A stretch of DNA of 64,000 bases from Actinomycetota bacterium (GTDB taxonomy: Bacteria > Actinomycetota > CADDZG01 > JAHWKV01). The DNA lies in the NCBI GenBank assembly GCA_030447305.1, contig JAUJPC010000001.1, positions 327,998 through 391,997 on the forward strand. The letters run 5' to 3'. A program made the position numbers and the translations under genes. Positions within the stretch are counted from its first letter, which is position 1. Every line of letters starts with the position of its first letter. Below the pieces are notes generated by a model. It worked only from the letters and a program-made list of their open reading frames with translations, had not been told where the DNA came from and made no database searches. This document shows positions 1-64,000 of this stretch, piece by piece.

Positions 1-677
1 AGCTCCCGAGGCGGTTGTGGGGACTGCGGCACCCACTTCCACGCCCACTGCAGCAGCGCAGAAACCTCATCGTCGCCGGTCTGAGTGAAGTCGGAGTACG
101 CCTGGCCCACCGCGTAGAACGGCGAGGGCGTCATGCTGCATACGACCTCGTCCACCTCCTGGGTCAACTCCTTGCACGTCGAGGTCGGAGCGACCGGAAC
201 TGCGACGACAATCCGGGACGGCTCCAACTTTCGCAGCGCCTGAAGTGCGGCCCGCATGCTCGAGCCGGTGGCCAGCCCGTCGTCGACCAGGATCACGGTC
301 TTTCCCCTGATAACGGGTTTAGGGCGGTTGCCCCGGTAGACGACCTCCCGGCGTTCGAGCTCTGCGGACTCCGCCTCCACCGCCCGAGCAAGTGCACCGG
401 GCTCAATTCCCAAAGCTTGAATCACGTCCTCGTTCGGCACCACCACGCCGCCGCTGGCGATGGCCCCCATGGCGAGCTCTTCAGAAACGGGTGCTCCAAG
501 CTTGCGGACGACAAAGATGTCGAGGGGCACGCGGAGGGCCTTTGAGATCTCATAGCCCACAGGGACGCCACCCCGCGGTAGGGCGAGGACGATCACCCCA
601 TCGCGGTCCCGGTAATGCTCCAGCTGAGTGGCGAGGAGCCGGCCCGCGTCTCGTCTGTTGCGAAACCGTCTAGGCAT
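1..677 (-). CDS. Phosphoribosyltransferase family protein (3' end cut by window edge)
   Basis: Reading leftwards from an ATG at 677, a frame of 225 codons stays open to the window edge. It encodes a type I phosphoribosyltransferase. The diagnostic PRPP loop, VILVDDGLATGSSM, lies near residue 130: two acidic residues followed by a T-G-S loop that binds the 5'-phosphate of PRPP. The N-terminus (MPRRFRNRRDAGRLLA, then LALPRGGVPVGYEIS) resembles stand-alone actinobacterial PRTases of unknown substrate, sometimes annotated as predicted phosphoribosyltransferases and sometimes fused to a hydrolase. The C-terminus lies outside the window, so length and any fusion cannot be judged. The opposite-strand frame at 15-545 is a shadow. 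The family call is firm; the substrate is unknown. Confidence 0.88.
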   Translation of the reverse strand, partial: MPRRFRNRRDAGRLLATQLEHYRDRDGVIVLALPRGGVPVGYEISKALRVPLDIFVVRKLGAPVSEELAMGAIASGGVVVPNEDVIQALGIEPGALARAVEAESAELERREVVYRGNRPKPVIRGKTVILVDDGLATGSSMRAALQALRKLEPSRIVVAVPVAPTSTCKELTQEVDEVVCSMTPSPFYAVGQAYSDFTQTGDDEVSALLQWAWKWVPQSPQPPRE

Positions 678-849
678 CTCAAGGAGATATTTCCCCGATC
701 CCGAAGGCTCGAATCGGCCGATGGGAACGTATCGCGGACTACCTGCCCGGCACCGGGACCGGGTGAACCTGCCCTTCGTTAGCCCATACCACTTGCTGGG
801 TACTTCCTAGGGGTCCAAACGAATCCACTCTCAAACGACAGGAGGGCCT

Positions 850-1086
850 ATGTCTGACACCACTTTCAAGTGCGATGTATGCGGAAGGGAGTTCCCGCAC
901 TCCCAGATGAAGGAGTTCTTCGACGAGTCCGGCAACCGGCTCGAGCTCTGCGCCGAGGATCTGGATCACAAGATGAACGAGGCCGGTAAGGTCCGGGGGG
1001 GACCGGGCGAGGAGAAGCAGGCCGCCGCATACGTGGAGGAAGGTCCCAAAAACCCGCCGTACGGAGAGCGGGTCAGCCCGAACTAA
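850..1086 (+). CDS. Small Cys-containing (zinc-ribbon-like) hypothetical protein
   Basis: This 78-residue protein is preceded by a strong Shine-Dalgarno (AGGAGGG ending 3 nt before the ATG). It begins with CDVCGREFP, a CxxC knuckle, and a third Cys follows about 33 residues later (LELCAEDL). That is compatible with a small treble-clef or zinc-ribbon fold, although a clear fourth ligand is not evident. The C-terminal third is Gly/Pro/Glu-rich and probably disordered. I do not recognise a named family. The gene is convergent with the broken oxidoreductase gene, and their 3' ends overlap by 14 bp. A structural or nucleic-acid-binding role would be a guess. Confidence 0.72.
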
Positions 1087-2169
1087 TCCGGCCTGCTCGC
1101 CCGGTTGGACCTGGTGACGAACCCCTCTTCGCTGCCTTTCGGCGAGCAACCTCTTCCCTGACCGCCGGCGCCACCTCGGTTCCGTACAGCTCGATCGACC
1201 GCATTATCTTCTCGTGCGGCATGGTCCCGACGCTGAACTGAATCAGGAAGCGGTCGTGCTGAAAGATATCGTGCTGGAACAGGATCTTGTCGACGACCTG
1301 CTGCGGCGTTCCCAGGAAGTTGGCGCCGTGCAAGGTGGCACTTGCCTCATAGTCCGCCTTGGTCATAGGTTGCCAGCCTCTCTCCCGGCCGATGCGGTTC
1401 ATCGTGTCGGCAACGTAGGGAAAGGAGTCGTCGATCGCTCCCTGGCAGATCCGGCGATGAATCCGTGACTGTTGATGCTGAGCGCAGGAACGGAATCCCA
1501 GCCGGCCTGCCGGGCGGCATCCCGGTGGAGCCGGGCGAAGGAAGCGAACCGCTCCGGCATCCCGCCGATAATAGCCAGGGCCATCGGCAGCCCCAGCGCT
1601 CCCGCCCGCACCGCTGACCGGGGGTTGCCACCTACGGCCACCCATATCGGCAGCGGCTGCTGCAGCGGCCGAGGGTACACGCCGCGGCCCTCGATGGCCG
1701 GGCGGTGGTTGCCCCGCCAGGTGATCTTCTCTGATTCCCGCAGCTGCAGGAGCATCAGCAGCTTTTCCTCGAACAGCGAGTCGTAGTCCTCCAGGCGATA
1801 CCCGAAGAGCGGAAACGATTCGATGAACGATCCACGGCCGGCCATGATCTCGGCACGGCCGCCCGAGAGCAGGTCAACGGTCGCGAAGTCCTGGAACACC
1901 CTCACCGGATCGTCGGAGCTGATGACGTTCACTGCGCTGGTCAGGCGGATGTTGCGAGTACGTGCCGCGGCGGCAGCCAGCACGATGGCCGGAGCAGAGA
2001 CGACGAAGTCCGGGCGGTGATGTTCCCCCACGCCGAATACATCAAGGCCCAGCCGGTCGGCGAGCTCGATCTCCTCGATTAGGTCGCTCAGACGCTGCTG
2101 CGCCGTCACAGTGTCGCCGGAGTTGGGGTCGGTGGTGCGCTCAGCGAAGGTGTAAATGCCGAGTTCCAT
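1073..2169 (-). pseudogene. LLM-class flavin-dependent oxidoreductase, frameshifted near 1455-1465
   Basis: A luciferase-like monooxygenase (TIM barrel using F420 or FMN) is split over two frames. The first 240 or so residues run from the ATG at 2169, which has an AGAAGG ribosome site. They include [22 protein letters not shown] and [12 protein letters not shown], typical of the family, and end in [10 protein letters not shown]. The rest ([24 protein letters not shown] to the C-terminus) continues in the next frame to a stop at 1073. One missing base explains the break: changing GCCGGATC to GCCGGGATC on the coding strand gives a continuous [12 protein letters not shown]. Both halves are otherwise well conserved, so a recent mutation or a sequence error is likely. 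It follows the glycosyltransferase gene by 42 bp and may be co-transcribed with it. Confidence 0.85.
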
Positions 2170-2211
2170 TGCCTTCTTTCTTTTTCTTCAGATCGAGATC
2201 CAGTTTGCCCG

Positions 2212-3816
2212 CTAACCGGCGGGCGTACCTGTAGTGGTGCCGGCATTGCCTGTTTCGGTCTCTGCCCGGGTTCGCTCCACCAAGAGCACGCCCACCCGGC
2301 CGAACCCGTCTCCCGAACCGATTCGAAAGCTCGAATCAAGCGCTTCGAAGAACTCCGACGCCTGGCCCCATGCCTCCTCCACCCGACCCGACGAATCCCA
2401 GCGGGTGTAGTCGGAGGTCACCACCCAGAACCTATCGCGCAGGCCGGCCTCACGTGCGGCCCGCTGCGGTGGGGCCGGGAGCAAAAACGCTTCCGCAACC
2501 CCGTAAACGGTGGGCCCGGGGGGACGCCACCCGGCGTCCCGGGGGCTGAGGACCTCCAGGGACCGTGAGGCCGGGCGGCGCCTCAGGTGGTAGTCCAAAG
2601 ACAGGCGCTGATAGGAGGGCAGGATCACAACGGCATCCCCGGGGCGGGCGGCCTGGATCAAGTGGTCCGCTGCCTCGTTCCACCCCCAGTTCCCGGTGCC
2701 GTACGAGCGGACGACGCCCGAAGCGCCGAGAGCAATAAGCAAGACCAGCGTGACCAAGGCTACCGGGCGCGGCTGGATCTGCGCGACCGCGAGTGCTAAC
2801 AACAGCGAGCTCGCAGGCACCGCCGCTATGAAGAAACGTGGCACCAGGAGCGGTTGTACCGTGGCGGACGCCACGGTTGCGCCCACCAGTGGCACCACCA
2901 GCCAAAGCACCGCCATGCCGTAGCTCCAGGCCTGCGGGGAGGGACCGTGGACTCGAAAGGACCTAACCGCCAGCCAGATCCCTGTAGGCCATCCAACCAG
3001 GCAGACGATCAGCACAACGACACCGGCATAGGTGGTCAGCCAATCGGCTGCCGGCTCGAAGTTGTTCCCGCCGAGGAACCACAGCACCTGGCGGAGGCCC
3101 GCGATCGATGTGCGGGGGATCCAGCCGATCTGGACGCTGCGGCGTTGTGCGGCCGCCAGCACGAAAGGAGCCGCACCGGCCGCCGTCAGTGCTACGCCGG
3201 CAAGTAGCGCCCTCCAAGGCAGGCTTCGCCTGGGCAGCAGCGGCAGTGATGAGATCTGCGCCGCGACCAGGAGGATCGAGAACAGGTGAGCGCCCACGGC
3301 AAGGGCATTCAGAGCGCCCCAGAGCAGGAACCATCCAACAGTCCTGCGCTCCAGGCCCACGGCAAGCGCCATCCAGGCGCCGACCGTCAACATCAGCACC
3401 AGGGCGTAGCTGCGGGCTTCCTGCCCGTAGTAGACGAACGACGAGTTGACCGCCAGAAGCAGCGCCGACATGCCGGCGATTCGGGCATCGAAGAGGCGGC
3501 GGGCCAGCAGGTAGAGCAGCGCAACCCCGGCTGCCGAGAACAGCACCGATGGCAGCCTAAGCACCTCCAGTGAGGTTCCCAGGCGCACCCATGCCCGCAT
3601 AAATAGGTAGTAGAGGGCCATGTTGCCGCCGTCGCTCATCGCAACGTCCCAACCGGGCGTCTCGGCGATACGCAGCGAAACCGCCTCGTCGTGCCAGATG
3701 CTGCGTCCTCCGAGGCGGTACAGGCACAACCCGATCGCAAGGGTGACCGACACCCCCAGGGCCACCCAGTCCCGCTTACTGAGGGGCGATGGCTTAAAGT
3801 CTGCGTGGCGAGGCAT
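2212..3816 (-). CDS. Membrane glycosyltransferase, GT39/PMT-like GT-C family
   Basis: This 534-residue polytopic protein has about ten hydrophobic segments. Its first periplasmic loop carries the GT-C acidic signature GRSIWHDEAVSL near residue 38, where the Asp-Glu pair is the likely metal or catalytic site. A second conserved element, YYGQEARSYAL, lies near residue 128. Both occur in GT39/ArnT-like enzymes that transfer a sugar from a polyprenyl-phosphate carrier to an acceptor outside the membrane. The soluble C-terminal part may be the acceptor-binding domain. Acceptor and donor are unknown. The start is favoured by a TAGATT box placed exactly 6 nt before the ATG, which suggests a leaderless message. 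Confidence 0.85.
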   Translation of the reverse strand: MPRHADFKPSPLSKRDWVALGVSVTLAIGLCLYRLGGRSIWHDEAVSLRIAETPGWDVAMSDGGNMALYYLFMRAWVRLGTSLEVLRLPSVLFSAAGVALLYLLARRLFDARIAGMSALLLAVNSSFVYYGQEARSYALVLMLTVGAWMALAVGLERRTVGWFLLWGALNALAVGAHLFSILLVAAQISSLPLLPRRSLPWRALLAGVALTAAGAAPFVLAAAQRRSVQIGWIPRTSIAGLRQVLWFLGGNNFEPAADWLTTYAGVVVLIVCLVGWPTGIWLAVRSFRVHGPSPQAWSYGMAVLWLVVPLVGATVASATVQPLLVPRFFIAAVPASSLLLALAVAQIQPRPVALVTLVLLIALGASGVVRSYGTGNWGWNEAADHLIQAARPGDAVVILPSYQRLSLDYHLRRRPASRSLEVLSPRDAGWRPPGPTVYGVAEAFLLPAPPQRAAREAGLRDRFWVVTSDYTRWDSSGRVEEAWGQASEFFEALDSSFRIGSGDGFGRVGVLLVERTRAETETGNAGTTTGTPAG

Positions 3817-3828
3817 GGGGTAAATCTA
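3817..3828 (-). promoter_or_regulatory. Candidate -10 box (TAGATT) for leaderless glycosyltransferase transcript
   Basis: On the minus strand TAGATT (3828-3823) is followed by six bases and then the ATG at 3816. The predicted transcription start coincides with the start codon. No good -35 is visible. The geometry matches the boxes before tig and the thioredoxin-reductase-like gene. Confidence 0.45.
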
Positions 3829-4044
3829 AAGGTCACCAACTTCTGCCTCGGTGTTTTGCCACGTCCGAGGGCCTCGAGCGCTCGATGTTTGGGCGAAGAG
3901 TGGCCTCAATTGCGCATCGAGGACTCCCTCGGAGGGCCGCTCGGATGTTTTCGCCGGAACCTGCCGGGGTATCACCCGGCTACACGCCATCCAGCTACAG
4001 CGCGCCCGCAGCCTGAGTATTAGGGCGGCGAGGAGGAGGAAGTT

Positions 4045-5013
4045 ATGCCACAGACGCTCAGGGACGTAATGACCCCGGATCCTAAGGTCCTGCCGAAGAC
4101 GGCCACCGTCAAGGAGGCCGCGGAGCTCATGCGGGACGACGACATCGGGGACGTCATTGTGGTCAATGCCCACAAGAAGCTGTATGGAATTATCACGGAC
4201 CGGGACATCGCGGTGCGAGTTGTCCCCGATGGTACGGATGCCTCCACCGTCCACCTGGAGGACGTAGCGACCAAAGACGTGACGGCTCTTGGTCCGGAAG
4301 CTCCGGTCGACGAAGCGGTAAGACTCATGCGCGAGAAGGCCGTTCGCCGGCTTCCCGTGGTCGAGGACGGCAAGCCCGTCGGCGTCGTTAGCCTGGGAGA
4401 CCTGGCCATCGAGAAGGACCCCGCGTCGGCACTCGCAGACATCAGTGCAGCACCGCCGGACGGACCCGAGCCTTCGGCAAACGGGTCCAGCGGAATGCGC
4501 TCGGCCGGAGGTCTCGGCAAGAGTCTTCCCGCAATGGCCGCTGGTGCAGGTTTGGCCCTGGCGTTCGGCTACCTGCGGAACCGGGGAAAGAGGCGCTCGG
4601 TCAAAATCGCTGCCAAGCGGCTGCGCAGAACCGGCCGCAAGCTTCGCCGCAGCGGTGACAGGACCGCTTCGGAGGCCACCACGCAGGCTGCCAAGTACGC
4701 CGCCGCCGCCGCCGCCGTCATCCGCAGCCAGAGCAAGCGGATGAAGAGAAAGGCCGCGCGCAAGGGTGACCGGCTCGAAGACAAGACACAGAGCCTGAGC
4801 AAGCGCGCTCAGCGCAAGTCCGAAGAACTTGGCAAGCGGGCCCAGCGTAAGTCCGAAGAACTCGGCAAACGAGCGGAGCGCAAGTCCAGGGATCTCAGCA
4901 AGCTCGCCGAGGACAAGTCCAAAGATCTGCGCCGTAAGGCGAAAAAGGTTGGCAAGCTGGCCGAGCGTAAGGCTGAAGGAGTAAAGGAGCTGGTGACTTC
5001 CGGAAAGCGTTAA
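4045..5013 (+). CDS. CBS-pair protein with membrane-like segment and 11-residue basic repeats
   Basis: This 322-residue protein follows an AGGAGGAGG ribosome site. Residues 1-125 form a CBS (Bateman) pair: MPQTLRDVMTPDP, VVNAHKKLYGIITDRDIA, then a second copy with RRLPVVEDGKPVGVVSLGDLA. Such pairs usually bind adenosyl ligands. After a linker comes a short hydrophobic stretch near residue 155 (SLPAMAAGAGLALAFGYL). The rest is extremely Lys/Arg/Glu-rich. It contains at least four tandem 11-mers such as SKRAQRKSEEL, GKRAQRKSEEL, GKRAERKSRDL and SKLAEDKSKDL, a hendecad pattern predicting a long amphipathic helix like LEA group 3 or histone-H1-like tails. The pair alone is common; this combination is unusual. 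It could be an energy-sensing DNA-, RNA- or membrane-associated protein. Confidence 0.85.
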   Translation: MPQTLRDVMTPDPKVLPKTATVKEAAELMRDDDIGDVIVVNAHKKLYGIITDRDIAVRVVPDGTDASTVHLEDVATKDVTALGPEAPVDEAVRLMREKAVRRLPVVEDGKPVGVVSLGDLAIEKDPASALADISAAPPDGPEPSANGSSGMRSAGGLGKSLPAMAAGAGLALAFGYLRNRGKRRSVKIAAKRLRRTGRKLRRSGDRTASEATTQAAKYAAAAAAVIRSQSKRMKRKAARKGDRLEDKTQSLSKRAQRKSEELGKRAQRKSEELGKRAERKSRDLSKLAEDKSKDLRRKAKKVGKLAERKAEGVKELVTSGKR

Positions 5014-5032
5014 TCCGCCCGTCATTTACTTT

Positions 5033-5064
5033 GAGACCCTCCCCACCCTCCTGGGGAGGGTCTC
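5033..5064. terminator. Bidirectional intrinsic terminator
   Basis: A perfect 12-bp stem (GAGACCCTCCCC, loop ACCCTCCT, GGGGAGGGTCTC) lies 20 bp after the CBS gene and 2 bp from the 3' end of the convergent HAD gene. There is only a weak T tract, but the position and symmetry suit a shared terminator. Confidence 0.75.
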
Positions 5065-5065
5065 G

Positions 5066-5713
5066 TCAGTTCAAGAGGTGGGCACCGAGCTCCGGAAGCG
5101 TCTCGAAAACCTCCACTGCGCCAGACTCCTTCAGCTCCTCGGGTGAAAAACCTCCGGTCATCACCGCGACGGTTTCAACACCCGCCTTGCGGGCCGCGAT
5201 GCAGTCGAATGGCGAGTCCCCGATCATCAGCGCTTCTGGCTCGCCTCCTTTCTCCAGAGCGGCGAGCACCAGATCGGGATCCGGCTTGGTGTTGTCGACA
5301 TCGGCGCCCGTGGTCCATCCGTCCACCAGGTGGCGGACGTCCAGCAGGTCCAGGTAGCGCTCGATCTCGAACGACTTGCCCGAGCTGGCGAGAATGATCC
5401 TGTGGTCGGCCTTATTCAAGCTCTCGATGAGCTCCTTGGCGCCCTCCATGGGCTCGACCTCTTCGATCAGGAGGCGGTACAGTACCTTCTCGGCCGCGCG
5501 GATGTCCTCTCCCAGCTCCTCCTCGGCCTCGTCGCCCAGCATGACTCCGACCAGATGGTCCCCCCCCATGCCCATGTGCCGGTGGATCTTCCAGACCGGC
5601 ACGATCTTGTCGAAGCTTCGGAATGCCCGGTACCAGGCCAGGGCGTGATGGTAGTTGGTGTCTACCAGGGTGCCGTCGACATCGAAGAGCAGGACGTGAG
5701 GAGTCTTTGCCAT
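5066..5713 (-). CDS. HAD-superfamily hydrolase (phosphatase-like)
   Basis: This 215-residue protein starts at ATG 5713. The first HAD motif is complete (LLFDVDGTLVDT; the Asp nucleophile and second Asp are both present). A helical cap follows, then motif II (IILASSGKS), a lysine in NTKPDPD, and motif IV (MIGDSPFDCIAARKAG). Order and size fit subfamily I phosphatases such as phosphoglycolate phosphatase or beta-phosphoglucomutase relatives. The substrate cannot be told. A longer open frame continues upstream to 6112, but it overlaps the divergent PHP gene antisense and lacks HAD similarity, so the start at the DVDGT-bearing N-terminus was chosen. Confidence 0.9.
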   Translation of the reverse strand: MAKTPHVLLFDVDGTLVDTNYHHALAWYRAFRSFDKIVPVWKIHRHMGMGGDHLVGVMLGDEAEEELGEDIRAAEKVLYRLLIEEVEPMEGAKELIESLNKADHRIILASSGKSFEIERYLDLLDVRHLVDGWTTGADVDNTKPDPDLVLAALEKGGEPEALMIGDSPFDCIAARKAGVETVAVMTGGFSPEELKESGAVEVFETLPELGAHLLN

Positions 5714-5789
5714 GGGCCTTGGGTTACCCAGATGGGAACACCTCAACCGGGTATCTTCATCCGGACTTGAACCGGACCACGGAGATGCA

Positions 5790-6814
5790 TTGGACAACGC
5801 CGGTGTGGCGGAGCTTCTGGCCCTAGCCTCGGAGCAATCCGAGGGGAACTTGCAAAAGGCTCTGCGCCGGGCCTCCAGACAGGCACTGACGTGGCCTGTA
5901 GAGGTGGCGGGCCTCGCCGAGCGGCACGAGCTGCAGTGGCTGGAGGGAGTCGGGCCGCACCTCGAGCGGATCATCACCAGGTGGCTGGAGGACGACGAGC
6001 CGGTTCCCACCCCGCCGGAGAGCCGCTTGGGTTTTCTGACCCTGACCCGGGTGAAGGACATTCTTGCCCGCCATCCCGGCCTGCGGGTGAAGGGGGATCT
6101 GCACAGCCACACCGTCTGGAGCGATGGAGGAGTGACCGTCGCCGAGCTGGCGGCACAGGCCGAAGCTCACGGGTTCAGCTATCAGGCGATCACCGACCAC
6201 TCCAAGGGTCTCAAGATCGCCGGCGGCATGGATGAGGACGAGCTCACCCGCGAGGGTTACGAGATCTCCGATGTCAACGAACGGTACGCGCGGACGGATT
6301 GAGGGTTCTCCGCAGCATCGAGATGAACCTTAGCGTCACCGGCGAGGGGGACATGGGTCCTGATTCACTGAACACCCTAGATCTGGTGCTTGCGTCCTTT
6401 CACTCCAAGCTGCGGGTCAAGGAAGATCAGACCGATCGCTACCTGGCTGCGCTGGCGAACCCCCACCTGCACATCCTCGGGCACCCCCAGGGGCGGATGT
6501 ACAACTTCCGGACCGGCCTGTCTGCCGACTGGAGGCGGGTAATGGCGGAGGCGACCCGCCTCGGCAAAGCCTTGGAGGTCGACGCCTTCCCCGACCGCCA
6601 GGACCTTAAGGTGGAGCTGCTGGCAATCGCGGCAGACGAAGGCACGACGATCTCCATCGGCAGCGACGCGCACTGGCCCGGCCAGATCGGGTTCGTGGAG
6701 TTCGGCCTCGCCGCCGCGCTGGAGGCATGCATTCCTACCGAAAGGATCCTGAACCTGAAGGATACGGACGATCTTCTGACGTGGGCTGCCGACCTCCGGG
6801 AACGCTCGCGCTAG
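5790..6814 (+). pseudogene. PHP-domain phosphoesterase (PolX C-terminal-like), frameshifted near 6297
   Basis: The metal-binding PHP signature is present in two adjacent frames. Frame one holds an N-terminal helix-hairpin-helix-like stretch (LEGVGPHLERIITRWL), then GDLHSHTVWSDGG (HxH) and ITDHSKG. Frame two holds LRSIEMNLS, ILGHPQGR and SIGSDAH, the remaining metal ligands. The break is at 6296-6300; inserting one G (ACGGATTG to ACGGGATTG) restores ...RTGLRVLRSIEMNLS. The layout matches the C-terminal phosphoesterase half of bacterial PolX DNA polymerases, or a stand-alone histidinol-phosphatase-like enzyme; no polymerase domain precedes it. A TTG at 5790 with GGAG 4 nt upstream was taken as start. 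Apart from the missing base, all catalytic residues are intact. Confidence 0.82.
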
Positions 6815-6894
6815 CCACCGCTTTGGTTTGCCCACCTTGCCCGGGGGAACAACTTATGAACTCGTGGTGTGCGTTCAGGAGGGTTGAAACCGGC

Positions 6895-8472
6895 GTGGGG
6901 AACCTGTACGAAGTCAATCCCTCCCTATGGGTTTCGACCACGGTGGAGACGGACTACCCGCCGCTTCCCCGGTCGGGGCTTCACTTCGATGCAGCAGTCA
7001 TCGGCGGCGGCATAGCGGGCCTCACGACCGCTCTGCTGCTCAAGAGGGCCGGCTTGCGTGTGGCTCTGATCGAAGCGCGGCGGATCGCCTCGGGCGCCAC
7101 CGGCTACACGACCGCCAAGATAACGTCGCTGCACGGCCTGACCTACGCCCGCCTTCTGAAGGAGCAAGGGGAGGACAAGGCCGGCCAGTATGCCCAGGCC
7201 TCGCAGGCCGCCGTCGAGCAGATCGCGTCATTCGTAGCTGAGGATGGCATCGACTGCAGCTTTGGGCGCCTTCCCGCCCTGACCTACACCGAGGACCCCG
7301 ACCGGGTGAGCGACATCGACGCCGAGGTCGAGGCTGCCCGAAAGCTCGGTCTTCCCGCCACGCTGACCACCACGACCGACCTGCCCTATGAGGTGCGTGC
7401 TGCGATCCTCTTCGACAACCAGGCGCAGTTCCACCCCCGCCGGTACGCTCTCGGCCTTGCCGAGCTTATCGAGGGTAACGGCAGCCGGGTGTTCGAAGAG
7501 ACGCGGGCACTTGAGATCGACCTTGAAAAAGGCCGGTCCGTTGTCCGCACCGAGCACGGTGAATTGACGGCTGATCACGTGGTACAGGCCACCCACCTGC
7601 CATTCCACGACCCGGCCGCTCTGTTCGCCAAAGCTGCCCCCTCCCGTTCCTACTGTTTGGCGGTCCAGGTCGAAGGACCGGTTCCCCAGGCGATGTACCT
7701 CAGCGCCGACAACCCCGTCCGGTCGCTGCGTCCACACCGGGAAGGCGACACCGACTTCCTCCTGGTCGGCGGCGAGGGCCACAAAGTGGGTCAGGGCGAC
7801 TTCACGACCACCCGCTACGCCAAGCTGGAGGCGTGGGTGCGGGACCGGTTCAACGTGCGCTCGGTTGACTTCCGCTGGTCGGCGCAGGACTACATGCCCG
7901 CCGACGATGTCCCTTACATCGGCAGACTTTCACCGCGCTCTGACCGGTTGTACGTCGCCACGGGGTTCAAGAAGTGGGGGATGACCAGCGGCACCGCCGC
8001 CGGGATGATCCTGCGGGACCTGATCGTCAACCAGCCGAATCGCTGGATCGACGTATTTGATGCCAGCAGGCTGGACCTCGGGCCTTCCGCGTCGAAGCTG
8101 ATCAAAGAGAACGCCAATGTGGCGAAGCACTTTCTATCCGACCGCCTCTCGGCTCTGGTCGCGCCGGACATCGATTCGCTGAAGCCTGGAGAAGGCGCTA
8201 TAGCGCGAGCCGGCAGAGAGAAGGTGGCCGCCTACCGGGAGGTCGGCGGCATGATGAAGGCGGTCTCGCCGACCTGCACCCACATGGGGTGTGTTGTGTC
8301 GTTCAACGACGCAGAGGAGACCTGGGACTGCCCGTGCCACGGCTCGCGATTCGACACCGACGGCAACGTGATTGAGGGCCCTGCGGTCAAGCCGTTGCAC
8401 CCCGTGGAAGTTCGTTTGGAAGCGGTCATCTCGCCGCCGGCCCAAGGGGCTTCCGTCCACAAGCGCCGCTAG
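6895..8472 (+). CDS. FAD-dependent oxidoreductase with C-terminal Rieske [2Fe-2S] domain
   Basis: This DAO-fold enzyme of about 525 residues starts with a dinucleotide-binding motif ([17 protein letters not shown]). Conserved [16 protein letters not shown] follows, and GLTYA continues the substrate-domain pattern of Rieske-fused oxidases. The last 110 residues contain the full Rieske ligand set: CTHMGC and CPCHGSRFD (two Cys, two His). Related actinobacterial proteins are annotated as FAD-dependent oxidoreductases of unknown substrate, with the cluster passing electrons to or from FAD. GTG 6895 was preferred because AGGAGGG lies 11 nt upstream; ATG 6856 in the same frame is an alternative. 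The gene ends 1 bp from the end of the convergent peptidase gene. Confidence 0.88.
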
Positions 8473-9792
8473 CTAGCCGCAGGCTGCCCTGGCTGTGGGC
8501 GTGGGGTTGACCGCGACCCCGCCGGTGCGGACCTCGAAATGCAGGTGCGGGGGCCCTCCTTTGGCGTTGCCCGTGTCCCCGACGTAGCCGATGGTTTGCC
8601 CTGCTGTGACCTTCTGTCCCGGGGCAGCATTCGAGTAGCCTGCCAGGTGGGTGTAGAAGTACTCCGTCCCGTCGGCTCCCTTCAGGTACACGCTGAGCCC
8701 TCCGAGATCGCTCGACTCCCGGCGCGTCAGCGTGCCGTCGACAATGGCAGCCGCCGGCGTTCTCATCGGGGCAAACATGTCTACTCCCTGGTGCTTTCGG
8801 CCCCCCGACCGGGGGGCCCCAAACGTGTCGGTGAACGAAACGGGGCCGTTCACGGGGCAGAACAGCTTCTTCGTTCCCACCGGTACAACCGTCCCGGTTT
8901 GCGCCACCTTTGCCGTGGCCGGAGAAGGCGTTGACGCAGCCTTGGCCGGCGAAGGTGATGCTTTGGTGCCGGCTGGGGTCGGCTTGGCCCCCGTGCTCGT
9001 CGTGGCGGCTCGTGCCTTCACCGCCTCGGATCCCTTCGCCGCCTCGGATCCCTTCGCCGCCTCGGATCCCTTCGCCGCTTCGGCCGTCTTTGCCGCTTCG
9101 GCCGTCTTTGCCGCAGCAGCCGCCTTGGCGGCCTTATCCCTTTCTGCCTTAAGGGCGGCTTCCCGGTCTGTTGCAAGCTTGGCTTCGAGAGCCTGGGCCC
9201 TGGTGAAGTTCTCGGTAAGGGACTTGGTTTGCGACGACATATTGGTCAAGAGCGTCTGCTGCCTTAGCTCGTCCGCCAGGAGCCGTTCCTGGAGGGATGA
9301 GATCTCCTGCTTCGTGCGGGCGGCTGCTTTAATCATGGAGGCATCCTGCTCCGCCGCGCCCCGGACGAAGGTAAGGCGCCTTCCGAAGTCGGCGAAGGTC
9401 TCGGCTCCGAAGAGGTACTGAAAGATCGCAACGGGTCCGCGCCGGTACATCACGTCGGCTCGTTTCCACAGCCTGACCTCGGCCTCCCGCTCCCGGGCCT
9501 CCGCTTCCTTCAGGGCAACCTGGCTGGTCTGCATCGAGGCCTCAGTCTCCGCCAGCCTGGCTTGGGCGGCATCGTAGGCAGCAACCGTCTGGTCCAGCTG
9601 CCTTTGAACCGCGGCTCGCTCTGCCCGGGCCTTGGCAAGCTCCTGCTGGCCGACCGCCGGTGCGGCCGGGGATAAGAGAACCAGGGCCAATAGAACCAGG
9701 GCCCCAACGGTGAGACCCCGGCGGGCCGAGCACCGTGGGGATCGGATTCGGGCCGGAGCGCGAAAAGGAAAGGTCACCAGGGGATTATCCAC
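8473..9792 (-). CDS. Secreted M23 metallopeptidase with coiled-coil (EnvC/NlpD-like murein hydrolase factor)
   Basis: This 439-residue protein has a signal peptide or anchor at residues 30-50 (GALVLLALVLLSPAAPAVG), a long coiled coil (50-215), a low-complexity Lys-Ala linker with short repeats, and a C-terminal LytM/M23 domain. Zinc-site elements are present: KHQGVDMFAP (H and D), then HLHFEVR near the C-terminus (HxH). Because both motifs are intact it may be an active endopeptidase, unlike many degenerate EnvC proteins. Expected role: cutting peptidoglycan cross-links during growth or division. The start is a GTG at 9792. The insertion element begins 31 bp upstream of it, so the native promoter has been displaced. 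Confidence 0.9.
   Translation of the reverse strand: MDNPLVTFPFRAPARIRSPRCSARRGLTVGALVLLALVLLSPAAPAVGQQELAKARAERAAVQRQLDQTVAAYDAAQARLAETEASMQTSQVALKEAEAREREAEVRLWKRADVMYRRGPVAIFQYLFGAETFADFGRRLTFVRGAAEQDASMIKAAARTKQEISSLQERLLADELRQQTLLTNMSSQTKSLTENFTRAQALEAKLATDREAALKAERDKAAKAAAAAKTAEAAKTAEAAKGSEAAKGSEAAKGSEAVKARAATTSTGAKPTPAGTKASPSPAKAASTPSPATAKVAQTGTVVPVGTKKLFCPVNGPVSFTDTFGAPRSGGRKHQGVDMFAPMRTPAAAIVDGTLTRRESSDLGGLSVYLKGADGTEYFYTHLAGYSNAAPGQKVTAGQTIGYVGDTGNAKGGPPHLHFEVRTGGVAVNPTPTARAACG
9021..9110. repeat. Five 18-bp tandem units inside the M23 linker
   Basis: Three identical copies of CCGCCTCGGATCCCTTCG are followed by two identical copies of CCGCTTCGGCCGTCTTTG, in phase with the peptidase reading frame (a repeated six-residue unit such as KGSEAA). 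The array lengthens the flexible linker and is a likely site of length variation between strains. Confidence 0.85.
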
Positions 9793-9814
9793 CTAAGTAG
9801 TGAAACTTCTGTGA

Positions 9815-9822
9815 ACCTGAGT
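9815..9822. repeat. Target-site duplication, left copy (ACCTGAGT)
   Basis: This 8-bp sequence is identical to 12121-12128 and directly abuts the left terminal inverted repeat. Eight base pairs is the usual duplication made by IS1595-family transposases. Confidence 0.9.
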
Positions 9823-9850
9823 GGTACCGATATAGATGAGTAACCAAAAA
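9823..9850. repeat. Left terminal inverted repeat of the insertion element
   Basis: This pairs with 12093-12120 at 24 of 28 positions; the outermost GGTA and the innermost ACCAAAAA are identical. Confidence 0.9.
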
Positions 9851-9910
9851 AGCGCTTCCGAGCGAATCGTTCGCCAAAGTTCGCCAAAGTTTCGGCGCGA
9901 GTTTGACTCC

Positions 9911-10117
9911 CTATGGCACCAGATCATCCAGGATCGCAGCGATGCGTTTGATAGCCCGATTCTGCGAGTCGAGCAGCGCCATGATCACGAGCAAAAAGTT
10001 CTCCACGTCGTCCATGTCCTCATAGGGAAGTTCTCCCGTTCGCATGGCATGCGCAATATCAGGATTGTTCTTAGGTGGACTGGCGAGAATGTGCGCTATT
10101 TCTTTGGACGGCTTCAT
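9911..10117 (-). CDS. Small hypothetical passenger protein of the insertion element (68 aa)
   Basis: The ATG at 10117 is preceded by GGAGGAACC, one of the best ribosome sites in the window, which supports translation. The acidic helical protein (MKPSKEIAHILASPPKNNPD, then an ILDDLVP end) has no membrane segment and no family I recognise. It lies inside the element, divergent from the protease gene, and the two possible start codons nearly touch (10117 and 10116). It could be an antitoxin-like or regulatory partner of the protease, but that rests only on position. Confidence 0.6.
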   Translation of the reverse strand: MKPSKEIAHILASPPKNNPDIAHAMRTGELPYEDMDDVENFLLVIMALLDSQNRAIKRIAAILDDLVP

Positions 10118-11132
10118 GGTTCCTCCAAATAGAAATGAATCGCTATCATCGGTTAAAGGGATTACGGTCAAGGGTCACCCTTACAGCACCTGGGAGCAGA
10201 TTGTGCCGCGGATTCCAGACGAGTTTCTTGAATGTGTTGCTTATATCTATCCCTCTATCGAGGACGCGGTCCAAGCGAGGCGAGTAGGGGGGACTGGCTT
10301 CTTGATAAGCGTCCCAATTAATGGCACGGATCTAGCTATGCGATACGTCGTAACCAATAGCCACGTGGCGGTAAATTGCGGCGCGATAAGGCTGAACACC
10401 AAGGATGGATCGAGCGATGTAATTCCTCTTTCGAAAGAGGCGTGGATTCACCACCCAGCGGGTGACGACCTAGCCATTGCAGCCATGTCTTTGTCCGACC
10501 GATTTCAGTACAAAGCCCTTCCGATGAACACGTTTTCTCTAACTAAGGAGGATATTGCGCTGTACAACGTTGGCCCGGGAGACGACATTTTCTTCATGGG
10601 CCGGTTTATTACCCATGAGGGTAAGCAGCGCAACCAGCCTGTTGTGCGCTTTGGGACGATAGCCATGATGCCAGGCGAGCCTATCTTTCAACCAGAGCGA
10701 GGCCACCATCAGGAAAGTTTCCTCGTTGAGGCACGCTCTCTAAGCGGGTTTAGTGGCTCTCCGGTAATGCTCTACATCCCCCCCTTTAGCCACCGATTCA
10801 GAGGGGGCAAGTTCGAACCTGGTGATGGCTTAGATACCTCAACGACAACGGGGCTGCTCGGAGTAGATTGGGGCAACATGCACTTGGGGGATGAAGCGCT
10901 CACTAACTCAGGGATCATGGCTGTAGTGCCAGTTTGGAAGCTAACCGAGTTGCTTGATGATGAGGAAGTTGCGGCTATCAGAGACGCGGCTGCGGCGGCC
11001 GCAATTAGAGATAGCAGCGCTTCCCTCAATGTAGCTGCGGAGCCTAAGGACTATGAACGTTTCGAAGAACTGCTTGACAAAGTGATACGAGTCCCCAAAC
11101 AGGAAATTGAGGAAGGGCTGCAGGAAAGCTAG
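10116..11132 (+). CDS. Trypsin-like (S1-fold) serine protease, IS passenger gene
   Basis: A chymotrypsin-fold protease with a complete triad in the expected order: His in VVTNSHVAV, Asp in AGDDLAIAAM and Ser in LSGFSGSPVM. There is no signal peptide, so it probably acts in the cytoplasm. The C-terminus after the protease domain is Ala-rich and helical. ATG 10116 has no good ribosome site; GTG 10203, with GGGAG 6 nt upstream, is an attractive alternative start (about 309 residues). The stop overlaps that of the transposase by 4 bp. Base composition is lower in GC than neighbouring chromosomal genes. Such proteases occur in several defence and mobile contexts; here the role is unknown. Confidence 0.82.
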   Translation: MVPPNRNESLSSVKGITVKGHPYSTWEQIVPRIPDEFLECVAYIYPSIEDAVQARRVGGTGFLISVPINGTDLAMRYVVTNSHVAVNCGAIRLNTKDGSSDVIPLSKEAWIHHPAGDDLAIAAMSLSDRFQYKALPMNTFSLTKEDIALYNVGPGDDIFFMGRFITHEGKQRNQPVVRFGTIAMMPGEPIFQPERGHHQESFLVEARSLSGFSGSPVMLYIPPFSHRFRGGKFEPGDGLDTSTTTGLLGVDWGNMHLGDEALTNSGIMAVVPVWKLTELLDDEEVAAIRDAAAAAAIRDSSASLNVAAEPKDYERFEELLDKVIRVPKQEIEEGLQES

Positions 11133-12064
11133 AGCTTGCCAATAAGTTCCTTATAAGAAAGTCGCCTGTCACTCACCCCTGAAAGAACCTTCTGAAAGCG
11201 CTGAGAATCGTCTCCGCTCCGCCTGTTGAACCGGAACACCTGCTCGTCCAAGTAGCGGTCAAGGTGTTCGGGTGCCACGGAAACATAAGTTCCTCCTAGA
11301 CCGCGCTTGAACAGTGCCCAGAAGTTTTCAATCCCGTTCGTGTGAACATCTCCGCGGACGTATGCCGTAGCGTGATCGATGTATTCGTGGTCGTACTCCG
11401 CATACAGACGTTTGTAGGCGCGGTGGGCGTCGGTGTAAAGCTTTGAGCCGGATTCGACCTTAGCCCGCACTTCATTCTGCAGGGCGTCCCAGTCAGTACC
11501 GGGAGCCACAGAAGCGGCAACCTCACCATTGCGTTGCTTGGCTCCAACGACTGCCGTTTTGTGGGCAGAGCCACCCTTGGGCAGGCTGCCTGCTGAAGCG
11601 AGAGCCTTGCGCTTCGAGTTGGAGTAGTTCTTGGGCTTGCCTCCCACGTAGGTCTCATCAAACTCAACCTCTCCGGAGAGTCTTTGGAAGGTGCCGGTCT
11701 TCATGGCAAGCCGGATTCTGTGATCCATGAACCAAGCCGTCTTCTGAGTGACACCGAGGGACCGGGCCATCTCGTGAGAACTGATCCCGTTCTTGGAGTT
11801 GGCAACCATCCAAAGGCAAGGAAGCCACTTGTCAAAGCCGATCGGCGAATCCTCAAAGATGGTTCCGACCTTGACGCTGTATTGCTTGGCGCAAGCCCTG
11901 CACTTCCAGCGGCGGCGGGTGGTTAGGTAGTAGTGCCGCTTGTCTCCGCACCGGGGGCAAACAGGGCCATCGGGCCAGCGCAGTTTGGCGACGAAAGCAA
12001 CGGCAACGTCCTCATCAGCGAAGTAGCGGATCGCTTCAAGAAGGGTGGTGGGGAGCTTGTCCAT
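11129..12064 (-). CDS. IS1595-family (ISXO2-like) transposase
   Basis: This 311-residue transposase begins with the family's zinc ribbon (CPRCGDKRHYYL ... WKCRACAKQYSV, two CxxC knuckles) and GTIFEDSPIGFDKWL. A helix-turn-helix-like stretch follows (ISSHEMARSLGVTQKTAWF). The ISXO2 nuclease core is complete: Asp in EVEFDETYVGGK, Asp in LYTDAHRAY, and the HTNGIENFW block that supplies the third catalytic residue. With intact motifs and terminal repeats the element may still be mobile. The start lies 29 bp inside the right inverted repeat, so its promoter probably overlaps the element end. Confidence 0.95.
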   Translation of the reverse strand: MDKLPTTLLEAIRYFADEDVAVAFVAKLRWPDGPVCPRCGDKRHYYLTTRRRWKCRACAKQYSVKVGTIFEDSPIGFDKWLPCLWMVANSKNGISSHEMARSLGVTQKTAWFMDHRIRLAMKTGTFQRLSGEVEFDETYVGGKPKNYSNSKRKALASAGSLPKGGSAHKTAVVGAKQRNGEVAASVAPGTDWDALQNEVRAKVESGSKLYTDAHRAYKRLYAEYDHEYIDHATAYVRGDVHTNGIENFWALFKRGLGGTYVSVAPEHLDRYLDEQVFRFNRRSGDDSQRFQKVLSGVSDRRLSYKELIGKL

Positions 12065-12092
12065 ACCCTAATTGTGGCAGGAGGGTATGACA

Positions 12093-12120
12093 TTTTTGGT
12101 GACTCAGGTATATCGCTACC
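12093..12120. repeat. Right terminal inverted repeat of the insertion element
   Basis: The reverse complement starts GGTAGCGATATACC and matches 9823-9850 at 24 of 28 positions. The transposase start codon is 29 bp inside. Confidence 0.9.
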
Positions 12121-12128
12121 ACCTGAGT
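12121..12128. repeat. Target-site duplication, right copy (ACCTGAGT)
   Basis: This is identical to 9815-9822. Joining the two flanks and removing one copy rebuilds the pre-insertion site between the ABC importer operon and the M23 gene. Confidence 0.9.
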
Positions 12129-12133
12129 TAATA

Positions 12134-12149
12134 AGCGCAAATGTGCGCT
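12134..12149 (-). terminator. Short hairpin after the ABC importer operon
   Basis: AGCGCA, loop of 4, TGCGCT, followed on the minus strand by TATT, starts 5 bp downstream of the last permease stop. It is a plausible weak intrinsic terminator. Confidence 0.45.
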
Positions 12150-12153
12150 CTGT

Positions 12154-13020
12154 TCAGCCCTTCACGGCCCCCATCGTGAAGCCGGCGATGAACCTCTTCA
12201 GGAAGACGTTGAAGACGAGGGCAATGGGGATGGCGACAATCAGCGTAGCGGCCTGGAGAGCCTGCCAGAAGAATACGTCTCCCCGGACCAGTTCCGTCGG
12301 CACCCCGACGCTCACAGTCTTCTGGCTCGTCTGTGAGACGAAGGCTAGCGCGTAGATGAACTCGCTGGCCGACAGAGTGGAAGCGAAGACCACCACCGCA
12401 ATAAGGCCCGGGAACGCCACCGGAAGCACCATTCGGAAGAAGGCGCCCATCCGGCTGCAGCCGTCGATCATCGCCTGCTCCTCGATGTCCTTTGGGATGG
12501 ACTTGAAGAACCCGGTGAGCAGCCAGGCCGACACCGGGATGGTGATGGTGGGGTAGACGACCACCAGCGACCAACGGGAGTCCTGCAAGCCAAGGTTGGC
12601 TACGACCGGTGACAGGGAGATGAACAGCAGCGACGGTGGGATCAGGTAGACGAAGAAGATGGCGATTGCCACCGCGCCGCCCCGCCGAAGGGTGAGACGT
12701 CCGAGGCTGTACGCGGCCGGCACGGCCACCAACAAGGTAATGGCGACCACGCACAACGCGACCACCAGGGTGTTGGTGACGAAGGTCCCGAAGGCGGTCT
12801 GTCCAAACAGCAGGTTAACGTGCTCCAGGGTAGGAGGGTCGTTGTACAGAAACGGGTTGTTGTCTCTGGTGTAAAGGTCGGGGTTGGCCTTGAAGCTCGT
12901 GATCAGGCTCCAGGCGAATGGGATGGCCGCCTGGGCCGTGAACACCAGGACCAGGACGTAAAGGGCTATGCGGCCTCCGACCCGCCGGCGTTTTGCCTGG
13001 GCCCGCGCCTGAGCGCTCAT
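12154..13020 (-). CDS. Carbohydrate ABC transporter permease (MalG type)
   Basis: This 288-residue permease has six hydrophobic segments. The EAA coupling loop (EEQAMIDGCSRMGAFFRMVLP) near residue 195 contacts the ATPase. The TAFGTFVTNT region before it is typical of the MalG half of sugar importers. Its start overlaps the stop of the preceding permease by 4 bp, indicating translational coupling. It is the last gene of the four-gene importer. The substrate cannot be read from the permease. Confidence 0.93.
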   Translation of the reverse strand: MSAQARAQAKRRRVGGRIALYVLVLVFTAQAAIPFAWSLITSFKANPDLYTRDNNPFLYNDPPTLEHVNLLFGQTAFGTFVTNTLVVALCVVAITLLVAVPAAYSLGRLTLRRGGAVAIAIFFVYLIPPSLLFISLSPVVANLGLQDSRWSLVVVYPTITIPVSAWLLTGFFKSIPKDIEEQAMIDGCSRMGAFFRMVLPVAFPGLIAVVVFASTLSASEFIYALAFVSQTSQKTVSVGVPTELVRGDVFFWQALQAATLIVAIPIALVFNVFLKRFIAGFTMGAVKG

Positions 13021-13934
13021 CCGATGTCCATCTTGCGGACCGACCGCAGGATCGCAACGGCCATGGCCGCCAGGACCGGTAGGGCGAACAAGGCAATCGC
13101 CGCACCTTGCGCCAGGTCTCCGCCCTGGATGCCCCGGAAGAAGGCCCAGGTGGGGAGTACCTGGGTGGCGTCGATGGGCCCTCCGCGGGTCAGGACGTAG
13201 GGCACACTCATGTCGGCGAACACGACAACGGCCCCGAAGAGGACCGCCACCGCGGTCACCGGCAGAGTGAGGGGGATCGTCACCTGGAACAGCGTGCGCC
13301 AGAAGCCGGCGCCGTCCATCCTGGCCGCATCATAGATCTCCGAGGGAATTGCGACGAGCCCGGCCATGATGATCACGGCTGCGAGGGGGACGACGCGCCA
13401 AACCTGCACCGCGACCACCGACACCACGGCCAGGTCAGGGTTGCCGAGCCAGTTCAGGCTTCCCTGGATGAGCCCGAACCTGCGGAGGGTCCAGTCGATC
13501 GGACTGAACAGCGAATCAAGCATCCACAGCCAGGCGATGGCGGCCAGCGACACCGGAGTGGTCCAGGGCAGCAGGATGAGGAACCGAACCACCCATTTCC
13601 CGCGGAAGTCCTTCGTCAGGACGAGGGCGAGGATCTTGGAGATGACGACCACCAGGAGCATCGTGACGAAGGTCATCACCACGCTGTTGCGAAGAGACCG
13701 GCGGAACACCGGATCCTCAAGCACCTGGCGGAAGTTCTCCAGACCGACGAAGTCGAAGCTCGGGTCGCCGATGGTCACGTCGCTCAAGCTGTAGGCGATG
13801 GCAAGGAAGAACGGAATGGCGACCAGGGCGAAGATGTAGATGATCGACGGCGCAAGCAGCAGGGGAGCCAGAACACCCTCCCGCTCCATGAGGTAGCGCT
13901 TTGGCCGCCGGGCCGCCGCTTCGCTGCTGCTCAA
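13017..13934 (-). CDS. Carbohydrate ABC transporter permease (MalF type)
   Basis: A 305-residue inner-membrane protein with six predicted helices and an EAA loop (YDAARMDGAGFWRTLFQVTIP). It pairs with the downstream MalG-type permease to form the import channel. It lacks the long periplasmic P2 loop of E. coli MalF, as is usual in Gram-positive sugar importers. It overlaps both neighbours by 4 bp, so all three genes are very likely co-translated. Confidence 0.93.
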   Translation of the reverse strand: MSSSEAAARRPKRYLMEREGVLAPLLLAPSIIYIFALVAIPFFLAIAYSLSDVTIGDPSFDFVGLENFRQVLEDPVFRRSLRNSVVMTFVTMLLVVVISKILALVLTKDFRGKWVVRFLILLPWTTPVSLAAIAWLWMLDSLFSPIDWTLRRFGLIQGSLNWLGNPDLAVVSVVAVQVWRVVPLAAVIIMAGLVAIPSEIYDAARMDGAGFWRTLFQVTIPLTLPVTAVAVLFGAVVVFADMSVPYVLTRGGPIDATQVLPTWAFFRGIQGGDLAQGAAIALFALPVLAAMAVAILRSVRKMDIG

Positions 13935-14974
13935 GCGATGTCCCGAACGGGCCGGGGGTCCGTGCGCTTTCCGGTCTCCGCGTCGAAGAAACGCAGGTCG
14001 GGCGCGTGTACGAAAAACACCTGGTCCTTGCCTTCCCGAACGTCAAGAGGCATTGCCGCCGGCAACACGCCGGTGACCTTGTTCTGCAGGTCGCCGCCGG
14101 CCAGAGTCCCCAGCATGTGGCGCTCCGACCCGAGGTACTCCACTCGCGAGACGTCCACCTGTAGCGACAGCCCTTCGCCGGCCTTCTCGGAATCCGGCAG
14201 CATGGATTCCGGCCGAAAGCCGACAAGAATGTCGCCCCGGCGGATGAGGTTCATGGGAGGCGACCCGACAAAGGTTGCGACGAAGGTGTCGGCCGGATTC
14301 GAGTAGACCTCCCGGGGAGTGCCGATCTGGCGGAGCTGCCCCTCGTTCATCACCGCGATCCGGTCGCCCAGTCCCATCGCCTCCACCTGGTCATGGGTCA
14401 CGTAAAGAGTGGTTACGCCGATGCGCCGCTGAAAGGTCTTCAGCTCGTCCCGGGCGGTGGCCCTCAGCTTGGCGTCGAGATTGGATAGCGGCTCGTCCAG
14501 CAAGAAGACCGCCGGCTCGCGCACCAGGGCTCGGGCCAGGGCCACTCGCTGCCTCTCCCCTCCGGACAGCTGGCGCGGCTTTCGCTTCAGCAGGTGCCCG
14601 ATTCCGAGCAGATCCGCCGCCCACGAGACCTTCTCCGGCCGCTGGGCGGCCTCGACCCCCTGTGCCTTCAGCGGGAAGACGATGTTCTCGTATACCGTCT
14701 TGTGCGGATACAGCGCGTAGCTCTGGAACACCATGGCGATGCTGCGAACCCGCGGAGGCAGACCGGCCATCGGATCGCCGGCGATGAAGATCTCCCCGGA
14801 GGTGGGCTGCTCCAGGCCGGCGATGAGCCGGAGGAGGGTGGTCTTTCCGCTGCCGGACGGACCGAGGAGCACGAGGTACTCGCCTTCCTCGGTCACCAGG
14901 TTCAGGTTGTCGACCGCCGGATTCTGGCCGTCGAACGCCTTGGTCAGGTTGCGCGCCTCGACAATTGCCATCAA
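13931..14974 (-). CDS. ABC transporter ATP-binding protein (MalK/UgpC type)
   Basis: A 347-residue ATPase with Walker A (LGPSGSGKTT), Q-loop (VFQSYALYPH), ABC signature (LSGGERQRVALARAL), Walker B (VFLLDEPLSNLD) and H-loop (LYVTHDQ). The C-terminal 110 residues form the regulatory OB-fold domain of MalK-like proteins (GDILVGFRPE). It energises the adjacent permease pair. Having a dedicated ATPase in the operon is notable, because many actinobacterial sugar importers share one encoded elsewhere. MalK-type ATPases also serve glycerol-phosphate and polyamine importers. Confidence 0.94.
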   Translation of the reverse strand: MMAIVEARNLTKAFDGQNPAVDNLNLVTEEGEYLVLLGPSGSGKTTLLRLIAGLEQPTSGEIFIAGDPMAGLPPRVRSIAMVFQSYALYPHKTVYENIVFPLKAQGVEAAQRPEKVSWAADLLGIGHLLKRKPRQLSGGERQRVALARALVREPAVFLLDEPLSNLDAKLRATARDELKTFQRRIGVTTLYVTHDQVEAMGLGDRIAVMNEGQLRQIGTPREVYSNPADTFVATFVGSPPMNLIRRGDILVGFRPESMLPDSEKAGEGLSLQVDVSRVEYLGSERHMLGTLAGGDLQNKVTGVLPAAMPLDVREGKDQVFFVHAPDLRFFDAETGKRTDPRPVRDIA

Positions 14975-14995
14975 AAGGTCACGGCCTGGCCCAAC

Positions 14996-16384
14996 CTACC
15001 TTTCGCCGCCGACCAGTCCGTTGTCCCGCCACTTCTGGAAGATCTTCTTCACCTGAGTTTCTGCTTCCTCGACCGCCCTTTGCGCCGTCAGCTGCCCCCG
15101 GGCGGCCTTGGCCATCATCTGAGGCAGGACGAAGGTGCTGAAGACCTCTCCTATGGCTGCGTTGGTGGGCCCCGGATGCCCGACGTTGGTGCTCCAGTCC
15201 TCCGCATCCTTGAGCAGCGACAGCTTGTCCGCCGGCCGGGAGCCGAAGGGATCCTCGTCCAGCCACTCGGCGGTCTCCCTGGCAGTGTCCGGGAAGGCGG
15301 GCAGCGTGTAGAGCTCCGAGTTGTTCGTTGCTTCGGAGTAGTTGGCCAGCAGGTGGAGGATGAACTCCTGCGCGGCGTCGGGGTTGGTGGCGTGCTGGGG
15401 CACGACGTATATCGGGATGGCGTGTGCCGAAGCCAGGCCGGTTCCTCCCGGTCCCTTCATCGGGGCGCTGAACCCGATGTCGTTCGCCACGTCGGGATTC
15501 GCCTTTTGGGCCGACCGGTACGCCGAGATCGAGTTCAAGATGTAGGAAAGTTGACCGGCGATGAGCGCCTGGTTGTTCGACGCGGCGTTCCACCCGAAGA
15601 CCTCGTCGGTCATTGCACCCCTGAAGAGCCGGGTCATCATCTCCACCGCAGCGACGGTCTCCGGCGAGTTGAGGGTCACATTCTCGTCCTCGTCCTGCAC
15701 CGATCCACCGAACGACCAGATGAGGGCCCGGGCGGCCATGTTTGAGTCGATCTCGTTCGACATTCCCAAGCCGAGCGGTACCTTTTGGTCTGCCTTTATC
15801 TTTGTGCCGCCCTCGAGCAGCTCCTGGTAGCTGGTGGGTCCGTTCTCCATGCCCGCCTTCTCCCACAGGCTTCGTCGGAAGTTGCCGGGGTCGGGAGCCC
15901 AGCCGTGACAGAAGCCCCAAAACTTCTCGGTCCGGGGGTTGAAGGTGCTTCGAGTACATAGGGCGGTCTGCTTGCCGTGCCGGGACTCGGCCTCCTTGTT
16001 CAGGTCGGTCAGGTCGACAAGGCTCGGCTCGAGTGAGGAGGGCGGAAAGATGAACTCAATGAGGTCGTGGCCCTGTTTCGCCGAGATCTCCGAGCCCGCT
16101 CGGGCCGGGATCTCGGCTTGCTCGATGTGGTCCACGGTGACGTTGACGCCCACCTGCCGCCCCCAGCCCTGCGCGAACGGGTCGAACCAGTCGTCGTGCT
16201 TCGGAACGAAGTGGCTCCACTGCAGGATCCTCAGATCGCCTGACAGCTTGACTGACGGGCTTGCCGCTGGGGCCGAGGTGCCGGTCCCGCCACCGCCTCC
16301 TCCGTTGCCGCACCCGGTTGCAGTGGCCGCTGCGGCGAGCGCCGCCAGCCGCAGGAACTCTCGACGTGAAAGTGCTCGCACCAT
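14996..16384 (-). CDS. ABC transporter substrate-binding lipoprotein (family 1)
   Basis: A 462-residue extracellular solute-binding protein and the first gene of the importer operon. The N-terminus combines an Arg pair (LSRREFLRLAALAAA, Tat-like) with a lipobox ending TATGCG, so it is predicted to be exported, perhaps folded, and lipid-anchored at Cys25. A Gly/Ser-rich tether follows. The body (LRILQWSHFVPKHDDWFDPF onwards) matches family 1 sugar-binding proteins. The ligand is not evident; oligosaccharide or polyol are the usual choices. Its start faces tig, which is transcribed the other way. Confidence 0.9.
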   Translation of the reverse strand: MVRALSRREFLRLAALAAAATATGCGNGGGGGGTGTSAPAASPSVKLSGDLRILQWSHFVPKHDDWFDPFAQGWGRQVGVNVTVDHIEQAEIPARAGSEISAKQGHDLIEFIFPPSSLEPSLVDLTDLNKEAESRHGKQTALCTRSTFNPRTEKFWGFCHGWAPDPGNFRRSLWEKAGMENGPTSYQELLEGGTKIKADQKVPLGLGMSNEIDSNMAARALIWSFGGSVQDEDENVTLNSPETVAAVEMMTRLFRGAMTDEVFGWNAASNNQALIAGQLSYILNSISAYRSAQKANPDVANDIGFSAPMKGPGGTGLASAHAIPIYVVPQHATNPDAAQEFILHLLANYSEATNNSELYTLPAFPDTARETAEWLDEDPFGSRPADKLSLLKDAEDWSTNVGHPGPTNAAIGEVFSTFVLPQMMAKAARGQLTAQRAVEEAETQVKKIFQKWRDNGLVGGER

Positions 16385-16509
16385 CCCTCAGCCTCCCCTG
16401 CTTTAAGGAATATTTGCGGACAGAAGGATACATTTTTGACCCCCGCACCGGCGGCCCTCCTGGGGGTCTCCCGGAGCACATCCGAAAAGTTTTGTTGGTC
16501 GACGTGCGC

Positions 16510-16522
16510 TACGATTCGCGGG
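16510..16522 (+). promoter_or_regulatory. Candidate -10 box (TACGAT) giving a leaderless tig message
   Basis: TACGAT (16510-16515) is followed by six bases and then GTG at 16522, so the expected transcription start falls on the start codon. There is no Shine-Dalgarno, which fits leaderless initiation. Confidence 0.5.
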
Positions 16523-17841
16523 TGAACTCATCCATGGAAGCCAAGGGACCCACGCAGGTCCAGCTCAACATCGAAGTTGGTGTCGACGAGCTCAAGACTT
16601 TCAAGGCGGACACACTCCGCCGGCTCGCCAACGAGATCAAAGTGCCGGGGTTCCGCAAGGGCAAGGTTCCTCCCCAGGTTATGGAGTCCCGTATCGGCAA
16701 GGAACAGGTCCGGCAGGAGATGCTGGCCGACGCTCTTCCGCACTTCTACTCCCAGGCGTTGCAGGAGCACGAGATCTCGCCGATCAATCAGCCGGAGATC
16801 AATGTCACGCTGTTCGAGGACAACAAGCCTCTGCAGATCACGGCAACCGTGGATGTCCGTCCGGACCTGGAGCTTCCCGACTATAAGGGCATCAAGGTGT
16901 ATGCGCCGTCCCCCGAGGCATCGGAGGAGGACGTCAACAACCAGCTGGAGCGCCTCCGGGAGCGCAATGGGATCCTCGAGCCCATCGGCCGCAACGTCCA
17001 GAAGGGCGATTACGCCACCATCGACATGTTCGGCTTCCGTCACGGGGAGCCTCTGGAAGGTGCCCAGGTTGAGGACTTCGTCTACGAGGTGGGCTCGGCC
17101 CGCTTCCTCCCCAAGCTCGACGAGGAGCTGGCGGGCCGCAGAGCCGGCGACATCGTCCAGTTCAACACCGTCATGCCGGCGGGCTTCGGCCCCGACGAGG
17201 AGGAGGGCACACTGAAGGTGGTGCTGAAGGAGGTGCAGACCAATCGGCTTCCGGAGCTGGACGACGAGTTCGCCAAGACCGCCTCCGAGTTCGATTCGCT
17301 CGAGGAGTTGAGGGCCGACATCCACAAGCGCATCAGCGGCCACAAGAAGAAGGACTCCGATGCGGCCGTCCGCAACCTGATCATCGAGGACCTGCTCAAC
17401 CGCGTCGAGGTGCCTTTGCCGGAGTCTTTGGTGCAGAAGGAGACCGAGATCCGTCTCGCACGCTTCATTCAGGACCTAGGGCGCAGCGGAATCGAGTTGG
17501 ACGAGTTTCTCGAGGCTCAGAAGATGAGCAGGGACGAGCTCATCGAGACCTATAGAAAGGCGGCCGAGACCGCGGTGGCGGCCGACCTCATCCTCGAGTC
17601 GGTGGCCAAGGCGGAAGGAATGGAAGTAACTCCTTCCGAACTGCAGGAGGAGATCCAGATAATGGCGAATCAAATGCAGACCGACGTAGAGGTGCTGGCC
17701 GACAATATCGCCAACAGCGGCTCGGTTACCGTGCTGGCCGGTGATATTCTCAGGAGGAAGGCGCTCGAACTTCTGGTTGAGAACGCAGTCGTTCTCGACG
17801 AAAAATCCTCCAAGACAAGCGATGCTACTCAAAACGATTAA
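16522..17841 (+). CDS. tig: Trigger factor (ribosome-associated chaperone, peptidyl-prolyl isomerase)
   Basis: This 439-residue protein carries the ribosome-docking loop GFRKGKVPPQV near residue 50. A PPIase domain follows (about 150-240, with GDYATIDMFGF) and then the helical chaperone arms. It binds ribosomal protein L23 and shields nascent chains. GTG 16522 is preferred because of the -10 box exactly one start-site distance upstream; ATG 16534 in frame is the alternative. The open frame extends further upstream to 16261, but that part is antisense to the transporter lipoprotein gene. clpP follows after 9 bp, the classic tig-clpP-clpX order that links folding with degradation. Confidence 0.95.
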   Translation: MNSSMEAKGPTQVQLNIEVGVDELKTFKADTLRRLANEIKVPGFRKGKVPPQVMESRIGKEQVRQEMLADALPHFYSQALQEHEISPINQPEINVTLFEDNKPLQITATVDVRPDLELPDYKGIKVYAPSPEASEEDVNNQLERLRERNGILEPIGRNVQKGDYATIDMFGFRHGEPLEGAQVEDFVYEVGSARFLPKLDEELAGRRAGDIVQFNTVMPAGFGPDEEEGTLKVVLKEVQTNRLPELDDEFAKTASEFDSLEELRADIHKRISGHKKKDSDAAVRNLIIEDLLNRVEVPLPESLVQKETEIRLARFIQDLGRSGIELDEFLEAQKMSRDELIETYRKAAETAVAADLILESVAKAEGMEVTPSELQEEIQIMANQMQTDVEVLADNIANSGSVTVLAGDILRRKALELLVENAVVLDEKSSKTSDATQND

Positions 17842-17850
17842 GGGGTGAGC

Positions 17851-18489
<639 letters not shown>

Positions 18490-18508
18490 CGACCCTAGGG
18501 AGTAGACA

Positions 18509-19792
<1,284 letters not shown>

Positions 19793-19847
19793 GGGCCGAC
19801 CCTTTTACTAAACCGCCGCTACACGTTATGCCCGCACCACGGACGGG

Positions 19848-19860
19848 TAACGTCGAGCGG
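19848..19860 (+). promoter_or_regulatory. Candidate -10 box (TAACGT) for the thioredoxin-reductase-like gene
   Basis: TAACGT (19848-19853), six bases, then GTG at 19860. The spacing is the same as at tig, again without a ribosome site. The -35 is weak or absent. Confidence 0.42.
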
Positions 19861-20774
19861 TGAGCGAGAACTCGACAGATTCGAAGATCCCCGAATACGA
19901 CGCCGTGGTGGTGGGCGGCGGGCCGGCGGGACTGGCGGCGGCAACCTGGCTGGTGCGCTTTCGAAAGAGGACGCTCGTCCTCGACAGCTGTGAGTACCGA
20001 AACCGCTGGGTGGAAAATGCCCATGGCTATCTGGGGATCGATCCGGTCAACCCGGGAGAGCTCCTGGAGAGGGCTCGGCGGGATCTCATGAACTACCCGG
20101 CCGCCGAGCTGGTCTGTGCCGGTGTTGAGTCCATCGAGGGTGCAGCCGGTGCCTTTTTGGTCACCACGCCGGAGCAGAGCTATAGGGCCCAACGCATCGT
20201 TCTCGCCACCGGAAGCAGCGACGTGTTTCCCGATGTCCCGGGCTTCTTCGAGCATTACGGATCCGAGGTCTTCCACTGCCCGGTTTGCGACGGCTATGAC
20301 GCCAAGCATAAGAAGGTCGCTGTGCTGGGTTGGGACGAGCAGGTTAGAGGCTTCGCCCTGGAGCTGCTGACCTGGGCAAGGTCCGTCACCGTGGTCGCGC
20401 AGGGCAAGCGGCTCAAAGGGGACGACCGGGTCAAGGCCGAGCTCGCTCGGCATGGGGTGGTTGTGTGCGACGAGGACGCTGCGGAGCTAATCGGAGAACG
20501 AGGTGCGCTGGCCGGTGTGCGGCTGGAGACCGGCGAGATACTGGACTGCGACTACCTGTTCTTCTCGCTTCCGGAGCGTCCGGTGAACAAGCTGGCCGGG
20601 CAGCTCGGCTGCGAGACGGACGAGGACGGCCACGTCACCATCGACAAGGATGGCCGGACCAGCGTGGACGGTGTCTTCGCTGCCGGCGATCTGACGCCGG
20701 GCGAGCAGCTCATCCAGCTGGCCGCCGCGGAGGGGGTTCTGGCCGCAATAGCCTGTGTCGAATCCTTCAGCTGA
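19860..20774 (+). CDS. Thioredoxin-reductase-like NAD(P)/FAD oxidoreductase
   Basis: A 304-residue two-dinucleotide-fold flavoprotein: FAD motif VVVGGGPAGLAAATWLV at the N-terminus, an ATGSSD segment, a redox-active CPVCDGYD at about residue 140, and the C-terminal FAD motif VFAAGDLTPGEQ. The CxxC position matches thioredoxin reductases. The NAD(P)-binding motif is atypical (VAVLGWDEQVRGFALEL, lacking the full GxGxxA). So it may use another electron donor or act on a different disulfide partner. No thioredoxin gene is adjacent. It faces msrA, another thiol-dependent repair enzyme, across a 24-bp gap. Confidence 0.85.
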   Translation: MSENSTDSKIPEYDAVVVGGGPAGLAAATWLVRFRKRTLVLDSCEYRNRWVENAHGYLGIDPVNPGELLERARRDLMNYPAAELVCAGVESIEGAAGAFLVTTPEQSYRAQRIVLATGSSDVFPDVPGFFEHYGSEVFHCPVCDGYDAKHKKVAVLGWDEQVRGFALELLTWARSVTVVAQGKRLKGDDRVKAELARHGVVVCDEDAAELIGERGALAGVRLETGEILDCDYLFFSLPERPVNKLAGQLGCETDEDGHVTIDKDGRTSVDGVFAAGDLTPGEQLIQLAAAEGVLAAIACVESFS

Positions 20775-20798
20775 GCAGGCTCGTCACGTCGCCGCCGG

Positions 20799-21458
<660 letters not shown>

Positions 21459-21613
21459 TCTTCAACTCCTTGAGTTGTCCTTAGGTCGGCGTCCTGCAAG
21501 CGGAGATCAGCCGGACGCTTAGCTATCAAGCTTCGCAGATTGCCGTCGTTAATAGAGGTTCAATGCAGCCTTGTTACCATCCGACCAGCCAGCTTCCCCG
21601 AAACCGTTGGAGG

Positions 21614-22177
21614 ATGATGAAGCGGTCTATTGCTCTGCTGCTTGCCGGAGTGTTGAGCGTCGGGGCGATGGTGGCGTGCGGCGGCGATACCCCGGCGGTG
21701 ATGAGCACCTTCTCGGTCGGACCGCAGCAGACGCCGACCCCAACAGAGGAATCCCCGTCCCCCACCGGCCCCGGCGGAGCCGTGGAGGAGGTCGGTGACG
21801 CCGTCGCGGGGCCGGTGGGCCCCCCATCGGTCCTCCCGCCACCGGCCCCGCCACCTGCGCCCCTTGCCGGCCGTAATGTGCCGCTCGGCGAGGTCTTCCG
21901 GCTGCGCGCGGGGGAGACGGCCGGGATTACAGGGGAGGATCTGGTCGTCACTTACGTGCAGCTTCTTTCCGATAACCGGTGTTTGCCGGGCGTCCGGTGC
22001 ATCGTTGGCGGCAACGCCAAGATCACGGTCACCGTAGGCAGCGACAGCAGCCCTCCCGCCACCTTCACGCTCAACACCGATGAGGATCCCAGGTCCGGCA
22101 GGTACCTGGACCGCACGGTGGAGCTTGTGGATCTCAGCCGGGGTAACCGGCCTGCCGCCAGTCTCAGGGTCAGCTGA
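21614..22177 (+). CDS. Predicted lipoprotein with Pro/Thr-rich linker
   Basis: About 187 residues. The signal peptide (KRSIALLLAGVLSVGAMVAC) ends in a lipobox with GG following the Cys. A Pro/Thr/Ser-rich tether follows to about residue 85. The globular end carries LGEVFRLRAGETAGI and a pair of Cys in DNRCLPGVRCIVGG, which probably form a disulfide. Similar beta-rich domains with an RCxxGVxC pattern occur in many uncharacterised secreted bacterial proteins, but I know no function. Start choice is uncertain: ATG 21614 or 21617 puts the signal peptide at the N-terminus, while an in-frame ATG at 21563 would add 17 residues. Confidence 0.75.
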   Translation: MMKRSIALLLAGVLSVGAMVACGGDTPAVMSTFSVGPQQTPTPTEESPSPTGPGGAVEEVGDAVAGPVGPPSVLPPPAPPPAPLAGRNVPLGEVFRLRAGETAGITGEDLVVTYVQLLSDNRCLPGVRCIVGGNAKITVTVGSDSSPPATFTLNTDEDPRSGRYLDRTVELVDLSRGNRPAASLRVS

Positions 22178-22179
22178 GC

Positions 22180-22206
22180 GAGCGGCCCGTTCCGAACGGG
22201 TTGCTC
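22180..22206 (+). terminator. Hairpin terminator after the lipoprotein gene
   Basis: GAGCGGCCCGTT, loop CCG, AACGGGTTGCTC: a 12-bp stem with two G-U pairs, beginning 3 bp after the stop codon. There is no T run, so it may rely on other factors. Confidence 0.6.
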
Positions 22207-22213
22207 CAGTTGC

Positions 22214-22219
22214 TACAAT
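22214..22219 (+). promoter_or_regulatory. Candidate -10 box (TACAAT) for valS
   Basis: TACAAT lies 13 nt before the valS ATG and just after the upstream terminator. It would give a leader of about 7 nt. No convincing -35 at 16-18 bp was found. Confidence 0.42.
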
Positions 22220-22232
22220 CGGTCGATAGGGC

Positions 22233-25043
22233 ATGCGCTCAATCGCCTCGGTCCGCAGACAGGCAACCAGAGCGACTTCGTATAACGACTGCGCTAATTT
22301 GATCAAGCCCTTAACCCTTGGAGCCTTGTCCGATGCCAAATTCGACGTTGTGCCGCCGTCCGACCCGGGAACGGAGCTGCCGTTGACCCGCGGGTACGAA
22401 AACCCGGCCGAGATTCCGAAGGTCTACGTGCCGCGAGAGGTTGAGGACCGCCTCTACCGAGAGTGGGAGGCGAAAGGCTATTTCCACACCGATCCCGACC
22501 CCCAGCGCAAGCCCTTCACGATCGTCATCCCTCCGCCGAACATCACCGGCGCCCTTCACATCGGCCATGCCCTCGATCACACGCTTCAGGACGTACTCGT
22601 GCGGTTCAAGCGCATGCAGGGATATGCGACGCTGTGGCTTCCCGGCACCGATCACGCCGGAATCGCCACCCAGAATGTGGTCGAGCGGTCTCTCCGGGAA
22701 CAGGGGCTGACCCGTCACGATCTCGGCCGGGAGCGCTTCGTCGAGCGGGTCTGGGAGTGGAAGGAGCTTTACGGCAACCAGATTTTTCAGCAGGACCGCC
22801 GTCTCGGTGCCTCGCTGGACTGGAGCCGGGAGCGGTTCACCATGGATCCGGGTCTATCGAGGGCGGTCCGCAAAGTCTTCGTCGACCTGTACAACGAGGG
22901 GCTCATCTACCGGGGAAACCGCATCATCAACTGGTGCCCCCGCTGCGGAACGGCCCTCAGCGACATTGAGGTCGAGCACTCCGACTACGACGGCCAGCTG
23001 GAGCAGTTCCGGTATGAGCTCGAGGACGGGTCGGGCAGCGTCAGCGTTGCCACCACCAGGCTGGAGACCATGCTCGGCGACACCGCCGTCGCAGTGAACC
23101 CCAAGGATCCCCGGTACGCCGGGGCCATGGGCAAGTTTGCGATCCACCCGTTCAGCGGGCGGCGACTCCAGATCATCGCCGACGATGCCGTGGACATGGA
23201 ATTCGGGACCGGAGCGGTCAAGATGACCCCGGCCCACGACCCCACCGACTTCGAGGTCGCCGAGCGCCACGGCCTGGAGAAGATCTCGATCATGGACGGC
23301 CAGGCCCGTATCAACGCCAACGGCACGCCGTTCGAGGCAATGGACCGCTACGAGGCCCGGGAGGCCGTCCGCAAAGCTCTTCAGGACAAGGGCCTGTACG
23401 AGGGATCAACCCCGCACCACTACTCGATCGGCAGGTGCAGCCGGTGTGGGACCATCGTCGAGCCGTGGCTGTCGGAACAGTGGTTCGTGAAGATGCGTCC
23501 GCTGGCCGAGCCGGCCATCGCAGCGGTCAAAGATGGCCGTACCCGCTTCTACCCCGCCCGGTGGACCAACTACTACCTCAACTGGATGGAGAGCATCCGG
23601 GATTGGTGCATCTCCCGCCAGCTCTGGTGGGGGCACCGCATCCCGGTGTGGTACTGCGACAACGGTCATCGGTGGGCGGCACTGGACGACCCGACCGGCT
23701 GCCCGGAGTGCGGCAGCTCCGAGTTCACTCAGGATCCCGACGTGCTGGACACCTGGTTCTCCAGCCAGCTCTGGCCCTTCTCGACACTTGGATGGCCGGA
23801 TGAGACCGAGGACCTCGCGTACTTCTACCCGACCTCCGTGCTGGTCACCGGCTACGAGATCATTCACCTCTGGGTGGCGCGAATGATGATGTCGGGCCTC
23901 AAGTTCATGGGCGATGTGCCCTTCGAGTGGGTCTACATCCACGGCATCGTGCGTGACGCCCAGGGCCGCAAGATGTCCAAGTCGCTGGGCAACGTCATCG
24001 ACCCCCTGGAGCTCATCGACCGATTCGGCACCGACGCCTTGCGTTTCTCGCTCGTGGAGCACGCCACCGGCCAGGACATCTTCCTCAGCACCGAGTGGGT
24101 CTCCGGCTCCCGGAACTTCGTCAACAAGCTGTGGAACGCCACCCGGTTCGTTCTGGTGAACTCGGGCGAGGAGGCGGTGGGAGGGATCCCGGATTCCGGC
24201 CGGCTGGACCTCAGCGATCGGTGGATCCTCTCGCGCCTGGCATCCACCATCGAGCAGGTCACCCGGCAGCTCGAGTCGTTCGAGGTGGCCTCGGCCGCCC
24301 GCAACGTGTACGAGTTCATCTGGAGCGAGTTCTGCGACTGGTACATCGAAGCGGCCAAGGTGCGGCTGTCCTCCGAGGATCCGCAGGTGGCCGGCACGGT
24401 CCGGGCGGTGCTGGTTAACGTTCTGGAGCAAGCCCTTCGGCTGGCCCACCCTTTCATCCCCTTTGTCACCGAGGAGCTTTGGCGGCTGTTGCCCATAGAG
24501 CACGACAAGCCCTCGATCATGATCTCGCCGTGGCCGGCCTCCGCAGGGCAGCTGGCCGACGCGGAGGCCGAAGCAAGCTTCGATCGGGTCAAGGGCGTCG
24601 TCTCCACCATCCGCAGCTTCCGCTCCGAGTACGGGATCAGCCCTAAGGCACGCCTCAAGCCAGCGGTCTCCTCCGAAGATCCCGCCGACCTGGAGGCGCT
24701 GCGGCGGGACACAGCGCTGCTATCCCGGCTCGCCGGCCTGGAGGACCTTACCGTGGCGGATTCGCTGGACGGCTCGCCGGGAGCCAGGCTGATCGCTGGC
24801 AGCGTCGAGGTCTCGGTTCCACTGGAGGGCCTCGTAGACGTCGCCGCCGAGGGAGAGCGGCTGCGCAGGCTGATCGACAAGGCGGGCATAGAGGTAGACA
24901 GGATCGAAGCCAAGCTGGGCAACCAGGGATTCGTCGGCCGCGCCCCCGAGGCGGTTGTGGCCGAGCAGCGTCGCCGGCTGGAGGAGCAAAAAGCGACACT
25001 GGCAAAGCTCGAGGCCCAGCTCCGGCTGCTGGGGCTGGAATAA
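22233..25043 (+). CDS. valS: Valyl-tRNA synthetase
   Basis: A 936-residue class I synthetase that charges tRNA-Val. Signature motifs: PPPNITGALHIGHALDHT (HIGH), the editing domain (TTRLETMLGDTAVAV), GRKMSKSLGNV (KMSKS) and the C-terminal tRNA-binding coiled coil (EGERLRRLIDKAGIEVDRIE). Two Cys pairs (WCPRCG, GRCSRCG and GCPECGSS) suggest zinc sites within the insert. The first 40 or so residues before IPKVYVPREVE are longer than in most orthologues, so the true start could be one of the in-frame TTG/GTG codons downstream; ATG 22233 is kept because a -10 box precedes it. folC follows after 8 bp. Confidence 0.95.
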   Translation: MRSIASVRRQATRATSYNDCANLIKPLTLGALSDAKFDVVPPSDPGTELPLTRGYENPAEIPKVYVPREVEDRLYREWEAKGYFHTDPDPQRKPFTIVIPPPNITGALHIGHALDHTLQDVLVRFKRMQGYATLWLPGTDHAGIATQNVVERSLREQGLTRHDLGRERFVERVWEWKELYGNQIFQQDRRLGASLDWSRERFTMDPGLSRAVRKVFVDLYNEGLIYRGNRIINWCPRCGTALSDIEVEHSDYDGQLEQFRYELEDGSGSVSVATTRLETMLGDTAVAVNPKDPRYAGAMGKFAIHPFSGRRLQIIADDAVDMEFGTGAVKMTPAHDPTDFEVAERHGLEKISIMDGQARINANGTPFEAMDRYEAREAVRKALQDKGLYEGSTPHHYSIGRCSRCGTIVEPWLSEQWFVKMRPLAEPAIAAVKDGRTRFYPARWTNYYLNWMESIRDWCISRQLWWGHRIPVWYCDNGHRWAALDDPTGCPECGSSEFTQDPDVLDTWFSSQLWPFSTLGWPDETEDLAYFYPTSVLVTGYEIIHLWVARMMMSGLKFMGDVPFEWVYIHGIVRDAQGRKMSKSLGNVIDPLELIDRFGTDALRFSLVEHATGQDIFLSTEWVSGSRNFVNKLWNATRFVLVNSGEEAVGGIPDSGRLDLSDRWILSRLASTIEQVTRQLESFEVASAARNVYEFIWSEFCDWYIEAAKVRLSSEDPQVAGTVRAVLVNVLEQALRLAHPFIPFVTEELWRLLPIEHDKPSIMISPWPASAGQLADAEAEASFDRVKGVVSTIRSFRSEYGISPKARLKPAVSSEDPADLEALRRDTALLSRLAGLEDLTVADSLDGSPGARLIAGSVEVSVPLEGLVDVAAEGERLRRLIDKAGIEVDRIEAKLGNQGFVGRAPEAVVAEQRRRLEEQKATLAKLEAQLRLLGLE

Positions 25044-25051
25044 GCAGCACC

Positions 25052-26365
25052 TTGGCGCTCTCCTATCCGGAGGCAAAGGCCTTTCTGGAGTCACGCGGTT
25101 TCGGCATCACTCCCGGCCTCGCCCGCATAGAGGCGTTGCTGAAGCTGCTGAGCGACCCTCACCTGAACTTCCCGACCATCCATCTGGCGGGCACCAACGG
25201 CAAGACATCCACGGCCCGCATGATCACCACCATCCTCGCCGCCCACGGTTTGGGCACCGGCCTGTACACCTCGCCCCACCTTCACGGCGTCGAGGAACGC
25301 TTCGTCCTGGCCGGCTGGGACGACGGCCTGTCCCGGCAGCAGATGAGCCCGGATGAGTTCGCCGCCAACGTGTCGTACCTCCTGCCGTTCACGGAGCTGG
25401 TGGAGAGCGACCTGGGTGAGGCGCTCACCTACTTTGAGCTCACCACTGCAATGGCTTTCGAGTGGATGTCGGAACGTTCGGTGGCCGCGGGGGTGATCGA
25501 AACCGGTCTCGGGGGCCGCTGGGACGCCACCAACCTGGTGCACAGCACGGTCGCCGTCCTGACGCCGGTGGACGTAGACCACTCCGCCTACCTGGGAACC
25601 ACGCCGAAGGCCAACGCCGCCGAGAAGGTCGACATCCTCAAGGAGGGAGCAACTGCGGTGTCGGCGGCGCAACCACCGGAGGTTCTACAGCTTCTGACGG
25701 CGAAGGCCCAGGCGGTCGGCGCATCCACCGTCGTGCTGGGCAGGGACTACTTCGTCGACTCCAACGAGACTGCGGTCGGGGGCCGGGCCGTCACCGTCCG
25801 GACCGGCCGGGCCAACTACGAGGACCTTTACCTGCCGCTTCACGGCGCCCATCAGGCCACGAACCTTGCAGTGTCGCTGGCAGCTGCGGAGGCCTTTTTG
25901 GACCGGGCCTTGGATTTCGACCTCCTACAGGCCGCCCTCTCCACTGTTACCTCACCGGGGCGCCTGGAGGTGGTGAGCCGCCGGCCCCTGGTGGTGCTGG
26001 ATGGAGCCCACAACCCCCACGCTGCGGCGGCGCTCCGCCGGACTCTGGCCTCCGACTTCCTGTTCAAAAACCTGACTATGGTTCTGTCGATATTCGAGGA
26101 CAAGGACATCACCGGTGTGCTGGCCGAGCTGGTCCCGGCCGCCGACCGGGTCATTCTTACGCAGGCCGGCAACCCGAGGGCGGCCGAGCCGCGGGTCCTG
26201 GCCAGCGCAGCTCCCCAGGTGGCCGGTCAGGACCCCCCTGAGGTGGTGGAGCGGCTGGAGGACGCGGTGGACCGGGCGCTGCAGATATCAGATGAGGACG
26301 ACATGGTCCTGGTCACAGGTTCGCTTCACGCCGTGGGAGAGGCCCGTCAGTACCTTCTGCGTTAG
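25052..26365 (+). CDS. folC: Folylpolyglutamate synthase / dihydrofolate synthase
   Basis: A 437-residue Mur-ligase-family enzyme that adds glutamate to folates and probably also makes dihydrofolate from dihydropteroate. The ATP loop IHLAGTNGKTSTARM is at residue 45, and GVIETGLGGRWDATN and a C-terminal LDGAHNPHAAAAL follow. The start is TTG 25052 with no ribosome site, 8 bp after the valS stop, suggesting coupling. valS-folC adjacency is widespread in Gram-positive bacteria. The 3' end overlaps the convergent small membrane-protein gene by 4 bp. Confidence 0.94.
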   Translation: MALSYPEAKAFLESRGFGITPGLARIEALLKLLSDPHLNFPTIHLAGTNGKTSTARMITTILAAHGLGTGLYTSPHLHGVEERFVLAGWDDGLSRQQMSPDEFAANVSYLLPFTELVESDLGEALTYFELTTAMAFEWMSERSVAAGVIETGLGGRWDATNLVHSTVAVLTPVDVDHSAYLGTTPKANAAEKVDILKEGATAVSAAQPPEVLQLLTAKAQAVGASTVVLGRDYFVDSNETAVGGRAVTVRTGRANYEDLYLPLHGAHQATNLAVSLAAAEAFLDRALDFDLLQAALSTVTSPGRLEVVSRRPLVVLDGAHNPHAAAALRRTLASDFLFKNLTMVLSIFEDKDITGVLAELVPAADRVILTQAGNPRAAEPRVLASAAPQVAGQDPPEVVERLEDAVDRALQISDEDDMVLVTGSLHAVGEARQYLLR

Positions 26366-26586
26366 GACTGGTCGTCCTCGCAGTTGCCCGGGTCGACTCC
26401 GATCTCGGCCCGTACCTCGCAGAGGCGCTCCCTCCCCACCGCATCCCGCTTGCGCTCATCTACCTTCTGCTTGTTCCAGGCGTAAAGCGAGACGATAAGC
26501 ACCACCGTTACCAGGAAGATTAGGGCGTGGGTCCGGTTTCCTCGAGGTCTCTCCCGGTGAGGTCCACCGGGCAAGCGAGCAACCAA
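26362..26586 (-). CDS. Small single-pass membrane protein
   Basis: A 74-residue protein with one hydrophobic segment (ALIFLVTVVLIVSLYAW, residues 21-37), a basic Arg/Pro-rich N-terminus and an acidic tail with two Cys. The start is TTG 26586, 1 nt after the stop of the glyoxalase-like gene, with GGAGAGG 7 nt upstream, so it is translationally coupled to that gene. It has no recognisable family. Positive-inside charge suggests the N-terminus faces the cytoplasm. Confidence 0.62.
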   Translation of the reverse strand: MVARLPGGPHRERPRGNRTHALIFLVTVVLIVSLYAWNKQKVDERKRDAVGRERLCEVRAEIGVDPGNCEDDQS

Positions 26587-26587
26587 C

Positions 26588-26794
26588 TCAAGGCCTCTCC
26601 TGCAGGACCCAGCCGATGCCTTCCGGGTCGTCGAAGAACGCGAAGGAGTTCCAGGGACCGCTCCGCCCGTCCACCCGCGCGCCGTCCTCGAAGTGCCGAA
26701 CCCGGGTGATGTTTACCCCGCCTTCGACCAGCCTGGCGCGTGCCGCATCGATATCGGTCACAGGAACGGGCAGCAGCGCGAGCTTCAAATCCAT
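26588..26794 (-). CDS. Half-size VOC/glyoxalase-like protein (internal deletion)
   Basis: A 68-residue protein whose first residues (MDLKLALLPVPVTDID) match the start of a VOC-family domain. The rest (AARARLVEGGVNITRVRHFE ... FAFFDDPEGIGWVLQERP) matches its end. Normal members are about 120-140 residues; the central strands carrying half of the metal site are missing, as if two VTDID-like sites had recombined. The reading frame is intact across the join. AAGGAG lies 3 nt before the ATG, a rather short spacing. It may be a functional single beta-alpha-beta module that dimerises, or a decaying gene. It is coupled to the small membrane protein downstream. Confidence 0.7.
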   Translation of the reverse strand: MDLKLALLPVPVTDIDAARARLVEGGVNITRVRHFEDGARVDGRSGPWNSFAFFDDPEGIGWVLQERP

Positions 26795-26893
26795 GGCCTC
26801 CTTCCCCGGTCGACCCGGGATTGTTGCCGTCAGACCCCAATGAGCATAAATCACGCCTGGAAGCGGCGAAGGATGCGTTTTAGCAACTCCGAC

Positions 26894-26907
26894 TATCCTT
26901 AGGGTCA
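26894..26907 (+). promoter_or_regulatory. Candidate -10 box (TATCCT) for leaderless ndk
   Basis: TATCCT (26894-26899), seven bases (TAGGGTC), then the ATG at 26907. The same box and nearly the same spacer (GAGGGTC) precede the antitoxin gene near 58690 on the other strand. Confidence 0.5.
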
Positions 26908-27347
26908 TGACCAACAACAGCTCGCCTGAAACCACTCTGCTGCTCGTCAAGCCGGACGGCGTTCGCCGGGGTCTGGTCGGGGAGATTCTCAGCCGCATCG
27001 AACGAAAGAAGCTAAGCCTGGCTGCGCTGCAGATGGTCCAGGTGGACGAGGAGCTGGCTCGCCGTCACTACGCCGATCACGTTAGCAAGCCGTTCTTCTC
27101 AGAGCTGCTGGAGTTCATCACGTCCGGCCCTGTGGTCGCGGTTGCGGTTCGAGGGGAGGGGGCGGTCGACGTGACTCGCACCCTGATGGGGGCCACCGAC
27201 CCAAAGATGGCCGCTCCCGGCACCATACGGGGCGATTTCGGCCTGGAAGTAACTGAGAACCTGGTCCATGGTTCGGACAGCGCCGAGTCGGCGTCTCACG
27301 AGCTGAGTCTTTTTTTTCCCGAGCTTTTTTCGCGTACTGACGCCTAG
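26907..27347 (+). CDS. ndk: Nucleoside diphosphate kinase
   Basis: A 146-residue NDK that balances NTP pools by a phospho-His ping-pong mechanism. The active-site block NLVHGSDS, with the catalytic His, is near residue 119; [13 protein letters not shown] at the N-terminus and [10 protein letters not shown] are also typical. Only a few residues follow the active site. The 3' end contains runs of eight and six T, rare in this GC-rich DNA, encoding SLFFPELFS. Monocistronic; predicted leaderless. A U-poor hairpin overlaps the stop codon. Confidence 0.96.
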
Positions 27348-27377
27348 GAGCCCAATTTTCGCGGAATTGGCCCCTAG
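27344..27377 (+). terminator. Hairpin at the end of ndk
   Basis: CTAGG...CCAATT and AATTGG...CCTAG pair across a TTCGCGG loop with small bulges. It overlaps the ndk stop codon and lacks a T tract, so termination strength is uncertain. Confidence 0.45.
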
Positions 27378-27388
27378 CCCTTCGGCAA

Positions 27389-27407
27389 GTTAGCCGCATA
27401 TGCTAAC
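27389..27407. promoter_or_regulatory. Inverted repeat upstream of mreB
   Basis: GTTAGC, 7 bp, GCTAAC, located 67 bp before the mreB start in the only sizeable intergenic gap of the cluster. It could be an operator or part of the 5' leader; the function is not shown by sequence. Confidence 0.35.
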
Positions 27408-27473
27408 GGGTGCCCTGGTATTTTCAGCGGCTTTACTCACCGTCATTTTTCCTAATTCGACTTGGAGTTCCCT

Positions 27474-28520
27474 ATGCCGATAGCTAACGATGAGGCCTTC
27501 ACGTTCATGGGCCGCGACATGGCGGTCGATCTCGGGACGGCCAACACGTTGGTCTACGTCCGCGGTCGTGGCATCGTGCTGAACGAGCCCTCCGTGGTGG
27601 CCCTAAACACCAAGACGAACGCCATCCTGGCGGTTGGAAGCGAAGCAAAGCGGATGATCGGGCGGACACCGGGACATATTCTGGCCATTCGCCCCCTGAA
27701 GGACGGGGTAATCGCCGACTTCGAAGTAACCGAGAAGATGCTGCGGTACTTCATCCAGCGGGTACACAAGCGGCGGATGCTGGCCAAGCCTCGCGTGGTC
27801 ATCTGCGTCCCCTCCGGTATTACAGGGGTGGAGCAGCGGGCAGTGGAGGACGCAACGATCGCCGCCGGGGCGCGCAAGGTGTTCATTATCGAGGAGCCTA
27901 TGGCCGCAGCGATCGGAGCCGGCCTGCCGGTGCATGAGCCGGCCGGCAACATGGTGGTCGACATCGGCGGCGGAACCACCGAGGTGGCAGTGATCTCGCT
28001 TGGTGGAATCGTGACCAGCCTGTCCACCAGAATCGGCGGCGACGAACTGGACGACGCGATCATCAACTACATAAAGAAGGAATACTCCCTGATGCTGGGA
28101 GAGCGGACGGCTGAGGAGATCAAGATGACCATCGGGTCCTCCTTCCCGTTGCCCGACGAGCCGCACGCCGAGATCCGGGGCCGCGACCTGGTCACCGGGC
28201 TCCCGAAGACCATCATCGTGTCATCCGAGGAGATTCGACGCGCACTGGAGGAGCCGGTGCACTCGATAATCGACTCGGTGAAGACAACACTGGACAAGAC
28301 GCCGCCCGAGCTGGCGGCAGACATCATGGAGAAGGGAATAGTTCTTACCGGCGGAGGAGCCCTGCTGAAGGGACTCGACGAGCGGCTGAAGCATGAAACC
28401 GGGATGCCCATCCACGTCGCCGAGGGGGCGTTGTCGGCGGTGGCTATCGGCTCCGGCAAGTGTCTGGAAGAGTTCCAGGCGCTCAAGCGAGTCCTGATCT
28501 CGTCAGGATCGTCCCGCTAA
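27474..28520 (+). CDS. mreB: Rod shape-determining protein MreB (actin homologue)
   Basis: A 348-residue bacterial actin that orients lateral wall synthesis. ATPase motifs: phosphate-1 [11 protein letters not shown], phosphate-2 [13 protein letters not shown] and the adenosine motif [14 protein letters not shown] 27474 follows GGAG by 6 nt and was chosen over TTG 27462. It heads the mreBCD-mrdA-rodA cluster, so this organism is probably rod-shaped with sidewall elongation. This contrasts with actinobacteria such as Corynebacterium that lack mreB and grow from the poles. Confidence 0.96.
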
Positions 28521-28636
28521 ATCCTCGAACCGCTGCTTTACAAGTTCTTTCGCGTGGTTGGAAGATTTGACTTGCGTTTGCCTACCCCCAAGTAGAATGA
28601 CCCATACGCTGTCCACTAAGAAGGGACACCCAAGAT

Positions 28637-29494
28637 TTGATGTACCGTAAGTCCACCAGGCATCGGCTCGCGCTTGCAGCGCTTCTCGCCGCAACCGCCA
28701 CGGTGGTCACCCTGGATTTCCGCGAGAACGCCGGCGGCCCGCTGCACCGGGCGCAGGACATGGCGATCTCGGTAGTGGCGCCACTCCAGGATGGCGTAGG
28801 CCAGGTCTTCGGTCCGGTCGGCGACTTTCTCTCGGATCTGAGCAACGCCGGAACTCTCAAACAGGAAAACGCCCGACTGCAGGCCGAGCTGGAGAGGTTG
28901 ACGGCTCAACAGCGCCGGATTCCCGAGATCATGCATGAGAACGAGCGGCTCAAGGAGCTGGTCGGCGTCAAGGACCAGGATTGGGCGAAGGGACGCACCC
29001 TCGCAGTGCGAGTCATCGGCGACGGCCCCTCCAACTACGAGTGGACCGCCTTCGTTAACAGAGGGTCGGCCGACGGCATCAAGGAGAACATGACGGTGGT
29101 CTCGGCGCAGGGCCTCGTCGGCCGCACCTTCTTCGTAGCCGAAGAGTACTCCAAGGTGCTCCTGGTCATCGACCCTCAGCACTCGGTGGGGGCGCGGCTT
29201 ACCGGCACGGGCGAGACGGGCGTGGCGGCCGGACGGGGCCTCGAGGATCTTCGCATGGACCTCATCAGCCCGGACGTAGAGATAAAGGAGGGGGAGACGG
29301 TGGTCACCTCCGGCTTCAACCGGGGAATCTATCCGCCCGGTATTCCGATCGGCCGGGTTACCGAGGTTCAAAGGAACGAGGACGGCCTGACCAAGAGCGC
29401 CCGGGTAGAGCCGGTGGTCAACTTCACGGGGCTGGGAACGCTGCTCGTCCTGCTTGACTCCGGTCCCGTTGAGCCGCCTCAGCCTGAGGACTGA
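28637..29494 (+). CDS. mreC: Rod shape-determining protein MreC
   Basis: A 285-residue bitopic protein: transmembrane segment near residues 7-27, a coiled coil (NAGTLKQENARLQAELERLT) at about 75-110, and a beta-rich extracellular domain with GRTFFVAEEYSKVLLVID and GVAAGRGLEDL. It links MreB to the PBP2/RodA synthase. No strong ribosome site is seen near ATG 28637. A TTGACT...TAGAAT pair (28567-28595, wide 20-bp spacing) in the 116-bp gap after mreB may be a second promoter. Confidence 0.93.
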   Translation: MMYRKSTRHRLALAALLAATATVVTLDFRENAGGPLHRAQDMAISVVAPLQDGVGQVFGPVGDFLSDLSNAGTLKQENARLQAELERLTAQQRRIPEIMHENERLKELVGVKDQDWAKGRTLAVRVIGDGPSNYEWTAFVNRGSADGIKENMTVVSAQGLVGRTFFVAEEYSKVLLVIDPQHSVGARLTGTGETGVAAGRGLEDLRMDLISPDVEIKEGETVVTSGFNRGIYPPGIPIGRVTEVQRNEDGLTKSARVEPVVNFTGLGTLLVLLDSGPVEPPQPED

Positions 29495-29504
29495 TTGACG
29501 CGCC

Positions 29505-30011
29505 ATGAGAAGACCGTCGATTTTCGGGCTTACCCTGCTGACTGCGGTGCTGCTGCAAACCACGGTGTTCTCCAAGCTGAAGATTCTGGGGGTGTCGCCG
29601 GATCTGCTGCTTGCCGTGGTTATTTGCTTCGCGCTGCTGGAGGGACCGACCGTGGGGGCCGTGTTGGGATTCTCCGGCGGATTCCTCAGGGACCTGCTGC
29701 TGGATGCCCCGATAGGCCTGACCGGCCTGGCTTACCTGACGGTTGGGTACATCGCAGGGAGTATTCGGCCCTACATCAGCTCCACCAGCGTGTTCGTGCC
29801 CGCGGCCGGGGTGTTCGCCGGATCGGCGCTGGCCACGGTGCTCTACGAGATTTTTCAGGCATTGTTGGGACAGCGAACACCGCCGCTTTCCCGCTCTTTG
29901 CAGGTGGTGGTGCTCACCGCTGTCTACAACGCGATCCTGGTGCCTTTCATCTACCCTCCGGTGCGACGGATTGTCTCCTTCTACCGGCCCGAGAGGGTCT
30001 ACCAGTGGTGA
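29505..30011 (+). CDS. mreD: Rod shape-determining protein MreD
   Basis: A 168-residue integral membrane protein with five hydrophobic segments. It lies between mreC and the PBP2 gene, the standard position. Sequence conservation in MreD is low, so the call rests on size, topology and context (FGLTLLTAVLLQTTVFSKLK; LEGPTVGAVLGFSGGFLRDL). It starts 10 bp after mreC and ends 10 bp before mrdA. Confidence 0.88.
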   Translation: MRRPSIFGLTLLTAVLLQTTVFSKLKILGVSPDLLLAVVICFALLEGPTVGAVLGFSGGFLRDLLLDAPIGLTGLAYLTVGYIAGSIRPYISSTSVFVPAAGVFAGSALATVLYEIFQALLGQRTPPLSRSLQVVVLTAVYNAILVPFIYPPVRRIVSFYRPERVYQW

Positions 30012-30021
30012 GGTTCTTTAC

Positions 30022-31935
30022 ATGAGCCAGGCTGCACTGGGCACCACGCGGATCCGTCTGGCGTTTCTGGGGGCCATCTTTGCTTCCCTCATAGCGACAC
30101 TGGTTTTGCGGCTTTACTTCCTCCAGGTTCTGAACTCCGACGAGTTCGCCGCAGGTGCCGAGCGCAACCAGATCCGCCTGGTTCAAGAAGAGCCGGCCCG
30201 GGGCCAGATCCTGGATCGCAACGGCGAGGTGCTGGTGACCAACGGTATGTCTCTGGTGGTCTCGATCAAACGGCAGGAGCTGTCCCCCGAGCAGCTGACT
30301 CAGGTCAGCGAGCGCCTGGCCCAGGCATTGGGCGTGCCGGTGGACGACATCAACAAGCGCCTGGAAGACCGTACGCTGTCCGCCTTCACGCCGGTTCCGG
30401 TGGCCGAGAACGTGCCGGAGGACACGGTCGTCTACATCCGCGAGCATCAGGAGCAGTTCCCCGGCGTGGAGACCAAAGCGCAGCCGACCCGGGTCTACCC
30501 GCAGCAAAAGCTGGCGTCCCATCTACTCGGCTACCTGGGTGAGATCCTGCCTGAGCAGGTGGACGACGAGCGGTACAAGGAGCTCCAGTACCGGCCGGGG
30601 TCGGTCATCGGACGCGGCGGCATCGAGTACGCGTACGAGAAATACCTTCACGGCACGGAGGGATTGCGCAAGCTGGAGGTTGACTCCTCCGGAGAGGTCC
30701 GGCGGGTCCTGGCCAGACGTGAGCCGAAGAAGGGATTGGACCTCGTCACCACCATCGACGCCCGGATCCAAAAGGTCACCGAGGAGTCGCTGGCCCGAGG
30801 CTTGGAAAAGGCCAGGAACATCTACCATCCGGAGTCCCGCAAGAAGTACCTGGCACCTGCCGGCGGCGTGGTGGTCATGGATCCCCGCTCAGGGGAGATC
30901 ATTGCGATGGCGTCGTTCCCTGATTACGATCCCGGCGCCTTTGTGGGGGGCATCAGCCAGGCAGAGTACGACGAGCTCACCACGAAGAACCCCGCCTTTC
31001 CTCTGCTTAACCGGGGGATTCAGGCGGCATACGCGCCCGGATCCACCTTCAAGCCGGTCACCGCCGCCGCCGCGCTGGAGACCGGTGTGGCGCAGGTGAA
31101 TGGCCGCTACGCCTGCCCCGGTTCGGTACGAATCGCCGACCGGACCTTCCGGAACTGGAAGACCACCGACTCGGGAATGCTCACCTTCAACCAGGCGATG
31201 GCGGACTCCTGCGACACCATTTTTTATCCCTGGGGCCTGGAGTTCTACCGTACGTTCCGCAATAACAAGACCGAGGTGCTTCAGGACTACGCCCGCCGGT
31301 TCGGCTTCGGGAGAAGGACCGGGGTGGAGCTCCCATTCGAGAAAGCAGGCCGGGTGCCCGATGAGGGCTGGCTGAAGGCGGTCAACAAGGAGCTCCCCGA
31401 GGCGTTCCCATACGCCACCTGGCTCCCCGGCTACACCATCAACATGTCGATCGGACAGGGAGACGTTCTCGCTACTCCGCTTCAACTTGCAAACGCCTAC
31501 GCAGCGATTGCCAACGGCGGGATACTCCACCGGCCACACCTCGGCCTGAAGCTGCGGGACGGCAATGAGGAGAGAACCATAAACAACGAGTCCAAGCCGA
31601 GATCGGTGGCGGTGAGCCCGGCCAACCTGGCGGCAATTCAGGGGAGTCTCGAGGCGGTCACCACGGTTGGCACCGCCGCCAGCACCTTTGTGAACTCTCC
31701 GCTGAATGCGATAGGGGTGGCCGGCAAGACCGGAACCGCCGAGTTTGCCGGAAAGCAGCCCTTCGCCTGGTTTGCGGCGTACGCACCAGCACGCGACCCC
31801 CAGTACGTGGTGGCCGTAATGCTGGAGGAGGGCGGTCACGGAGGCGAGACGGCTGCTCCCATCGCCCGTCGGATCTTCGAGGGAATCTTCGAGTTCGAGC
31901 CGGCGGAAATCACGCCGCAAGCCGCGGTCGACTAG
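30022..31935 (+). CDS. mrdA: Penicillin-binding protein 2 (elongation-specific transpeptidase)
   Basis: A 637-residue class B PBP. It has an N-terminal transmembrane anchor (residues 12-32), a pedestal domain starting RGQILDRNGEVLVTN, and a C-terminal transpeptidase. Catalytic motifs: APGSTFKPVTA (Ser-x-x-Lys), SCD as the SxN-equivalent (MADSCDTIFY) and AGKTGTAEF (KTG). It crosslinks peptidoglycan along the sidewall with RodA, encoded 6 bp downstream. ATG 30022 was chosen; the open frame extends upstream antiparallel to nothing but inside mreD, in another frame. Confidence 0.95.
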   Translation: MSQAALGTTRIRLAFLGAIFASLIATLVLRLYFLQVLNSDEFAAGAERNQIRLVQEEPARGQILDRNGEVLVTNGMSLVVSIKRQELSPEQLTQVSERLAQALGVPVDDINKRLEDRTLSAFTPVPVAENVPEDTVVYIREHQEQFPGVETKAQPTRVYPQQKLASHLLGYLGEILPEQVDDERYKELQYRPGSVIGRGGIEYAYEKYLHGTEGLRKLEVDSSGEVRRVLARREPKKGLDLVTTIDARIQKVTEESLARGLEKARNIYHPESRKKYLAPAGGVVVMDPRSGEIIAMASFPDYDPGAFVGGISQAEYDELTTKNPAFPLLNRGIQAAYAPGSTFKPVTAAAALETGVAQVNGRYACPGSVRIADRTFRNWKTTDSGMLTFNQAMADSCDTIFYPWGLEFYRTFRNNKTEVLQDYARRFGFGRRTGVELPFEKAGRVPDEGWLKAVNKELPEAFPYATWLPGYTINMSIGQGDVLATPLQLANAYAAIANGGILHRPHLGLKLRDGNEERTINNESKPRSVAVSPANLAAIQGSLEAVTTVGTAASTFVNSPLNAIGVAGKTGTAEFAGKQPFAWFAAYAPARDPQYVVAVMLEEGGHGGETAAPIARRIFEGIFEFEPAEITPQAAVD

Positions 31936-31941
31936 GGCGCC

Positions 31942-33120
31942 ATGACTGATTTTGCGGGGTTCGGGAGCCGGAACTATGCGAGCCGAGACCGCATCTCCAT
32001 GTCGTCCAAGGCCCCAATCCGCCATGTTGACGGGTGGCTGATGCTGGCGGTGATGGGACTTACGGCCGTCGGTTGCATCGCCATCCGGTCGGCGTCGGCC
32101 CCCTTGCTGAACGTCAACGGCGAGGACCCCGACTACTACCTCAAGCGGCAGCTGATCTTTTTCTCGCTGGCCACCGTCGCCTTTGGGCTCACCCTGCTCG
32201 TTGACTACCGCCAACTGCAGCCCTACGCACCCTTTCTCTACGGAGCGGCGCTGTTCCTGCTGTTGGTCGTGCTCACCCCTTTGGGCCAGACGGTGAAGGG
32301 AGCGCAGCGCTGGATCAACCTGGGAGTCTTTCAGCTCCAACCCGCCGAGGTGATGAAGATCGGCTACATCATGTTTCTGGCGGCGGTGCTGTCCCGTGAG
32401 CGAAGGCAGGAGGGTCCGATCTCGGGTGCCACACCCGTCGTTCAGGCGATGTTACTTGCTGCGGTTCCGGTCTTCCTCATCTACCTGCAGCCAGATCTAG
32501 GTTCTTCGCTGGTCCTGGTGGCGGTCGCATTTGCCGTCCTTTTGGTTGCCGGGGTGCAGGTACGGTGGATGGTTCTGGTGGTTGTCGCCGGGCTGGCGAT
32601 GGGAGGGGTGGCGCTGAAGCTTGACGTGGTGCACCAGTACCAGATCGAGCGGTTGACGGCCTTTATGGATTCGGAGGCCGATCCACAGCGGACCGGTTTC
32701 AACCTGGAGCAGTCAAAGATCGCCATAGGATCGGGAGGGTTCGGTGGTAAGGGCTGGGGCAAGGGAACCCAGACGAACCTGGCCTACGTGCCGGAGCAGC
32801 GCACCGACTTCATCTTCACTGCCATCGGGGAGGAGCAGGGTTTCCTCGGAGGCGTCGTCATCTTGTCTCTTTTCAGTGTCGTCCTGTGGAGGTGCATTCG
32901 GACGGCTATGCTTTCGAAAGACCTTTTTGGTGCACTCGTGGCCGGCGGCGTTGCGGCCATGCTCGCTTTTCAGTTGTTTGTAAATATCGGCATGACGATC
33001 GGCATAATGCCCATCACGGGCATTCCTCTGCCTTTCGTGTCGTATGGAGGAACCTCGCTGATCACCAGCTTTGCTGGTGTGGGCGTTGTCATGAACATCC
33101 ATATGCGCCGATTCGTTTAG
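31942..33120 (+). CDS. rodA: Peptidoglycan glycosyltransferase RodA (SEDS family)
   Basis: A 392-residue polytopic protein with about ten helices and SEDS signatures: GAQRWINLGVFQLQPAEVMKI, YLQPDLGSSLVLV, AIGSGGFGGKGWGKGTQ, EQRTDFIFTAIGEEQGFLGG and the C-terminal GIPLPFVSYGGTSL. SEDS proteins polymerise lipid II; the partner PBP2 crosslinks. Position directly after mrdA in the mre cluster favours RodA over FtsW. The first 25 residues before the first helix are slightly longer than usual. Confidence 0.95.
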   Translation: MTDFAGFGSRNYASRDRISMSSKAPIRHVDGWLMLAVMGLTAVGCIAIRSASAPLLNVNGEDPDYYLKRQLIFFSLATVAFGLTLLVDYRQLQPYAPFLYGAALFLLLVVLTPLGQTVKGAQRWINLGVFQLQPAEVMKIGYIMFLAAVLSRERRQEGPISGATPVVQAMLLAAVPVFLIYLQPDLGSSLVLVAVAFAVLLVAGVQVRWMVLVVVAGLAMGGVALKLDVVHQYQIERLTAFMDSEADPQRTGFNLEQSKIAIGSGGFGGKGWGKGTQTNLAYVPEQRTDFIFTAIGEEQGFLGGVVILSLFSVVLWRCIRTAMLSKDLFGALVAGGVAAMLAFQLFVNIGMTIGIMPITGIPLPFVSYGGTSLITSFAGVGVVMNIHMRRFV

Positions 33121-33132
33121 ATCGGAGAGGAA

Positions 33133-35466
33133 TTGAATGATCAACCCCCAGAGGCGGTAGAGACCAAGCCGCCCGCTGCCAGCGCGAGTACGCCGCGCAA
33201 GCGGCGAACCACGCCGAAAGGCGATACAACAGGTTCTACAGAAGCCGAGCAGTCATCCCAAACATCTCCGGTAACGGCCGCACCGCGAAAGGCCGATGAA
33301 GCCGCGTCGCAAGGCAGCGGGAACAGCCAGGGTGGGGTCGGATCGTCTGAAACCGCCTCGCAGGAGGCAAAGAAGCGTCGGGCGCCCCGCTCCCGTGCGC
33401 GCAAGCCCAAGGCGGCCGATGCGGTGGCCGCAGACTTCCCTGACAACGCCGAGACACATTCGGCCACGCCGGCAGCGTCGGAGGCCGGCTCGGGTCAGCG
33501 AGCTTCTGACGGCCGTCCCACGGTTCCTTTCAGTGAACGCAGGTCGCGCGCGCCTCGTGCCCGCGCCAAGTCCGCTCCCGCTGCGGACGGCGCCGAACCT
33601 GCAGCCCCGGCAGCCGGCGAGCCGGCTGCCGCAACTGCTCCTTCGGAGCCTCAGGTCCTCTCAGGGTCCGAACCGGCGCCGGCCGCAGAGTCGGAAACCG
33701 AGGACCCCGGCGCCCCGGCAACCCGTCAAAGCCGTCCCCGCCGGCGCAGGAGCCGCTCGGGTGGGGGAGCTGGTTCAGCGGATGCGGCTCCGGCGGAGGT
33801 TCCGGCATCGGCTTTTGAGGAGTCGTCACCGGAAAGCCCCACAGCTGTTTCGGGGGCCGCTTCGGACCCCGCCGGTGAGTCCCTGGACGGGGGTGACGAG
33901 TCGGCGTCACCGGGAGATGCGGCCGCGGAAGCAGATGAGGCTGGTGAGCCGGGTAACGCAGCAACGACAGTTCGGACCAGGAACCGAAGGCGCCGCTCTC
34001 GCAACCGCGGCGGCGGATCGGGGACTGGATCAGATCAGTCGTCCGATCGGCCCAACGGCGCCGAGCCTCCAGACGACGCGGTGCCGGCTCCGAACGGCTC
34101 TGCATCGGCGGTCGCGACGGTGCCGGCGCTTGCCGAGCCCCAGACCGACGGCCGCCCAGGCTCCTCAATCAGCCGGGGCCGTAAGCGGCGCACCAGCCGG
34201 CGTCCACGTCTGGAGCACATCGCGCCGCTGGGTCCCCGCAAGATGCTGGTCACCACCGGCAACCGCCGCAGTCAGATCGCCGTGCTGGAAGGGCGTGAGC
34301 TGATCGAGCATTACGTCGCCAACCACGCGGACGAGTCCATCGTCGGCAACATCTACGTGGGCCGGGTGGAGAACGTACTTCCCGGCATGGAAGCGGCATT
34401 CCTCGATATCGGCGAGGCTCGGAATGCCGTTCTCTACGTGGGTGAGGTCGGCTACGAGGAGGACCTCGAAGGGCCGGCGCCGCGGATAGAGACGCTGCTG
34501 AAGTCCGGCCAGGCCGTCGTGGCGCAGGTGACCAAGGACCCGATGGGTTCCAAGGGCGCCCGCCTGACCACAGAGGTTTCGCTGGCCGGAAGGTACCTGG
34601 TCCTTGTCCCGAATAGCGACTCTCTGGGCATCAGCCGGAGGCTGGGGGACGCGGAGCGCCGGCGTCTGCGGGACATCGCCAACCGCCTCCGTCCTGAAGG
34701 CCACGGGATGATCGTCCGGACGGCTGCAATGGGGGCCTCCGAGGAGGACCTCGAGCGTGATGTTGCCCGGTTAACCCGCATCTGGAACGAGGTGTCGGAT
34801 CGCATCGAGGGCTCAAAGCCTCCGAAGCTGATCTACTCCGAACCGCCCCTGGCGATTCGGGTGGTCCGTGACCTGTTCACGTCCGACGTGGAGGAGGTCG
34901 TCGTTGACAGCGAGGAGTCCTACCACCAGATCAAGGACTATCTGGAGGAGGTTGCACCGGAATTCGGGGACCGGGTTCAGCTCTACACAGATCCCATGGG
35001 CCTCTTCGACAGGTACCAAATCACCGAGCAGGTCCGGAAGGCCATCGACCGGAAGGTCTGGCTACAGTCGGGCGGCCACATAGTGATCGACCGGACCGAG
35101 GCGATGACCGTCATCGACGTGAACACCGGGCGGTACGTCGGCAGGTCGACGCTGGAGGACACGGTTCTGCACGCCAACCTGGAAGCCGCCGAGGAAATAG
35201 CCAAGCAGCTCAGGCTGCGGGACATCGGCGGCATCATCGTCATCGACTTCATCGACATGGGGTACGAGCGCAACCGGGACGAGCTGCTGCGGACCTTCGA
35301 AAGGGCGTTGCTGCGGGACAAGACCCGGACCCAGGTCTACGGGGTTTCGGAGCTGGGCCTGGTGCAGATGACCCGCAAGAAGGTGTCGGAAGGTCTGCTG
35401 GAGGCGTTTTCGGACAAGTGCGAGGTTTGCGAGGGGCGGGGAGTGGTCCTCACCGAGCTCGGTTAG
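33133..35466 (+). CDS. rng: Ribonuclease E/G family protein with long disordered N-terminus
   Basis: A 777-residue protein. Residues 1-350 are low complexity: Ala/Pro/Glu/Ser-rich with Arg-rich islands (RRRRSRSGGG, RNRRRRSRNRGGG), a likely RNA- or protein-binding tail. Residues 365-775 form the RNase E/G core: an S1-like domain (GNIYVGRVENVLPGMEAAF), the catalytic DNase I-like domain with VIDVNTGRYVG and IGGIIVIDFIDM (the two metal-binding Asp), and a zinc-link CEVCEGRG at the end. The disordered arm is N-terminal, as in many actinobacterial RNase E proteins. The start is TTG 33133, after GGAGAGG. Role: endonucleolytic mRNA decay and rRNA/tRNA maturation. Confidence 0.93.
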   Translation: MNDQPPEAVETKPPAASASTPRKRRTTPKGDTTGSTEAEQSSQTSPVTAAPRKADEAASQGSGNSQGGVGSSETASQEAKKRRAPRSRARKPKAADAVAADFPDNAETHSATPAASEAGSGQRASDGRPTVPFSERRSRAPRARAKSAPAADGAEPAAPAAGEPAAATAPSEPQVLSGSEPAPAAESETEDPGAPATRQSRPRRRRSRSGGGAGSADAAPAEVPASAFEESSPESPTAVSGAASDPAGESLDGGDESASPGDAAAEADEAGEPGNAATTVRTRNRRRRSRNRGGGSGTGSDQSSDRPNGAEPPDDAVPAPNGSASAVATVPALAEPQTDGRPGSSISRGRKRRTSRRPRLEHIAPLGPRKMLVTTGNRRSQIAVLEGRELIEHYVANHADESIVGNIYVGRVENVLPGMEAAFLDIGEARNAVLYVGEVGYEEDLEGPAPRIETLLKSGQAVVAQVTKDPMGSKGARLTTEVSLAGRYLVLVPNSDSLGISRRLGDAERRRLRDIANRLRPEGHGMIVRTAAMGASEEDLERDVARLTRIWNEVSDRIEGSKPPKLIYSEPPLAIRVVRDLFTSDVEEVVVDSEESYHQIKDYLEEVAPEFGDRVQLYTDPMGLFDRYQITEQVRKAIDRKVWLQSGGHIVIDRTEAMTVIDVNTGRYVGRSTLEDTVLHANLEAAEEIAKQLRLRDIGGIIVIDFIDMGYERNRDELLRTFERALLRDKTRTQVYGVSELGLVQMTRKKVSEGLLEAFSDKCEVCEGRGVVLTELG

Positions 35467-35471
35467 TACTT

Positions 35472-35611
35472 GTCACTGCTAGTGACGAAGGCGGGTAAGC
35501 CGTCGGGGGGCTCCGAGAGCTGGAGTCGCCCGCCTCTCTGACGAAGGCGGGTAAGCCGCCGGGGGGCTCCGAAGGCTGGAGTCGCCCCGCCAACGGCTCA
35601 CCCGCCTTCTT
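35472..35611 (+). repeat. Hairpin plus two 56-bp tandem repeats ending in a terminator-like arm
   Basis: Five bases after the RNase stop is a perfect hairpin (GTCACT, GCT, AGTGAC at 35472-35486). It runs into two near-identical 56-bp units at 35483-35538 and 35539-35594, each starting TGACGAAGGCGGGTAAGCC. A complementary arm GGCTCACCCGCCTTC (35595-35609), followed by TTT, pairs 14 of 15 bases with either unit. The structure looks like a duplicated intrinsic terminator offering two alternative long hairpins. The rest of the 317-bp gap, to rplU, holds no gene. Confidence 0.75.
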
Positions 35612-35783
35612 TGGCATTGCCTAACCTGCCAGGCCAAGAGGGGAAGCAGCTCCCCGATAGGAATAACAGGGCATAGAGCGCGGGCCCGGCATCGGTTGGT
35701 ATGCTGTATGAATCCATCCGGCTTCATCGGGCCCTGATTCGGTTCGGCTCGCCCCCGGAATCTAGGAAAAAGAGGTCTTAGTC

Positions 35784-36176
35784 ATGTACGCGGTCATTAA
35801 GACGGGCGGCAAGCAGTACAAGGTAGCTGCCGGCGACGTTATTGAGGTTGAGCGTCTCAAGATCAAAGGGGACGATCCCACTCTGACTCTCACACCGCTG
35901 TTCGTCGTCGATGACGACGGCACGGCAATCTCCGGAGCCAAAGAGCTCGGCGGCTACAAGGTCGGCGTCAAGGTTGTCGGCGACACCAAAGGCGAAAAGC
36001 TGACCGTCTTCAAGTACCGAAACAAGTCCGGCTACCGCACCAAGACGGGGCACCGCCAGCAGTACTCGCTCATTGAGATCACCTCCATCGGTGACCAGGC
36101 AAAGAAGGCCAAGGCGGCACCGGCGGAGACGTCGGGGTCCGACAATTCTGGTAGCGTGGATAGCAATGGCTCATAA
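35784..36176 (+). CDS. rplU: 50S ribosomal protein L21
   Basis: A 130-residue L21 ([37 protein letters not shown]), an early-assembly protein that contacts 23S rRNA and L20. After the conserved core it has a 25-residue Lys/Ala/Ser-rich tail ([18 protein letters not shown]), an extension seen in some actinobacteria. An AAAAAGAGG ribosome site precedes the ATG. Its last 11 bp overlap the start of rpmA. Confidence 0.96.
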
Positions 36177-36426
36177 GAAGGGCGCTTCGGCGTCAAGGAA
36201 CGGAAGAGACTCCAACGCGCAGCGTCTGGGGGTCAAGGTGTTCGGCGGACAGGTAGTCAGCGCCGGTTCCATCCTCGTGCGCCAGAGGGGAACCCGGATC
36301 CATCCGGGAACCCTGGTCGGCAAAGGCAAGGATGACACGTTGTTTGCCACCGTGGACGGCGAGGTCAAATACCACCAGCGCGCCGGCCGACACCTGGTCA
36401 GCGTCATTCCTCCAAAAGACAACTAG
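36166..36426 (+). CDS. rpmA: 50S ribosomal protein L27
   Basis: An 86-residue L27 starting [20 protein letters not shown]. The N-terminal tail reaches the peptidyl-transferase centre. It begins directly with MAHKKG, lacking the cleavable N-terminal extension found in Firmicutes. The ATG lies inside the end of rplU (overlap 36166-36176), so re-initiation may set the L21:L27 ratio. No independent ribosome site is evident. Confidence 0.96.
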
Positions 36427-36498
36427 GCGCCACTCCCTCCGGGAGCTCGAGCGGCACTGAAGGATCTTCCCTTAAGTTTCACTCCTAGGCGGTAACCC

Positions 36499-37815
36499 AT
36501 GCTTGTCGACGAAGCGCACATCTATGTCTCCTCCGGCAAAGGGGGAGACGGCGCCGTCTCGTTTCTGAAGCAGAAGTATCAACCCAGGGGAGGCCCCGAC
36601 GGGGGCAACGGAGGCAGGGGAGGCTCCGTGGTGCTGGAGGCGACCACCGATGTGAACTCGCTGGCCTGGCTCAAGAATCACCCCCACCAGATCGCCAAAC
36701 CGGGCATTCAAGGGGGAAAGAACAACCGCAGCGGGGCATCCTCCCCCGATCTGGTCCTGCAGGTCCCGCCCGGTACGCTCGTCAAGGATGACAATGGCCG
36801 GACGCTAGCCGACCTCGCTTCGCCGGGCGACCGGGTGGTCGTGGCCAGGGGTGGCCGGGGGGGACGCGGCAACGCAAAGTTCATTGCATCCAACCGCCGA
36901 GCACCCGGGTTCGGCGAGCTTGGGGAGCCCGGCGAGGAGAAGTGGCTGAGCCTGGAGCTTCAGATGATCGCCGATGTCGCGATCATCGGCCTGCCTAACG
37001 TGGGCAAGTCGACGCTGGTGGGTGCGCTTTCCGAGGCTCGTCCCAAGGTGGCCGACTACCCATTTACGACCCTGGAGCCATCACTTGGGGTTGTCAGCCA
37101 TGGGGACACGGTCTTCACGGTGTGCGACGTGCCGGGACTCGTCGCAGGCGCTTCCGACGGCAAGGGTCTCGGGCTCAAGTTCCTTCGGCACGCGATGCGC
37201 TCGACGGCGTTCGTCCACGTCATCGATCTCACAGCGGAGGTCGAACCGATGGCGCCCTTCGACACGGTAGTGGAGGAGCTCAAGCAATTCCGGGAGGACC
37301 TGGTGGAACGGCCCGTGATCGTGGCGCTGAACAAGGTCGACGTTGCAGGGGTCGAGAAAGCGAAGGAGGTTCGCGATGCCTTCGCCGCCCGGGGCATTGA
37401 GGCCCTGACCATCTCGGCGGCCGAGGGCACAGGTCTCAATGAGCTCCGGAAGCGCCTGGCCGGCCTCGTCTCCCAGTGGCGCTCCGAACGGGCCCAGCCG
37501 CAGGGATTCGAGCTGTTCAGCACGACCCCGAACCCGATCACCGTTGTGAGAGAGGACTCGGCGTGGCGGGTTAGCGGCGGTTCACTTGTTCGGTGGGTGG
37601 CGATGACTGATCTCAACAACGCAGAAGCGGTGGCGTATCTGCAGAACCGCCTGGACCGGGCGGGCGTGGAGACTCTGCTCGGCAAGGCGGGCGCCCGGCA
37701 TGGTGACGAGGTCAGGATCGGCAAGTCCGTCTTCAGCTGGTGGCCCAAGGGTTCGGCGCCGGTGGAGGCGTACGACATCGAGGGCGAGGCGAAGCTCAAC
37801 AGAGGCCGACCGTGA
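36499..37815 (+). CDS. obgE: GTPase ObgE/CgtA (ribosome assembly)
   Basis: A 438-residue protein in three domains. The Obg fold (1-158) has Gly-rich loops (GGPDGGNGGRGGSVVLEA). The G domain has G1 GLPNVGKSTL, G3 DVPGLVAGAS and G4 NKVD. A C-terminal OCT domain follows (SAWRVSGGSLVRWVAMTDL onward). It acts in late 50S assembly and stress signalling. The rplU-rpmA-obgE order is conserved across bacteria. The stop overlaps the GTG of proB (GTGA). Confidence 0.97.
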   Translation: MLVDEAHIYVSSGKGGDGAVSFLKQKYQPRGGPDGGNGGRGGSVVLEATTDVNSLAWLKNHPHQIAKPGIQGGKNNRSGASSPDLVLQVPPGTLVKDDNGRTLADLASPGDRVVVARGGRGGRGNAKFIASNRRAPGFGELGEPGEEKWLSLELQMIADVAIIGLPNVGKSTLVGALSEARPKVADYPFTTLEPSLGVVSHGDTVFTVCDVPGLVAGASDGKGLGLKFLRHAMRSTAFVHVIDLTAEVEPMAPFDTVVEELKQFREDLVERPVIVALNKVDVAGVEKAKEVRDAFAARGIEALTISAAEGTGLNELRKRLAGLVSQWRSERAQPQGFELFSTTPNPITVVREDSAWRVSGGSLVRWVAMTDLNNAEAVAYLQNRLDRAGVETLLGKAGARHGDEVRIGKSVFSWWPKGSAPVEAYDIEGEAKLNRGRP

Positions 37816-38876
37816 AGATCCGCCGGCTGGTGGTGAAGCTGGGAACGACCTCGCTCACCGGCCCGGATGGGAACCCCGACCGCCGCCGTATCCGCAAGGT
37901 CACGGACCAGGTCGCGGTCCTCAACCAGCAGGGGGTCCAGTGTTTGATCGTCTCCTCGGGAGCCATTGCGGCCGGCATGCACGAGCTCGGCCTGAAGCGG
38001 CGGCCCACCGACATGCCGGGCCTGCAGGCGGCAGCTGCGGTGGGGCAGAGGCGGTTGATCGACCTTTATGCGTCCCTTCTGAGGTCGAAGGGCATCACGG
38101 TGGGGCAGATACTGCTCACACAAGACGACATGATCCAGCGCCGCCACTACCTGAACGCCCGCCACACCATCGACCGGCTCCTCGACCTTGGGTGCGTGCC
38201 GGTCGTCAACGAGAACGACACCGTCGCCACCCAGGAGATCCGTTACGGGGACAACGACCGCCTGGCCGCCCTGGTAGCCAACCTGGTGGGAGCCGACTTG
38301 TTGATCATGCTGTCGGATGTCGAGGGTATGTTCACCGCCCACCCGGGGAAGGAGGGAGCGGAGCTCGTGGAGACGGTTGATCAGATCACCCCGGCACTGA
38401 TGAAGTACGCTGCCGGTTCATCCTCGCTCGGTTCCGGAGGGATGGCTTCTAAGCTTGAAGCCGCTCGCATGGCGACATTCTCGGGTGTTCCCGCGATCAT
38501 CGCCTCCGCTCAGCGCAAAGACGTGGTGATCGATGCAGTCTCCGGGCGCAGTGTCGGGACCTACTTCAAGCCGAGCCCCTCCAAGGTGCAGGCCCGGAAG
38601 CTGTGGATCGCCTGGGCCCAGCAGTCACGGGGCCGGATAGTCGTGGATGACGGTGCTGCTGTGGCGCTGACTGAGGGCAAGAGGAGCTTGCTGGCCGCAG
38701 GAGTCAAAATGGTGGAGGGCAACTTCAAGGCGGGAGATGCGGTGGAGGTGGTTACGGTGGCAGACGAGGTGGTGGCGAAGGGCCTGGTGGGCTTCGACGC
38801 TAACATCCTGGCCGAGATCGCGGGAACGAAAGGCAACCGGGAGGTCATTCATCGTGACCAGTTGGTGCTGATGTGA
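37812..38876 (+). CDS. proB: Glutamate 5-kinase
   Basis: A 354-residue amino-acid kinase, first step of proline synthesis from glutamate. Motifs: VVKLGTTSLTG at the N-terminus, VSSGAIAAGMHELGL, VVNENDTVATQEIRYGDND and GSGGMASKLEAARMA. The C-terminal 80 residues are a PUA domain, as in E. coli ProB. GTG 37812 overlaps the obgE stop. proA follows with another 4-bp overlap, so the two enzymes, which pass the labile glutamyl-phosphate, are co-translated. Feedback inhibition by proline is usual for the family. Confidence 0.96.
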   Translation: MKIRRLVVKLGTTSLTGPDGNPDRRRIRKVTDQVAVLNQQGVQCLIVSSGAIAAGMHELGLKRRPTDMPGLQAAAAVGQRRLIDLYASLLRSKGITVGQILLTQDDMIQRRHYLNARHTIDRLLDLGCVPVVNENDTVATQEIRYGDNDRLAALVANLVGADLLIMLSDVEGMFTAHPGKEGAELVETVDQITPALMKYAAGSSSLGSGGMASKLEAARMATFSGVPAIIASAQRKDVVIDAVSGRSVGTYFKPSPSKVQARKLWIAWAQQSRGRIVVDDGAAVALTEGKRSLLAAGVKMVEGNFKAGDAVEVVTVADEVVAKGLVGFDANILAEIAGTKGNREVIHRDQLVLM

Positions 38877-40138
38877 GCGCGCCCTCCAAGATCACAGCTC
38901 CGCTTCGGCAGATGGGGGAGCGGGCCAAGGAGGCGGCCGCCGCGCTGGCGCAGATCCCCGGCGACATCCGGCGGAAGGCTCTGCTGGCAATGGCCGATGC
39001 GCTCGATGCGGAGACCGACCGGCTCGTAGCCGTGAACCGCGAGGACGTCGAGGCGGCCCGGGGCAGCCTGACCACAGCCCTTGTCGACCGGCTCACGCTC
39101 ACTGCGGGCCGGCTGGCCGGCATGACGGAAGGTTTGCGGGCGATTGCCGAGCAGCCGGATCCGGTCGGCCAGGTGGTCGAGGAGTGGACCCGGCCCAACG
39201 GTTTAAGGATCCAGAGAGTTCGCCGGCCCATCGGCGTTATCTCGGTTATCTACGAGGCCCGGCCTAACGTGACCGCCGACGTGGCGGGACTGTGCATCAT
39301 GTCGGGCAACGCAGTGATACTGCGCGGATCATCGGCGGCTCTGCGCACCAACGTGTGTGTGGCTGGAATCCTGGTGCAGGCTGGCACGAAAGCCGGTCTG
39401 CCCAAGTACGCCATTCAACTGGTGGAGGAGACCTCCCGGGAGTCCGCGATGGAGCTTATGCAGCTAAAGGGTCTGGTCGACCTGCTCATTCCGCGTGGCG
39501 GCCCGGCGCTCATCGCCTCGATCGAGCAGAACGCCACAGTGCCGTACATCATCGACGGGGACGGTAACTGCCACGTCTACGTCGATCGATCGGCCAATCC
39601 CCAGACGGCCGCCGCAATCGTGGTTGACGCGAAGACATCCAAGCCGAGCGTCTGCAACGCTGCGGAGACGCTGTTGGTCCATGCCGATCTTGCCGAAAGC
39701 TGGCTTCCCGGCGTGCTCGACGCGCTAAAGGGACACGGCGTGGAGATCAGGGGGGACGAGATCGTGCAGAGGGTGTGGCCGGACGCTGTTCCCGCGACTC
39801 AGCAGGACTGGGGCACCGAGTACCTGGATCTCATCCTCGCGGTACGGGTGGTCGACAGCATCGAGGGGGCCATCAGTCACGTCAATCGCTGGGGAACCTC
39901 CAACGCGGAGGCGATCGTCACGGATGATCCGGCGGCCGCAGAGATGTTTACCAAGCAGGTTGATTCGGGAACCGTGTTCGTTAACGCTTCCACCCGCTTC
40001 AGCGATGGAGGCCAATTCGGCTACGGCGCCGAGATCGGCATTTCTACACAGAAACTTCATGCCCGCGGGCCTATGGGACTCAGAGAGTTAACCTCCAGCG
40101 GCTATGTTGTATGGGGAACCGGGCAGGTGCGCTCCTGA
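38873..40138 (+). CDS. proA: Gamma-glutamyl phosphate reductase
   Basis: A 421-residue aldehyde-dehydrogenase-superfamily enzyme that reduces glutamyl-phosphate with NADPH. The catalytic Cys lies in KTSKPSVCNAAETLL near residue 263. VISVIYEARPNVTADVAGL, ILRGSSAALRTN and FGYGAEIGISTQKLHARGPMG are family blocks. The start is GTG 38873, overlapping the proB stop. It is full length. The gap to the next gene is 68 bp. Confidence 0.96.
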   Translation: MSAPSKITAPLRQMGERAKEAAAALAQIPGDIRRKALLAMADALDAETDRLVAVNREDVEAARGSLTTALVDRLTLTAGRLAGMTEGLRAIAEQPDPVGQVVEEWTRPNGLRIQRVRRPIGVISVIYEARPNVTADVAGLCIMSGNAVILRGSSAALRTNVCVAGILVQAGTKAGLPKYAIQLVEETSRESAMELMQLKGLVDLLIPRGGPALIASIEQNATVPYIIDGDGNCHVYVDRSANPQTAAAIVVDAKTSKPSVCNAAETLLVHADLAESWLPGVLDALKGHGVEIRGDEIVQRVWPDAVPATQQDWGTEYLDLILAVRVVDSIEGAISHVNRWGTSNAEAIVTDDPAAAEMFTKQVDSGTVFVNASTRFSDGGQFGYGAEIGISTQKLHARGPMGLRELTSSGYVVWGTGQVRS

Positions 40139-40206
40139 TCAATCAAGAGGGATTGACATGGTCCAATGGTTATCATCCTCACAGACGGCTAGAGAACGAG
40201 GAGTAT

Positions 40207-40566
40207 ATGGGCCACTTTCACATCTTGGAACTGGTCACGGTTCGGGTGACTCCGGACGACGACCCCGCGGGCAGCGGAATCCTGGTGGACGGCTCGCTGA
40301 GCCTTCCTTTTACGCTGGAGCGGGAGTGGTCCGGCAACTCGGGCTACTATTTCGAGCAGTACACAATTTCGATGGGCGACCGCCAGGCCTTTCAGAGCGT
40401 GCCCCAACAGATCTATGTCCGCGGCCTTCAGTCCCGCACCGCCTATCGTGATCACGTCGATGAGCGCATTTCGCTGGAACCGGGCACATGTCAGATGCTC
40501 TTTCTCATTGACGATGTCCCCATGGCAACCGTCGAACTTGAGGTCAAAGCGCTCGCGTCCGCCTAG
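40207..40566 (+). CDS. Conserved-looking hypothetical protein (119 aa)
   Basis: ATG 40207 is preceded by GAGGAG at a 3-nt spacing. The protein (MGHFHILELVTVRVTPDD ... TVELEVKALASA) is acidic, beta-rich, without signal peptide or membrane segment, and has one Cys (GTCQMLF). I recognise no family. It sits between proA and zwf on the same strand, ending 30 bp before zwf. A TTGACA at 40153 lies upstream but has no -10 at normal spacing, so promoter assignment is open. Confidence 0.65.
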   Translation: MGHFHILELVTVRVTPDDDPAGSGILVDGSLSLPFTLEREWSGNSGYYFEQYTISMGDRQAFQSVPQQIYVRGLQSRTAYRDHVDERISLEPGTCQMLFLIDDVPMATVELEVKALASA

Positions 40567-40595
40567 GACCGGCTGTCGCCCGGGAGGTGACTGAG

Positions 40596-42044
40596 GTGGG
40601 CCTGGAGCGGCCCGACCCGCAGATCATCGTCATCTTCGGTGCGTCCGGCGATCTGACCAAACGCAAAGCCATACCTGCCCTGTACAACCTGTTCCGCGAG
40701 AACCTGCTGCCCAGTAACTTCGCTGTGGTCGGTTTCGCTCGGACTCCGATGAACAGGGAGGAGTTCCGCTCCACCATGCGCGAGGCCGTATCCCAGCACA
40801 GCCGTTCCGGCATAGCCGAGCGCTATTGGGGCCCGTTTAAGGAGCACCTCGACTATTTCTCGGGGAGTTACTCCGACCCCAGCGGATGGATCGAATTTCG
40901 CAAGTACCTGGAGGAGGTCGATGTCGACTTCGGTACGGAGGGCCGGCGGCTCTACTACTGCGCCACGCCGCCTTCTGCCTTCCCCGAGATCATCCACTGC
41001 ATTGGTGAGATGGACATGGCGGAGGAGTCGCGCATCGTCGTGGAAAAGCCGTTCGGGTACGACCTGGGCACCGCCCACGACCTGAACTCGGTGGTCCACG
41101 GCGTGTTCAAAGAGCACCAGATCTTCCGTATCGATCACTACCTGGGCAAAGAGACCGTTCAGAACATCCTCGTCTTCCGGTTTTCGAACGGAATGTTCGA
41201 ACCCATCTGGAACCGCAGCTACGTTGAGTCGGTTCAGATAGACGTGACCGAGTCGGTCGGCATGGAAGGAAGGGGCAGCTTTTACGAGGGTGCGGGGGCG
41301 ATTCGCGACATTGTGCAGAACCACATGCTGCAGCTCCTCGCAACCCTGGCAATGGAGCCGCCCGCACTGTTCGATGCCGAGTCGATCCGGAACGAGAAGG
41401 TGAAGCTGCTGCGGTCGGTTCGCCAAATAGATCCGGTGGAAACCGTGAAGGGCCAGTACACGCTCGGAGTTGTGGACGGAAGAGCGGTTCCCGGGTACCT
41501 GGAGGAGCCCGGGGTACCACCTGGGTCGATGACCGAGACCTACGCCGCCATGAAGGTCAGCATCGACAACTGGCGATGGGCCGGGGTGCCGGTGTTTCTG
41601 CGAACCGGCAAGCGAATGCCGCGCCGGGAAACGACCATCACCGTTTACTTCCACGGCGCTCCCCATCTGCTGTTCGAGGCCTCCGGTCTGGAGCGTCCCC
41701 GCCGCAACCACCTGACGATCCGGGTGCAGCCCGATGAGGGCATAACGTTGACATTCGGTGCCAAGGTGCCGGGTCCGGATATGAAGATCGCGCCGGTGGA
41801 CATGGACTTCGACTACGACGAGTCATTCATGAGTGCCCCGGCCGAAGCCTACGAAAGGCTGATTCTGGACGCCATGCTGGGCGACGCGACCTTGTTCACC
41901 CGGGCCGATGAGATCGAGAGGTCCTGGCAGATAGTCGAGAAGATCCTTCCCAAGAGCCCGCCGGAGCCGTACCCGGCCGGGACATGGGGGCCGGCGGCCG
42001 CCGACGAGCTGGTCGCTCCGGATAACTGGCACCTGCGCCACTAG
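40596..42044 (+). CDS. zwf: Glucose-6-phosphate 1-dehydrogenase
   Basis: A 482-residue enzyme, first step of the oxidative pentose phosphate pathway, producing NADPH. Motifs: the nucleotide-binding IVIFGASGDLTKRKAIPAL, the active site RIDHYLGKETVQN (catalytic His) and VEKPFGYDL. GTG 40596 was chosen because GGGAGG lies 8 nt upstream; GTG 40587 is within the ribosome site. Neighbouring pentose-phosphate genes (opcA, tal, pgl) are absent, so zwf is separated from its common partners here. Confidence 0.95.
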   Translation: MGLERPDPQIIVIFGASGDLTKRKAIPALYNLFRENLLPSNFAVVGFARTPMNREEFRSTMREAVSQHSRSGIAERYWGPFKEHLDYFSGSYSDPSGWIEFRKYLEEVDVDFGTEGRRLYYCATPPSAFPEIIHCIGEMDMAEESRIVVEKPFGYDLGTAHDLNSVVHGVFKEHQIFRIDHYLGKETVQNILVFRFSNGMFEPIWNRSYVESVQIDVTESVGMEGRGSFYEGAGAIRDIVQNHMLQLLATLAMEPPALFDAESIRNEKVKLLRSVRQIDPVETVKGQYTLGVVDGRAVPGYLEEPGVPPGSMTETYAAMKVSIDNWRWAGVPVFLRTGKRMPRRETTITVYFHGAPHLLFEASGLERPRRNHLTIRVQPDEGITLTFGAKVPGPDMKIAPVDMDFDYDESFMSAPAEAYERLILDAMLGDATLFTRADEIERSWQIVEKILPKSPPEPYPAGTWGPAAADELVAPDNWHLRH

Positions 42045-42050
42045 GACACA

Positions 42051-42485
42051 CTAGGCCTTAGCGTTCCGACTGATCCTCAGGCTCCGATGGACCACCGCGA
42101 TACAGAGGTCCATGACCACGGTAAGACCGGCGGCATCCGCGCGGGCGGCCGCTTCCTCGTTTGATATCCCCGCCTGAAGCCAGAGGGCTCCCGCTCCGAC
42201 CCTGACCGCAGAATCCGCCACTTCACGGGTGTGCTCAGGACGGCGAAACACGTCGACGATGTCAATGTGCTCGGGCACGTCTTCCAGAGTGGCGAAGGAT
42301 TTTTCACCGAGAACCTCGGTTTCGGAAGGATTAACCGGGAAGACCCGGTAACCGGCCGACTGGAGGTAATCGAATATGCGGTTAGACGCCCTGTGAGGCT
42401 TCGACGAAGCTCCCACCACCGCGATGGTCCTGGCCGTCATAAGCAGTTCTCTAAGGGCCTCCCTTCCCGGCTTTGGGTGCGTCAC
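42051..42485 (-). CDS. CoA-binding Rossmann-fold protein (YccU type)
   Basis: A 144-residue single-domain protein of the CoA-binding family: TIAVVGASSKPHRASNRIFDYL at the N-terminus (Gly-rich loop), YRVFPVNPSETEVLG, then DIVDVFRRPEHT and GALWLQAGI. It resembles the CoA-binding module of succinyl-CoA ligase without the catalytic parts; physiological role unknown. It lies 7 bp downstream of the DUF192 gene and is convergent with zwf (6-bp gap). Confidence 0.9.
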   Translation of the reverse strand: MTHPKPGREALRELLMTARTIAVVGASSKPHRASNRIFDYLQSAGYRVFPVNPSETEVLGEKSFATLEDVPEHIDIVDVFRRPEHTREVADSAVRVGAGALWLQAGISNEEAAARADAAGLTVVMDLCIAVVHRSLRISRNAKA

Positions 42486-42492
42486 TGGCTGA

Positions 42493-43020
42493 TCAACGAG
42501 TTTCGGCGATACTGCAGCTCACGACCGGCTCAGAATGGTTTGCACAAATGAGTGTCACGGTGTCGCCCACCCTGATTCCCTCGGACCTCAGCAGTCCCGC
42601 AGTCACCTCCACCGCTGCGATGTGCTCGGCGGGTGGGGTGTAGGTCGGACAGGGGTCGGCTGTGCATGGCGTCATGGTCTGAATGTCGACTATCTTCCCG
42701 TCCTCATCCCACCACGCGATATCCAGTGGGATCAGGGTGTTCTTCATGTGGAAGGCATGAACTCCGGGCGTCGACCACAAAAAGACCATCCCGTAGTCGT
42801 TCGGAACGTGATCAACGTTCATCAAACCCTTTGCTTGGGCTGGGGCCGTGAGGGCCAGCTCCACGTCTAACGTCAGCCTTTCTCCCATCCTCAACGTGCC
42901 TTGGGGCAGTCCTGCCTCGACTTGTTGTTCGGGCGGTGTAGAGCTCCACGCTGCGAACACTAGGAGTGCCAGGAAAAGCAGAGAGACATGCCCTCGATTA
43001 AACGTTGCTGTTCCTTCCAT
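42493..43020 (-). CDS. Secreted DUF192-family protein
   Basis: 175 residues with a signal peptide (HVSLLFLALLVFAAWSS) and a DUF192 domain: LELALTAPAQAKGLMNVDHVP, GMVFLW, FHMKNTLIPLDIAWWDEDGKIV, then the terminal GLLRSEGIRVGDTV. DUF192 proteins are small beta-barrel, extracytoplasmic proteins of unknown function, common in extremophiles and actinobacteria. Three Cys (TPCTADPCPTY and LICAN) allow disulfides. ATG 43020 has GAGAGGAGAG upstream. It is divergent from the PH-domain gene and probably co-transcribed with the CoA-binding gene. Confidence 0.85.
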   Translation of the reverse strand: MEGTATFNRGHVSLLFLALLVFAAWSSTPPEQQVEAGLPQGTLRMGERLTLDVELALTAPAQAKGLMNVDHVPNDYGMVFLWSTPGVHAFHMKNTLIPLDIAWWDEDGKIVDIQTMTPCTADPCPTYTPPAEHIAAVEVTAGLLRSEGIRVGDTVTLICANHSEPVVSCSIAETR

Positions 43021-43087
43021 GTTGCGGCTCTCCTCTCGCCGCCTGGTGTCTACTATGTCTGTAAGAGTTGCGAGCCCGGAGAGCCAG

Positions 43088-43657
43088 ATGCCCAGACCAC
43101 CCCGCCTTCGTGGCGCCGACCGATACCTCGCCCCGGGGGAACGGGTTCTGCGAACCACAAGACGCCACCCAGTGGTGCTGGTTAAGTTCATCTTCGTCTG
43201 GATGTTGACACTGGTGACCGTCGGCCTGATCTCTTTCGTGCTGACTGAGGGTAACCCGATTCCGGTGCTGGACCAGATTGTCCTGTGGCTCGCCATCGCC
43301 ATGACCGCTTACACCGCACACAAGGCGCTGGTTTGGTGGACGTCGTACTACGTCGTAACCGATGAGCGAGTGCTGCTGCTCCAGGGCATCCTCTCAACCA
43401 ATGTCACCGCGGTTCGGCTCTCCCGGGTTGCCGAGACCAGCTTCAGCCGAAGCGTGTGGGGGCGGATTCTCGGTTACGGTGAGCTCAAGCTCGACGCGGC
43501 GGGCGAGCAGCTAAGCCTGGCGTCCCTCACCTATCTGCCGAGGGCCGTGGAGGTGTACCGCCTGGTGACGTCACTGCTGCTGGGAGAGAAGCTGGAGCCC
43601 GAGCCTTTCGATCCCGGAGAAGAGGTCACGGGACCGCTGCCTCCTGTGGTGCTTTGA
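43088..43657 (+). CDS. PH-domain (bPH2/YdbS-like) membrane protein
   Basis: 189 residues: LAPGERVLRTTRRHPVVLVK, two transmembrane helices (about 30-80), then a bacterial PH domain (YYVVTDERVLLLQGILSTNVTAVRLSRV; FGYGEL-like GYGELKLDAAG). These proteins are widespread in Gram-positive bacteria and probably sit on the inner face of the membrane; function unknown. The stop overlaps the TTG start of nadD (TTGA). Confidence 0.87.
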   Translation: MPRPPRLRGADRYLAPGERVLRTTRRHPVVLVKFIFVWMLTLVTVGLISFVLTEGNPIPVLDQIVLWLAIAMTAYTAHKALVWWTSYYVVTDERVLLLQGILSTNVTAVRLSRVAETSFSRSVWGRILGYGELKLDAAGEQLSLASLTYLPRAVEVYRLVTSLLLGEKLEPEPFDPGEEVTGPLPPVVL

Positions 43658-44262
43658 CCGATTCGGGGAACGTGCGCCGGATCGGGATCATGGGCGGCAC
43701 TTTCGACCCGATCCACAACGGGCACCTGGTATGCGCCGAGGAAGCACGTATGCAGTTTGAGCTGGATGAGGTCGTTTTCGTTCCATCCGGCAACCCATGG
43801 CAAAAGACCGGGGTGTCGCCGGCGGAGGACAGATATCTGCTCACCATGCTGGCCACCGCCTCCAACTCCAACTTCTCCGTCTCCCGAATCGAGATAGATC
43901 GTGAAGGACCGACTTACACCGTCGACACCCTGAGGGCCTTTCGGACCTTCTACGGCGAGAAGGCCGATCTGTTCTTCATCACGGGGACTGATGCCGTGGC
44001 CGAGATCCTGTCGTGGAAGGATCCCCAGGCGGCACTCGACGAGGCTCACTTCATCGCCGCCAGCCGGCCGAGTTACAGCCTCAGTGATGCCCACGCCGAC
44101 CTTTTTCGCGGCCGCGTGAGTGTCATTGAGATTCCCGCTCTGGCAATCTCGTCCACCGACATCCGCCGGCGGGTAGCGGAGGGGAGGACCGTTCGTTACC
44201 TGATGCCGCGGGAGGTTAGGGAATTTATCGAGCAACGAGGTTTGTACCGATCCCAGACCTGA
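43654..44262 (+). CDS. nadD: Nicotinate-nucleotide adenylyltransferase
   Basis: A 202-residue nucleotidyltransferase making nicotinate adenine dinucleotide in NAD synthesis. Signature GIMGGTFDPIHNGHLVCAE (with the HxGH motif) and the C-terminal ISSTDIRRRVAEG. FVPSGNPWQK contacts nicotinate mononucleotide. The start is TTG 43654, overlapping the stop of the PH-domain gene. It is followed by rsfS, the usual actinobacterial pairing. Confidence 0.96.
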   Translation: MTDSGNVRRIGIMGGTFDPIHNGHLVCAEEARMQFELDEVVFVPSGNPWQKTGVSPAEDRYLLTMLATASNSNFSVSRIEIDREGPTYTVDTLRAFRTFYGEKADLFFITGTDAVAEILSWKDPQAALDEAHFIAASRPSYSLSDAHADLFRGRVSVIEIPALAISSTDIRRRVAEGRTVRYLMPREVREFIEQRGLYRSQT

Positions 44263-44308
44263 GCCCGCTAAACTAAGCCCTACGATCAAGTGTGAAGGGG
44301 TGATGTGA

Positions 44309-44671
44309 ATTACGAAGGAATCCCGTTCCAAGGCGTTGATTGCGGCTGAAGCAGCGTCGGCGAAGAAGGCCGGAGACATCTTGATTCTCGAAGTCGAACC
44401 ACTGATCGGGATAACCGATTACTTTGTTATCTGCTCGGGCAACACCGAGCGACAGGTGAAGACAATTGCCGATGAAGTGATGCGTCAGATGCTTAAGAAC
44501 GGGGTCAAGCCCTACCGCCGGGAAGGTGAGAAGGAGAACCGGTGGGTATTGCTGGACTACCTGGATGTCGTGGTTCATATCTTTCATGCCGAAGAACGAG
44601 AGTTCTACGGTATCGAGCGGCTTTGGAGGGATGCCAACACCGTGCCGTTCGAGGATCGCCAGCTTGCCTGA
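44309..44671 (+). CDS. rsfS: Ribosomal silencing factor RsfS (possible ATT start)
   Basis: A protein of about 120 residues with the RsfS/Iojap domain: KKAGDILILEVEPLIGITDYFVICSG, TERQVKTIADEV, WVLLDYLDVVVHIFHAEEREFYGIERLW. It binds L14 and blocks subunit joining when nutrients are short. Start: the extended Shine-Dalgarno AAGGGGTGAT (44295-44304) is correctly spaced for ATT 44309, giving an N-terminus ITKESRSKALIAAEAASAKK that aligns with the usual helix. ATG and GTG near the ribosome site are out of frame. TTG 44336 is the conventional alternative but has poor ribosome-site spacing. Confidence 0.88.
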   Translation: MTKESRSKALIAAEAASAKKAGDILILEVEPLIGITDYFVICSGNTERQVKTIADEVMRQMLKNGVKPYRREGEKENRWVLLDYLDVVVHIFHAEEREFYGIERLWRDANTVPFEDRQLA

Positions 44672-44691
44672 CCTTTTCGGCGCCGCCGGCG

Positions 44692-45180
44692 GTGTCTAGG
44701 GGAGGCCGCCGCCGCAAAGGCAAGCGAGGACGCAGGGGTCCCGGGTCGTCGGAACGCCGGTCCGGCGCCGCCGAGCAGGATTTCGAGGACCGCGAGAGTC
44801 AGCCGCTGGGGAGGCGACGGGATCATCCCCGCGACGGCGCAGCCCGCGAAGTGTCGATTCTCGACCAGATGACCTCACGGCCGGTGCAGCTTCAGACCCT
44901 TCCTCCGGATGGGACGGTGCTCGAGGAGCTCATCGGGGCCATGCAGAGCGAGTACGGCGTTCCCACCACTCCCCAGGAGTACCGGCTGATCGTCAAGACG
45001 CCCGTTCCGGAGGAGCAAACCGATCCATCGATCGATCTCAAATCGGCTACGCCGGCTCCGCCGCCGGAAGAGCAGACCCAAGCCTCGGGACCGCGGGCCG
45101 GCCGCCGACGCCGACGCAACCGGCGCCGGGGATCGGGAAGCGAGGAAGAGGACACCGACGTAATGGAGACGGAAGACTGA
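44692..45180 (+). CDS. Hypothetical protein with Arg-rich termini
   Basis: About 162 residues. Both ends are strongly basic (RGGRRRKGKRGRRG near the start; GRRRRRNRRRGSG near the end, then an acidic SEEEDTD tail). The middle (LPPDGTVLEELIGAMQSEYG, then EYRLIVKTP) looks folded. The Arg clusters resemble those in the N-terminus of this organism's RNase E and suggest RNA or ribosome contact, in keeping with its position 20 bp after rsfS. The start is uncertain (GTG 44692 without a ribosome site; the frame is open further upstream). No family recognised. Confidence 0.55.
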   Translation: MSRGGRRRKGKRGRRGPGSSERRSGAAEQDFEDRESQPLGRRRDHPRDGAAREVSILDQMTSRPVQLQTLPPDGTVLEELIGAMQSEYGVPTTPQEYRLIVKTPVPEEQTDPSIDLKSATPAPPPEEQTQASGPRAGRRRRRNRRRGSGSEEEDTDVMETED

Positions 45181-45279
45181 CTGAGGAATGGTTGTCGGTC
45201 CCATGCCGCCGGCGTTGACCATCCCGCTGCAAAAGGATCACCGCGCCGGTCACTAGTGCCGACAGGCGGATTGGTCCGC

Positions 45280-46974
45280 TTAGCGGTTCTCGTCTTCGTC
45301 GGAGATATCTCCAAGGCTGCTGCGCAGCTTCTCCCTAAAAGCAGCGTTACGTGCCTCATCGGCGGTCCTGCTCGCCCTGCGGGGGGAAGAGCGTCTGACT
45401 CCCGGACCTGCGGGGTCGGGCTTGAACGCCGGCGCCGGTCCTCCGCTCGGATTATGCCGGCCTGCCGTTCTGGCCGGGAAGTCCGGACGGGCCTGCCGGG
45501 TCGCCGGACGCGGCTGTTGAGTGGCTGGACGGGAAGCGGGACGAACCTTACCCACCACAAGGTCATCGAAGTCGTGGGACGGGTAATTCTCGCTCTTGCT
45601 CCGCTTGCGTCCACCGTCGCGCTCGGCCTCGTGGCGGTACGCGTAGCGGTAATAGTAGCCTCCGTCCGTCTCACGCTCGACGCCGTTGATGGCCACACCG
45701 AGCACTCGTACGTCGTGTCGTTCGAAGTTCTTCGCCACATCGAGAGCCTTGTGGGCGTGGGTCTGACCAGCCCGGACGACCAGGATCACGCCATCCATGT
45801 GGGGTGCCAGCACTGCTGCATCGGTTACTGGAAGCGCCGGCGGCGTGTCCAGCACCATGATGTCGACCGTCTTCGAAACCGTGTCGATCAGGTCGACCAT
45901 TCGTTCGCTCCCGAGCAGCTCCGAGGGATTCGGCGGAGTGGGGCCGGCCATGATAACGGAGAGGTTGGGGATCCTCGACCGGCGGATGGCCTCGGACAGC
46001 GAGGCCTGACCGGAGAGAACATCTGACAATCCCGGAGAATGGGGATCACCGAAGTACTTGGCCAGTACCGGCTTACGGAGGTCGGTCTCAAGCAGCAGGA
46101 CAGAAGACCCAAGGGCTGCCATCCCGACCGCAAGGTTGATCGCCACGGTCGTTTTGCCGTCACCGGCGAACGGGCTGGTCACCAACACCCGGCTTATCGG
46201 CTTGTCGACGGAGAAGAACTGGATGTTGGTGCGCAGAATCCTGATCGCCTCCGCCTGGGGGGAGTTGGCGTCCGACTCCATAAAGATGGTGCGCTCCTTG
46301 GCCGTCGGCGACAACGGGATGGTGGCGATGACCGGGATGGGGGCCATGATCTTTTCCACGTCCTCCTTGTTGCGCAGGGTGGTGTCCAGCTGCTCAAGCA
46401 CAAAAGCAACGCCGATCCCAATCATCAAGCCGAGCAAACCCCCGATGATGCCGTTTTGTACCGGCTTAGGGCTCACCGGGGTGGTTGGCTTGAGGGCTGG
46501 CTCAAATACCGAGGCGGTGATGGGTCCTCCTCCGCCGAACATGTTGCCCTCGTCCCTCACGAATGAGTTGACCATCTGGTTGACGTAGGTTTGCGCTTTG
46601 GTGGGACTCGGATCGGTGACCGTCACCTCTATCAGGCGGGTGTCCGGCAGGATCTTCGTTTCGGTCTTCTCGCTGAGCTCCGAGGCCGTAATGGGCGCCC
46701 TGGTGTTCCTAACGACGACCTCAGCCAGAGGACGGCTCTTGAGCATCTCCGCGTAAGAGGTGACGTACTGCTGCGACGCCGTCAGCTCTTGAAGTACCCC
46801 GGCGGCGTCGTCCCGCTCCACCGTACGCGGTCCGACGAAGACCTTTGCCGTGGCGGCGTACTGTGGGGTGATTCGGGCCGAGAACCCGAGTGCCGACGCT
46901 GCAGCTACCGCCATGCAGAGGACGATCAGCCAGCGGCGCCCCCACAAGATGCGCAGATAGTCACGAAGTTCCAA
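45280..46974 (-). CDS. Wzz/Wzc-like chain-length determinant with BY-kinase domain
   Basis: 564 residues. The N-terminal Wzz region has two transmembrane helices (about 16-34 and 173-193) around an extracellular loop. A cytoplasmic tyrosine kinase follows: Walker A SPFAGDGKTTVAINLA, Walker A' LLETDLRKPVLAKYFG and Walker B VDIMVLDTPPALP. A Tyr cluster (GGYYYRYAYR) is the probable autophosphorylation site. The last 100 residues are Pro/Arg-rich and disordered. Such proteins control export and length of capsular or exopolysaccharide. No Wzy/Wzx or glycosyltransferase genes lie beside it, so the polysaccharide locus must be elsewhere or dispersed. Confidence 0.93.
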   Translation of the reverse strand: MELRDYLRILWGRRWLIVLCMAVAAASALGFSARITPQYAATAKVFVGPRTVERDDAAGVLQELTASQQYVTSYAEMLKSRPLAEVVVRNTRAPITASELSEKTETKILPDTRLIEVTVTDPSPTKAQTYVNQMVNSFVRDEGNMFGGGGPITASVFEPALKPTTPVSPKPVQNGIIGGLLGLMIGIGVAFVLEQLDTTLRNKEDVEKIMAPIPVIATIPLSPTAKERTIFMESDANSPQAEAIRILRTNIQFFSVDKPISRVLVTSPFAGDGKTTVAINLAVGMAALGSSVLLLETDLRKPVLAKYFGDPHSPGLSDVLSGQASLSEAIRRSRIPNLSVIMAGPTPPNPSELLGSERMVDLIDTVSKTVDIMVLDTPPALPVTDAAVLAPHMDGVILVVRAGQTHAHKALDVAKNFERHDVRVLGVAINGVERETDGGYYYRYAYRHEAERDGGRKRSKSENYPSHDFDDLVVGKVRPASRPATQQPRPATRQARPDFPARTAGRHNPSGGPAPAFKPDPAGPGVRRSSPRRASRTADEARNAAFREKLRSSLGDISDEDENR

Positions 46975-47050
46975 TTTCTACGCCCTTTCCCGGGTGCGGC
47001 AGGAGCTTCGGGCGCGTGCGAAGCTGTCCGATTATAGCGACGGCTTTTCG

Positions 47051-47842
47051 CTAAGCCGAACGGAGGGAGCCCCCGAACCTATCCCGCCGCCGGCCTGCAC
47101 TCAGCAAGACGGACCCCAGCAGAATGGTGGCGACGGCGGCTGCCAGAAGCGGCAGTGCGTCGACACCCGTGCGGGCCAGAACCTTGGTCAGCGGCCTTGC
47201 GATGGGAGCGCTCTCGATCTTCTTGACCGCCGTTGCTGTGGATTCGCATTTGGCGGAGTTGTTGTTGTTGATATTGATGCTGGGACCGGTCTCAGCGATC
47301 CGGTACTCGTTGCTGGCGGCCGTTGCCGTTGCGTTGCTGGTGCAGCTCACCCGGTTGTCGGTGTTGATGACAACGTTGCCGGCACCCTTGTCAGTGCCGG
47401 TGCCTGTGCCGGGAGCAACCACCTGGATGCGGGCCCTCAGCGTCCGGGGCACCGCTGTTGTGGCCTGGGCAATTTGCAGCTGCCCGTTCGAGGCGGACGC
47501 CACGAAAACCAGTGATACCGTGACGGTGGTGTTCGGAGAGAACCCTCCGCCGCTGACTGTGATGCTCTGACCGGCCACGACTACGGTGGAGGACACGGCC
47601 AGGCCGCCGGTGCTCGTCGGAGGATAGGGGCTCGTCAGCGGGCCAACACCGGTTGCGACCAGGTCGTAGATGCCCGGTGGGGTGTTTGCAGGGATGGTAA
47701 CGGTGCCTGAGAACGTACCGCTAGCGTCGGTGGTGAAACTGCCGAGCACGGTTTGTGCGATGGCCGGCGCTGCCAGGAACAGCGCCCCGCATACCATCAA
47801 CGCCGTCACGACCAAACGGCTTCGCTTAAGAGTGGGCTGCAT
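47051..47842 (-). CDS. Secreted surface protein with LARTG-type cell-wall sorting signal
   Basis: About 263 residues. The signal peptide (LVVTALMVCGALFLAAPAIA) is followed by an Ig-like beta domain (GTFSGTVTIPANTPPGIYDL; VAGQSITVSGGGFSPNTTVTV, a pattern common in actinobacterial surface proteins). An Asn-rich stretch (ININNNN) comes next. The C-terminus reads LARTG, a hydrophobic helix, then AGRRRDR. That is the layout of a sortase substrate, with an LAxTG motif like those used by class E sortases. No sortase gene is in the window. AAGGGGAG precedes ATG 47842. It lies 76 bp upstream of the Wzc-like gene on the same strand. Confidence 0.8.
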   Translation of the reverse strand: MQPTLKRSRLVVTALMVCGALFLAAPAIAQTVLGSFTTDASGTFSGTVTIPANTPPGIYDLVATGVGPLTSPYPPTSTGGLAVSSTVVVAGQSITVSGGGFSPNTTVTVSLVFVASASNGQLQIAQATTAVPRTLRARIQVVAPGTGTGTDKGAGNVVINTDNRVSCTSNATATAASNEYRIAETGPSININNNNSAKCESTATAVKKIESAPIARPLTKVLARTGVDALPLLAAAVATILLGSVLLSAGRRRDRFGGSLRSA

Positions 47843-48338
47843 CTGCTCCCCTTCCGTCATCAAGTCGAGAGATGTCTTGAATATATGAATTGCCCGGACC
47901 CTTTGAGCCCAGGCTGAGTGACCTAAGCCACCGATACGAAGCATACTCCTGCCGAGGTGCCCTCGTACAAGCATCTTTAGTGGTCCAAGCGTCAACTTTT
48001 AACAATTTTGTGACCGCGCAGGGTACTTGGACGGCTACTTCTGGTTAACCCATTCATGTGAATACCCTGACTCGAGCCTATGACTCGAGGACGAGTGAGC
48101 AGCGATCGCCGGGCTTCCTCCATCTCTTTGTTAGGGCAAATATCGGTCTGGGGCTTTTGAAATCGGTGCGATCGGGTACGCCCAATATGGTAGAAAGGCC
48201 ACATCCAGGCGGATGCCCTCACACTTGTGACCGGCGACCGTTGCATTATTTATTGAATAAGTGTTGGCAAGGTGAAAGGATCGCCCTACGTCTTGCGACA
48301 ATAAATTCGAAAGCTGTGTTCCTTTGGGAGGTAGATGA
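47843..48338. other. Divergent intergenic region, 496 bp, no gene seen
   Basis: The region separates two divergent secreted-protein genes and is more A/T-rich than its flanks. It includes repeated CTCGAG (two copies 13 bp apart, about 48070-48090) and a short A/T stem near 48245-48260. Promoters for both genes must lie here, but no convincing -35/-10 pair or known riboswitch consensus was found. Confidence 0.6.
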
Positions 48339-49061
48339 ATGAGACGAATGAGAATCCTGGTGTCTGTCCTAGCGACAGCACTTGTGCTGGCTCTGCCCGC
48401 GACGGTGCAGGCTTCCGTTACGGTGAACAACACCAGCAGCACGCAGAGCACCTCTACCGCGTCATCGCCCGGACAGCACGCCAGCACTACTACCAGTGGT
48501 GTGGGTAGCACCGGCGTCCAGGCGGATGGCGGGGTCAAGAGTGTCGATGTAAGCAGCACCGGCAGTAGCGACTCGTCAGCAATGGCGGGACCGCACGGCG
48601 CATCGGCGGCTGGCCAATCGAAGAACGAGAGTGACGTCTCGGTTGAGTGTGCCGTACCCGGCTGTGGCGCCGCTGTCGCGTGCGTCCAGACGACCTGCAA
48701 CTGCGCGACCGCCAACTGCCACCCGGTGGTTGTAGTTCCCACCACTCCTTGCTGCGGGCCGATCTTCGTCCCCGGACCGATCGTCGTCGTGCCGCAGCCT
48801 GCTTCGCAGACGATCGTAGGACGAGACCTTACGCAGACTGTTGTAGGCCGCGACCAAGGAGACTGCCAGGCGCTGATCGGATGTCGGGTTCTTAGCGACC
48901 TCGGTCTTGACCTGAATCTCCTTAACGGCCTGGGACTGGGCCTCGGTCTGCTCGGTGATGGTACGGGCACCGGCGGAGCACTGGAGGACCTTGGAGGCGC
49001 CGGTGCCGTAGGCGGAGCCACCGGTGTCATCGGAGGCATCCTGGGAACCCTGACCGCTTAG
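48339..49061 (+). CDS. Cys-rich secreted protein with Gly/Leu-rich C-terminus
   Basis: 240 residues. The signal peptide (ILVSVLATALVLALPATVQA) is followed by a Ser/Thr/Gly-rich low-complexity segment (30-100). A Cys-dense block comes next with about eleven Cys (ECAVPGCGAAVACVQTTCNC, then CHP, CCGP and GDCQALIGC), and the end is a Gly/Leu repeat (LLNGLGLGLGLLGDG). GGGAGG lies 7 nt before the ATG. There is no sorting signal, so it is released or held non-covalently. The even distribution of Cys suggests disulfide knots. I recognise no family. A perfect terminator follows. Confidence 0.72.
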   Translation: MRRMRILVSVLATALVLALPATVQASVTVNNTSSTQSTSTASSPGQHASTTTSGVGSTGVQADGGVKSVDVSSTGSSDSSAMAGPHGASAAGQSKNESDVSVECAVPGCGAAVACVQTTCNCATANCHPVVVVPTTPCCGPIFVPGPIVVVPQPASQTIVGRDLTQTVVGRDQGDCQALIGCRVLSDLGLDLNLLNGLGLGLGLLGDGTGTGGALEDLGGAGAVGGATGVIGGILGTLTA

Positions 49062-49089
49062 GAGTTCTCTAGCAAGTAGCTTGATTCAG

Positions 49090-49130
49090 ATCAGGCCCAG
49101 GCAAGTAAGTTGCCTGGGCCTGATTTTTGT
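49090..49130 (+). terminator. Strong intrinsic terminator
   Basis: A perfect 15-bp stem (ATCAGGCCCAGGCAA / TTGCCTGGGCCTGAT) with loop GTAAG, followed by TTTTTGT, 28 bp after the Cys-rich gene. It is the clearest Rho-independent terminator in the window. Confidence 0.93.
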
Positions 49131-49204
49131 CCGGAGCCGGAACCGGGTTCTAATCGGTTCGGGCCGCGGCGGCTTCTGTGTCGCCTACAACACTAAGTGG
49201 GGTG

Positions 49205-49744
49205 ATGAGTCTGTTCTTCGGCAAGCTGGTTCTTCGCATATTGGCAGGTCTGGCTGTAGTCTTTTTGGCCGCAGCATGCCGGCAGGAGGCACCACCTGAC
49301 GAGGAGGAGCTGTTGGTTCAGACTCCCAGCGCGTCGGCTCCGGCTGTCGACGTCGCAAAGGTCGTCGACCATCTAAAGGCAAACGAGCTTCCCATTGGCC
49401 GGACCGATGTCTACAACGCCGAGAACGACCCATCCAAGAGACTCGGCCGTCCCGGTGAATACATCGGCAAGGCAATCTTCCACGACACCAGAATGCCTTT
49501 GACGCTCTTGGAGGGACAGGATGTGATCGGCTTTCAAAATTCCGGCGGAGTGGTTGAGACCTTTACCTCCCCGGAAGACGTGGAAAGCCGCAAGCAGACC
49601 TTGGAAGCAGCCCGGCGCCAATTTCCCGGAGCTCCTCCCGAATATCAGTACTCCAACGGAGTGATCCTTCTGCGCCTCGGCCACGTCTTCACGCCGGACC
49701 AGGCGAAGCAGTACGAGGCGGCACTCGCCTCATTTCAGGCGTAG
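49205..49744 (+). CDS. Predicted lipoprotein of unknown function
   Basis: 179 residues. The signal peptide ends in the lipobox VFLAAAC; the mature part is acidic and alpha/beta (VDVAKVVDHLKANELPIGRT; FHDTRMPLTLLEGQDVIGFQ). A segment AARRQFPGAPPEYQYSNGVI LLRLG-like region and a Tyr-rich end suggest a small globular domain. I recognise no family. The ATG at 49205 has a GGGG-type ribosome site. The next gene, a one-helix membrane protein, starts 18 bp later and is probably co-transcribed. Confidence 0.75.
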   Translation: MSLFFGKLVLRILAGLAVVFLAAACRQEAPPDEEELLVQTPSASAPAVDVAKVVDHLKANELPIGRTDVYNAENDPSKRLGRPGEYIGKAIFHDTRMPLTLLEGQDVIGFQNSGGVVETFTSPEDVESRKQTLEAARRQFPGAPPEYQYSNGVILLRLGHVFTPDQAKQYEAALASFQA

Positions 49745-49762
49745 GCCGCTCAGGTGGGTGAG

Positions 49763-49939
49763 ATGTCGACCGGCGTGTTCGCCCTGGTCGTCTTCCTCCA
49801 GGTAGTCGTCTTCGTAATGCTCGTTCTGGTCATGATCAGGCTGGTAAAGGTCATCAAGAGCCAGAACAACGGCATGGTGCTGCCGCCTGACGTCTCAAAG
49901 AAGCTGCGGAAGATGTTCGGGCGCCCGCCCAAGCGTTAG
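49763..49939 (+). CDS. Small single-helix membrane protein (58 aa)
   Basis: MSTGVFALVVFLQVVVFVML begins one long hydrophobic helix (residues 4-28), followed by a basic cytoplasmic tail (KKLRKMFGRPPKR). GGTGG lies about 5 nt before ATG 49763; GTG 49754 in frame would add three residues. It is likely an accessory subunit of the preceding lipoprotein. No family recognised. Confidence 0.62.
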   Translation: MSTGVFALVVFLQVVVFVMLVLVMIRLVKVIKSQNNGMVLPPDVSKKLRKMFGRPPKR

Positions 49940-50032
49940 AGATCCCAGGCGAAGCTGCCAGTAAGTCCTCGGCTCTCCTGCTGCCATTGAATAAGTAGGC
50001 GCCTGGCTGCCGATCAGCCGGGCAAGCTCGCC

Positions 50033-50764
50033 TTAGTCTTCGCTGTTGTCTTGAGCGTTGCGGCACCGGATATCGTCCATGTCGATATCGCGGTCTCCGT
50101 CGTTGTCAATTCGGTCGCTACATTGGGGGGCCGGCGGTGGCGGTGGTGGAGGCGGCCCTGGTGGAGGCGGCGGTGGTGGAGGTGGTGGAGGCGGCCCTGG
50201 TGGAGGCGGTGGCGGAGGAGCAGCCGCCGGCGCAGCGGGTTTCGCAGATGGTTTGGGGGAAGTCACAGCCTTCGGTTTGGGGGACGTCGCAGTCTTCGAT
50301 TTGGCGGAAGTTGCAGCCTTGGGGTTGGGCGATTCGGAGTTGTCCCTCGTCGAAGCGCAGCCGGGATCGCGCATGTCAATCTTGCCGTCCCGATCATCGT
50401 CCCTGCCGTTCTTGCATTGAGCTTTAGCAGGCGACCTGGTGGAGGCGGGCGTTGGATCGGGCGACATCTCAACGACTTCAGGAGTAGGTACCGGCTCAGG
50501 CTCCGGTTCACCGAACGGAAAAACCAACGGAACTTGGAGACTTGTGTCGATCGGCCGCTCGATGGCTGCCGGCTCAGGGTCCGGTTGAGAGTCCTGCTGG
50601 AGCGCCACAAAGGCCACAAAGGGCAGCATTCCCAAACCTATTAACAGCCCCACCTTGAGAAGCGGTGGGAGGTTCATGGTGGAAAAGCTGTCCTTCAACC
50701 GCAGCAACCTACGCAAGATTGGTTCCATGGCCTGGCTCATAGGCCTCGTCGCCGGAACTGCCAC
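50033..50764 (-). CDS. Membrane-anchored Pro-rich protein with two Cys/Asp loops (paralogue 1)
   Basis: 243 residues. A short basic cytoplasmic N-terminus is followed by one transmembrane helix (35-55, containing MLPFVAF) and the juxtamembrane motif VPLVFPF with PEVVEM. The first loop spans C117-C136 (CKNGRDDDRDGKID, then PGC) with a DNSES tail. A 75-residue spacer is almost pure proline (encoded by GGT/GGC repeats at 50130-50225). A second loop closes the protein (CSDRIDNDGDRDIDMDD, then C). The Asp spacing resembles calcium-binding repeats of thrombospondin type 3 or dockerin. The Pro spacer could span the cell wall. It shares these features with the next two genes upstream; function unknown. 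Confidence 0.75.
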   Translation of the reverse strand: MAVPATRPMSQAMEPILRRLLRLKDSFSTMNLPPLLKVGLLIGLGMLPFVAFVALQQDSQPDPEPAAIERPIDTSLQVPLVFPFGEPEPEPVPTPEVVEMSPDPTPASTRSPAKAQCKNGRDDDRDGKIDMRDPGCASTRDNSESPNPKAATSAKSKTATSPKPKAVTSPKPSAKPAAPAAAPPPPPPPGPPPPPPPPPPPPGPPPPPPPPAPQCSDRIDNDGDRDIDMDDIRCRNAQDNSED

Positions 50765-50896
50765 CGGGCGGCGGGACAGAGTCGATTGGGAGCATTGATT
50801 TCAGGAGAAGACCTTTCGGATTGTGAGCACGAGGCTGCCGGTCAGTATACCGAGGCTCATCGCGCGTCGGGGTCTTCGCGTTGTCTCAGGTCGGTC

Positions 50897-51676
50897 CTAA
50901 TCGCATAAAAAGCCGCTAGCTATGTCCTCGTCTGTGCACGGCGCCGGATCGGTTTGCGTGTCGCCGTTGTCTGACCGATCTGGGTTGTCTGGCGGAGTAC
51001 GGTTGTCTGGCTGATTACTATTGTCTGGCGGATTACGGTTTTCTGGCGGATTACGGTTGCCGGAATCGTCACCGTCGCTTGACTCACCAGCTTCGCCTGA
51101 GTCGTCATCGCCGTCGGCTGACTGAGCCGGAGCAGCGCGACGCGGCGCGGGGGCTGGCGGGGCTGGAGCAGGTTGAGCTGCAGCCGGCGAGGTCTGGGCC
51201 CTCACCCGTGCCGAGGACTCCGAGTTATCGGTGCGTGAGCTGCACCCTGAGTCGGCCCCGAAGTCAGTGCGGCGGTCGCCGTCGTTGTCGGTGCCGTCCG
51301 AACACTGCGGAACGCGAGACTCCTCCATCTGAACAACTTCCGGCGCAGGGGGTGACTCATCCGGCGGGGTCATGTCGAACGGGAAGGCCAGCGGGACTGC
51401 CAGTGTCGAGATCGGGGATGGAGAAGCGCTCTGCGCCGCCTTCTCCGGCTCGCCGTCCAACCCGCCGCCCCGAGGCAGCATCAGGATGAAGGCGACAAAG
51501 GGGAGCAGTGCCACCACCAGGTAGGTGAACGTTCTTACAGGCGACCGGGGTTCGTGAGCCGGTACGACCCGGGTTGCGGCCTCGTCGCCTGATTTCTGGG
51601 CGGCATCCTCCTGTTCGGCCGGGCGACCTGAACCTGTCTGGTCTGAGCCAAGAGGGTCCGGCTCAGGGTCGGACAC
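50897..51676 (-). CDS. Membrane-anchored Pro/Asn-rich protein with Cys/Asp loop (paralogue 2)
   Basis: 259 residues. An acidic 47-residue cytoplasmic part leads to a transmembrane helix (50-67, with LLPFVAF) and VPLAFPF with PEVVQM, matching paralogue 1. One Cys/Asp loop spans C125-C145 (CSDGTDNDGDRRTD, then SGC, SSRTDNSES). The C-terminal half is Ala/Pro- then Asn/Pro-rich (repeated PPDN units) and ends CTDEDIASGFLCD, giving another Cys pair. The start is GTG 51676 with a weak ribosome site. It lies 132 bp upstream of paralogue 1. Confidence 0.75.
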   Translation of the reverse strand: MSDPEPDPLGSDQTGSGRPAEQEDAAQKSGDEAATRVVPAHEPRSPVRTFTYLVVALLPFVAFILMLPRGGGLDGEPEKAAQSASPSPISTLAVPLAFPFDMTPPDESPPAPEVVQMEESRVPQCSDGTDNDGDRRTDFGADSGCSSRTDNSESSARVRAQTSPAAAQPAPAPPAPAPRRAAPAQSADGDDDSGEAGESSDGDDSGNRNPPENRNPPDNSNQPDNRTPPDNPDRSDNGDTQTDPAPCTDEDIASGFLCD

Positions 51677-51840
51677 TGCCTTGGGAGCGGAAGCGTATGA
51701 AGTGTCGGGGTTCTCCTCAGGCTTGTGCTCGGCCGGGGAGCGGTCGGTGAGATCCAGAACAGACCTTTCAAGCTAGTCGCTGTTTGTCTGGAGACTAGGG
51801 GATTATACCGGCCCAACAAGTACTCCCGGCGCTATGCCGG

Positions 51841-52524
51841 TTATGCAAGCGGAGCCGCCGGGGAAGAAGGCGCTGGACCGGAAGCTGTCGGGGAAGGCGC
51901 CGGTGTTGTCGGGGAAGGCGCCGAAGTTGTCGGGGAAGGCGCCGAAGTTGTCGGGGAAGGCGCCGGCGGAGGCGGAAGATTCTCTTGCTGTACCGGTTCC
52001 GGTGGGGCCGGCTGCGCGGGTGGGGGTGCTGGGAGCGGAGGCGCAACCGGATTTGGCGACTCGGTGTTGTCGCTACGTGAGGTGCAGCCCCGGTCCGCCG
52101 GAAAGTCCCTGCCCCCATCGCGATCGTCATCCCGCCCGTTGGAGCAGCGAGGCTTGTTCGGCGACGGGCTTGGAGACGGCGAAGGGGATTCCGATGGGCT
52201 TGAAGTCGGGATCGGAGAGGGATCCGGGCCCGGCGGGGGAGTAGGCGATGTGGTCGGAAACGCAAGAGGCGCCGGCGGACCCACGTTGCGGCTGATTATG
52301 TTGGCGCCGTCCTCAATCCCTGTCGGCAGCGGCTGGAAGAGAAAGAAGAGAACAAAGGGGGCGGCGCCGAGCAGGGCCAGGAGAGCAAGCTTCAGGAAAG
52401 ACGACGCTCTCAAACTGTTGAACCGGTAGCGTAGCCGGGCAGCTCTCAGCGCCTGCTCCCGGCGCATCTGATAGATGGCAGTTTCTAGCCGGTACCTGAA
52501 GCGTGCCATGCGGTAAGAGGACAT
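51841..52524 (-). CDS. Membrane-anchored Pro/Ser-rich protein with Cys/Asp loop (paralogue 3)
   Basis: About 227 residues from ATG 52524. A cytoplasmic N-terminus rich in Arg and Tyr (MARFRYRLETAIYQMRRE) leads to a transmembrane helix (43-63, GAAPFVLFFLF) and PLAFP. A Ser/Pro spacer precedes a Cys/Asp loop at C127-C147 (CSNGRDDDRDGGRD, then RGC, TSRSDNTES). The C-terminal tail has four APSPTTS repeats. The ORF is open upstream to 52659, overlapping the CopCD gene end, but nothing there looks coding; ATG 52509 is another possible start. It is the first of the three-gene paralogue set on this strand. Confidence 0.73.
   Translation of the reverse strand: MSSYRMARFRYRLETAIYQMRREQALRAARLRYRFNSLRASSFLKLALLALLGAAPFVLFFLFQPLPTGIEDGANIISRNVGPPAPLAFPTTSPTPPPGPDPSPIPTSSPSESPSPSPSPSPNKPRCSNGRDDDRDGGRDFPADRGCTSRSDNTESPNPVAPPLPAPPPAQPAPPEPVQQENLPPPPAPSPTTSAPSPTTSAPSPTTPAPSPTASGPAPSSPAAPLA
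51885..51968. repeat. Four 21-bp tandem repeats in paralogue 3
   Basis: Units of TTGTCGGGGAAGGCGCCGAAG with few differences encode repeated APSPTTS on the minus strand. A likely site of length variation. Confidence 0.88.
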
Positions 52525-52588
52525 GGGACTTAGTACACCACACCGGTTAAATGAGTTGTCTCGAGAAGTCGCCCAAGCATTGAGGCTC

Positions 52589-54976
52589 TCAGAAGGACGC
52601 GGCGGCCTCATCTCTGGCGTCGAGGCAAGCCTTCTTGTAGGTAGCCTCGACCATGCCACACAGCTCTGTGGCCTTGGTGATGTTGTGGTCGTTGAACACG
52701 GCGTTGAGCGACGCTCCTACGATGCAGTGCTCCCTTAGGGCTGCCCCTCCAAGGGCGCATCCGGCGACCACTTTTTCCGAATCCAGAAGTGAGTTTCCGC
52801 TGATGTCACGGCCCATGCTCTGGTAGCAGTCGTCGGCGAAGTCCGCCTCGACCGTGTCGCAGATCCTGAATCCCTTGCTCAGGTCCTGATCCGACTGCCA
52901 AAGGATGTAGGAGGTCTGCATGCCGAAGCATTCGTCCTTGTAGCCGGTTGCCACGGCGTTGCATGGGTAGACCAGGTCGCCCTCTTTGAAGGTGGCCCCG
53001 GTGTGTCCCTCCTGAGCCGACACGACATTCTGCATGAAGGCCCCCGACACGCAGGAGCTCAGCTCCCACGGATCGGCCAGTTTCTCGCAGTAGGGCACGG
53101 AGTCGAAAAGGTTGGCGTCGAAGCGGAGCATGATGCCGTGTCCGACGCCGTGGACGCAGTTGTAGTGGACGAACGAGTACTTATCCCTGGCCGGGTCCTG
53201 GCAAAAGCTCGGAACCATCTCCAGGAGTTCCTTGTCGTCGTACTGAGACATCCGTTGCTCCACCACGCCGTGGTAGTAGCCGGACCAGCAGGCTGAGGCT
53301 TCGAACGACAGCGCCTCTCCCAGGGTCTTGTAGTAATTGGCGGCTTCCCGTCCGAGATCGTGCGTGATCTGATGACACTGCGAGGCGACGTATCGATCGG
53401 AAGCAGACAGCTCGAGGATCTTGGCGACGGCAATCCCGGCGTCGCCGATGCGCATGAGAGCGGAGAAGTAGCTCTTGTAGCAGTTGGGCTGGCCGACGCT
53501 GAGGCCGGCGCACTCCTGCACATCGGCCACCGGCTGGGCGGAAAGCGCGTCGTCCGAGGACGCCCCGGCACCGGCGCGGGGCGAGCCGTCAGTGGGGTTG
53601 AGCAGTGCCAGCGAGGACGCCAGGACGAGCACGGTCGCCAGCGCACCGAGTTCCAGTCGAAGGGTTTTGGCGAACCCTGGATCGCCGAGGGTGGCGGGCT
53701 TGGACCGGACCTTTTGGTCGTGGGCCCACGCCAGGGGAAGGATCACCACCAGTAGCAGCGCCAGCTTTATGGACAGTGCCAGCCCGTAGCGGTTTCCGAA
53801 CAGGTTGGTCCCGATGTTCGCCCACAGGGCTTCGGCGCCGGTGATCACGAGAACCAACAAGCTCCACCCGGCGGCGCGAGCGAAGCGCGGGAAGAAGGCC
53901 GCCAGCAAAGCCGACCGGTCGTCTGCCGAGACTTCGCTGCGCTTCGACGCCGCGAGCCACAAAGCGACCAGGCAAAGCGGCCCGATCCAAAGTGCAGCCG
54001 CCAGGATGTGGGCCGAGCTCACGAAGACGGCAACTTCGGGGGCACGGTTCACAGCTAGATGGCCGCCGACCGACCCCGCTAAAACAGCGAGCCCTATCGA
54101 TGTGGCGATCTTGCGCCAGCGGGCATCGTTGCGCCCGAGGTACGGGGTGACGGAGACCGGTTCGGCAAACAGCGCCGCCGCTGCGAGAGACAGAAGGAGC
54201 AGCACCTCGAACATCGTGCTGCCGGTGCCAAGCGCCCTTCCCACCCGCGACATCGACGAGCCGCCCTGAAAGGAGTTGGCCAGGATGGTGACGGTAGCGG
54301 CGAGACGCACCCCGCCTCCCACAAAAGCGATCCGCAGACCTCTTGCGAGCCACAGCCGGCATAGCGTCCACAGGGCCCGTCCGGCGGGCGTCCATGTGGA
54401 CGCTGCCCCCGCCATCCAGACCAAGATGAACAGAGCGCCTATCGCCAGGCTCAGTCCCAGGTACCAAAGAAAGCGCCCCGTCGCTCCGGCGAGGTCCACG
54501 GTCCGGTCCTCTGCCGTAACGGCCTCAAAGCGGGCAGCGCGCACCTGTTCCTGCGAAACCGCGCCCACGCCGAAGACAACCTCCCCGACCGCCCGGTGTC
54601 CGTCCCCGCCGATCGACTGCCAGCTGATTCCGTAGGTGCCCTCGGGAAGATCCGGCAGGACAAACTCGACCTTGGTTGTAGGTTCCTCCGACTCGGTCGA
54701 GAGGGTGGCCCCCTCATAGGGTTTGCCGGTCACATCGAGGATTCGTACGGTGACGGTTTGCGGGTCGACCGGATCCGTGAACTCCAGGTGAAGGGTCTGC
54801 GGAGGGGAGTCCAGGCGGCTGAGGTTGGAAGGATTGCTGTCGCTCAACGACGTGTGCGCAGAAGCTGGGATCGCGGTGCCGACGAGGAATGCGGCCACGA
54901 TGGCCACGGTCGTTACCGCTCTACTCAAAGGCCGGTTGGCACTGAACACCACGACACCACCGCTGGGTAGGTTCAC
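52589..54976 (-). CDS. CopC-CopD fusion with C-terminal 16-Cys repeat domain
   Basis: 795 residues in three parts. (1) Signal peptide, then a CopC domain whose mature N-terminus would be AHTSLSDSNPSNLSRL; the N-terminal His is a Cu(II) ligand in CopC, and LHLEFTDPVDP and VEFVLPDLPEGTYGISWQ are typical. (2) About eight transmembrane helices of CopD type (165-465). (3) A novel-looking 310-residue extracytoplasmic domain with 16 Cys. Most lie in pairs 10-13 residues apart (e.g. CNAVATGYKDEC, CDTVEADFADDC, CGMVEATYKKAC), with His motifs QITHDLGR, GYYHGVVE and CVHGVGHG. Known CopCD/YcnJ proteins do not carry this tail as far as I know. Role: copper uptake or handling; the tail may bind metal or act as a disulfide-stabilised helical repeat. 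The start is GTG 54976. Confidence 0.85.
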   Translation of the reverse strand: MNLPSGGVVVFSANRPLSRAVTTVAIVAAFLVGTAIPASAHTSLSDSNPSNLSRLDSPPQTLHLEFTDPVDPQTVTVRILDVTGKPYEGATLSTESEEPTTKVEFVLPDLPEGTYGISWQSIGGDGHRAVGEVVFGVGAVSQEQVRAARFEAVTAEDRTVDLAGATGRFLWYLGLSLAIGALFILVWMAGAASTWTPAGRALWTLCRLWLARGLRIAFVGGGVRLAATVTILANSFQGGSSMSRVGRALGTGSTMFEVLLLLSLAAAALFAEPVSVTPYLGRNDARWRKIATSIGLAVLAGSVGGHLAVNRAPEVAVFVSSAHILAAALWIGPLCLVALWLAASKRSEVSADDRSALLAAFFPRFARAAGWSLLVLVITGAEALWANIGTNLFGNRYGLALSIKLALLLVVILPLAWAHDQKVRSKPATLGDPGFAKTLRLELGALATVLVLASSLALLNPTDGSPRAGAGASSDDALSAQPVADVQECAGLSVGQPNCYKSYFSALMRIGDAGIAVAKILELSASDRYVASQCHQITHDLGREAANYYKTLGEALSFEASACWSGYYHGVVEQRMSQYDDKELLEMVPSFCQDPARDKYSFVHYNCVHGVGHGIMLRFDANLFDSVPYCEKLADPWELSSCVSGAFMQNVVSAQEGHTGATFKEGDLVYPCNAVATGYKDECFGMQTSYILWQSDQDLSKGFRICDTVEADFADDCYQSMGRDISGNSLLDSEKVVAGCALGGAALREHCIVGASLNAVFNDHNITKATELCGMVEATYKKACLDARDEAAASF

Positions 54977-55074
54977 GGATCATCAATATCCGAAAACCAG
55001 TCTAAGCGTGGGCCTCGCGAAACCTGGGGAGCGGACGTAAGGTGATCAGCCGTCCATTGCTGCTGCCGGAGGAT

Positions 55075-55287
55075 TCAGTTGGTGAACTTGGAGGATATCG
55101 CGTTGGCCAGCGGGCTGGCTTCGGCGATGTTCTGCTCGGGAGGCACGTCGCACGCCGTGATCTCCGGGAAGAACTCTTCCATCTCCTTGCCGCACTTGGG
55201 GCAGAGCTCAGTCTGGCCCTCATCCACGGCGTCCACCACCAAACCGCACATGACATCCTGACATTTGTATGCGGCCAATGGATTCAA
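55075..55287 (-). CDS. Small zinc-ribbon-like protein (70 aa)
   Basis: The ATG at 55287 has AGGAGG at 8 nt, a strong ribosome site. MNPLAAYKCQDVMCGLVVDA and ELCPKCGKEMEEFFPEI give four Cys (C-x4-C and CxxC), resembling rubredoxin/desulforedoxin-like or zinc-ribbon modules, although the first knuckle has a longer spacing than usual. A fifth Cys follows (TACDVPP). The rest is probably unstructured. It is transcribed towards the CopCD start region's far side on the same strand, 98 bp apart. Function unknown; metal binding is an inference. Confidence 0.72.
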   Translation of the reverse strand: MNPLAAYKCQDVMCGLVVDAVDEGQTELCPKCGKEMEEFFPEITACDVPPEQNIAEASPLANAISSKFTN

Positions 55288-55440
55288 CCTCCTTCGTCGG
55301 TGCGGGTCTTTGGTCCTCGACCAATAATCTCACCTCCTCATCGTTATACACAGGTGAACGAGCAATGCGCTTAGTCCAGGAGTCACCGGGATACCCCTAA
55401 ATAGGACACAAGCCGTCCGTCTTATGGGCTAGCGTGGCTT

Positions 55441-56330
55441 ATGGCCTCATCCGATTCGCAGACTTTGGTACTTCAACCGAGAGGTCCCTTCTCCTTGGCG
55501 GCGTCGACCCGGTTCCTGGAGGGGTTTCGGCCGGCTGCGCTCGAACCACACGATTGCCCAAACCTTCACCTTGCCTTTGCGGTGGAGGGTAGCTGGGAAG
55601 CGGCCGGCCTGTGCGTCCGCCAGGAGGGAGACGACTTGGTCGCCGACGTGTACGGCAGCCGAGATGTCGACGCCGTCGGCAGCCAGCTTGCTCGCATCTT
55701 TTCCCTGGACGTGGACGGCTCTCGTTTTGCCGAGGTGGGCGCCCGGGATCCGGTCATCGGAGAATTGCAACGCACTTACGATGGGCTGCGTCCAGTCTGC
55801 TTCTGGTCCGCTATGAAGCCGCGGTCTGGACAATCCTCAGCGCGCGGGTCCGCATGACTCAGGCCGCAGCCCTAAAGTCCCGTATCACCCGGGAATTCGG
55901 CACACCGTTGGACATCCATGGGCACCTCCTCCACGCCTTTCCTTCGCCGGAAAGGCTTAAAGTGACGGACCCAGGCAGGGGAGTGGGTGCGAAAAAGGCC
56001 GATTATCTGGAGGGAGTAGCCGCTGCAGCGCTGTCCGGCGAGCTGGACTCGGCGCAGCTTCGAAGCTTTCCTCGTTCGCAAGCACTTGAACGGCTAACGA
56101 AGATTCCGGGCATAGGTCCCTTCGGAGCTGAGCTAATTCTGCTCCGCGGCGCAGGCGAGCCCGATCACTTTCCCTCTTCTGAGCGCTGGCTCAACCAAGC
56201 GATGTCCGAGCTGTACGGGCTTTCGAGCCCGGACTCGCAAGCGCTCAACTCAATCACTGAGAACTGGCGGCCGTATCGAACCTGGACCAGCGTGCTGGTG
56301 CGAAACTGGTGGGAGGACCGGAGCCGCTGA
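55441..56330 (+). pseudogene. DNA-3-methyladenine glycosylase II (AlkA-like), frameshifted near 55809
   Basis: Frame one (from ATG 55441) holds the AlkA N-terminal beta domain (LQPRGPFSLAASTRFLEGF) up to GLRPVCFWS. The helix-hairpin-helix glycosylase domain continues in the next frame (YEAAVWTILSARVRMTQAAA, then LTKIPGIGPFGAELILLRG, a good HhH, and the catalytic-region Asp in GAGEPDHFPSSE). One missing base (GTCCGC to GTCCCGC) joins them as FWSRYEAAVW. The N-terminal half is divergent and the C-terminal half well conserved. The enzyme excises alkylated bases. A TAGCGT box lies 5 nt before the ATG. Confidence 0.83.
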
Positions 56331-56347
56331 GCCACTTGACCATGTCT

Positions 56348-57304
56348 CTACGGTGCGGGTGATCGGTAACGGGGCACCGCCACGAGGTGGCGCCGCTGAC
56401 TGGGGTCGTCCTCAATAAAACTGATGTCGTAGTCGAGGCCGTTGAGCAGATTCTCCGCATCGGACTGGATTTGCCCGTCGTGGACCTCGACGACCAGTAC
56501 CGGTCTGTGAGCCGATAGAAGGACCGATGCTCCTTCGAGGACTTCAAGCTCCCCACCCTCCACGTCGATCTTGATGAGCTTGGGGGCTCCAAAGTGCTCG
56601 GCCAACTGGTCCAAGGTGGTGCCTGGCACCTCTATCTCACCGTCATCGGCCAGGTGGCCGATTCCGCCGCCTGCCCCCGGCGAAAACCGCCTCTCACTTG
56701 CCACCGTGCCGGCTGCTGCCCTGACGACCCTGACGTTGGAAGCGGAGTTGTTCTCCAGGTTCGCTTCGAGCTTGGGACCCATGAAGGGATCTGGTTCAAC
56801 GGACACCACCGTACCCTCCTCTCGCACCAGCCTTGCCAGAAGCAAAGTGAAAAACCCCAGGTGTGCTCCCACGTCAAACGCGACGTCGCCGTCGGCGAGA
56901 TGCTCTGCCAGGACGTTTTGGACCTTCGATTCGTAGGTGCCGGCAACCATCTCCCGCTGCTTTCTGACGTCAACTTCGAGCATGGCGCCCTTTAGGATCC
57001 CGCTGCTGACGGGCAGCACCTCATAGCGCCCCGCCGGTGCTGCCAGGTCAAGGACGAAACGCATGATCTTTCCTACGGGTCCCGTCCTCAGCATCCGCTG
57101 GGCCGGCAACGGAACGATCTTGGCGGCCTTCAGAAATACTTTGTGAGCCAGACCGGCTTTGCGCGCAGTAGTGGCTTTGCGGTCGGATGATGAGCGGTCC
57201 GGCGGCAAAGGGGGCTGCTCGGTGGAGTCTTCTTCGATGGCTTCGACCTCGATAGGTGCCGGGAGCGTAAGCGCAAGCGATGTGTACTTGCCGCACCGAA
57301 ACAT
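56348..57304 (-). CDS. FkbM-family methyltransferase
   Basis: 318 residues. The first 80 are variable and partly disordered. The SAM-binding domain shows motif I as VAFDVGAHLGFFTLLLARL, then VVSVEPDPFMGPKLEANLE, and the FkbM signature LIKIDVEGGELEVLEGA near residue 245. FkbM enzymes O-methylate sugars or small molecules. It is convergent with the AlkA gene (17-bp gap) and stands alone, so the substrate is not indicated; modification of surface glycan is one possibility given the nearby envelope genes. Confidence 0.9.
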   Translation of the reverse strand: MFRCGKYTSLALTLPAPIEVEAIEEDSTEQPPLPPDRSSSDRKATTARKAGLAHKVFLKAAKIVPLPAQRMLRTGPVGKIMRFVLDLAAPAGRYEVLPVSSGILKGAMLEVDVRKQREMVAGTYESKVQNVLAEHLADGDVAFDVGAHLGFFTLLLARLVREEGTVVSVEPDPFMGPKLEANLENNSASNVRVVRAAAGTVASERRFSPGAGGGIGHLADDGEIEVPGTTLDQLAEHFGAPKLIKIDVEGGELEVLEGASVLLSAHRPVLVVEVHDGQIQSDAENLLNGLDYDISFIEDDPSQRRHLVAVPRYRSPAP

Positions 57305-57388
57305 TGGAGCCGGCGTTGTTTCGCTAGCTTCCCCCTAATCAGCTTATGTAGTCAACGGGTGAACAATCGGCAAATGCCGCACAAACGG

Positions 57389-58023
57389 TCACCCGGCGGC
57401 GACCCACTCGAAGTCCATCTGCCGGGCCGTTGCCTTGGCGAGGTCCTCTCCCGCTTGGCGCTGCACCAAATGCAAGCTCAAGTCGATGCCGGCCGAGATA
57501 CCGGCCGAAGTGAGGATATTGCCCTCATCAACCCAGCGAACGTTTCGCCTTACCTTGACTCGAGGAAAGCGCCGGCCTAGCTCCTCAAGGTCTTCCCAGT
57601 GCGTAGTGACCTCGAGGCCATCGAGCAACCCTGCTGTGGCGAGCAGAAAAGCGCCGGTACAGACCGAAGCTGTGATGGCAGCTTTGTCAGAGGCTTGGGT
57701 TAGCCACGTGAGGTTCCGTGGTGCGACTCAGCCGCGCTGGTAACTTCACCGGGAACGATGACTATGTCGAGCGGTAGATGCTCAAGGATCGTGCGCGAGG
57801 CGACCAGTTCAAGCCCGCCTGGGGCAAGGATCGGGGAGCCGTGCGGAGCCACGGTATGAACATGGAATGGGGCCTCGGGCCAACCTCGGCGGAGGGCGAC
57901 ACGCGTCGCCGTGGTAAACACCTCGAAGGGCCCGCAGCAATCCAGGACTTCGACGTCATCAAAGATCAGGATGCCAACTTCGTGAACCGTCGTGACGGGC
58001 TGGTTGGACCGTTGCATTGACAT
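57389..58023 (-). pseudogene. DJ-1/PfpI-family (GATase1-like) protein, frameshifted near 57715
   Basis: Frame one from ATG 58023 holds VGILIFDDVEVLDCCGPFEVF and LDIVIVPGE. The next frame holds WLTQASDKAAITASVCTGAFLLATAGLLDGL, with the nucleophile-elbow Cys in SVCTGAF, then EVTTHW and TSAGISAGIDLSLHLV. Restoring one base (CACGGAACC to CACGGGAACC on the coding strand) fuses the parts as ...HHGNLTWLTQAS. These proteins resemble the amidase-like N-terminal domain of GlxA-type regulators or isonitrile hydratase; no HTH domain follows. All key residues persist. Confidence 0.84.
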
Positions 58024-58031
58024 GGCCAGTT

Positions 58032-58439
58032 TCAGAGCTGAGCGGCCAGAGGCAAAGCGAGGGTCTTGGCGACGGCGAGAATCCTGTCGTCGTCAGTGAT
58101 TAGCTCCACCTTTCGACTTTCGGCAAGAGCGACATAGGCAGCGTCGTAGGTCGTGAGGCCCTTGGTGACCCAGGCAGCGACCGTGGCCAGGTCCGCATCC
58201 CCTACATCGAAGCCTAGGTCATCGAGTGCTGCTGCGAGATCCTGCAAAGCACCCTCATCCCATCCCCAACGCCTGCCCGCGACATTGAGCAGCTCAAGGA
58301 AAAGCAGCGATGGCACGGTCACGATGATCTCACCCTTCTCGTAACGCTTTCTTAGCGATCGTGCCTCCTCGAACTTCCTTTCGCCTTCTGTCCCGAACCA
58401 TTTGAGTACGACCGAGGCGTCCAGGACCACTTCGGTCAA
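58032..58439 (-). CDS. vapC: PIN-domain toxin (VapC family)
   Basis: A 135-residue PIN nuclease: VVLDASVVLKWF (first Asp), a conserved Glu in LLFLELLNVAGRR, LTTYDAAYVALAE (third acidic site) and LITDDDRILAVAKTL (fourth). All four metal-coordinating acids are present, so it should be an active RNase. The start is TTG 58439, overlapping the antitoxin stop as TTGA. VapC toxins cut initiator tRNA or rRNA when the antitoxin is degraded. Confidence 0.92.
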   Translation of the reverse strand: MTEVVLDASVVLKWFGTEGERKFEEARSLRKRYEKGEIIVTVPSLLFLELLNVAGRRWGWDEGALQDLAAALDDLGFDVGDADLATVAAWVTKGLTTYDAAYVALAESRKVELITDDDRILAVAKTLALPLAAQL

Positions 58440-58684
58440 CGCAAGTCACGATCCTTACGCACAGCAACTGTCGCATCCTCAGGGCCTGCCTGATGCATAA
58501 ACAGACGGTCGAGCCGGGAAAGAGCACCACGTACCGACGCTTGTTGCCCGGGACCCGACGAGATCTTGAGTTGGCGTGCTACCAGTTGGCTTAGGTACTT
58601 ACTCCGGGAGACCCCGCGAGCCCGAGCTTCCTTATCTATGCGGGCTAACAGGCCGTCATTCAGTGAGATCAGGATCTTTGCCAT
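58436..58684 (-). CDS. vapB: Ribbon-helix-helix antitoxin (VapB type)
   Basis: An 82-residue protein whose N-terminus (MAKILISLNDGLLARIDKEA, RARGVSRSKYLSQLV) is a ribbon-helix-helix DNA-binding domain; the C-terminal tail (LSRLDRLFMHQAG, VAVRKDRDLR) should wrap the toxin. The gene precedes and overlaps vapC, the normal order. ATG 58684 is 7 nt after a TATCCT box, suggesting a leaderless message, with an 8-bp tandem repeat overlapping that box as a probable operator. Confidence 0.88.
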   Translation of the reverse strand: MAKILISLNDGLLARIDKEARARGVSRSKYLSQLVARQLKISSGPGQQASVRGALSRLDRLFMHQAGPEDATVAVRKDRDLR

Positions 58685-58691
58685 GACCCTC

Positions 58692-58708
58692 AGGATATCT
58701 GGATATCT
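58692..58708 (-). promoter_or_regulatory. vapBC promoter with tandem GGATATCT operator
   Basis: Two adjacent copies of GGATATCT (58693-58700, 58701-58708; + strand) overlap the minus-strand -10 TATCCT (58697-58692), which lies 7 nt before the antitoxin ATG. Tandem sites over the -10 suit autorepression by a ribbon-helix-helix dimer pair. Confidence 0.6.
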
Positions 58709-58833
58709 TCCGACGGGCAACGAAGCCCACAGGCCGCCCAATGGTCCTGGTCTTCGTTTCGAATATCTCGCCGGACACCGGGGTGGTAGGTCTGGCCATA
58801 GGTCTCGGCTGAAGAGGCATCGTAGTTATCTCT

Positions 58834-60015
58834 TCAGGGCAACCCCTTGACTCCCGCGTCGACGACCACGCCGGCGCCCGCGGCAGGCATGTCGTTGGGA
58901 CCCTTCACGTGCCCAAACCAACCCGATGGAGGATCGCCGAGCTCTTCCCAGCTGGGGACGTAGTGCTCGAGGAAGATCTGGCCGACCAGCTCCCCTCGGC
59001 TCCGGACTCCGGTCTTCTCGAAGATCGACTTGAGGTGGTCCTGAACGGTGTAGGGCGAGATCCCGAGAGCCCGAGCGATCTGCTTGGTTGGCTGGCCTTG
59101 CATGCACAGCCGCATAACCTTGCGCTCCCGGTCTGAAAGTCCGTAGGCGAGGGCCACGAGTGGGGCGACCTCACTAGGAGCGGCCGGCTGGATGATGACC
59201 GCAGTTCGTCCGTCGGCCCCGCCTGAGAGCCGGGTGCCGTACAGGAGCAGCCATGAGCCCGATCTCGTTCTCGCTCGGGAGCGCGCCGCGAGCTCCAGCG
59301 GATCCTGACCGGCACGCAGAGCGCGGGCCCGAGCCGCCACGGCCTGCACCATCTTTGAATCAGAGGGGACAGAAGGGGGAGGGATCTCGATCATCTCCTC
59401 GATCCAGCGTTCGGCCGCCGGCGAAATGGACTCCGCAGCGCCGCTCTCGTCGAAGACGACCACTCCCGGGCCATTGGCCAAGGGCGGTTCGCTCGTCACC
59501 GCGGTCGCCACCAGCGCCCGCCGGAAAGCTTCGGCCATCGCCTCGCACAGCGAGGTCAAGAACCTGACATCTTCCTCGGTGAACCAGGGCTCGTTCCGCT
59601 CACGTATGAAGGCCGCTGCCCCCCAGTAGGTTCCGTCGGCCACGAAGGAGCCGCGCAGCTCGTCTCCCATCCAGTCGGCCGAGCGGTTTCGGACGCACCG
59701 AGATAGGTCGCCGTGGGTTGCGATGCTGTTGGCGCCGGTCCCACGCCCACTTCGTGCGAGGAACCGCCACTGATTCACGTCGTCGATCACGTACTCGTGC
59801 TCCGCCAGCCATGAGCCCGAACATGCGATGTTCTGGGTAAGGGTGCCGGTGAACAGCACCGTGCCCGGATCGACGGTATGCCAGCAGCAGCGCTCGAACG
59901 GAATGACTCGGTGGAGGGCCTCCGCGGCCTGGGCCGAGAAAGTCACCCAGTCCAGCCCGTCGTGCGCCAGCCGCACGATTTCCTTCCTGGTGCGATCACG
60001 CCGGTCCCGGTTCAC
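58834..60015 (-). CDS. LuxR-family regulator, copy B
   Basis: About 393 residues from GTG 60015. The N-terminal sensor-like region (LAHDGLDWVTFSAQAAEALH; FERCCWHTVDPGTVLFTGTL; WFTEEDVRFLTSLCEAMAEA) resembles a GAF domain. The C-terminus is a GerE/LuxR helix-turn-helix: GLSDRERKVMRLCMQGQPTK, QIARALGISPYTVQDHLKSIFEKTGV. There is no phospho-receiver Asp, so it is probably ligand-sensing. GTG 60015 was chosen by alignment with copy A (VNRDRRDRTRKEIV against VNGYRVDRTRDKIV); the frame is open up to 60147. It overlaps the end of copy A by 20 bp. Confidence 0.87.
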   Translation of the reverse strand: MNRDRRDRTRKEIVRLAHDGLDWVTFSAQAAEALHRVIPFERCCWHTVDPGTVLFTGTLTQNIACSGSWLAEHEYVIDDVNQWRFLARSGRGTGANSIATHGDLSRCVRNRSADWMGDELRGSFVADGTYWGAAAFIRERNEPWFTEEDVRFLTSLCEAMAEAFRRALVATAVTSEPPLANGPGVVVFDESGAAESISPAAERWIEEMIEIPPPSVPSDSKMVQAVAARARALRAGQDPLELAARSRARTRSGSWLLLYGTRLSGGADGRTAVIIQPAAPSEVAPLVALAYGLSDRERKVMRLCMQGQPTKQIARALGISPYTVQDHLKSIFEKTGVRSRGELVGQIFLEHYVPSWEELGDPPSGWFGHVKGPNDMPAAGAGVVVDAGVKGLP

Positions 60016-61243
60016 GCCAGAAATCGTGCTGCTCTCGTGTCTCAGGCCGTCCGCTTGACGTTCCCGCTTCGACGACCACGCTGGCTGGGGCAGGCATGTC
60101 GCTGGGCCCCTTTGTGTACCCCAACCAGCCCGATGGTGATTGCCCAAGCTCTTCCCAACCAGGCACGTACTGCTCGAGAAAGATCTGACCGACCAGTTCT
60201 CCCCGGCTACTGACCCCGGTTATCTCAAAAATCGATTTGAGGTGGTCCTGAACCGTGTAAGGGGAAACCTGGAGCACTTTCGCCATCTGTTTGGTTGACT
60301 GGCCCTGCATACATAGCTGCATCACCTGCCGCTCGCGGTCCGAGAGTCCATACGCCAGAGCTACCAGCGGGGCGACCTCGCTCCGGGCGGTCGGCTGGAT
60401 GATCACCGCAGTTCGCCCATCGGCCCCGCCCGACAGTTGGGTGCCGTAGAGAAGCAGCCAGGAGCCCGACCTCGTCCGGGCCCGAGACCGCGCCGCGAGC
60501 TCGAGCGGATCCTGACCGGCCTGCAAGGCGCGGGCACGCGCCGCCACTGCCTGCACTATCTGCGACTCAGAGGGGACGGAGGGCGGCGGAACCTCGACTG
60601 TCTCTTCGATCCAACGCTCGGCCGCCGGGGAGATGGACTCAGCCTTGCCATCCGTGTCGAACACGATCACTCCCGGGCCTCTAATCGGTGGCTGGTCGCT
60701 CTCCTCCGGTGTCACCACCAGTGCCCGTCGGAACGCCTTCGCCACCGGTTCCGACAGTGAGGCCAGAAAGCGCACGTCTTCTTCGGTAAACCAAGGGTCG
60801 CCCCGCTCGCGTACAAAGGACGCCGCGCCCCAGTAGGTCCCATCGACGACGAAGGAACCCCGCAGCTCGTCCCCCCACCACTCGATCGACCGGTTTCTGG
60901 CGCAGCGCGAGAGGTCGCCGTGGGTAGCGATGCCGGTAGCGCCGGCTCTGCGGCCGCTTCGGACCAGGAACCGATACTGGTTCACATCGTCGATGACGTA
61001 CTCATGTTCGGCTATCCATGATCCTGAAACCCTCGGCCGGGGGATGGAACAGCCGGTGCTGTCGCAGAGGGTTCCGGTGAACAGCACGGTGCCGGGGTCG
61101 ACCGGATGCCAGCAACAACGCGCGAATGGGGTAACCCGGCGAAGCGCCTCCGCGGCCTCTGTCGAGAAGGTGACCCAGTCCAGGCCATCGTGAGCGAGCC
61201 CGACGATCTTGTCCCTGGTGCGATCAACCCGGTAGCCGTTCAC
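59996..61243 (-). CDS. LuxR-family regulator, copy A (tandem duplicate)
   Basis: About 415 residues with the same layout as copy B: GAF-like sensor (LAHDGLDWVTFSTEAAEALR; FARCCWHPVDPGTVLFTGTL) and LuxR HTH (GLSDRERQVMQLCMQGQSTK, QMAKVLQVSPYTVQDHLKSIFEITGV). Long blocks are identical to copy B, especially in the linker and HTH, so the duplication is fairly recent. The sensor half differs more, including an extra 10-residue insert (DSTGCSIPRPRVS). Start: GTG 61243 aligns with copy B and lies 9 nt after a TACGAT box; GTG 61282 is an alternative. Divergent from the methyltransferase gene, its likely regulatory target. Confidence 0.87.
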   Translation of the reverse strand: MNGYRVDRTRDKIVGLAHDGLDWVTFSTEAAEALRRVTPFARCCWHPVDPGTVLFTGTLCDSTGCSIPRPRVSGSWIAEHEYVIDDVNQYRFLVRSGRRAGATGIATHGDLSRCARNRSIEWWGDELRGSFVVDGTYWGAASFVRERGDPWFTEEDVRFLASLSEPVAKAFRRALVVTPEESDQPPIRGPGVIVFDTDGKAESISPAAERWIEETVEVPPPSVPSESQIVQAVAARARALQAGQDPLELAARSRARTRSGSWLLLYGTQLSGGADGRTAVIIQPTARSEVAPLVALAYGLSDRERQVMQLCMQGQSTKQMAKVLQVSPYTVQDHLKSIFEITGVSSRGELVGQIFLEQYVPGWEELGQSPSGWLGYTKGPSDMPAPASVVVEAGTSSGRPETREQHDFWREPGPA

Positions 61244-61410
61244 GGTCAGCAAATCGTACCGCCCGGCCTTCTCTGAAGCCACCCCAGAATTCTGGGATGC
61301 GCCCGACGGAAGTTCCCGCGTTTATGGGATTGGCCACCAGGAGCCGGAGTCCCACCATCTCAGTTGTGCCCCGTGGGCGGGGCGTGCGATCAAGCAGATA
61401 GGAGAAGAAC

Positions 61411-62439
61411 GTGAGAACGAAGACACTGGCCCCCAAGGAGTTGAACCCGGATGCCCGGTCGGTGAACCCCGAACCGATCCTGCAACTGGCCTTGGGCTTC
61501 ATGGCAGCCAAGCACCTGTTAGCAGCGAGCGAGCTCGGGCTCTTCGAGGCCCTCGCCGATTCCCCGACAACGACCGACGGCCTTGCCGCCCGCGCCGGCC
61601 TGACGCGCCGGGCGGCGCGGATCAGTGCAGACGCAATGGTTGCTCTGGGAATTCTGGAGCGCGAGGGCGATGTCTATCGCAACAGCGACCCCGCCGCTGC
61701 CTTCCTGGCCGGACCGGGCCTGGCCGACCTGCGTCCCCTCCTGCGCTTTTGGGACCAGATCAGCTATCCGAAATGGATCGAGCTGGCGGACACATTGGGT
61801 AGGGGCGGCCCGTCCAAGGAGCTCTTTGAGCTCAACGAGGAGCAACAGCAAATCGCCTCTTTAGGGATCGAGGCCATCCAGGCCGGAGCCGCAGTCGCCC
61901 TGGCCACCAGCTTCGACTTCTCAGCCCACAGTCGCTTGCTCGACGTCGGCGGTGGCACCGGCTCATGGTCAATGGCTGCCGTCCGAAGCAATCCGCACCT
62001 GAGGGCAACGGTCTTCGAGCTTCCGGTCACCGCCCGGATCGCCCGAAAGCGAATAGCGGGATCCGACCTGGCCTCACGTATCGACGTGGTTGAGGGTGAT
62101 GCCATGAGCGGTCCACTTCCATCGGGCTACGACCTCATCCTGCTGGCCAATCTGGTCCACTACTGGTCCCCCGAGGAGAACCAGGCGTTGCTTCGACGGG
62201 TGAACGCCGCCGCTGATACGGGATCACGCCTGCTAATCGCGGACTTCTGGACCAATGCCTTGCACACCGAGCCAGTTGCCGCGGCACTGATGGCCGGAGA
62301 GTTCGCCGTCCACCTGCGCAACGGCGATGTCTACAGCGTTGCGGAGGTTAATGCATGGCTCTCGGAGACGGGGTGGCAGTTCTTTGAGCACATCCCCCTC
62401 GCCGGTCCCATGAGCCTCGTCGTGGCCGAGGCGCTCTGA
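61411..62439 (+). CDS. O-methyltransferase, family 2 (AdoMet-dependent, small-molecule type)
   Basis: 342 residues. The dimerisation domain has a winged helix (LGLFEALADSPTTTDGLAAR, AGLTRRAARISADAMVALGI). The SAM domain has motif I LLDVGGGTGSWSMAAV, then VFELPVTARIARKRI, VEGDAMSGPLP and LLANLVHYWSPEENQALLRR. Such enzymes methylate hydroxylated aromatics, polyketides or carotenoid-like alcohols. The usual catalytic His is suggested by NLVHYW. An AGGAGA site precedes GTG 61411, and a GCCCCG-TGGG-CGGGGC hairpin lies 28 bp upstream. It probably forms an operon with the cupredoxin lipoprotein 52 bp downstream. Confidence 0.9.
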   Translation: MRTKTLAPKELNPDARSVNPEPILQLALGFMAAKHLLAASELGLFEALADSPTTTDGLAARAGLTRRAARISADAMVALGILEREGDVYRNSDPAAAFLAGPGLADLRPLLRFWDQISYPKWIELADTLGRGGPSKELFELNEEQQQIASLGIEAIQAGAAVALATSFDFSAHSRLLDVGGGTGSWSMAAVRSNPHLRATVFELPVTARIARKRIAGSDLASRIDVVEGDAMSGPLPSGYDLILLANLVHYWSPEENQALLRRVNAAADTGSRLLIADFWTNALHTEPVAAALMAGEFAVHLRNGDVYSVAEVNAWLSETGWQFFEHIPLAGPMSLVVAEAL

Positions 62440-62491
62440 CGCGGTCCAAACGCCTGATGTCCGACTTCTGCGGGATGTTCAAGGAGGAGAG

Positions 62492-63367
62492 ATGAAACCG
62501 ACACTCAAGATAATCTTCACAGTAGTGCTTGCCGCCTCACTTCTCGTTGGGTGTGACAGGCCAAACGATCGCAACACAACCGAGCGCCCAAGCAGCGACG
62601 AGGAGCGACCGCCGGCCAAAGTTAATTTGGTGGCTGACGACTACAGCTTCGACTCACCGGCAACCATCTCGGGCGGCGTAGTGGAGTTCTCGTACACAAA
62701 CAGGGGTAAGGAACCCCACTTTGCCGGTCTCGCCCGGGTGGCGCCGGGGAAGTCGTTTGAGGATGTCAAGGCGGTGATGACTGCTCCCACCTCTGCCGTA
62801 CCCCCAGCCGGGCCTCCCCCCTTCGAGGACTTCGCAGGAATTCCCACTGCCGATCCGGGGGCAGGCGGCAAGATGACCCTGAACCTACCCGCCGGGAAGT
62901 ACGCGTTCTTTTGCCTGATTCCCTCTCCCGACGGAGTCTCGCATGCCGCCAAGGGCATGATGAAGGAGCTGAGCGTGAGCGAGGGAACCGCCGGGTCCCT
63001 GCCGAAGTCCGATGTCACCGTTGTTGCCAAAGACTTCGTATTCGATCGGGTCCCGGTCGCCAAGGCCGGTGACAACATCGTCCGCCTACGGAATGAGGGC
63101 CAGCAGCTACACGAGATCAACCTGGTTGAGCTCATCCCGGGCAAGACCGTGGATGATGTCGTCGCCTGGAATTCTCGGCCGTCCGGCCCGCCGCCCATGC
63201 GCTCACTTGCTGGGGCTGCTATCGGGCCGGGGGACGAGGCAACGGCCACCATGAACCTTCGGGCCGGGAGGACCTACGCCTTCATCTGTGCGATTCTCGA
63301 TGTCCGGGGTGATTTTGCACCCCACCTCACCAAAGGCATGTTCACGCAACCATTCACGGTTTCCTGA
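62492..63367 (+). CDS. Lipoprotein with two cupredoxin-like domains
   Basis: 291 residues. The signal peptide ends in the lipobox LLVGCDR. Two homologous domains of about 110 residues follow. Domain 1: FSYTNRGKEPHFAGLARVAPG, YAFFCLIPSPDGVSHAAKGM. Domain 2: VRLRNEGQQLHEINLVELIPG, YAFICAILDVRGDFAPHLTKGM. Each has His...Cys...His...Met in the order of a type 1 copper site, suggesting two electron-transfer or copper-storage centres on one membrane-anchored protein. AAGGAGGAGAG precedes the ATG. Its 3' end overlaps the out-of-frame tail of the antiporter remnant. Confidence 0.82.
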   Translation: MKPTLKIIFTVVLAASLLVGCDRPNDRNTTERPSSDEERPPAKVNLVADDYSFDSPATISGGVVEFSYTNRGKEPHFAGLARVAPGKSFEDVKAVMTAPTSAVPPAGPPPFEDFAGIPTADPGAGGKMTLNLPAGKYAFFCLIPSPDGVSHAAKGMMKELSVSEGTAGSLPKSDVTVVAKDFVFDRVPVAKAGDNIVRLRNEGQQLHEINLVELIPGKTVDDVVAWNSRPSGPPPMRSLAGAAIGPGDEATATMNLRAGRTYAFICAILDVRGDFAPHLTKGMFTQPFTVS

Positions 63368-63929
63368 TTGGCGGCGCCGGACCACTTGACGGCGATGTCG
63401 ACTGAACCGCTGGACACGACGCCCAGGACCACGGTGAGGATCAACAGGCCCTCCACATCATCGGCGACCGCAGCTCCCAGCACGGTTCTTGCCTCCGGAC
63501 TGGCAGCATCTTGAGGTCACCGAACACCCGAGCGGTGATCCCGACGCTGGTGGCGGTGATCCCGGCCGCCAGGAACAGCGCCACCGGTGGGGTCATCCCG
63601 GTCATCGTCATGAGCAGGTAGCCCGCCAGCATGGGACCCGCGATGCCGATTGCCGCCACCCGCAATGCGGTGCCACCGACCTTCGCGAGGTCACGCATGT
63701 TCATTTCCATACCGATCTGGAGCAGCAGCAGAATCGCTCCAATCTCGGCAAAGAAGATGAGCACCTCGTTGTGTCCCACGAGGTTCAAAACGGAGGGACC
63801 GATTCGCACGCCGGCAAGGATCTCGAAGACCACGGCGGGCTGGCCGGCACGCTCCGCCAGTTCCGCGGCCAGGCGCGCACCGACGACCACGATCAGTAAG
63901 TGGACCAGCAGGACACCGGGATCGGTCAA
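63274..63929 (-). pseudogene. Cation:proton antiporter (CPA2/Kef type) remnant, frameshifted and truncated
   Basis: The N-terminal part (TTG 63929) has the first helices of a Na+/H+ exchanger-type transporter: AELAERAGQPAVVFEILAGV, LLLLQIGMEMNMRDLAKVGG, ITATSVGITARVFGDLKML. The frame then breaks; the next frame continues with TVLGAAVADDVEGLLILTVV. One missing base (GTCCGGAGG to GTCCCGGAGG) repairs the join. Similarity stops near 63390, after GVVSSGSVDI, where the sequence runs into the 3' end of the cupredoxin gene. So more than half of the usual 380-400 residue membrane domain is absent. This is a genuine truncation in addition to the frameshift. Confidence 0.8.
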
Positions 63930-64000
63930 CGTATCAACCGGTTAATCGCTTCGGCCATCCGGTCGCGCTTGGTCGGCTGAAGCGATGAGAGCCTTTTCTT
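63926..64000 (-). CDS. C-terminal end of an unidentified gene (cut by window edge)
   Basis: On the minus strand, 24 codons (ending RDRMAEAINRLIR) run from the window edge to a TGA at 63928-63926. The stop overlaps the antiporter TTG start as TTGA, the same coupling style seen at nadD and vapC, which supports a real upstream gene. Too short to identify. Confidence 0.45.
   Translation of the reverse strand, partial: KKRLSSLQPTKRDRMAEAINRLIR

Follow-up and report, generated by a model that had tools for sequence, protein, structure and literature searches.

A tandem family of single-pass membrane tethers with a probably calcium-binding loop beside a CopC-CopD fusion in Actinomycetota

Overview

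Downstream of a gene for a CopC-CopD fusion (CopCD) we found three minus-strand genes, P3, P2 and P1 in the order of transcription (positions 50033-52524 of the window, i.e. the whole stretch of 64,000 nucleotides analysed), whose products we regard as single-pass tethers of a family specific to this lineage; they bear an already known repeat that probably binds calcium. Homology lends good support to this predicted chemistry; our statements on the cellular role of the tethers and on any link to copper are guesses.

Locus and gene architecture

Each of the three proteins has one hydrophobic helix with a PF(V/A)xF signature, a PLxFP(F)-like motif, a proline-rich stalk and an aspartate-rich loop bounded by cysteines, which is present twice in P1 and once each in P2 and P3. 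A preliminary description of this DNA had proposed three tandem paralogues with a common helix motif and loops. The genes lie where it had placed them, and helices, motifs and loop were all recovered; the corrections concern the second loop of P1, the starts of P2 and P3 and a different small cysteine pair at the end of P2.

All features given here lie on the minus strand. P1 (50033-50740, with orthologues in L025, L027 and L030) could be extended to a GTG at 50764. Its membrane helix with PFVAF (50606-50662; helix 26-48 of the AlphaFold model) is followed after 26 residues by the motif PLVFPF (50513-50530), then by loop 1 (CKNGRDDDRDGKIDMRDPGC, 50357-50416) and loop 2 (CSDRIDNDGDRDIDMDDIRC, 50063-50122). 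P2 (50897-51757) contains the helix with PFVAF at 51476-51532, PLAFPF at 51377-51394 and a single loop at 51242-51304 (CSDGTDNDGDRRTDFGADSGC). Its C-terminus bears a short cysteine pair (CTDEDIASGFLC, 50903-50938) that differs from the loop; a cysteine pair also terminates P2 of L025 and L027 and a P2-like protein of L074. In P3 (51841-52524; two loops in L025 and L029) the helix has the variant PFVLF (52339-52395), the motif reads PLAFPT (52252-52269) and the loop is found at 52084-52146 (CSNGRDDDRDGGRDFPADRGC). P3 starts with ATG 52524; a longer open reading frame reaches 52659 and overlaps the CopCD gene.

The P2 start codon is probably CTG 51757, upstream of GTG 51676, because the arrangement GAAAGG, six bases, CTG and then a similar acidic start is kept in P2 of four species, and because ATG, GTG and TTG are all absent before the membrane helix of P2 in L029. 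Promoter and terminator scans gave matches no better than in shuffled sequences, and the RNA fold 3' of P1 was unremarkable.

The syntenic CopC-CopD fusion (52589-54976) lies upstream of P3. Its C-terminal domain, rich in Cys and about 307 residues long, is encoded by 52592-53512, and for this domain we found no sequence relative in Pfam, NCBIfam or the PDB. It is predicted to be all-helical and repeat-like, with marginal solenoid matches only, none of them confident. This domain is rich in both Cys and His and is also present in an Acidimicrobiales genome (L073). That genome encodes the full fusion (40% identity) and has no anchors nearby; the CopCD fusion therefore does not need the tethers.

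Relatives, synteny and selection

Three more genomes of the genus encode orthologues, so that the anchor is kept beside the CopCD fusion in four species. The order CopCD-P3-P2-P1 is retained in the genus wherever contigs permit, with the convergent end abutting the same small genes. A fourth paralogue, P4, is located between a zinc-ribbon gene and CopCD, i.e. upstream of CopCD, in G001 and G002; it is absent from the window, where these two genes are just 98 bases apart. In every orthologue comparison dN was well below dS, which was often saturated. Judged by these ratios, the anchors of the relatives are under purifying selection.

Another genus of the same family (G005) has three anchor paralogues; two of them are located downstream of CopCD, the third on a separate contig, and only one of the three carries the loop. 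Hence the anchor varies less than the loop does, and its role does not depend on the loop. The preliminary description had inferred a diversified membrane-anchored family and had suggested a look at synteny with CopCD. Orthologues and the fourth paralogue support the former, and the synteny was found in the four species mentioned above and in one other genus of the family. Its view that anchor and loop are both kept holds within the genus and breaks down in the two loopless paralogues of G005.

Outside these five genomes, an anchor profile searched against samples of 24 genomes from the class and 396 from the phylum gave no convincing match. Weak matches elsewhere in the phylum (best E 5e-6, in G115) were taken as chance; the one in L065 was inspected by eye and looked unrelated. 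Within our sample the family is thus confined to one GTDB family. In G004, a genome of that GTDB family with about 90% completeness, anchors and the CopCD fusion are both missing. The window gene at 49178-49744 had no match in G004, G006 and G008, an empty answer that is uninformative there.

The loop belongs to a known repeat

The loop corresponds to NCBIfam NF033662 (acid_disulf_rpt, acidic double-disulfide repeat-containing protein), whose curated cut-off is a whole-protein score of 41 bits. P1 scores 42.6 bits and is a member. P2 (22.5 bits, E 6.7e-5) and P3 (16.0 bits, E 0.0075) stay below the cut-off; going by the register and ligands of their loops, they are relatives without formal membership. 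A search of the whole genome with this model returned four confident matches, all of them loops of P1-P3, and when each ectodomain was shuffled 100,000 times a strict loop pattern never arose. In the P2 orthologue of L027 (339-1241) a tryptophan replaces the first loop cysteine, which may reflect a sequencing error or loss of the disulfide. Text searches of the literature by the family name found no paper naming the loop.

Profile matches to other families were weak or absent, and MopE and EF-hand were dropped as assignments. Cu-binding_MopE (PF11617) matched one of 24 loops (E 0.043, below its curated cut-off) and none of the full proteins. EF-hand matches, seen in three of 24 loops, were too weak (best E 0.027), and the flanking helices are absent from the structural model. 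With the E limit set at 1, none of the 24 loops matched Pfam TSP_3.

Putative calcium ligands shared with teneurins

When a profile of 24 loops was searched against the PDB, teneurins were the only matches, the best being the C-rich domain of teneurin-4 (7plp, E 7.7e-4). The crystal structure of this domain contains three calcium ions, with sites I and II resembling those of thrombospondin T3 repeats, and its loop is bounded by the disulfide C838-C857 (PMC9058538). In teneurin numbering, positions 843, 845, 847, 851 and 854 are Asp in all 22 loops compared, with 854 off by one in a longer variant. Counting 840 and 844 as well, each of the seven positions that supply side chains to calcium sites I and II is Asp or Asn in 22/22 loops.

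Positions 840 and 844 vary together. Each of the 23 family loops has one Asp and one Asn there (12 N/D, 11 D/N), and D/D or N/N did not occur among them; the same rule is obeyed by 35 of 36 loops from other proteins. The swaps look as though they preserve the charge count around the metals; we read this as support for metal binding, although probably few independent switches lie behind the pattern. Site III is missing: the position of ligand D856 is mostly Gly and never Asp in 14 loops of teneurin length, and a counterpart of E835 is not apparent upstream of the loops. As the loops match the teneurin calcium loop at the residues that hold the metal, the tethers probably bind calcium. The calcium-type loop of the preliminary description is thereby strengthened, through homology to the teneurin-4 C-rich domain as well as through conserved ligand positions.

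Anchor, motif and spacing

The PLxFP(F) motif is situated 24-28 residues past the helix in P1-P3. In 16 of 17 proteins the pattern located a PLxFP-type motif 23-28 residues from the helix; the 17th has DLAFPF. Loop 1 starts 57-67 residues beyond the predicted helix (mean 62.8, sd 2.9; 14 proteins from four paralogue groups), a near-constant length despite the divergence of the intervening sequence. At least in part, this constancy may stem from common ancestry rather than function. Loop 2, where present, starts 128-162 residues beyond the helix. The length past loop 1 is highly variable, in part because two contigs end within the gene. It had been proposed that the loop is displayed at differing distances from the membrane; this fails for loop 1, and variable distance applies only to loop 2 and the segment past loop 1.

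The stalks are rich in Pro, Ser and Thr and differ freely, to the extent that the spacers can hardly be aligned. For P2, topology is weakly indicated, with 3 K/R and 3 D/E among the 20 residues preceding the helix. The AlphaFold model of P1 shows helices at good confidence and loops at moderate to weak confidence; Foldseek returned no match for this model, and a sequence search of full-length P1 against the PDB yielded chiefly low-complexity proline matches. P1-P3 were also considered as sortase substrates (LPxTG), an assignment we rejected, since they end in stalk or loop and have no C-terminal LPxTG, helix and basic tail.

Proposed function and alternatives

According to our proposal, P1-P3, together with P4 in relatives, form a tether family that would have arisen through duplication in tandem. 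Its members probably have their N-terminus in the cytoplasm and would cross the membrane with one helix, from which the proline-rich stalk would point outward. About 26 residues out, the hydrophobic PLxFP(F) motif may serve as a docking site. Some 63 residues out follows the presumably disulfide-closed loop, in which six Asp and one Asn would hold two calcium ions in the manner of thrombospondin type 3 repeats and teneurins. Filled with calcium, the loop would form a stiff acidic knob at a defined height, with a second knob farther out in many members. Calcium-dependent contacts of the knobs with wall polymers or partner proteins could then brace or organise the envelope near CopCD. We assign a probability of roughly 0.55 to this picture of calcium-loaded envelope tethers. 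Within the class, proteins of LPxTG type and RTX-like proteins also contain this loop, which fits an extracytoplasmic location. Against the calcium-tether reading speak the absence of the loop from two of three G005 paralogues, the tryptophan in L027, the missing site III and the moderate confidence of the loop model.

An alternative that we regard as possible, if rather unlikely, places the function in the anchor and the proline-rich stalk: these would act as a spacer or as a rod spanning the wall, perhaps docked via PLxFPF to the helical domain of CopCD, and the loop would be a dispensable structural cap. It would account for G005, where the anchor is kept in paralogues that have no loop, and for the motif position, held in 16 of 17 proteins; the all-helical, repeat-like C-terminal domain of CopCD would offer a partner. 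However, docking on this domain is putative, the domain has no confident fold match, and within the genus the Asp ligands of the loop are near-invariant although the spacers hardly align.

It is improbable, in our estimate, that the loops are copper buffers or chaperones feeding or guarding CopCD, as the name of the MopE-type motif suggests. The conserved adjacency to CopCD and the one weak Cu-binding_MopE match (1/24 loops, E 0.043) are in keeping with this idea, but the loops have no His and little Met, their two Cys are positioned as in the teneurin disulfide, and the conserved ligands are Asp and Asn. Such a ligand set is typical of hard metals. Moreover, many proteins of the class carry this loop and have no evident copper link, and the Acidimicrobiales genome combines the CopCD fusion with an absence of nearby anchors.

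A further, quite speculative extension would unite tethers and CopCD in one envelope complex, in which PLxFPF docks onto the helical, extracytoplasmic domain of CopCD and the calcium knob about 63 residues out sets height or state; if true, external calcium would control copper handling or wall contact. Finally, the free divergence of the Pro/Ser/Thr-rich stalks and the restriction to one GTDB family in our sample would suit low-complexity surface proteins under weak selection, whose loop spread by chance or recombination and has no specific role, but this is very doubtful and largely refuted by purifying selection (dN well below dS throughout), and it also sits poorly with the near-constant helix-to-loop spacing, the conserved order beside CopCD and the N/D compensation at two ligand positions.

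Wider occurrence of the loop

The NF033662 repeat occurs in many secreted bacterial proteins and is known, as a bacterial catalogue entry, by a short profile. Because the match to the teneurin C-rich domain provides a solved, calcium-bound template, metal binding by the bacterial repeat becomes directly testable. For such work the tethers offer a clean natural series, in which different stalks present the loop at one set height and a second copy is either there or missing.

The repeat was also seen in other architectures. L075 (2871-4523, minus strand) and L076 (990-2618, plus strand) encode ECF sigma factors, with regions 2 and 4 found in L075. Their C-terminal parts contain a hydrophobic stretch, a stalk rich in acidic residues and, besides degenerate copies, one or two NF033662-type loops that are intact. 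Such proteins may be sigma factors that cross the membrane and expose a calcium-type tip; a literature search for transmembrane sigma factors found no paper. In L084 (2303-4935, minus strand), two adjacent secreted-type proteins consist mostly of NF033662-type loops, with six and nine copies. Proteins of L032 (7298-8584), L033 (9433-10551) and L086 (2538-4247) combine LPRTG-type sortase-signal C-termini with one or two such loops each. The window itself encodes a secreted-type protein (47051-47995, minus strand) with a sortase-like end made up of LARTG, a helix and a basic tail; it is kept beside a Wzz/BY-kinase-type gene across the genus.

Comparison with known systems

With NF033662 the tethers share the Cys-bounded, Asp-rich loop of 20-21 residues from Cys to Cys. 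The 32-position model spans the loop alone, whereas anchor, PLxFPF, stalk and CopCD neighbourhood lie outside it. Cu-binding_MopE (PF11617) and EF-hands have a comparable DxDxDG-type core, reflected in weak matches of a few loops. The likeness to the teneurin-4 C-rich domain extends to the loop register, both cysteines of C838-C857 and the positions whose side chains form sites I and II. The teneurin domain differs by its calcium site III (E835, D856) and by its three disulfides, whereas the loops described here have two Cys and no site III, and its host is an animal adhesion receptor. Through the T3-like description of teneurin sites I and II, the likeness reaches thrombospondin type 3 repeats (TSP_3); these, however, form long arrays, whereas the tether loops are single or paired.
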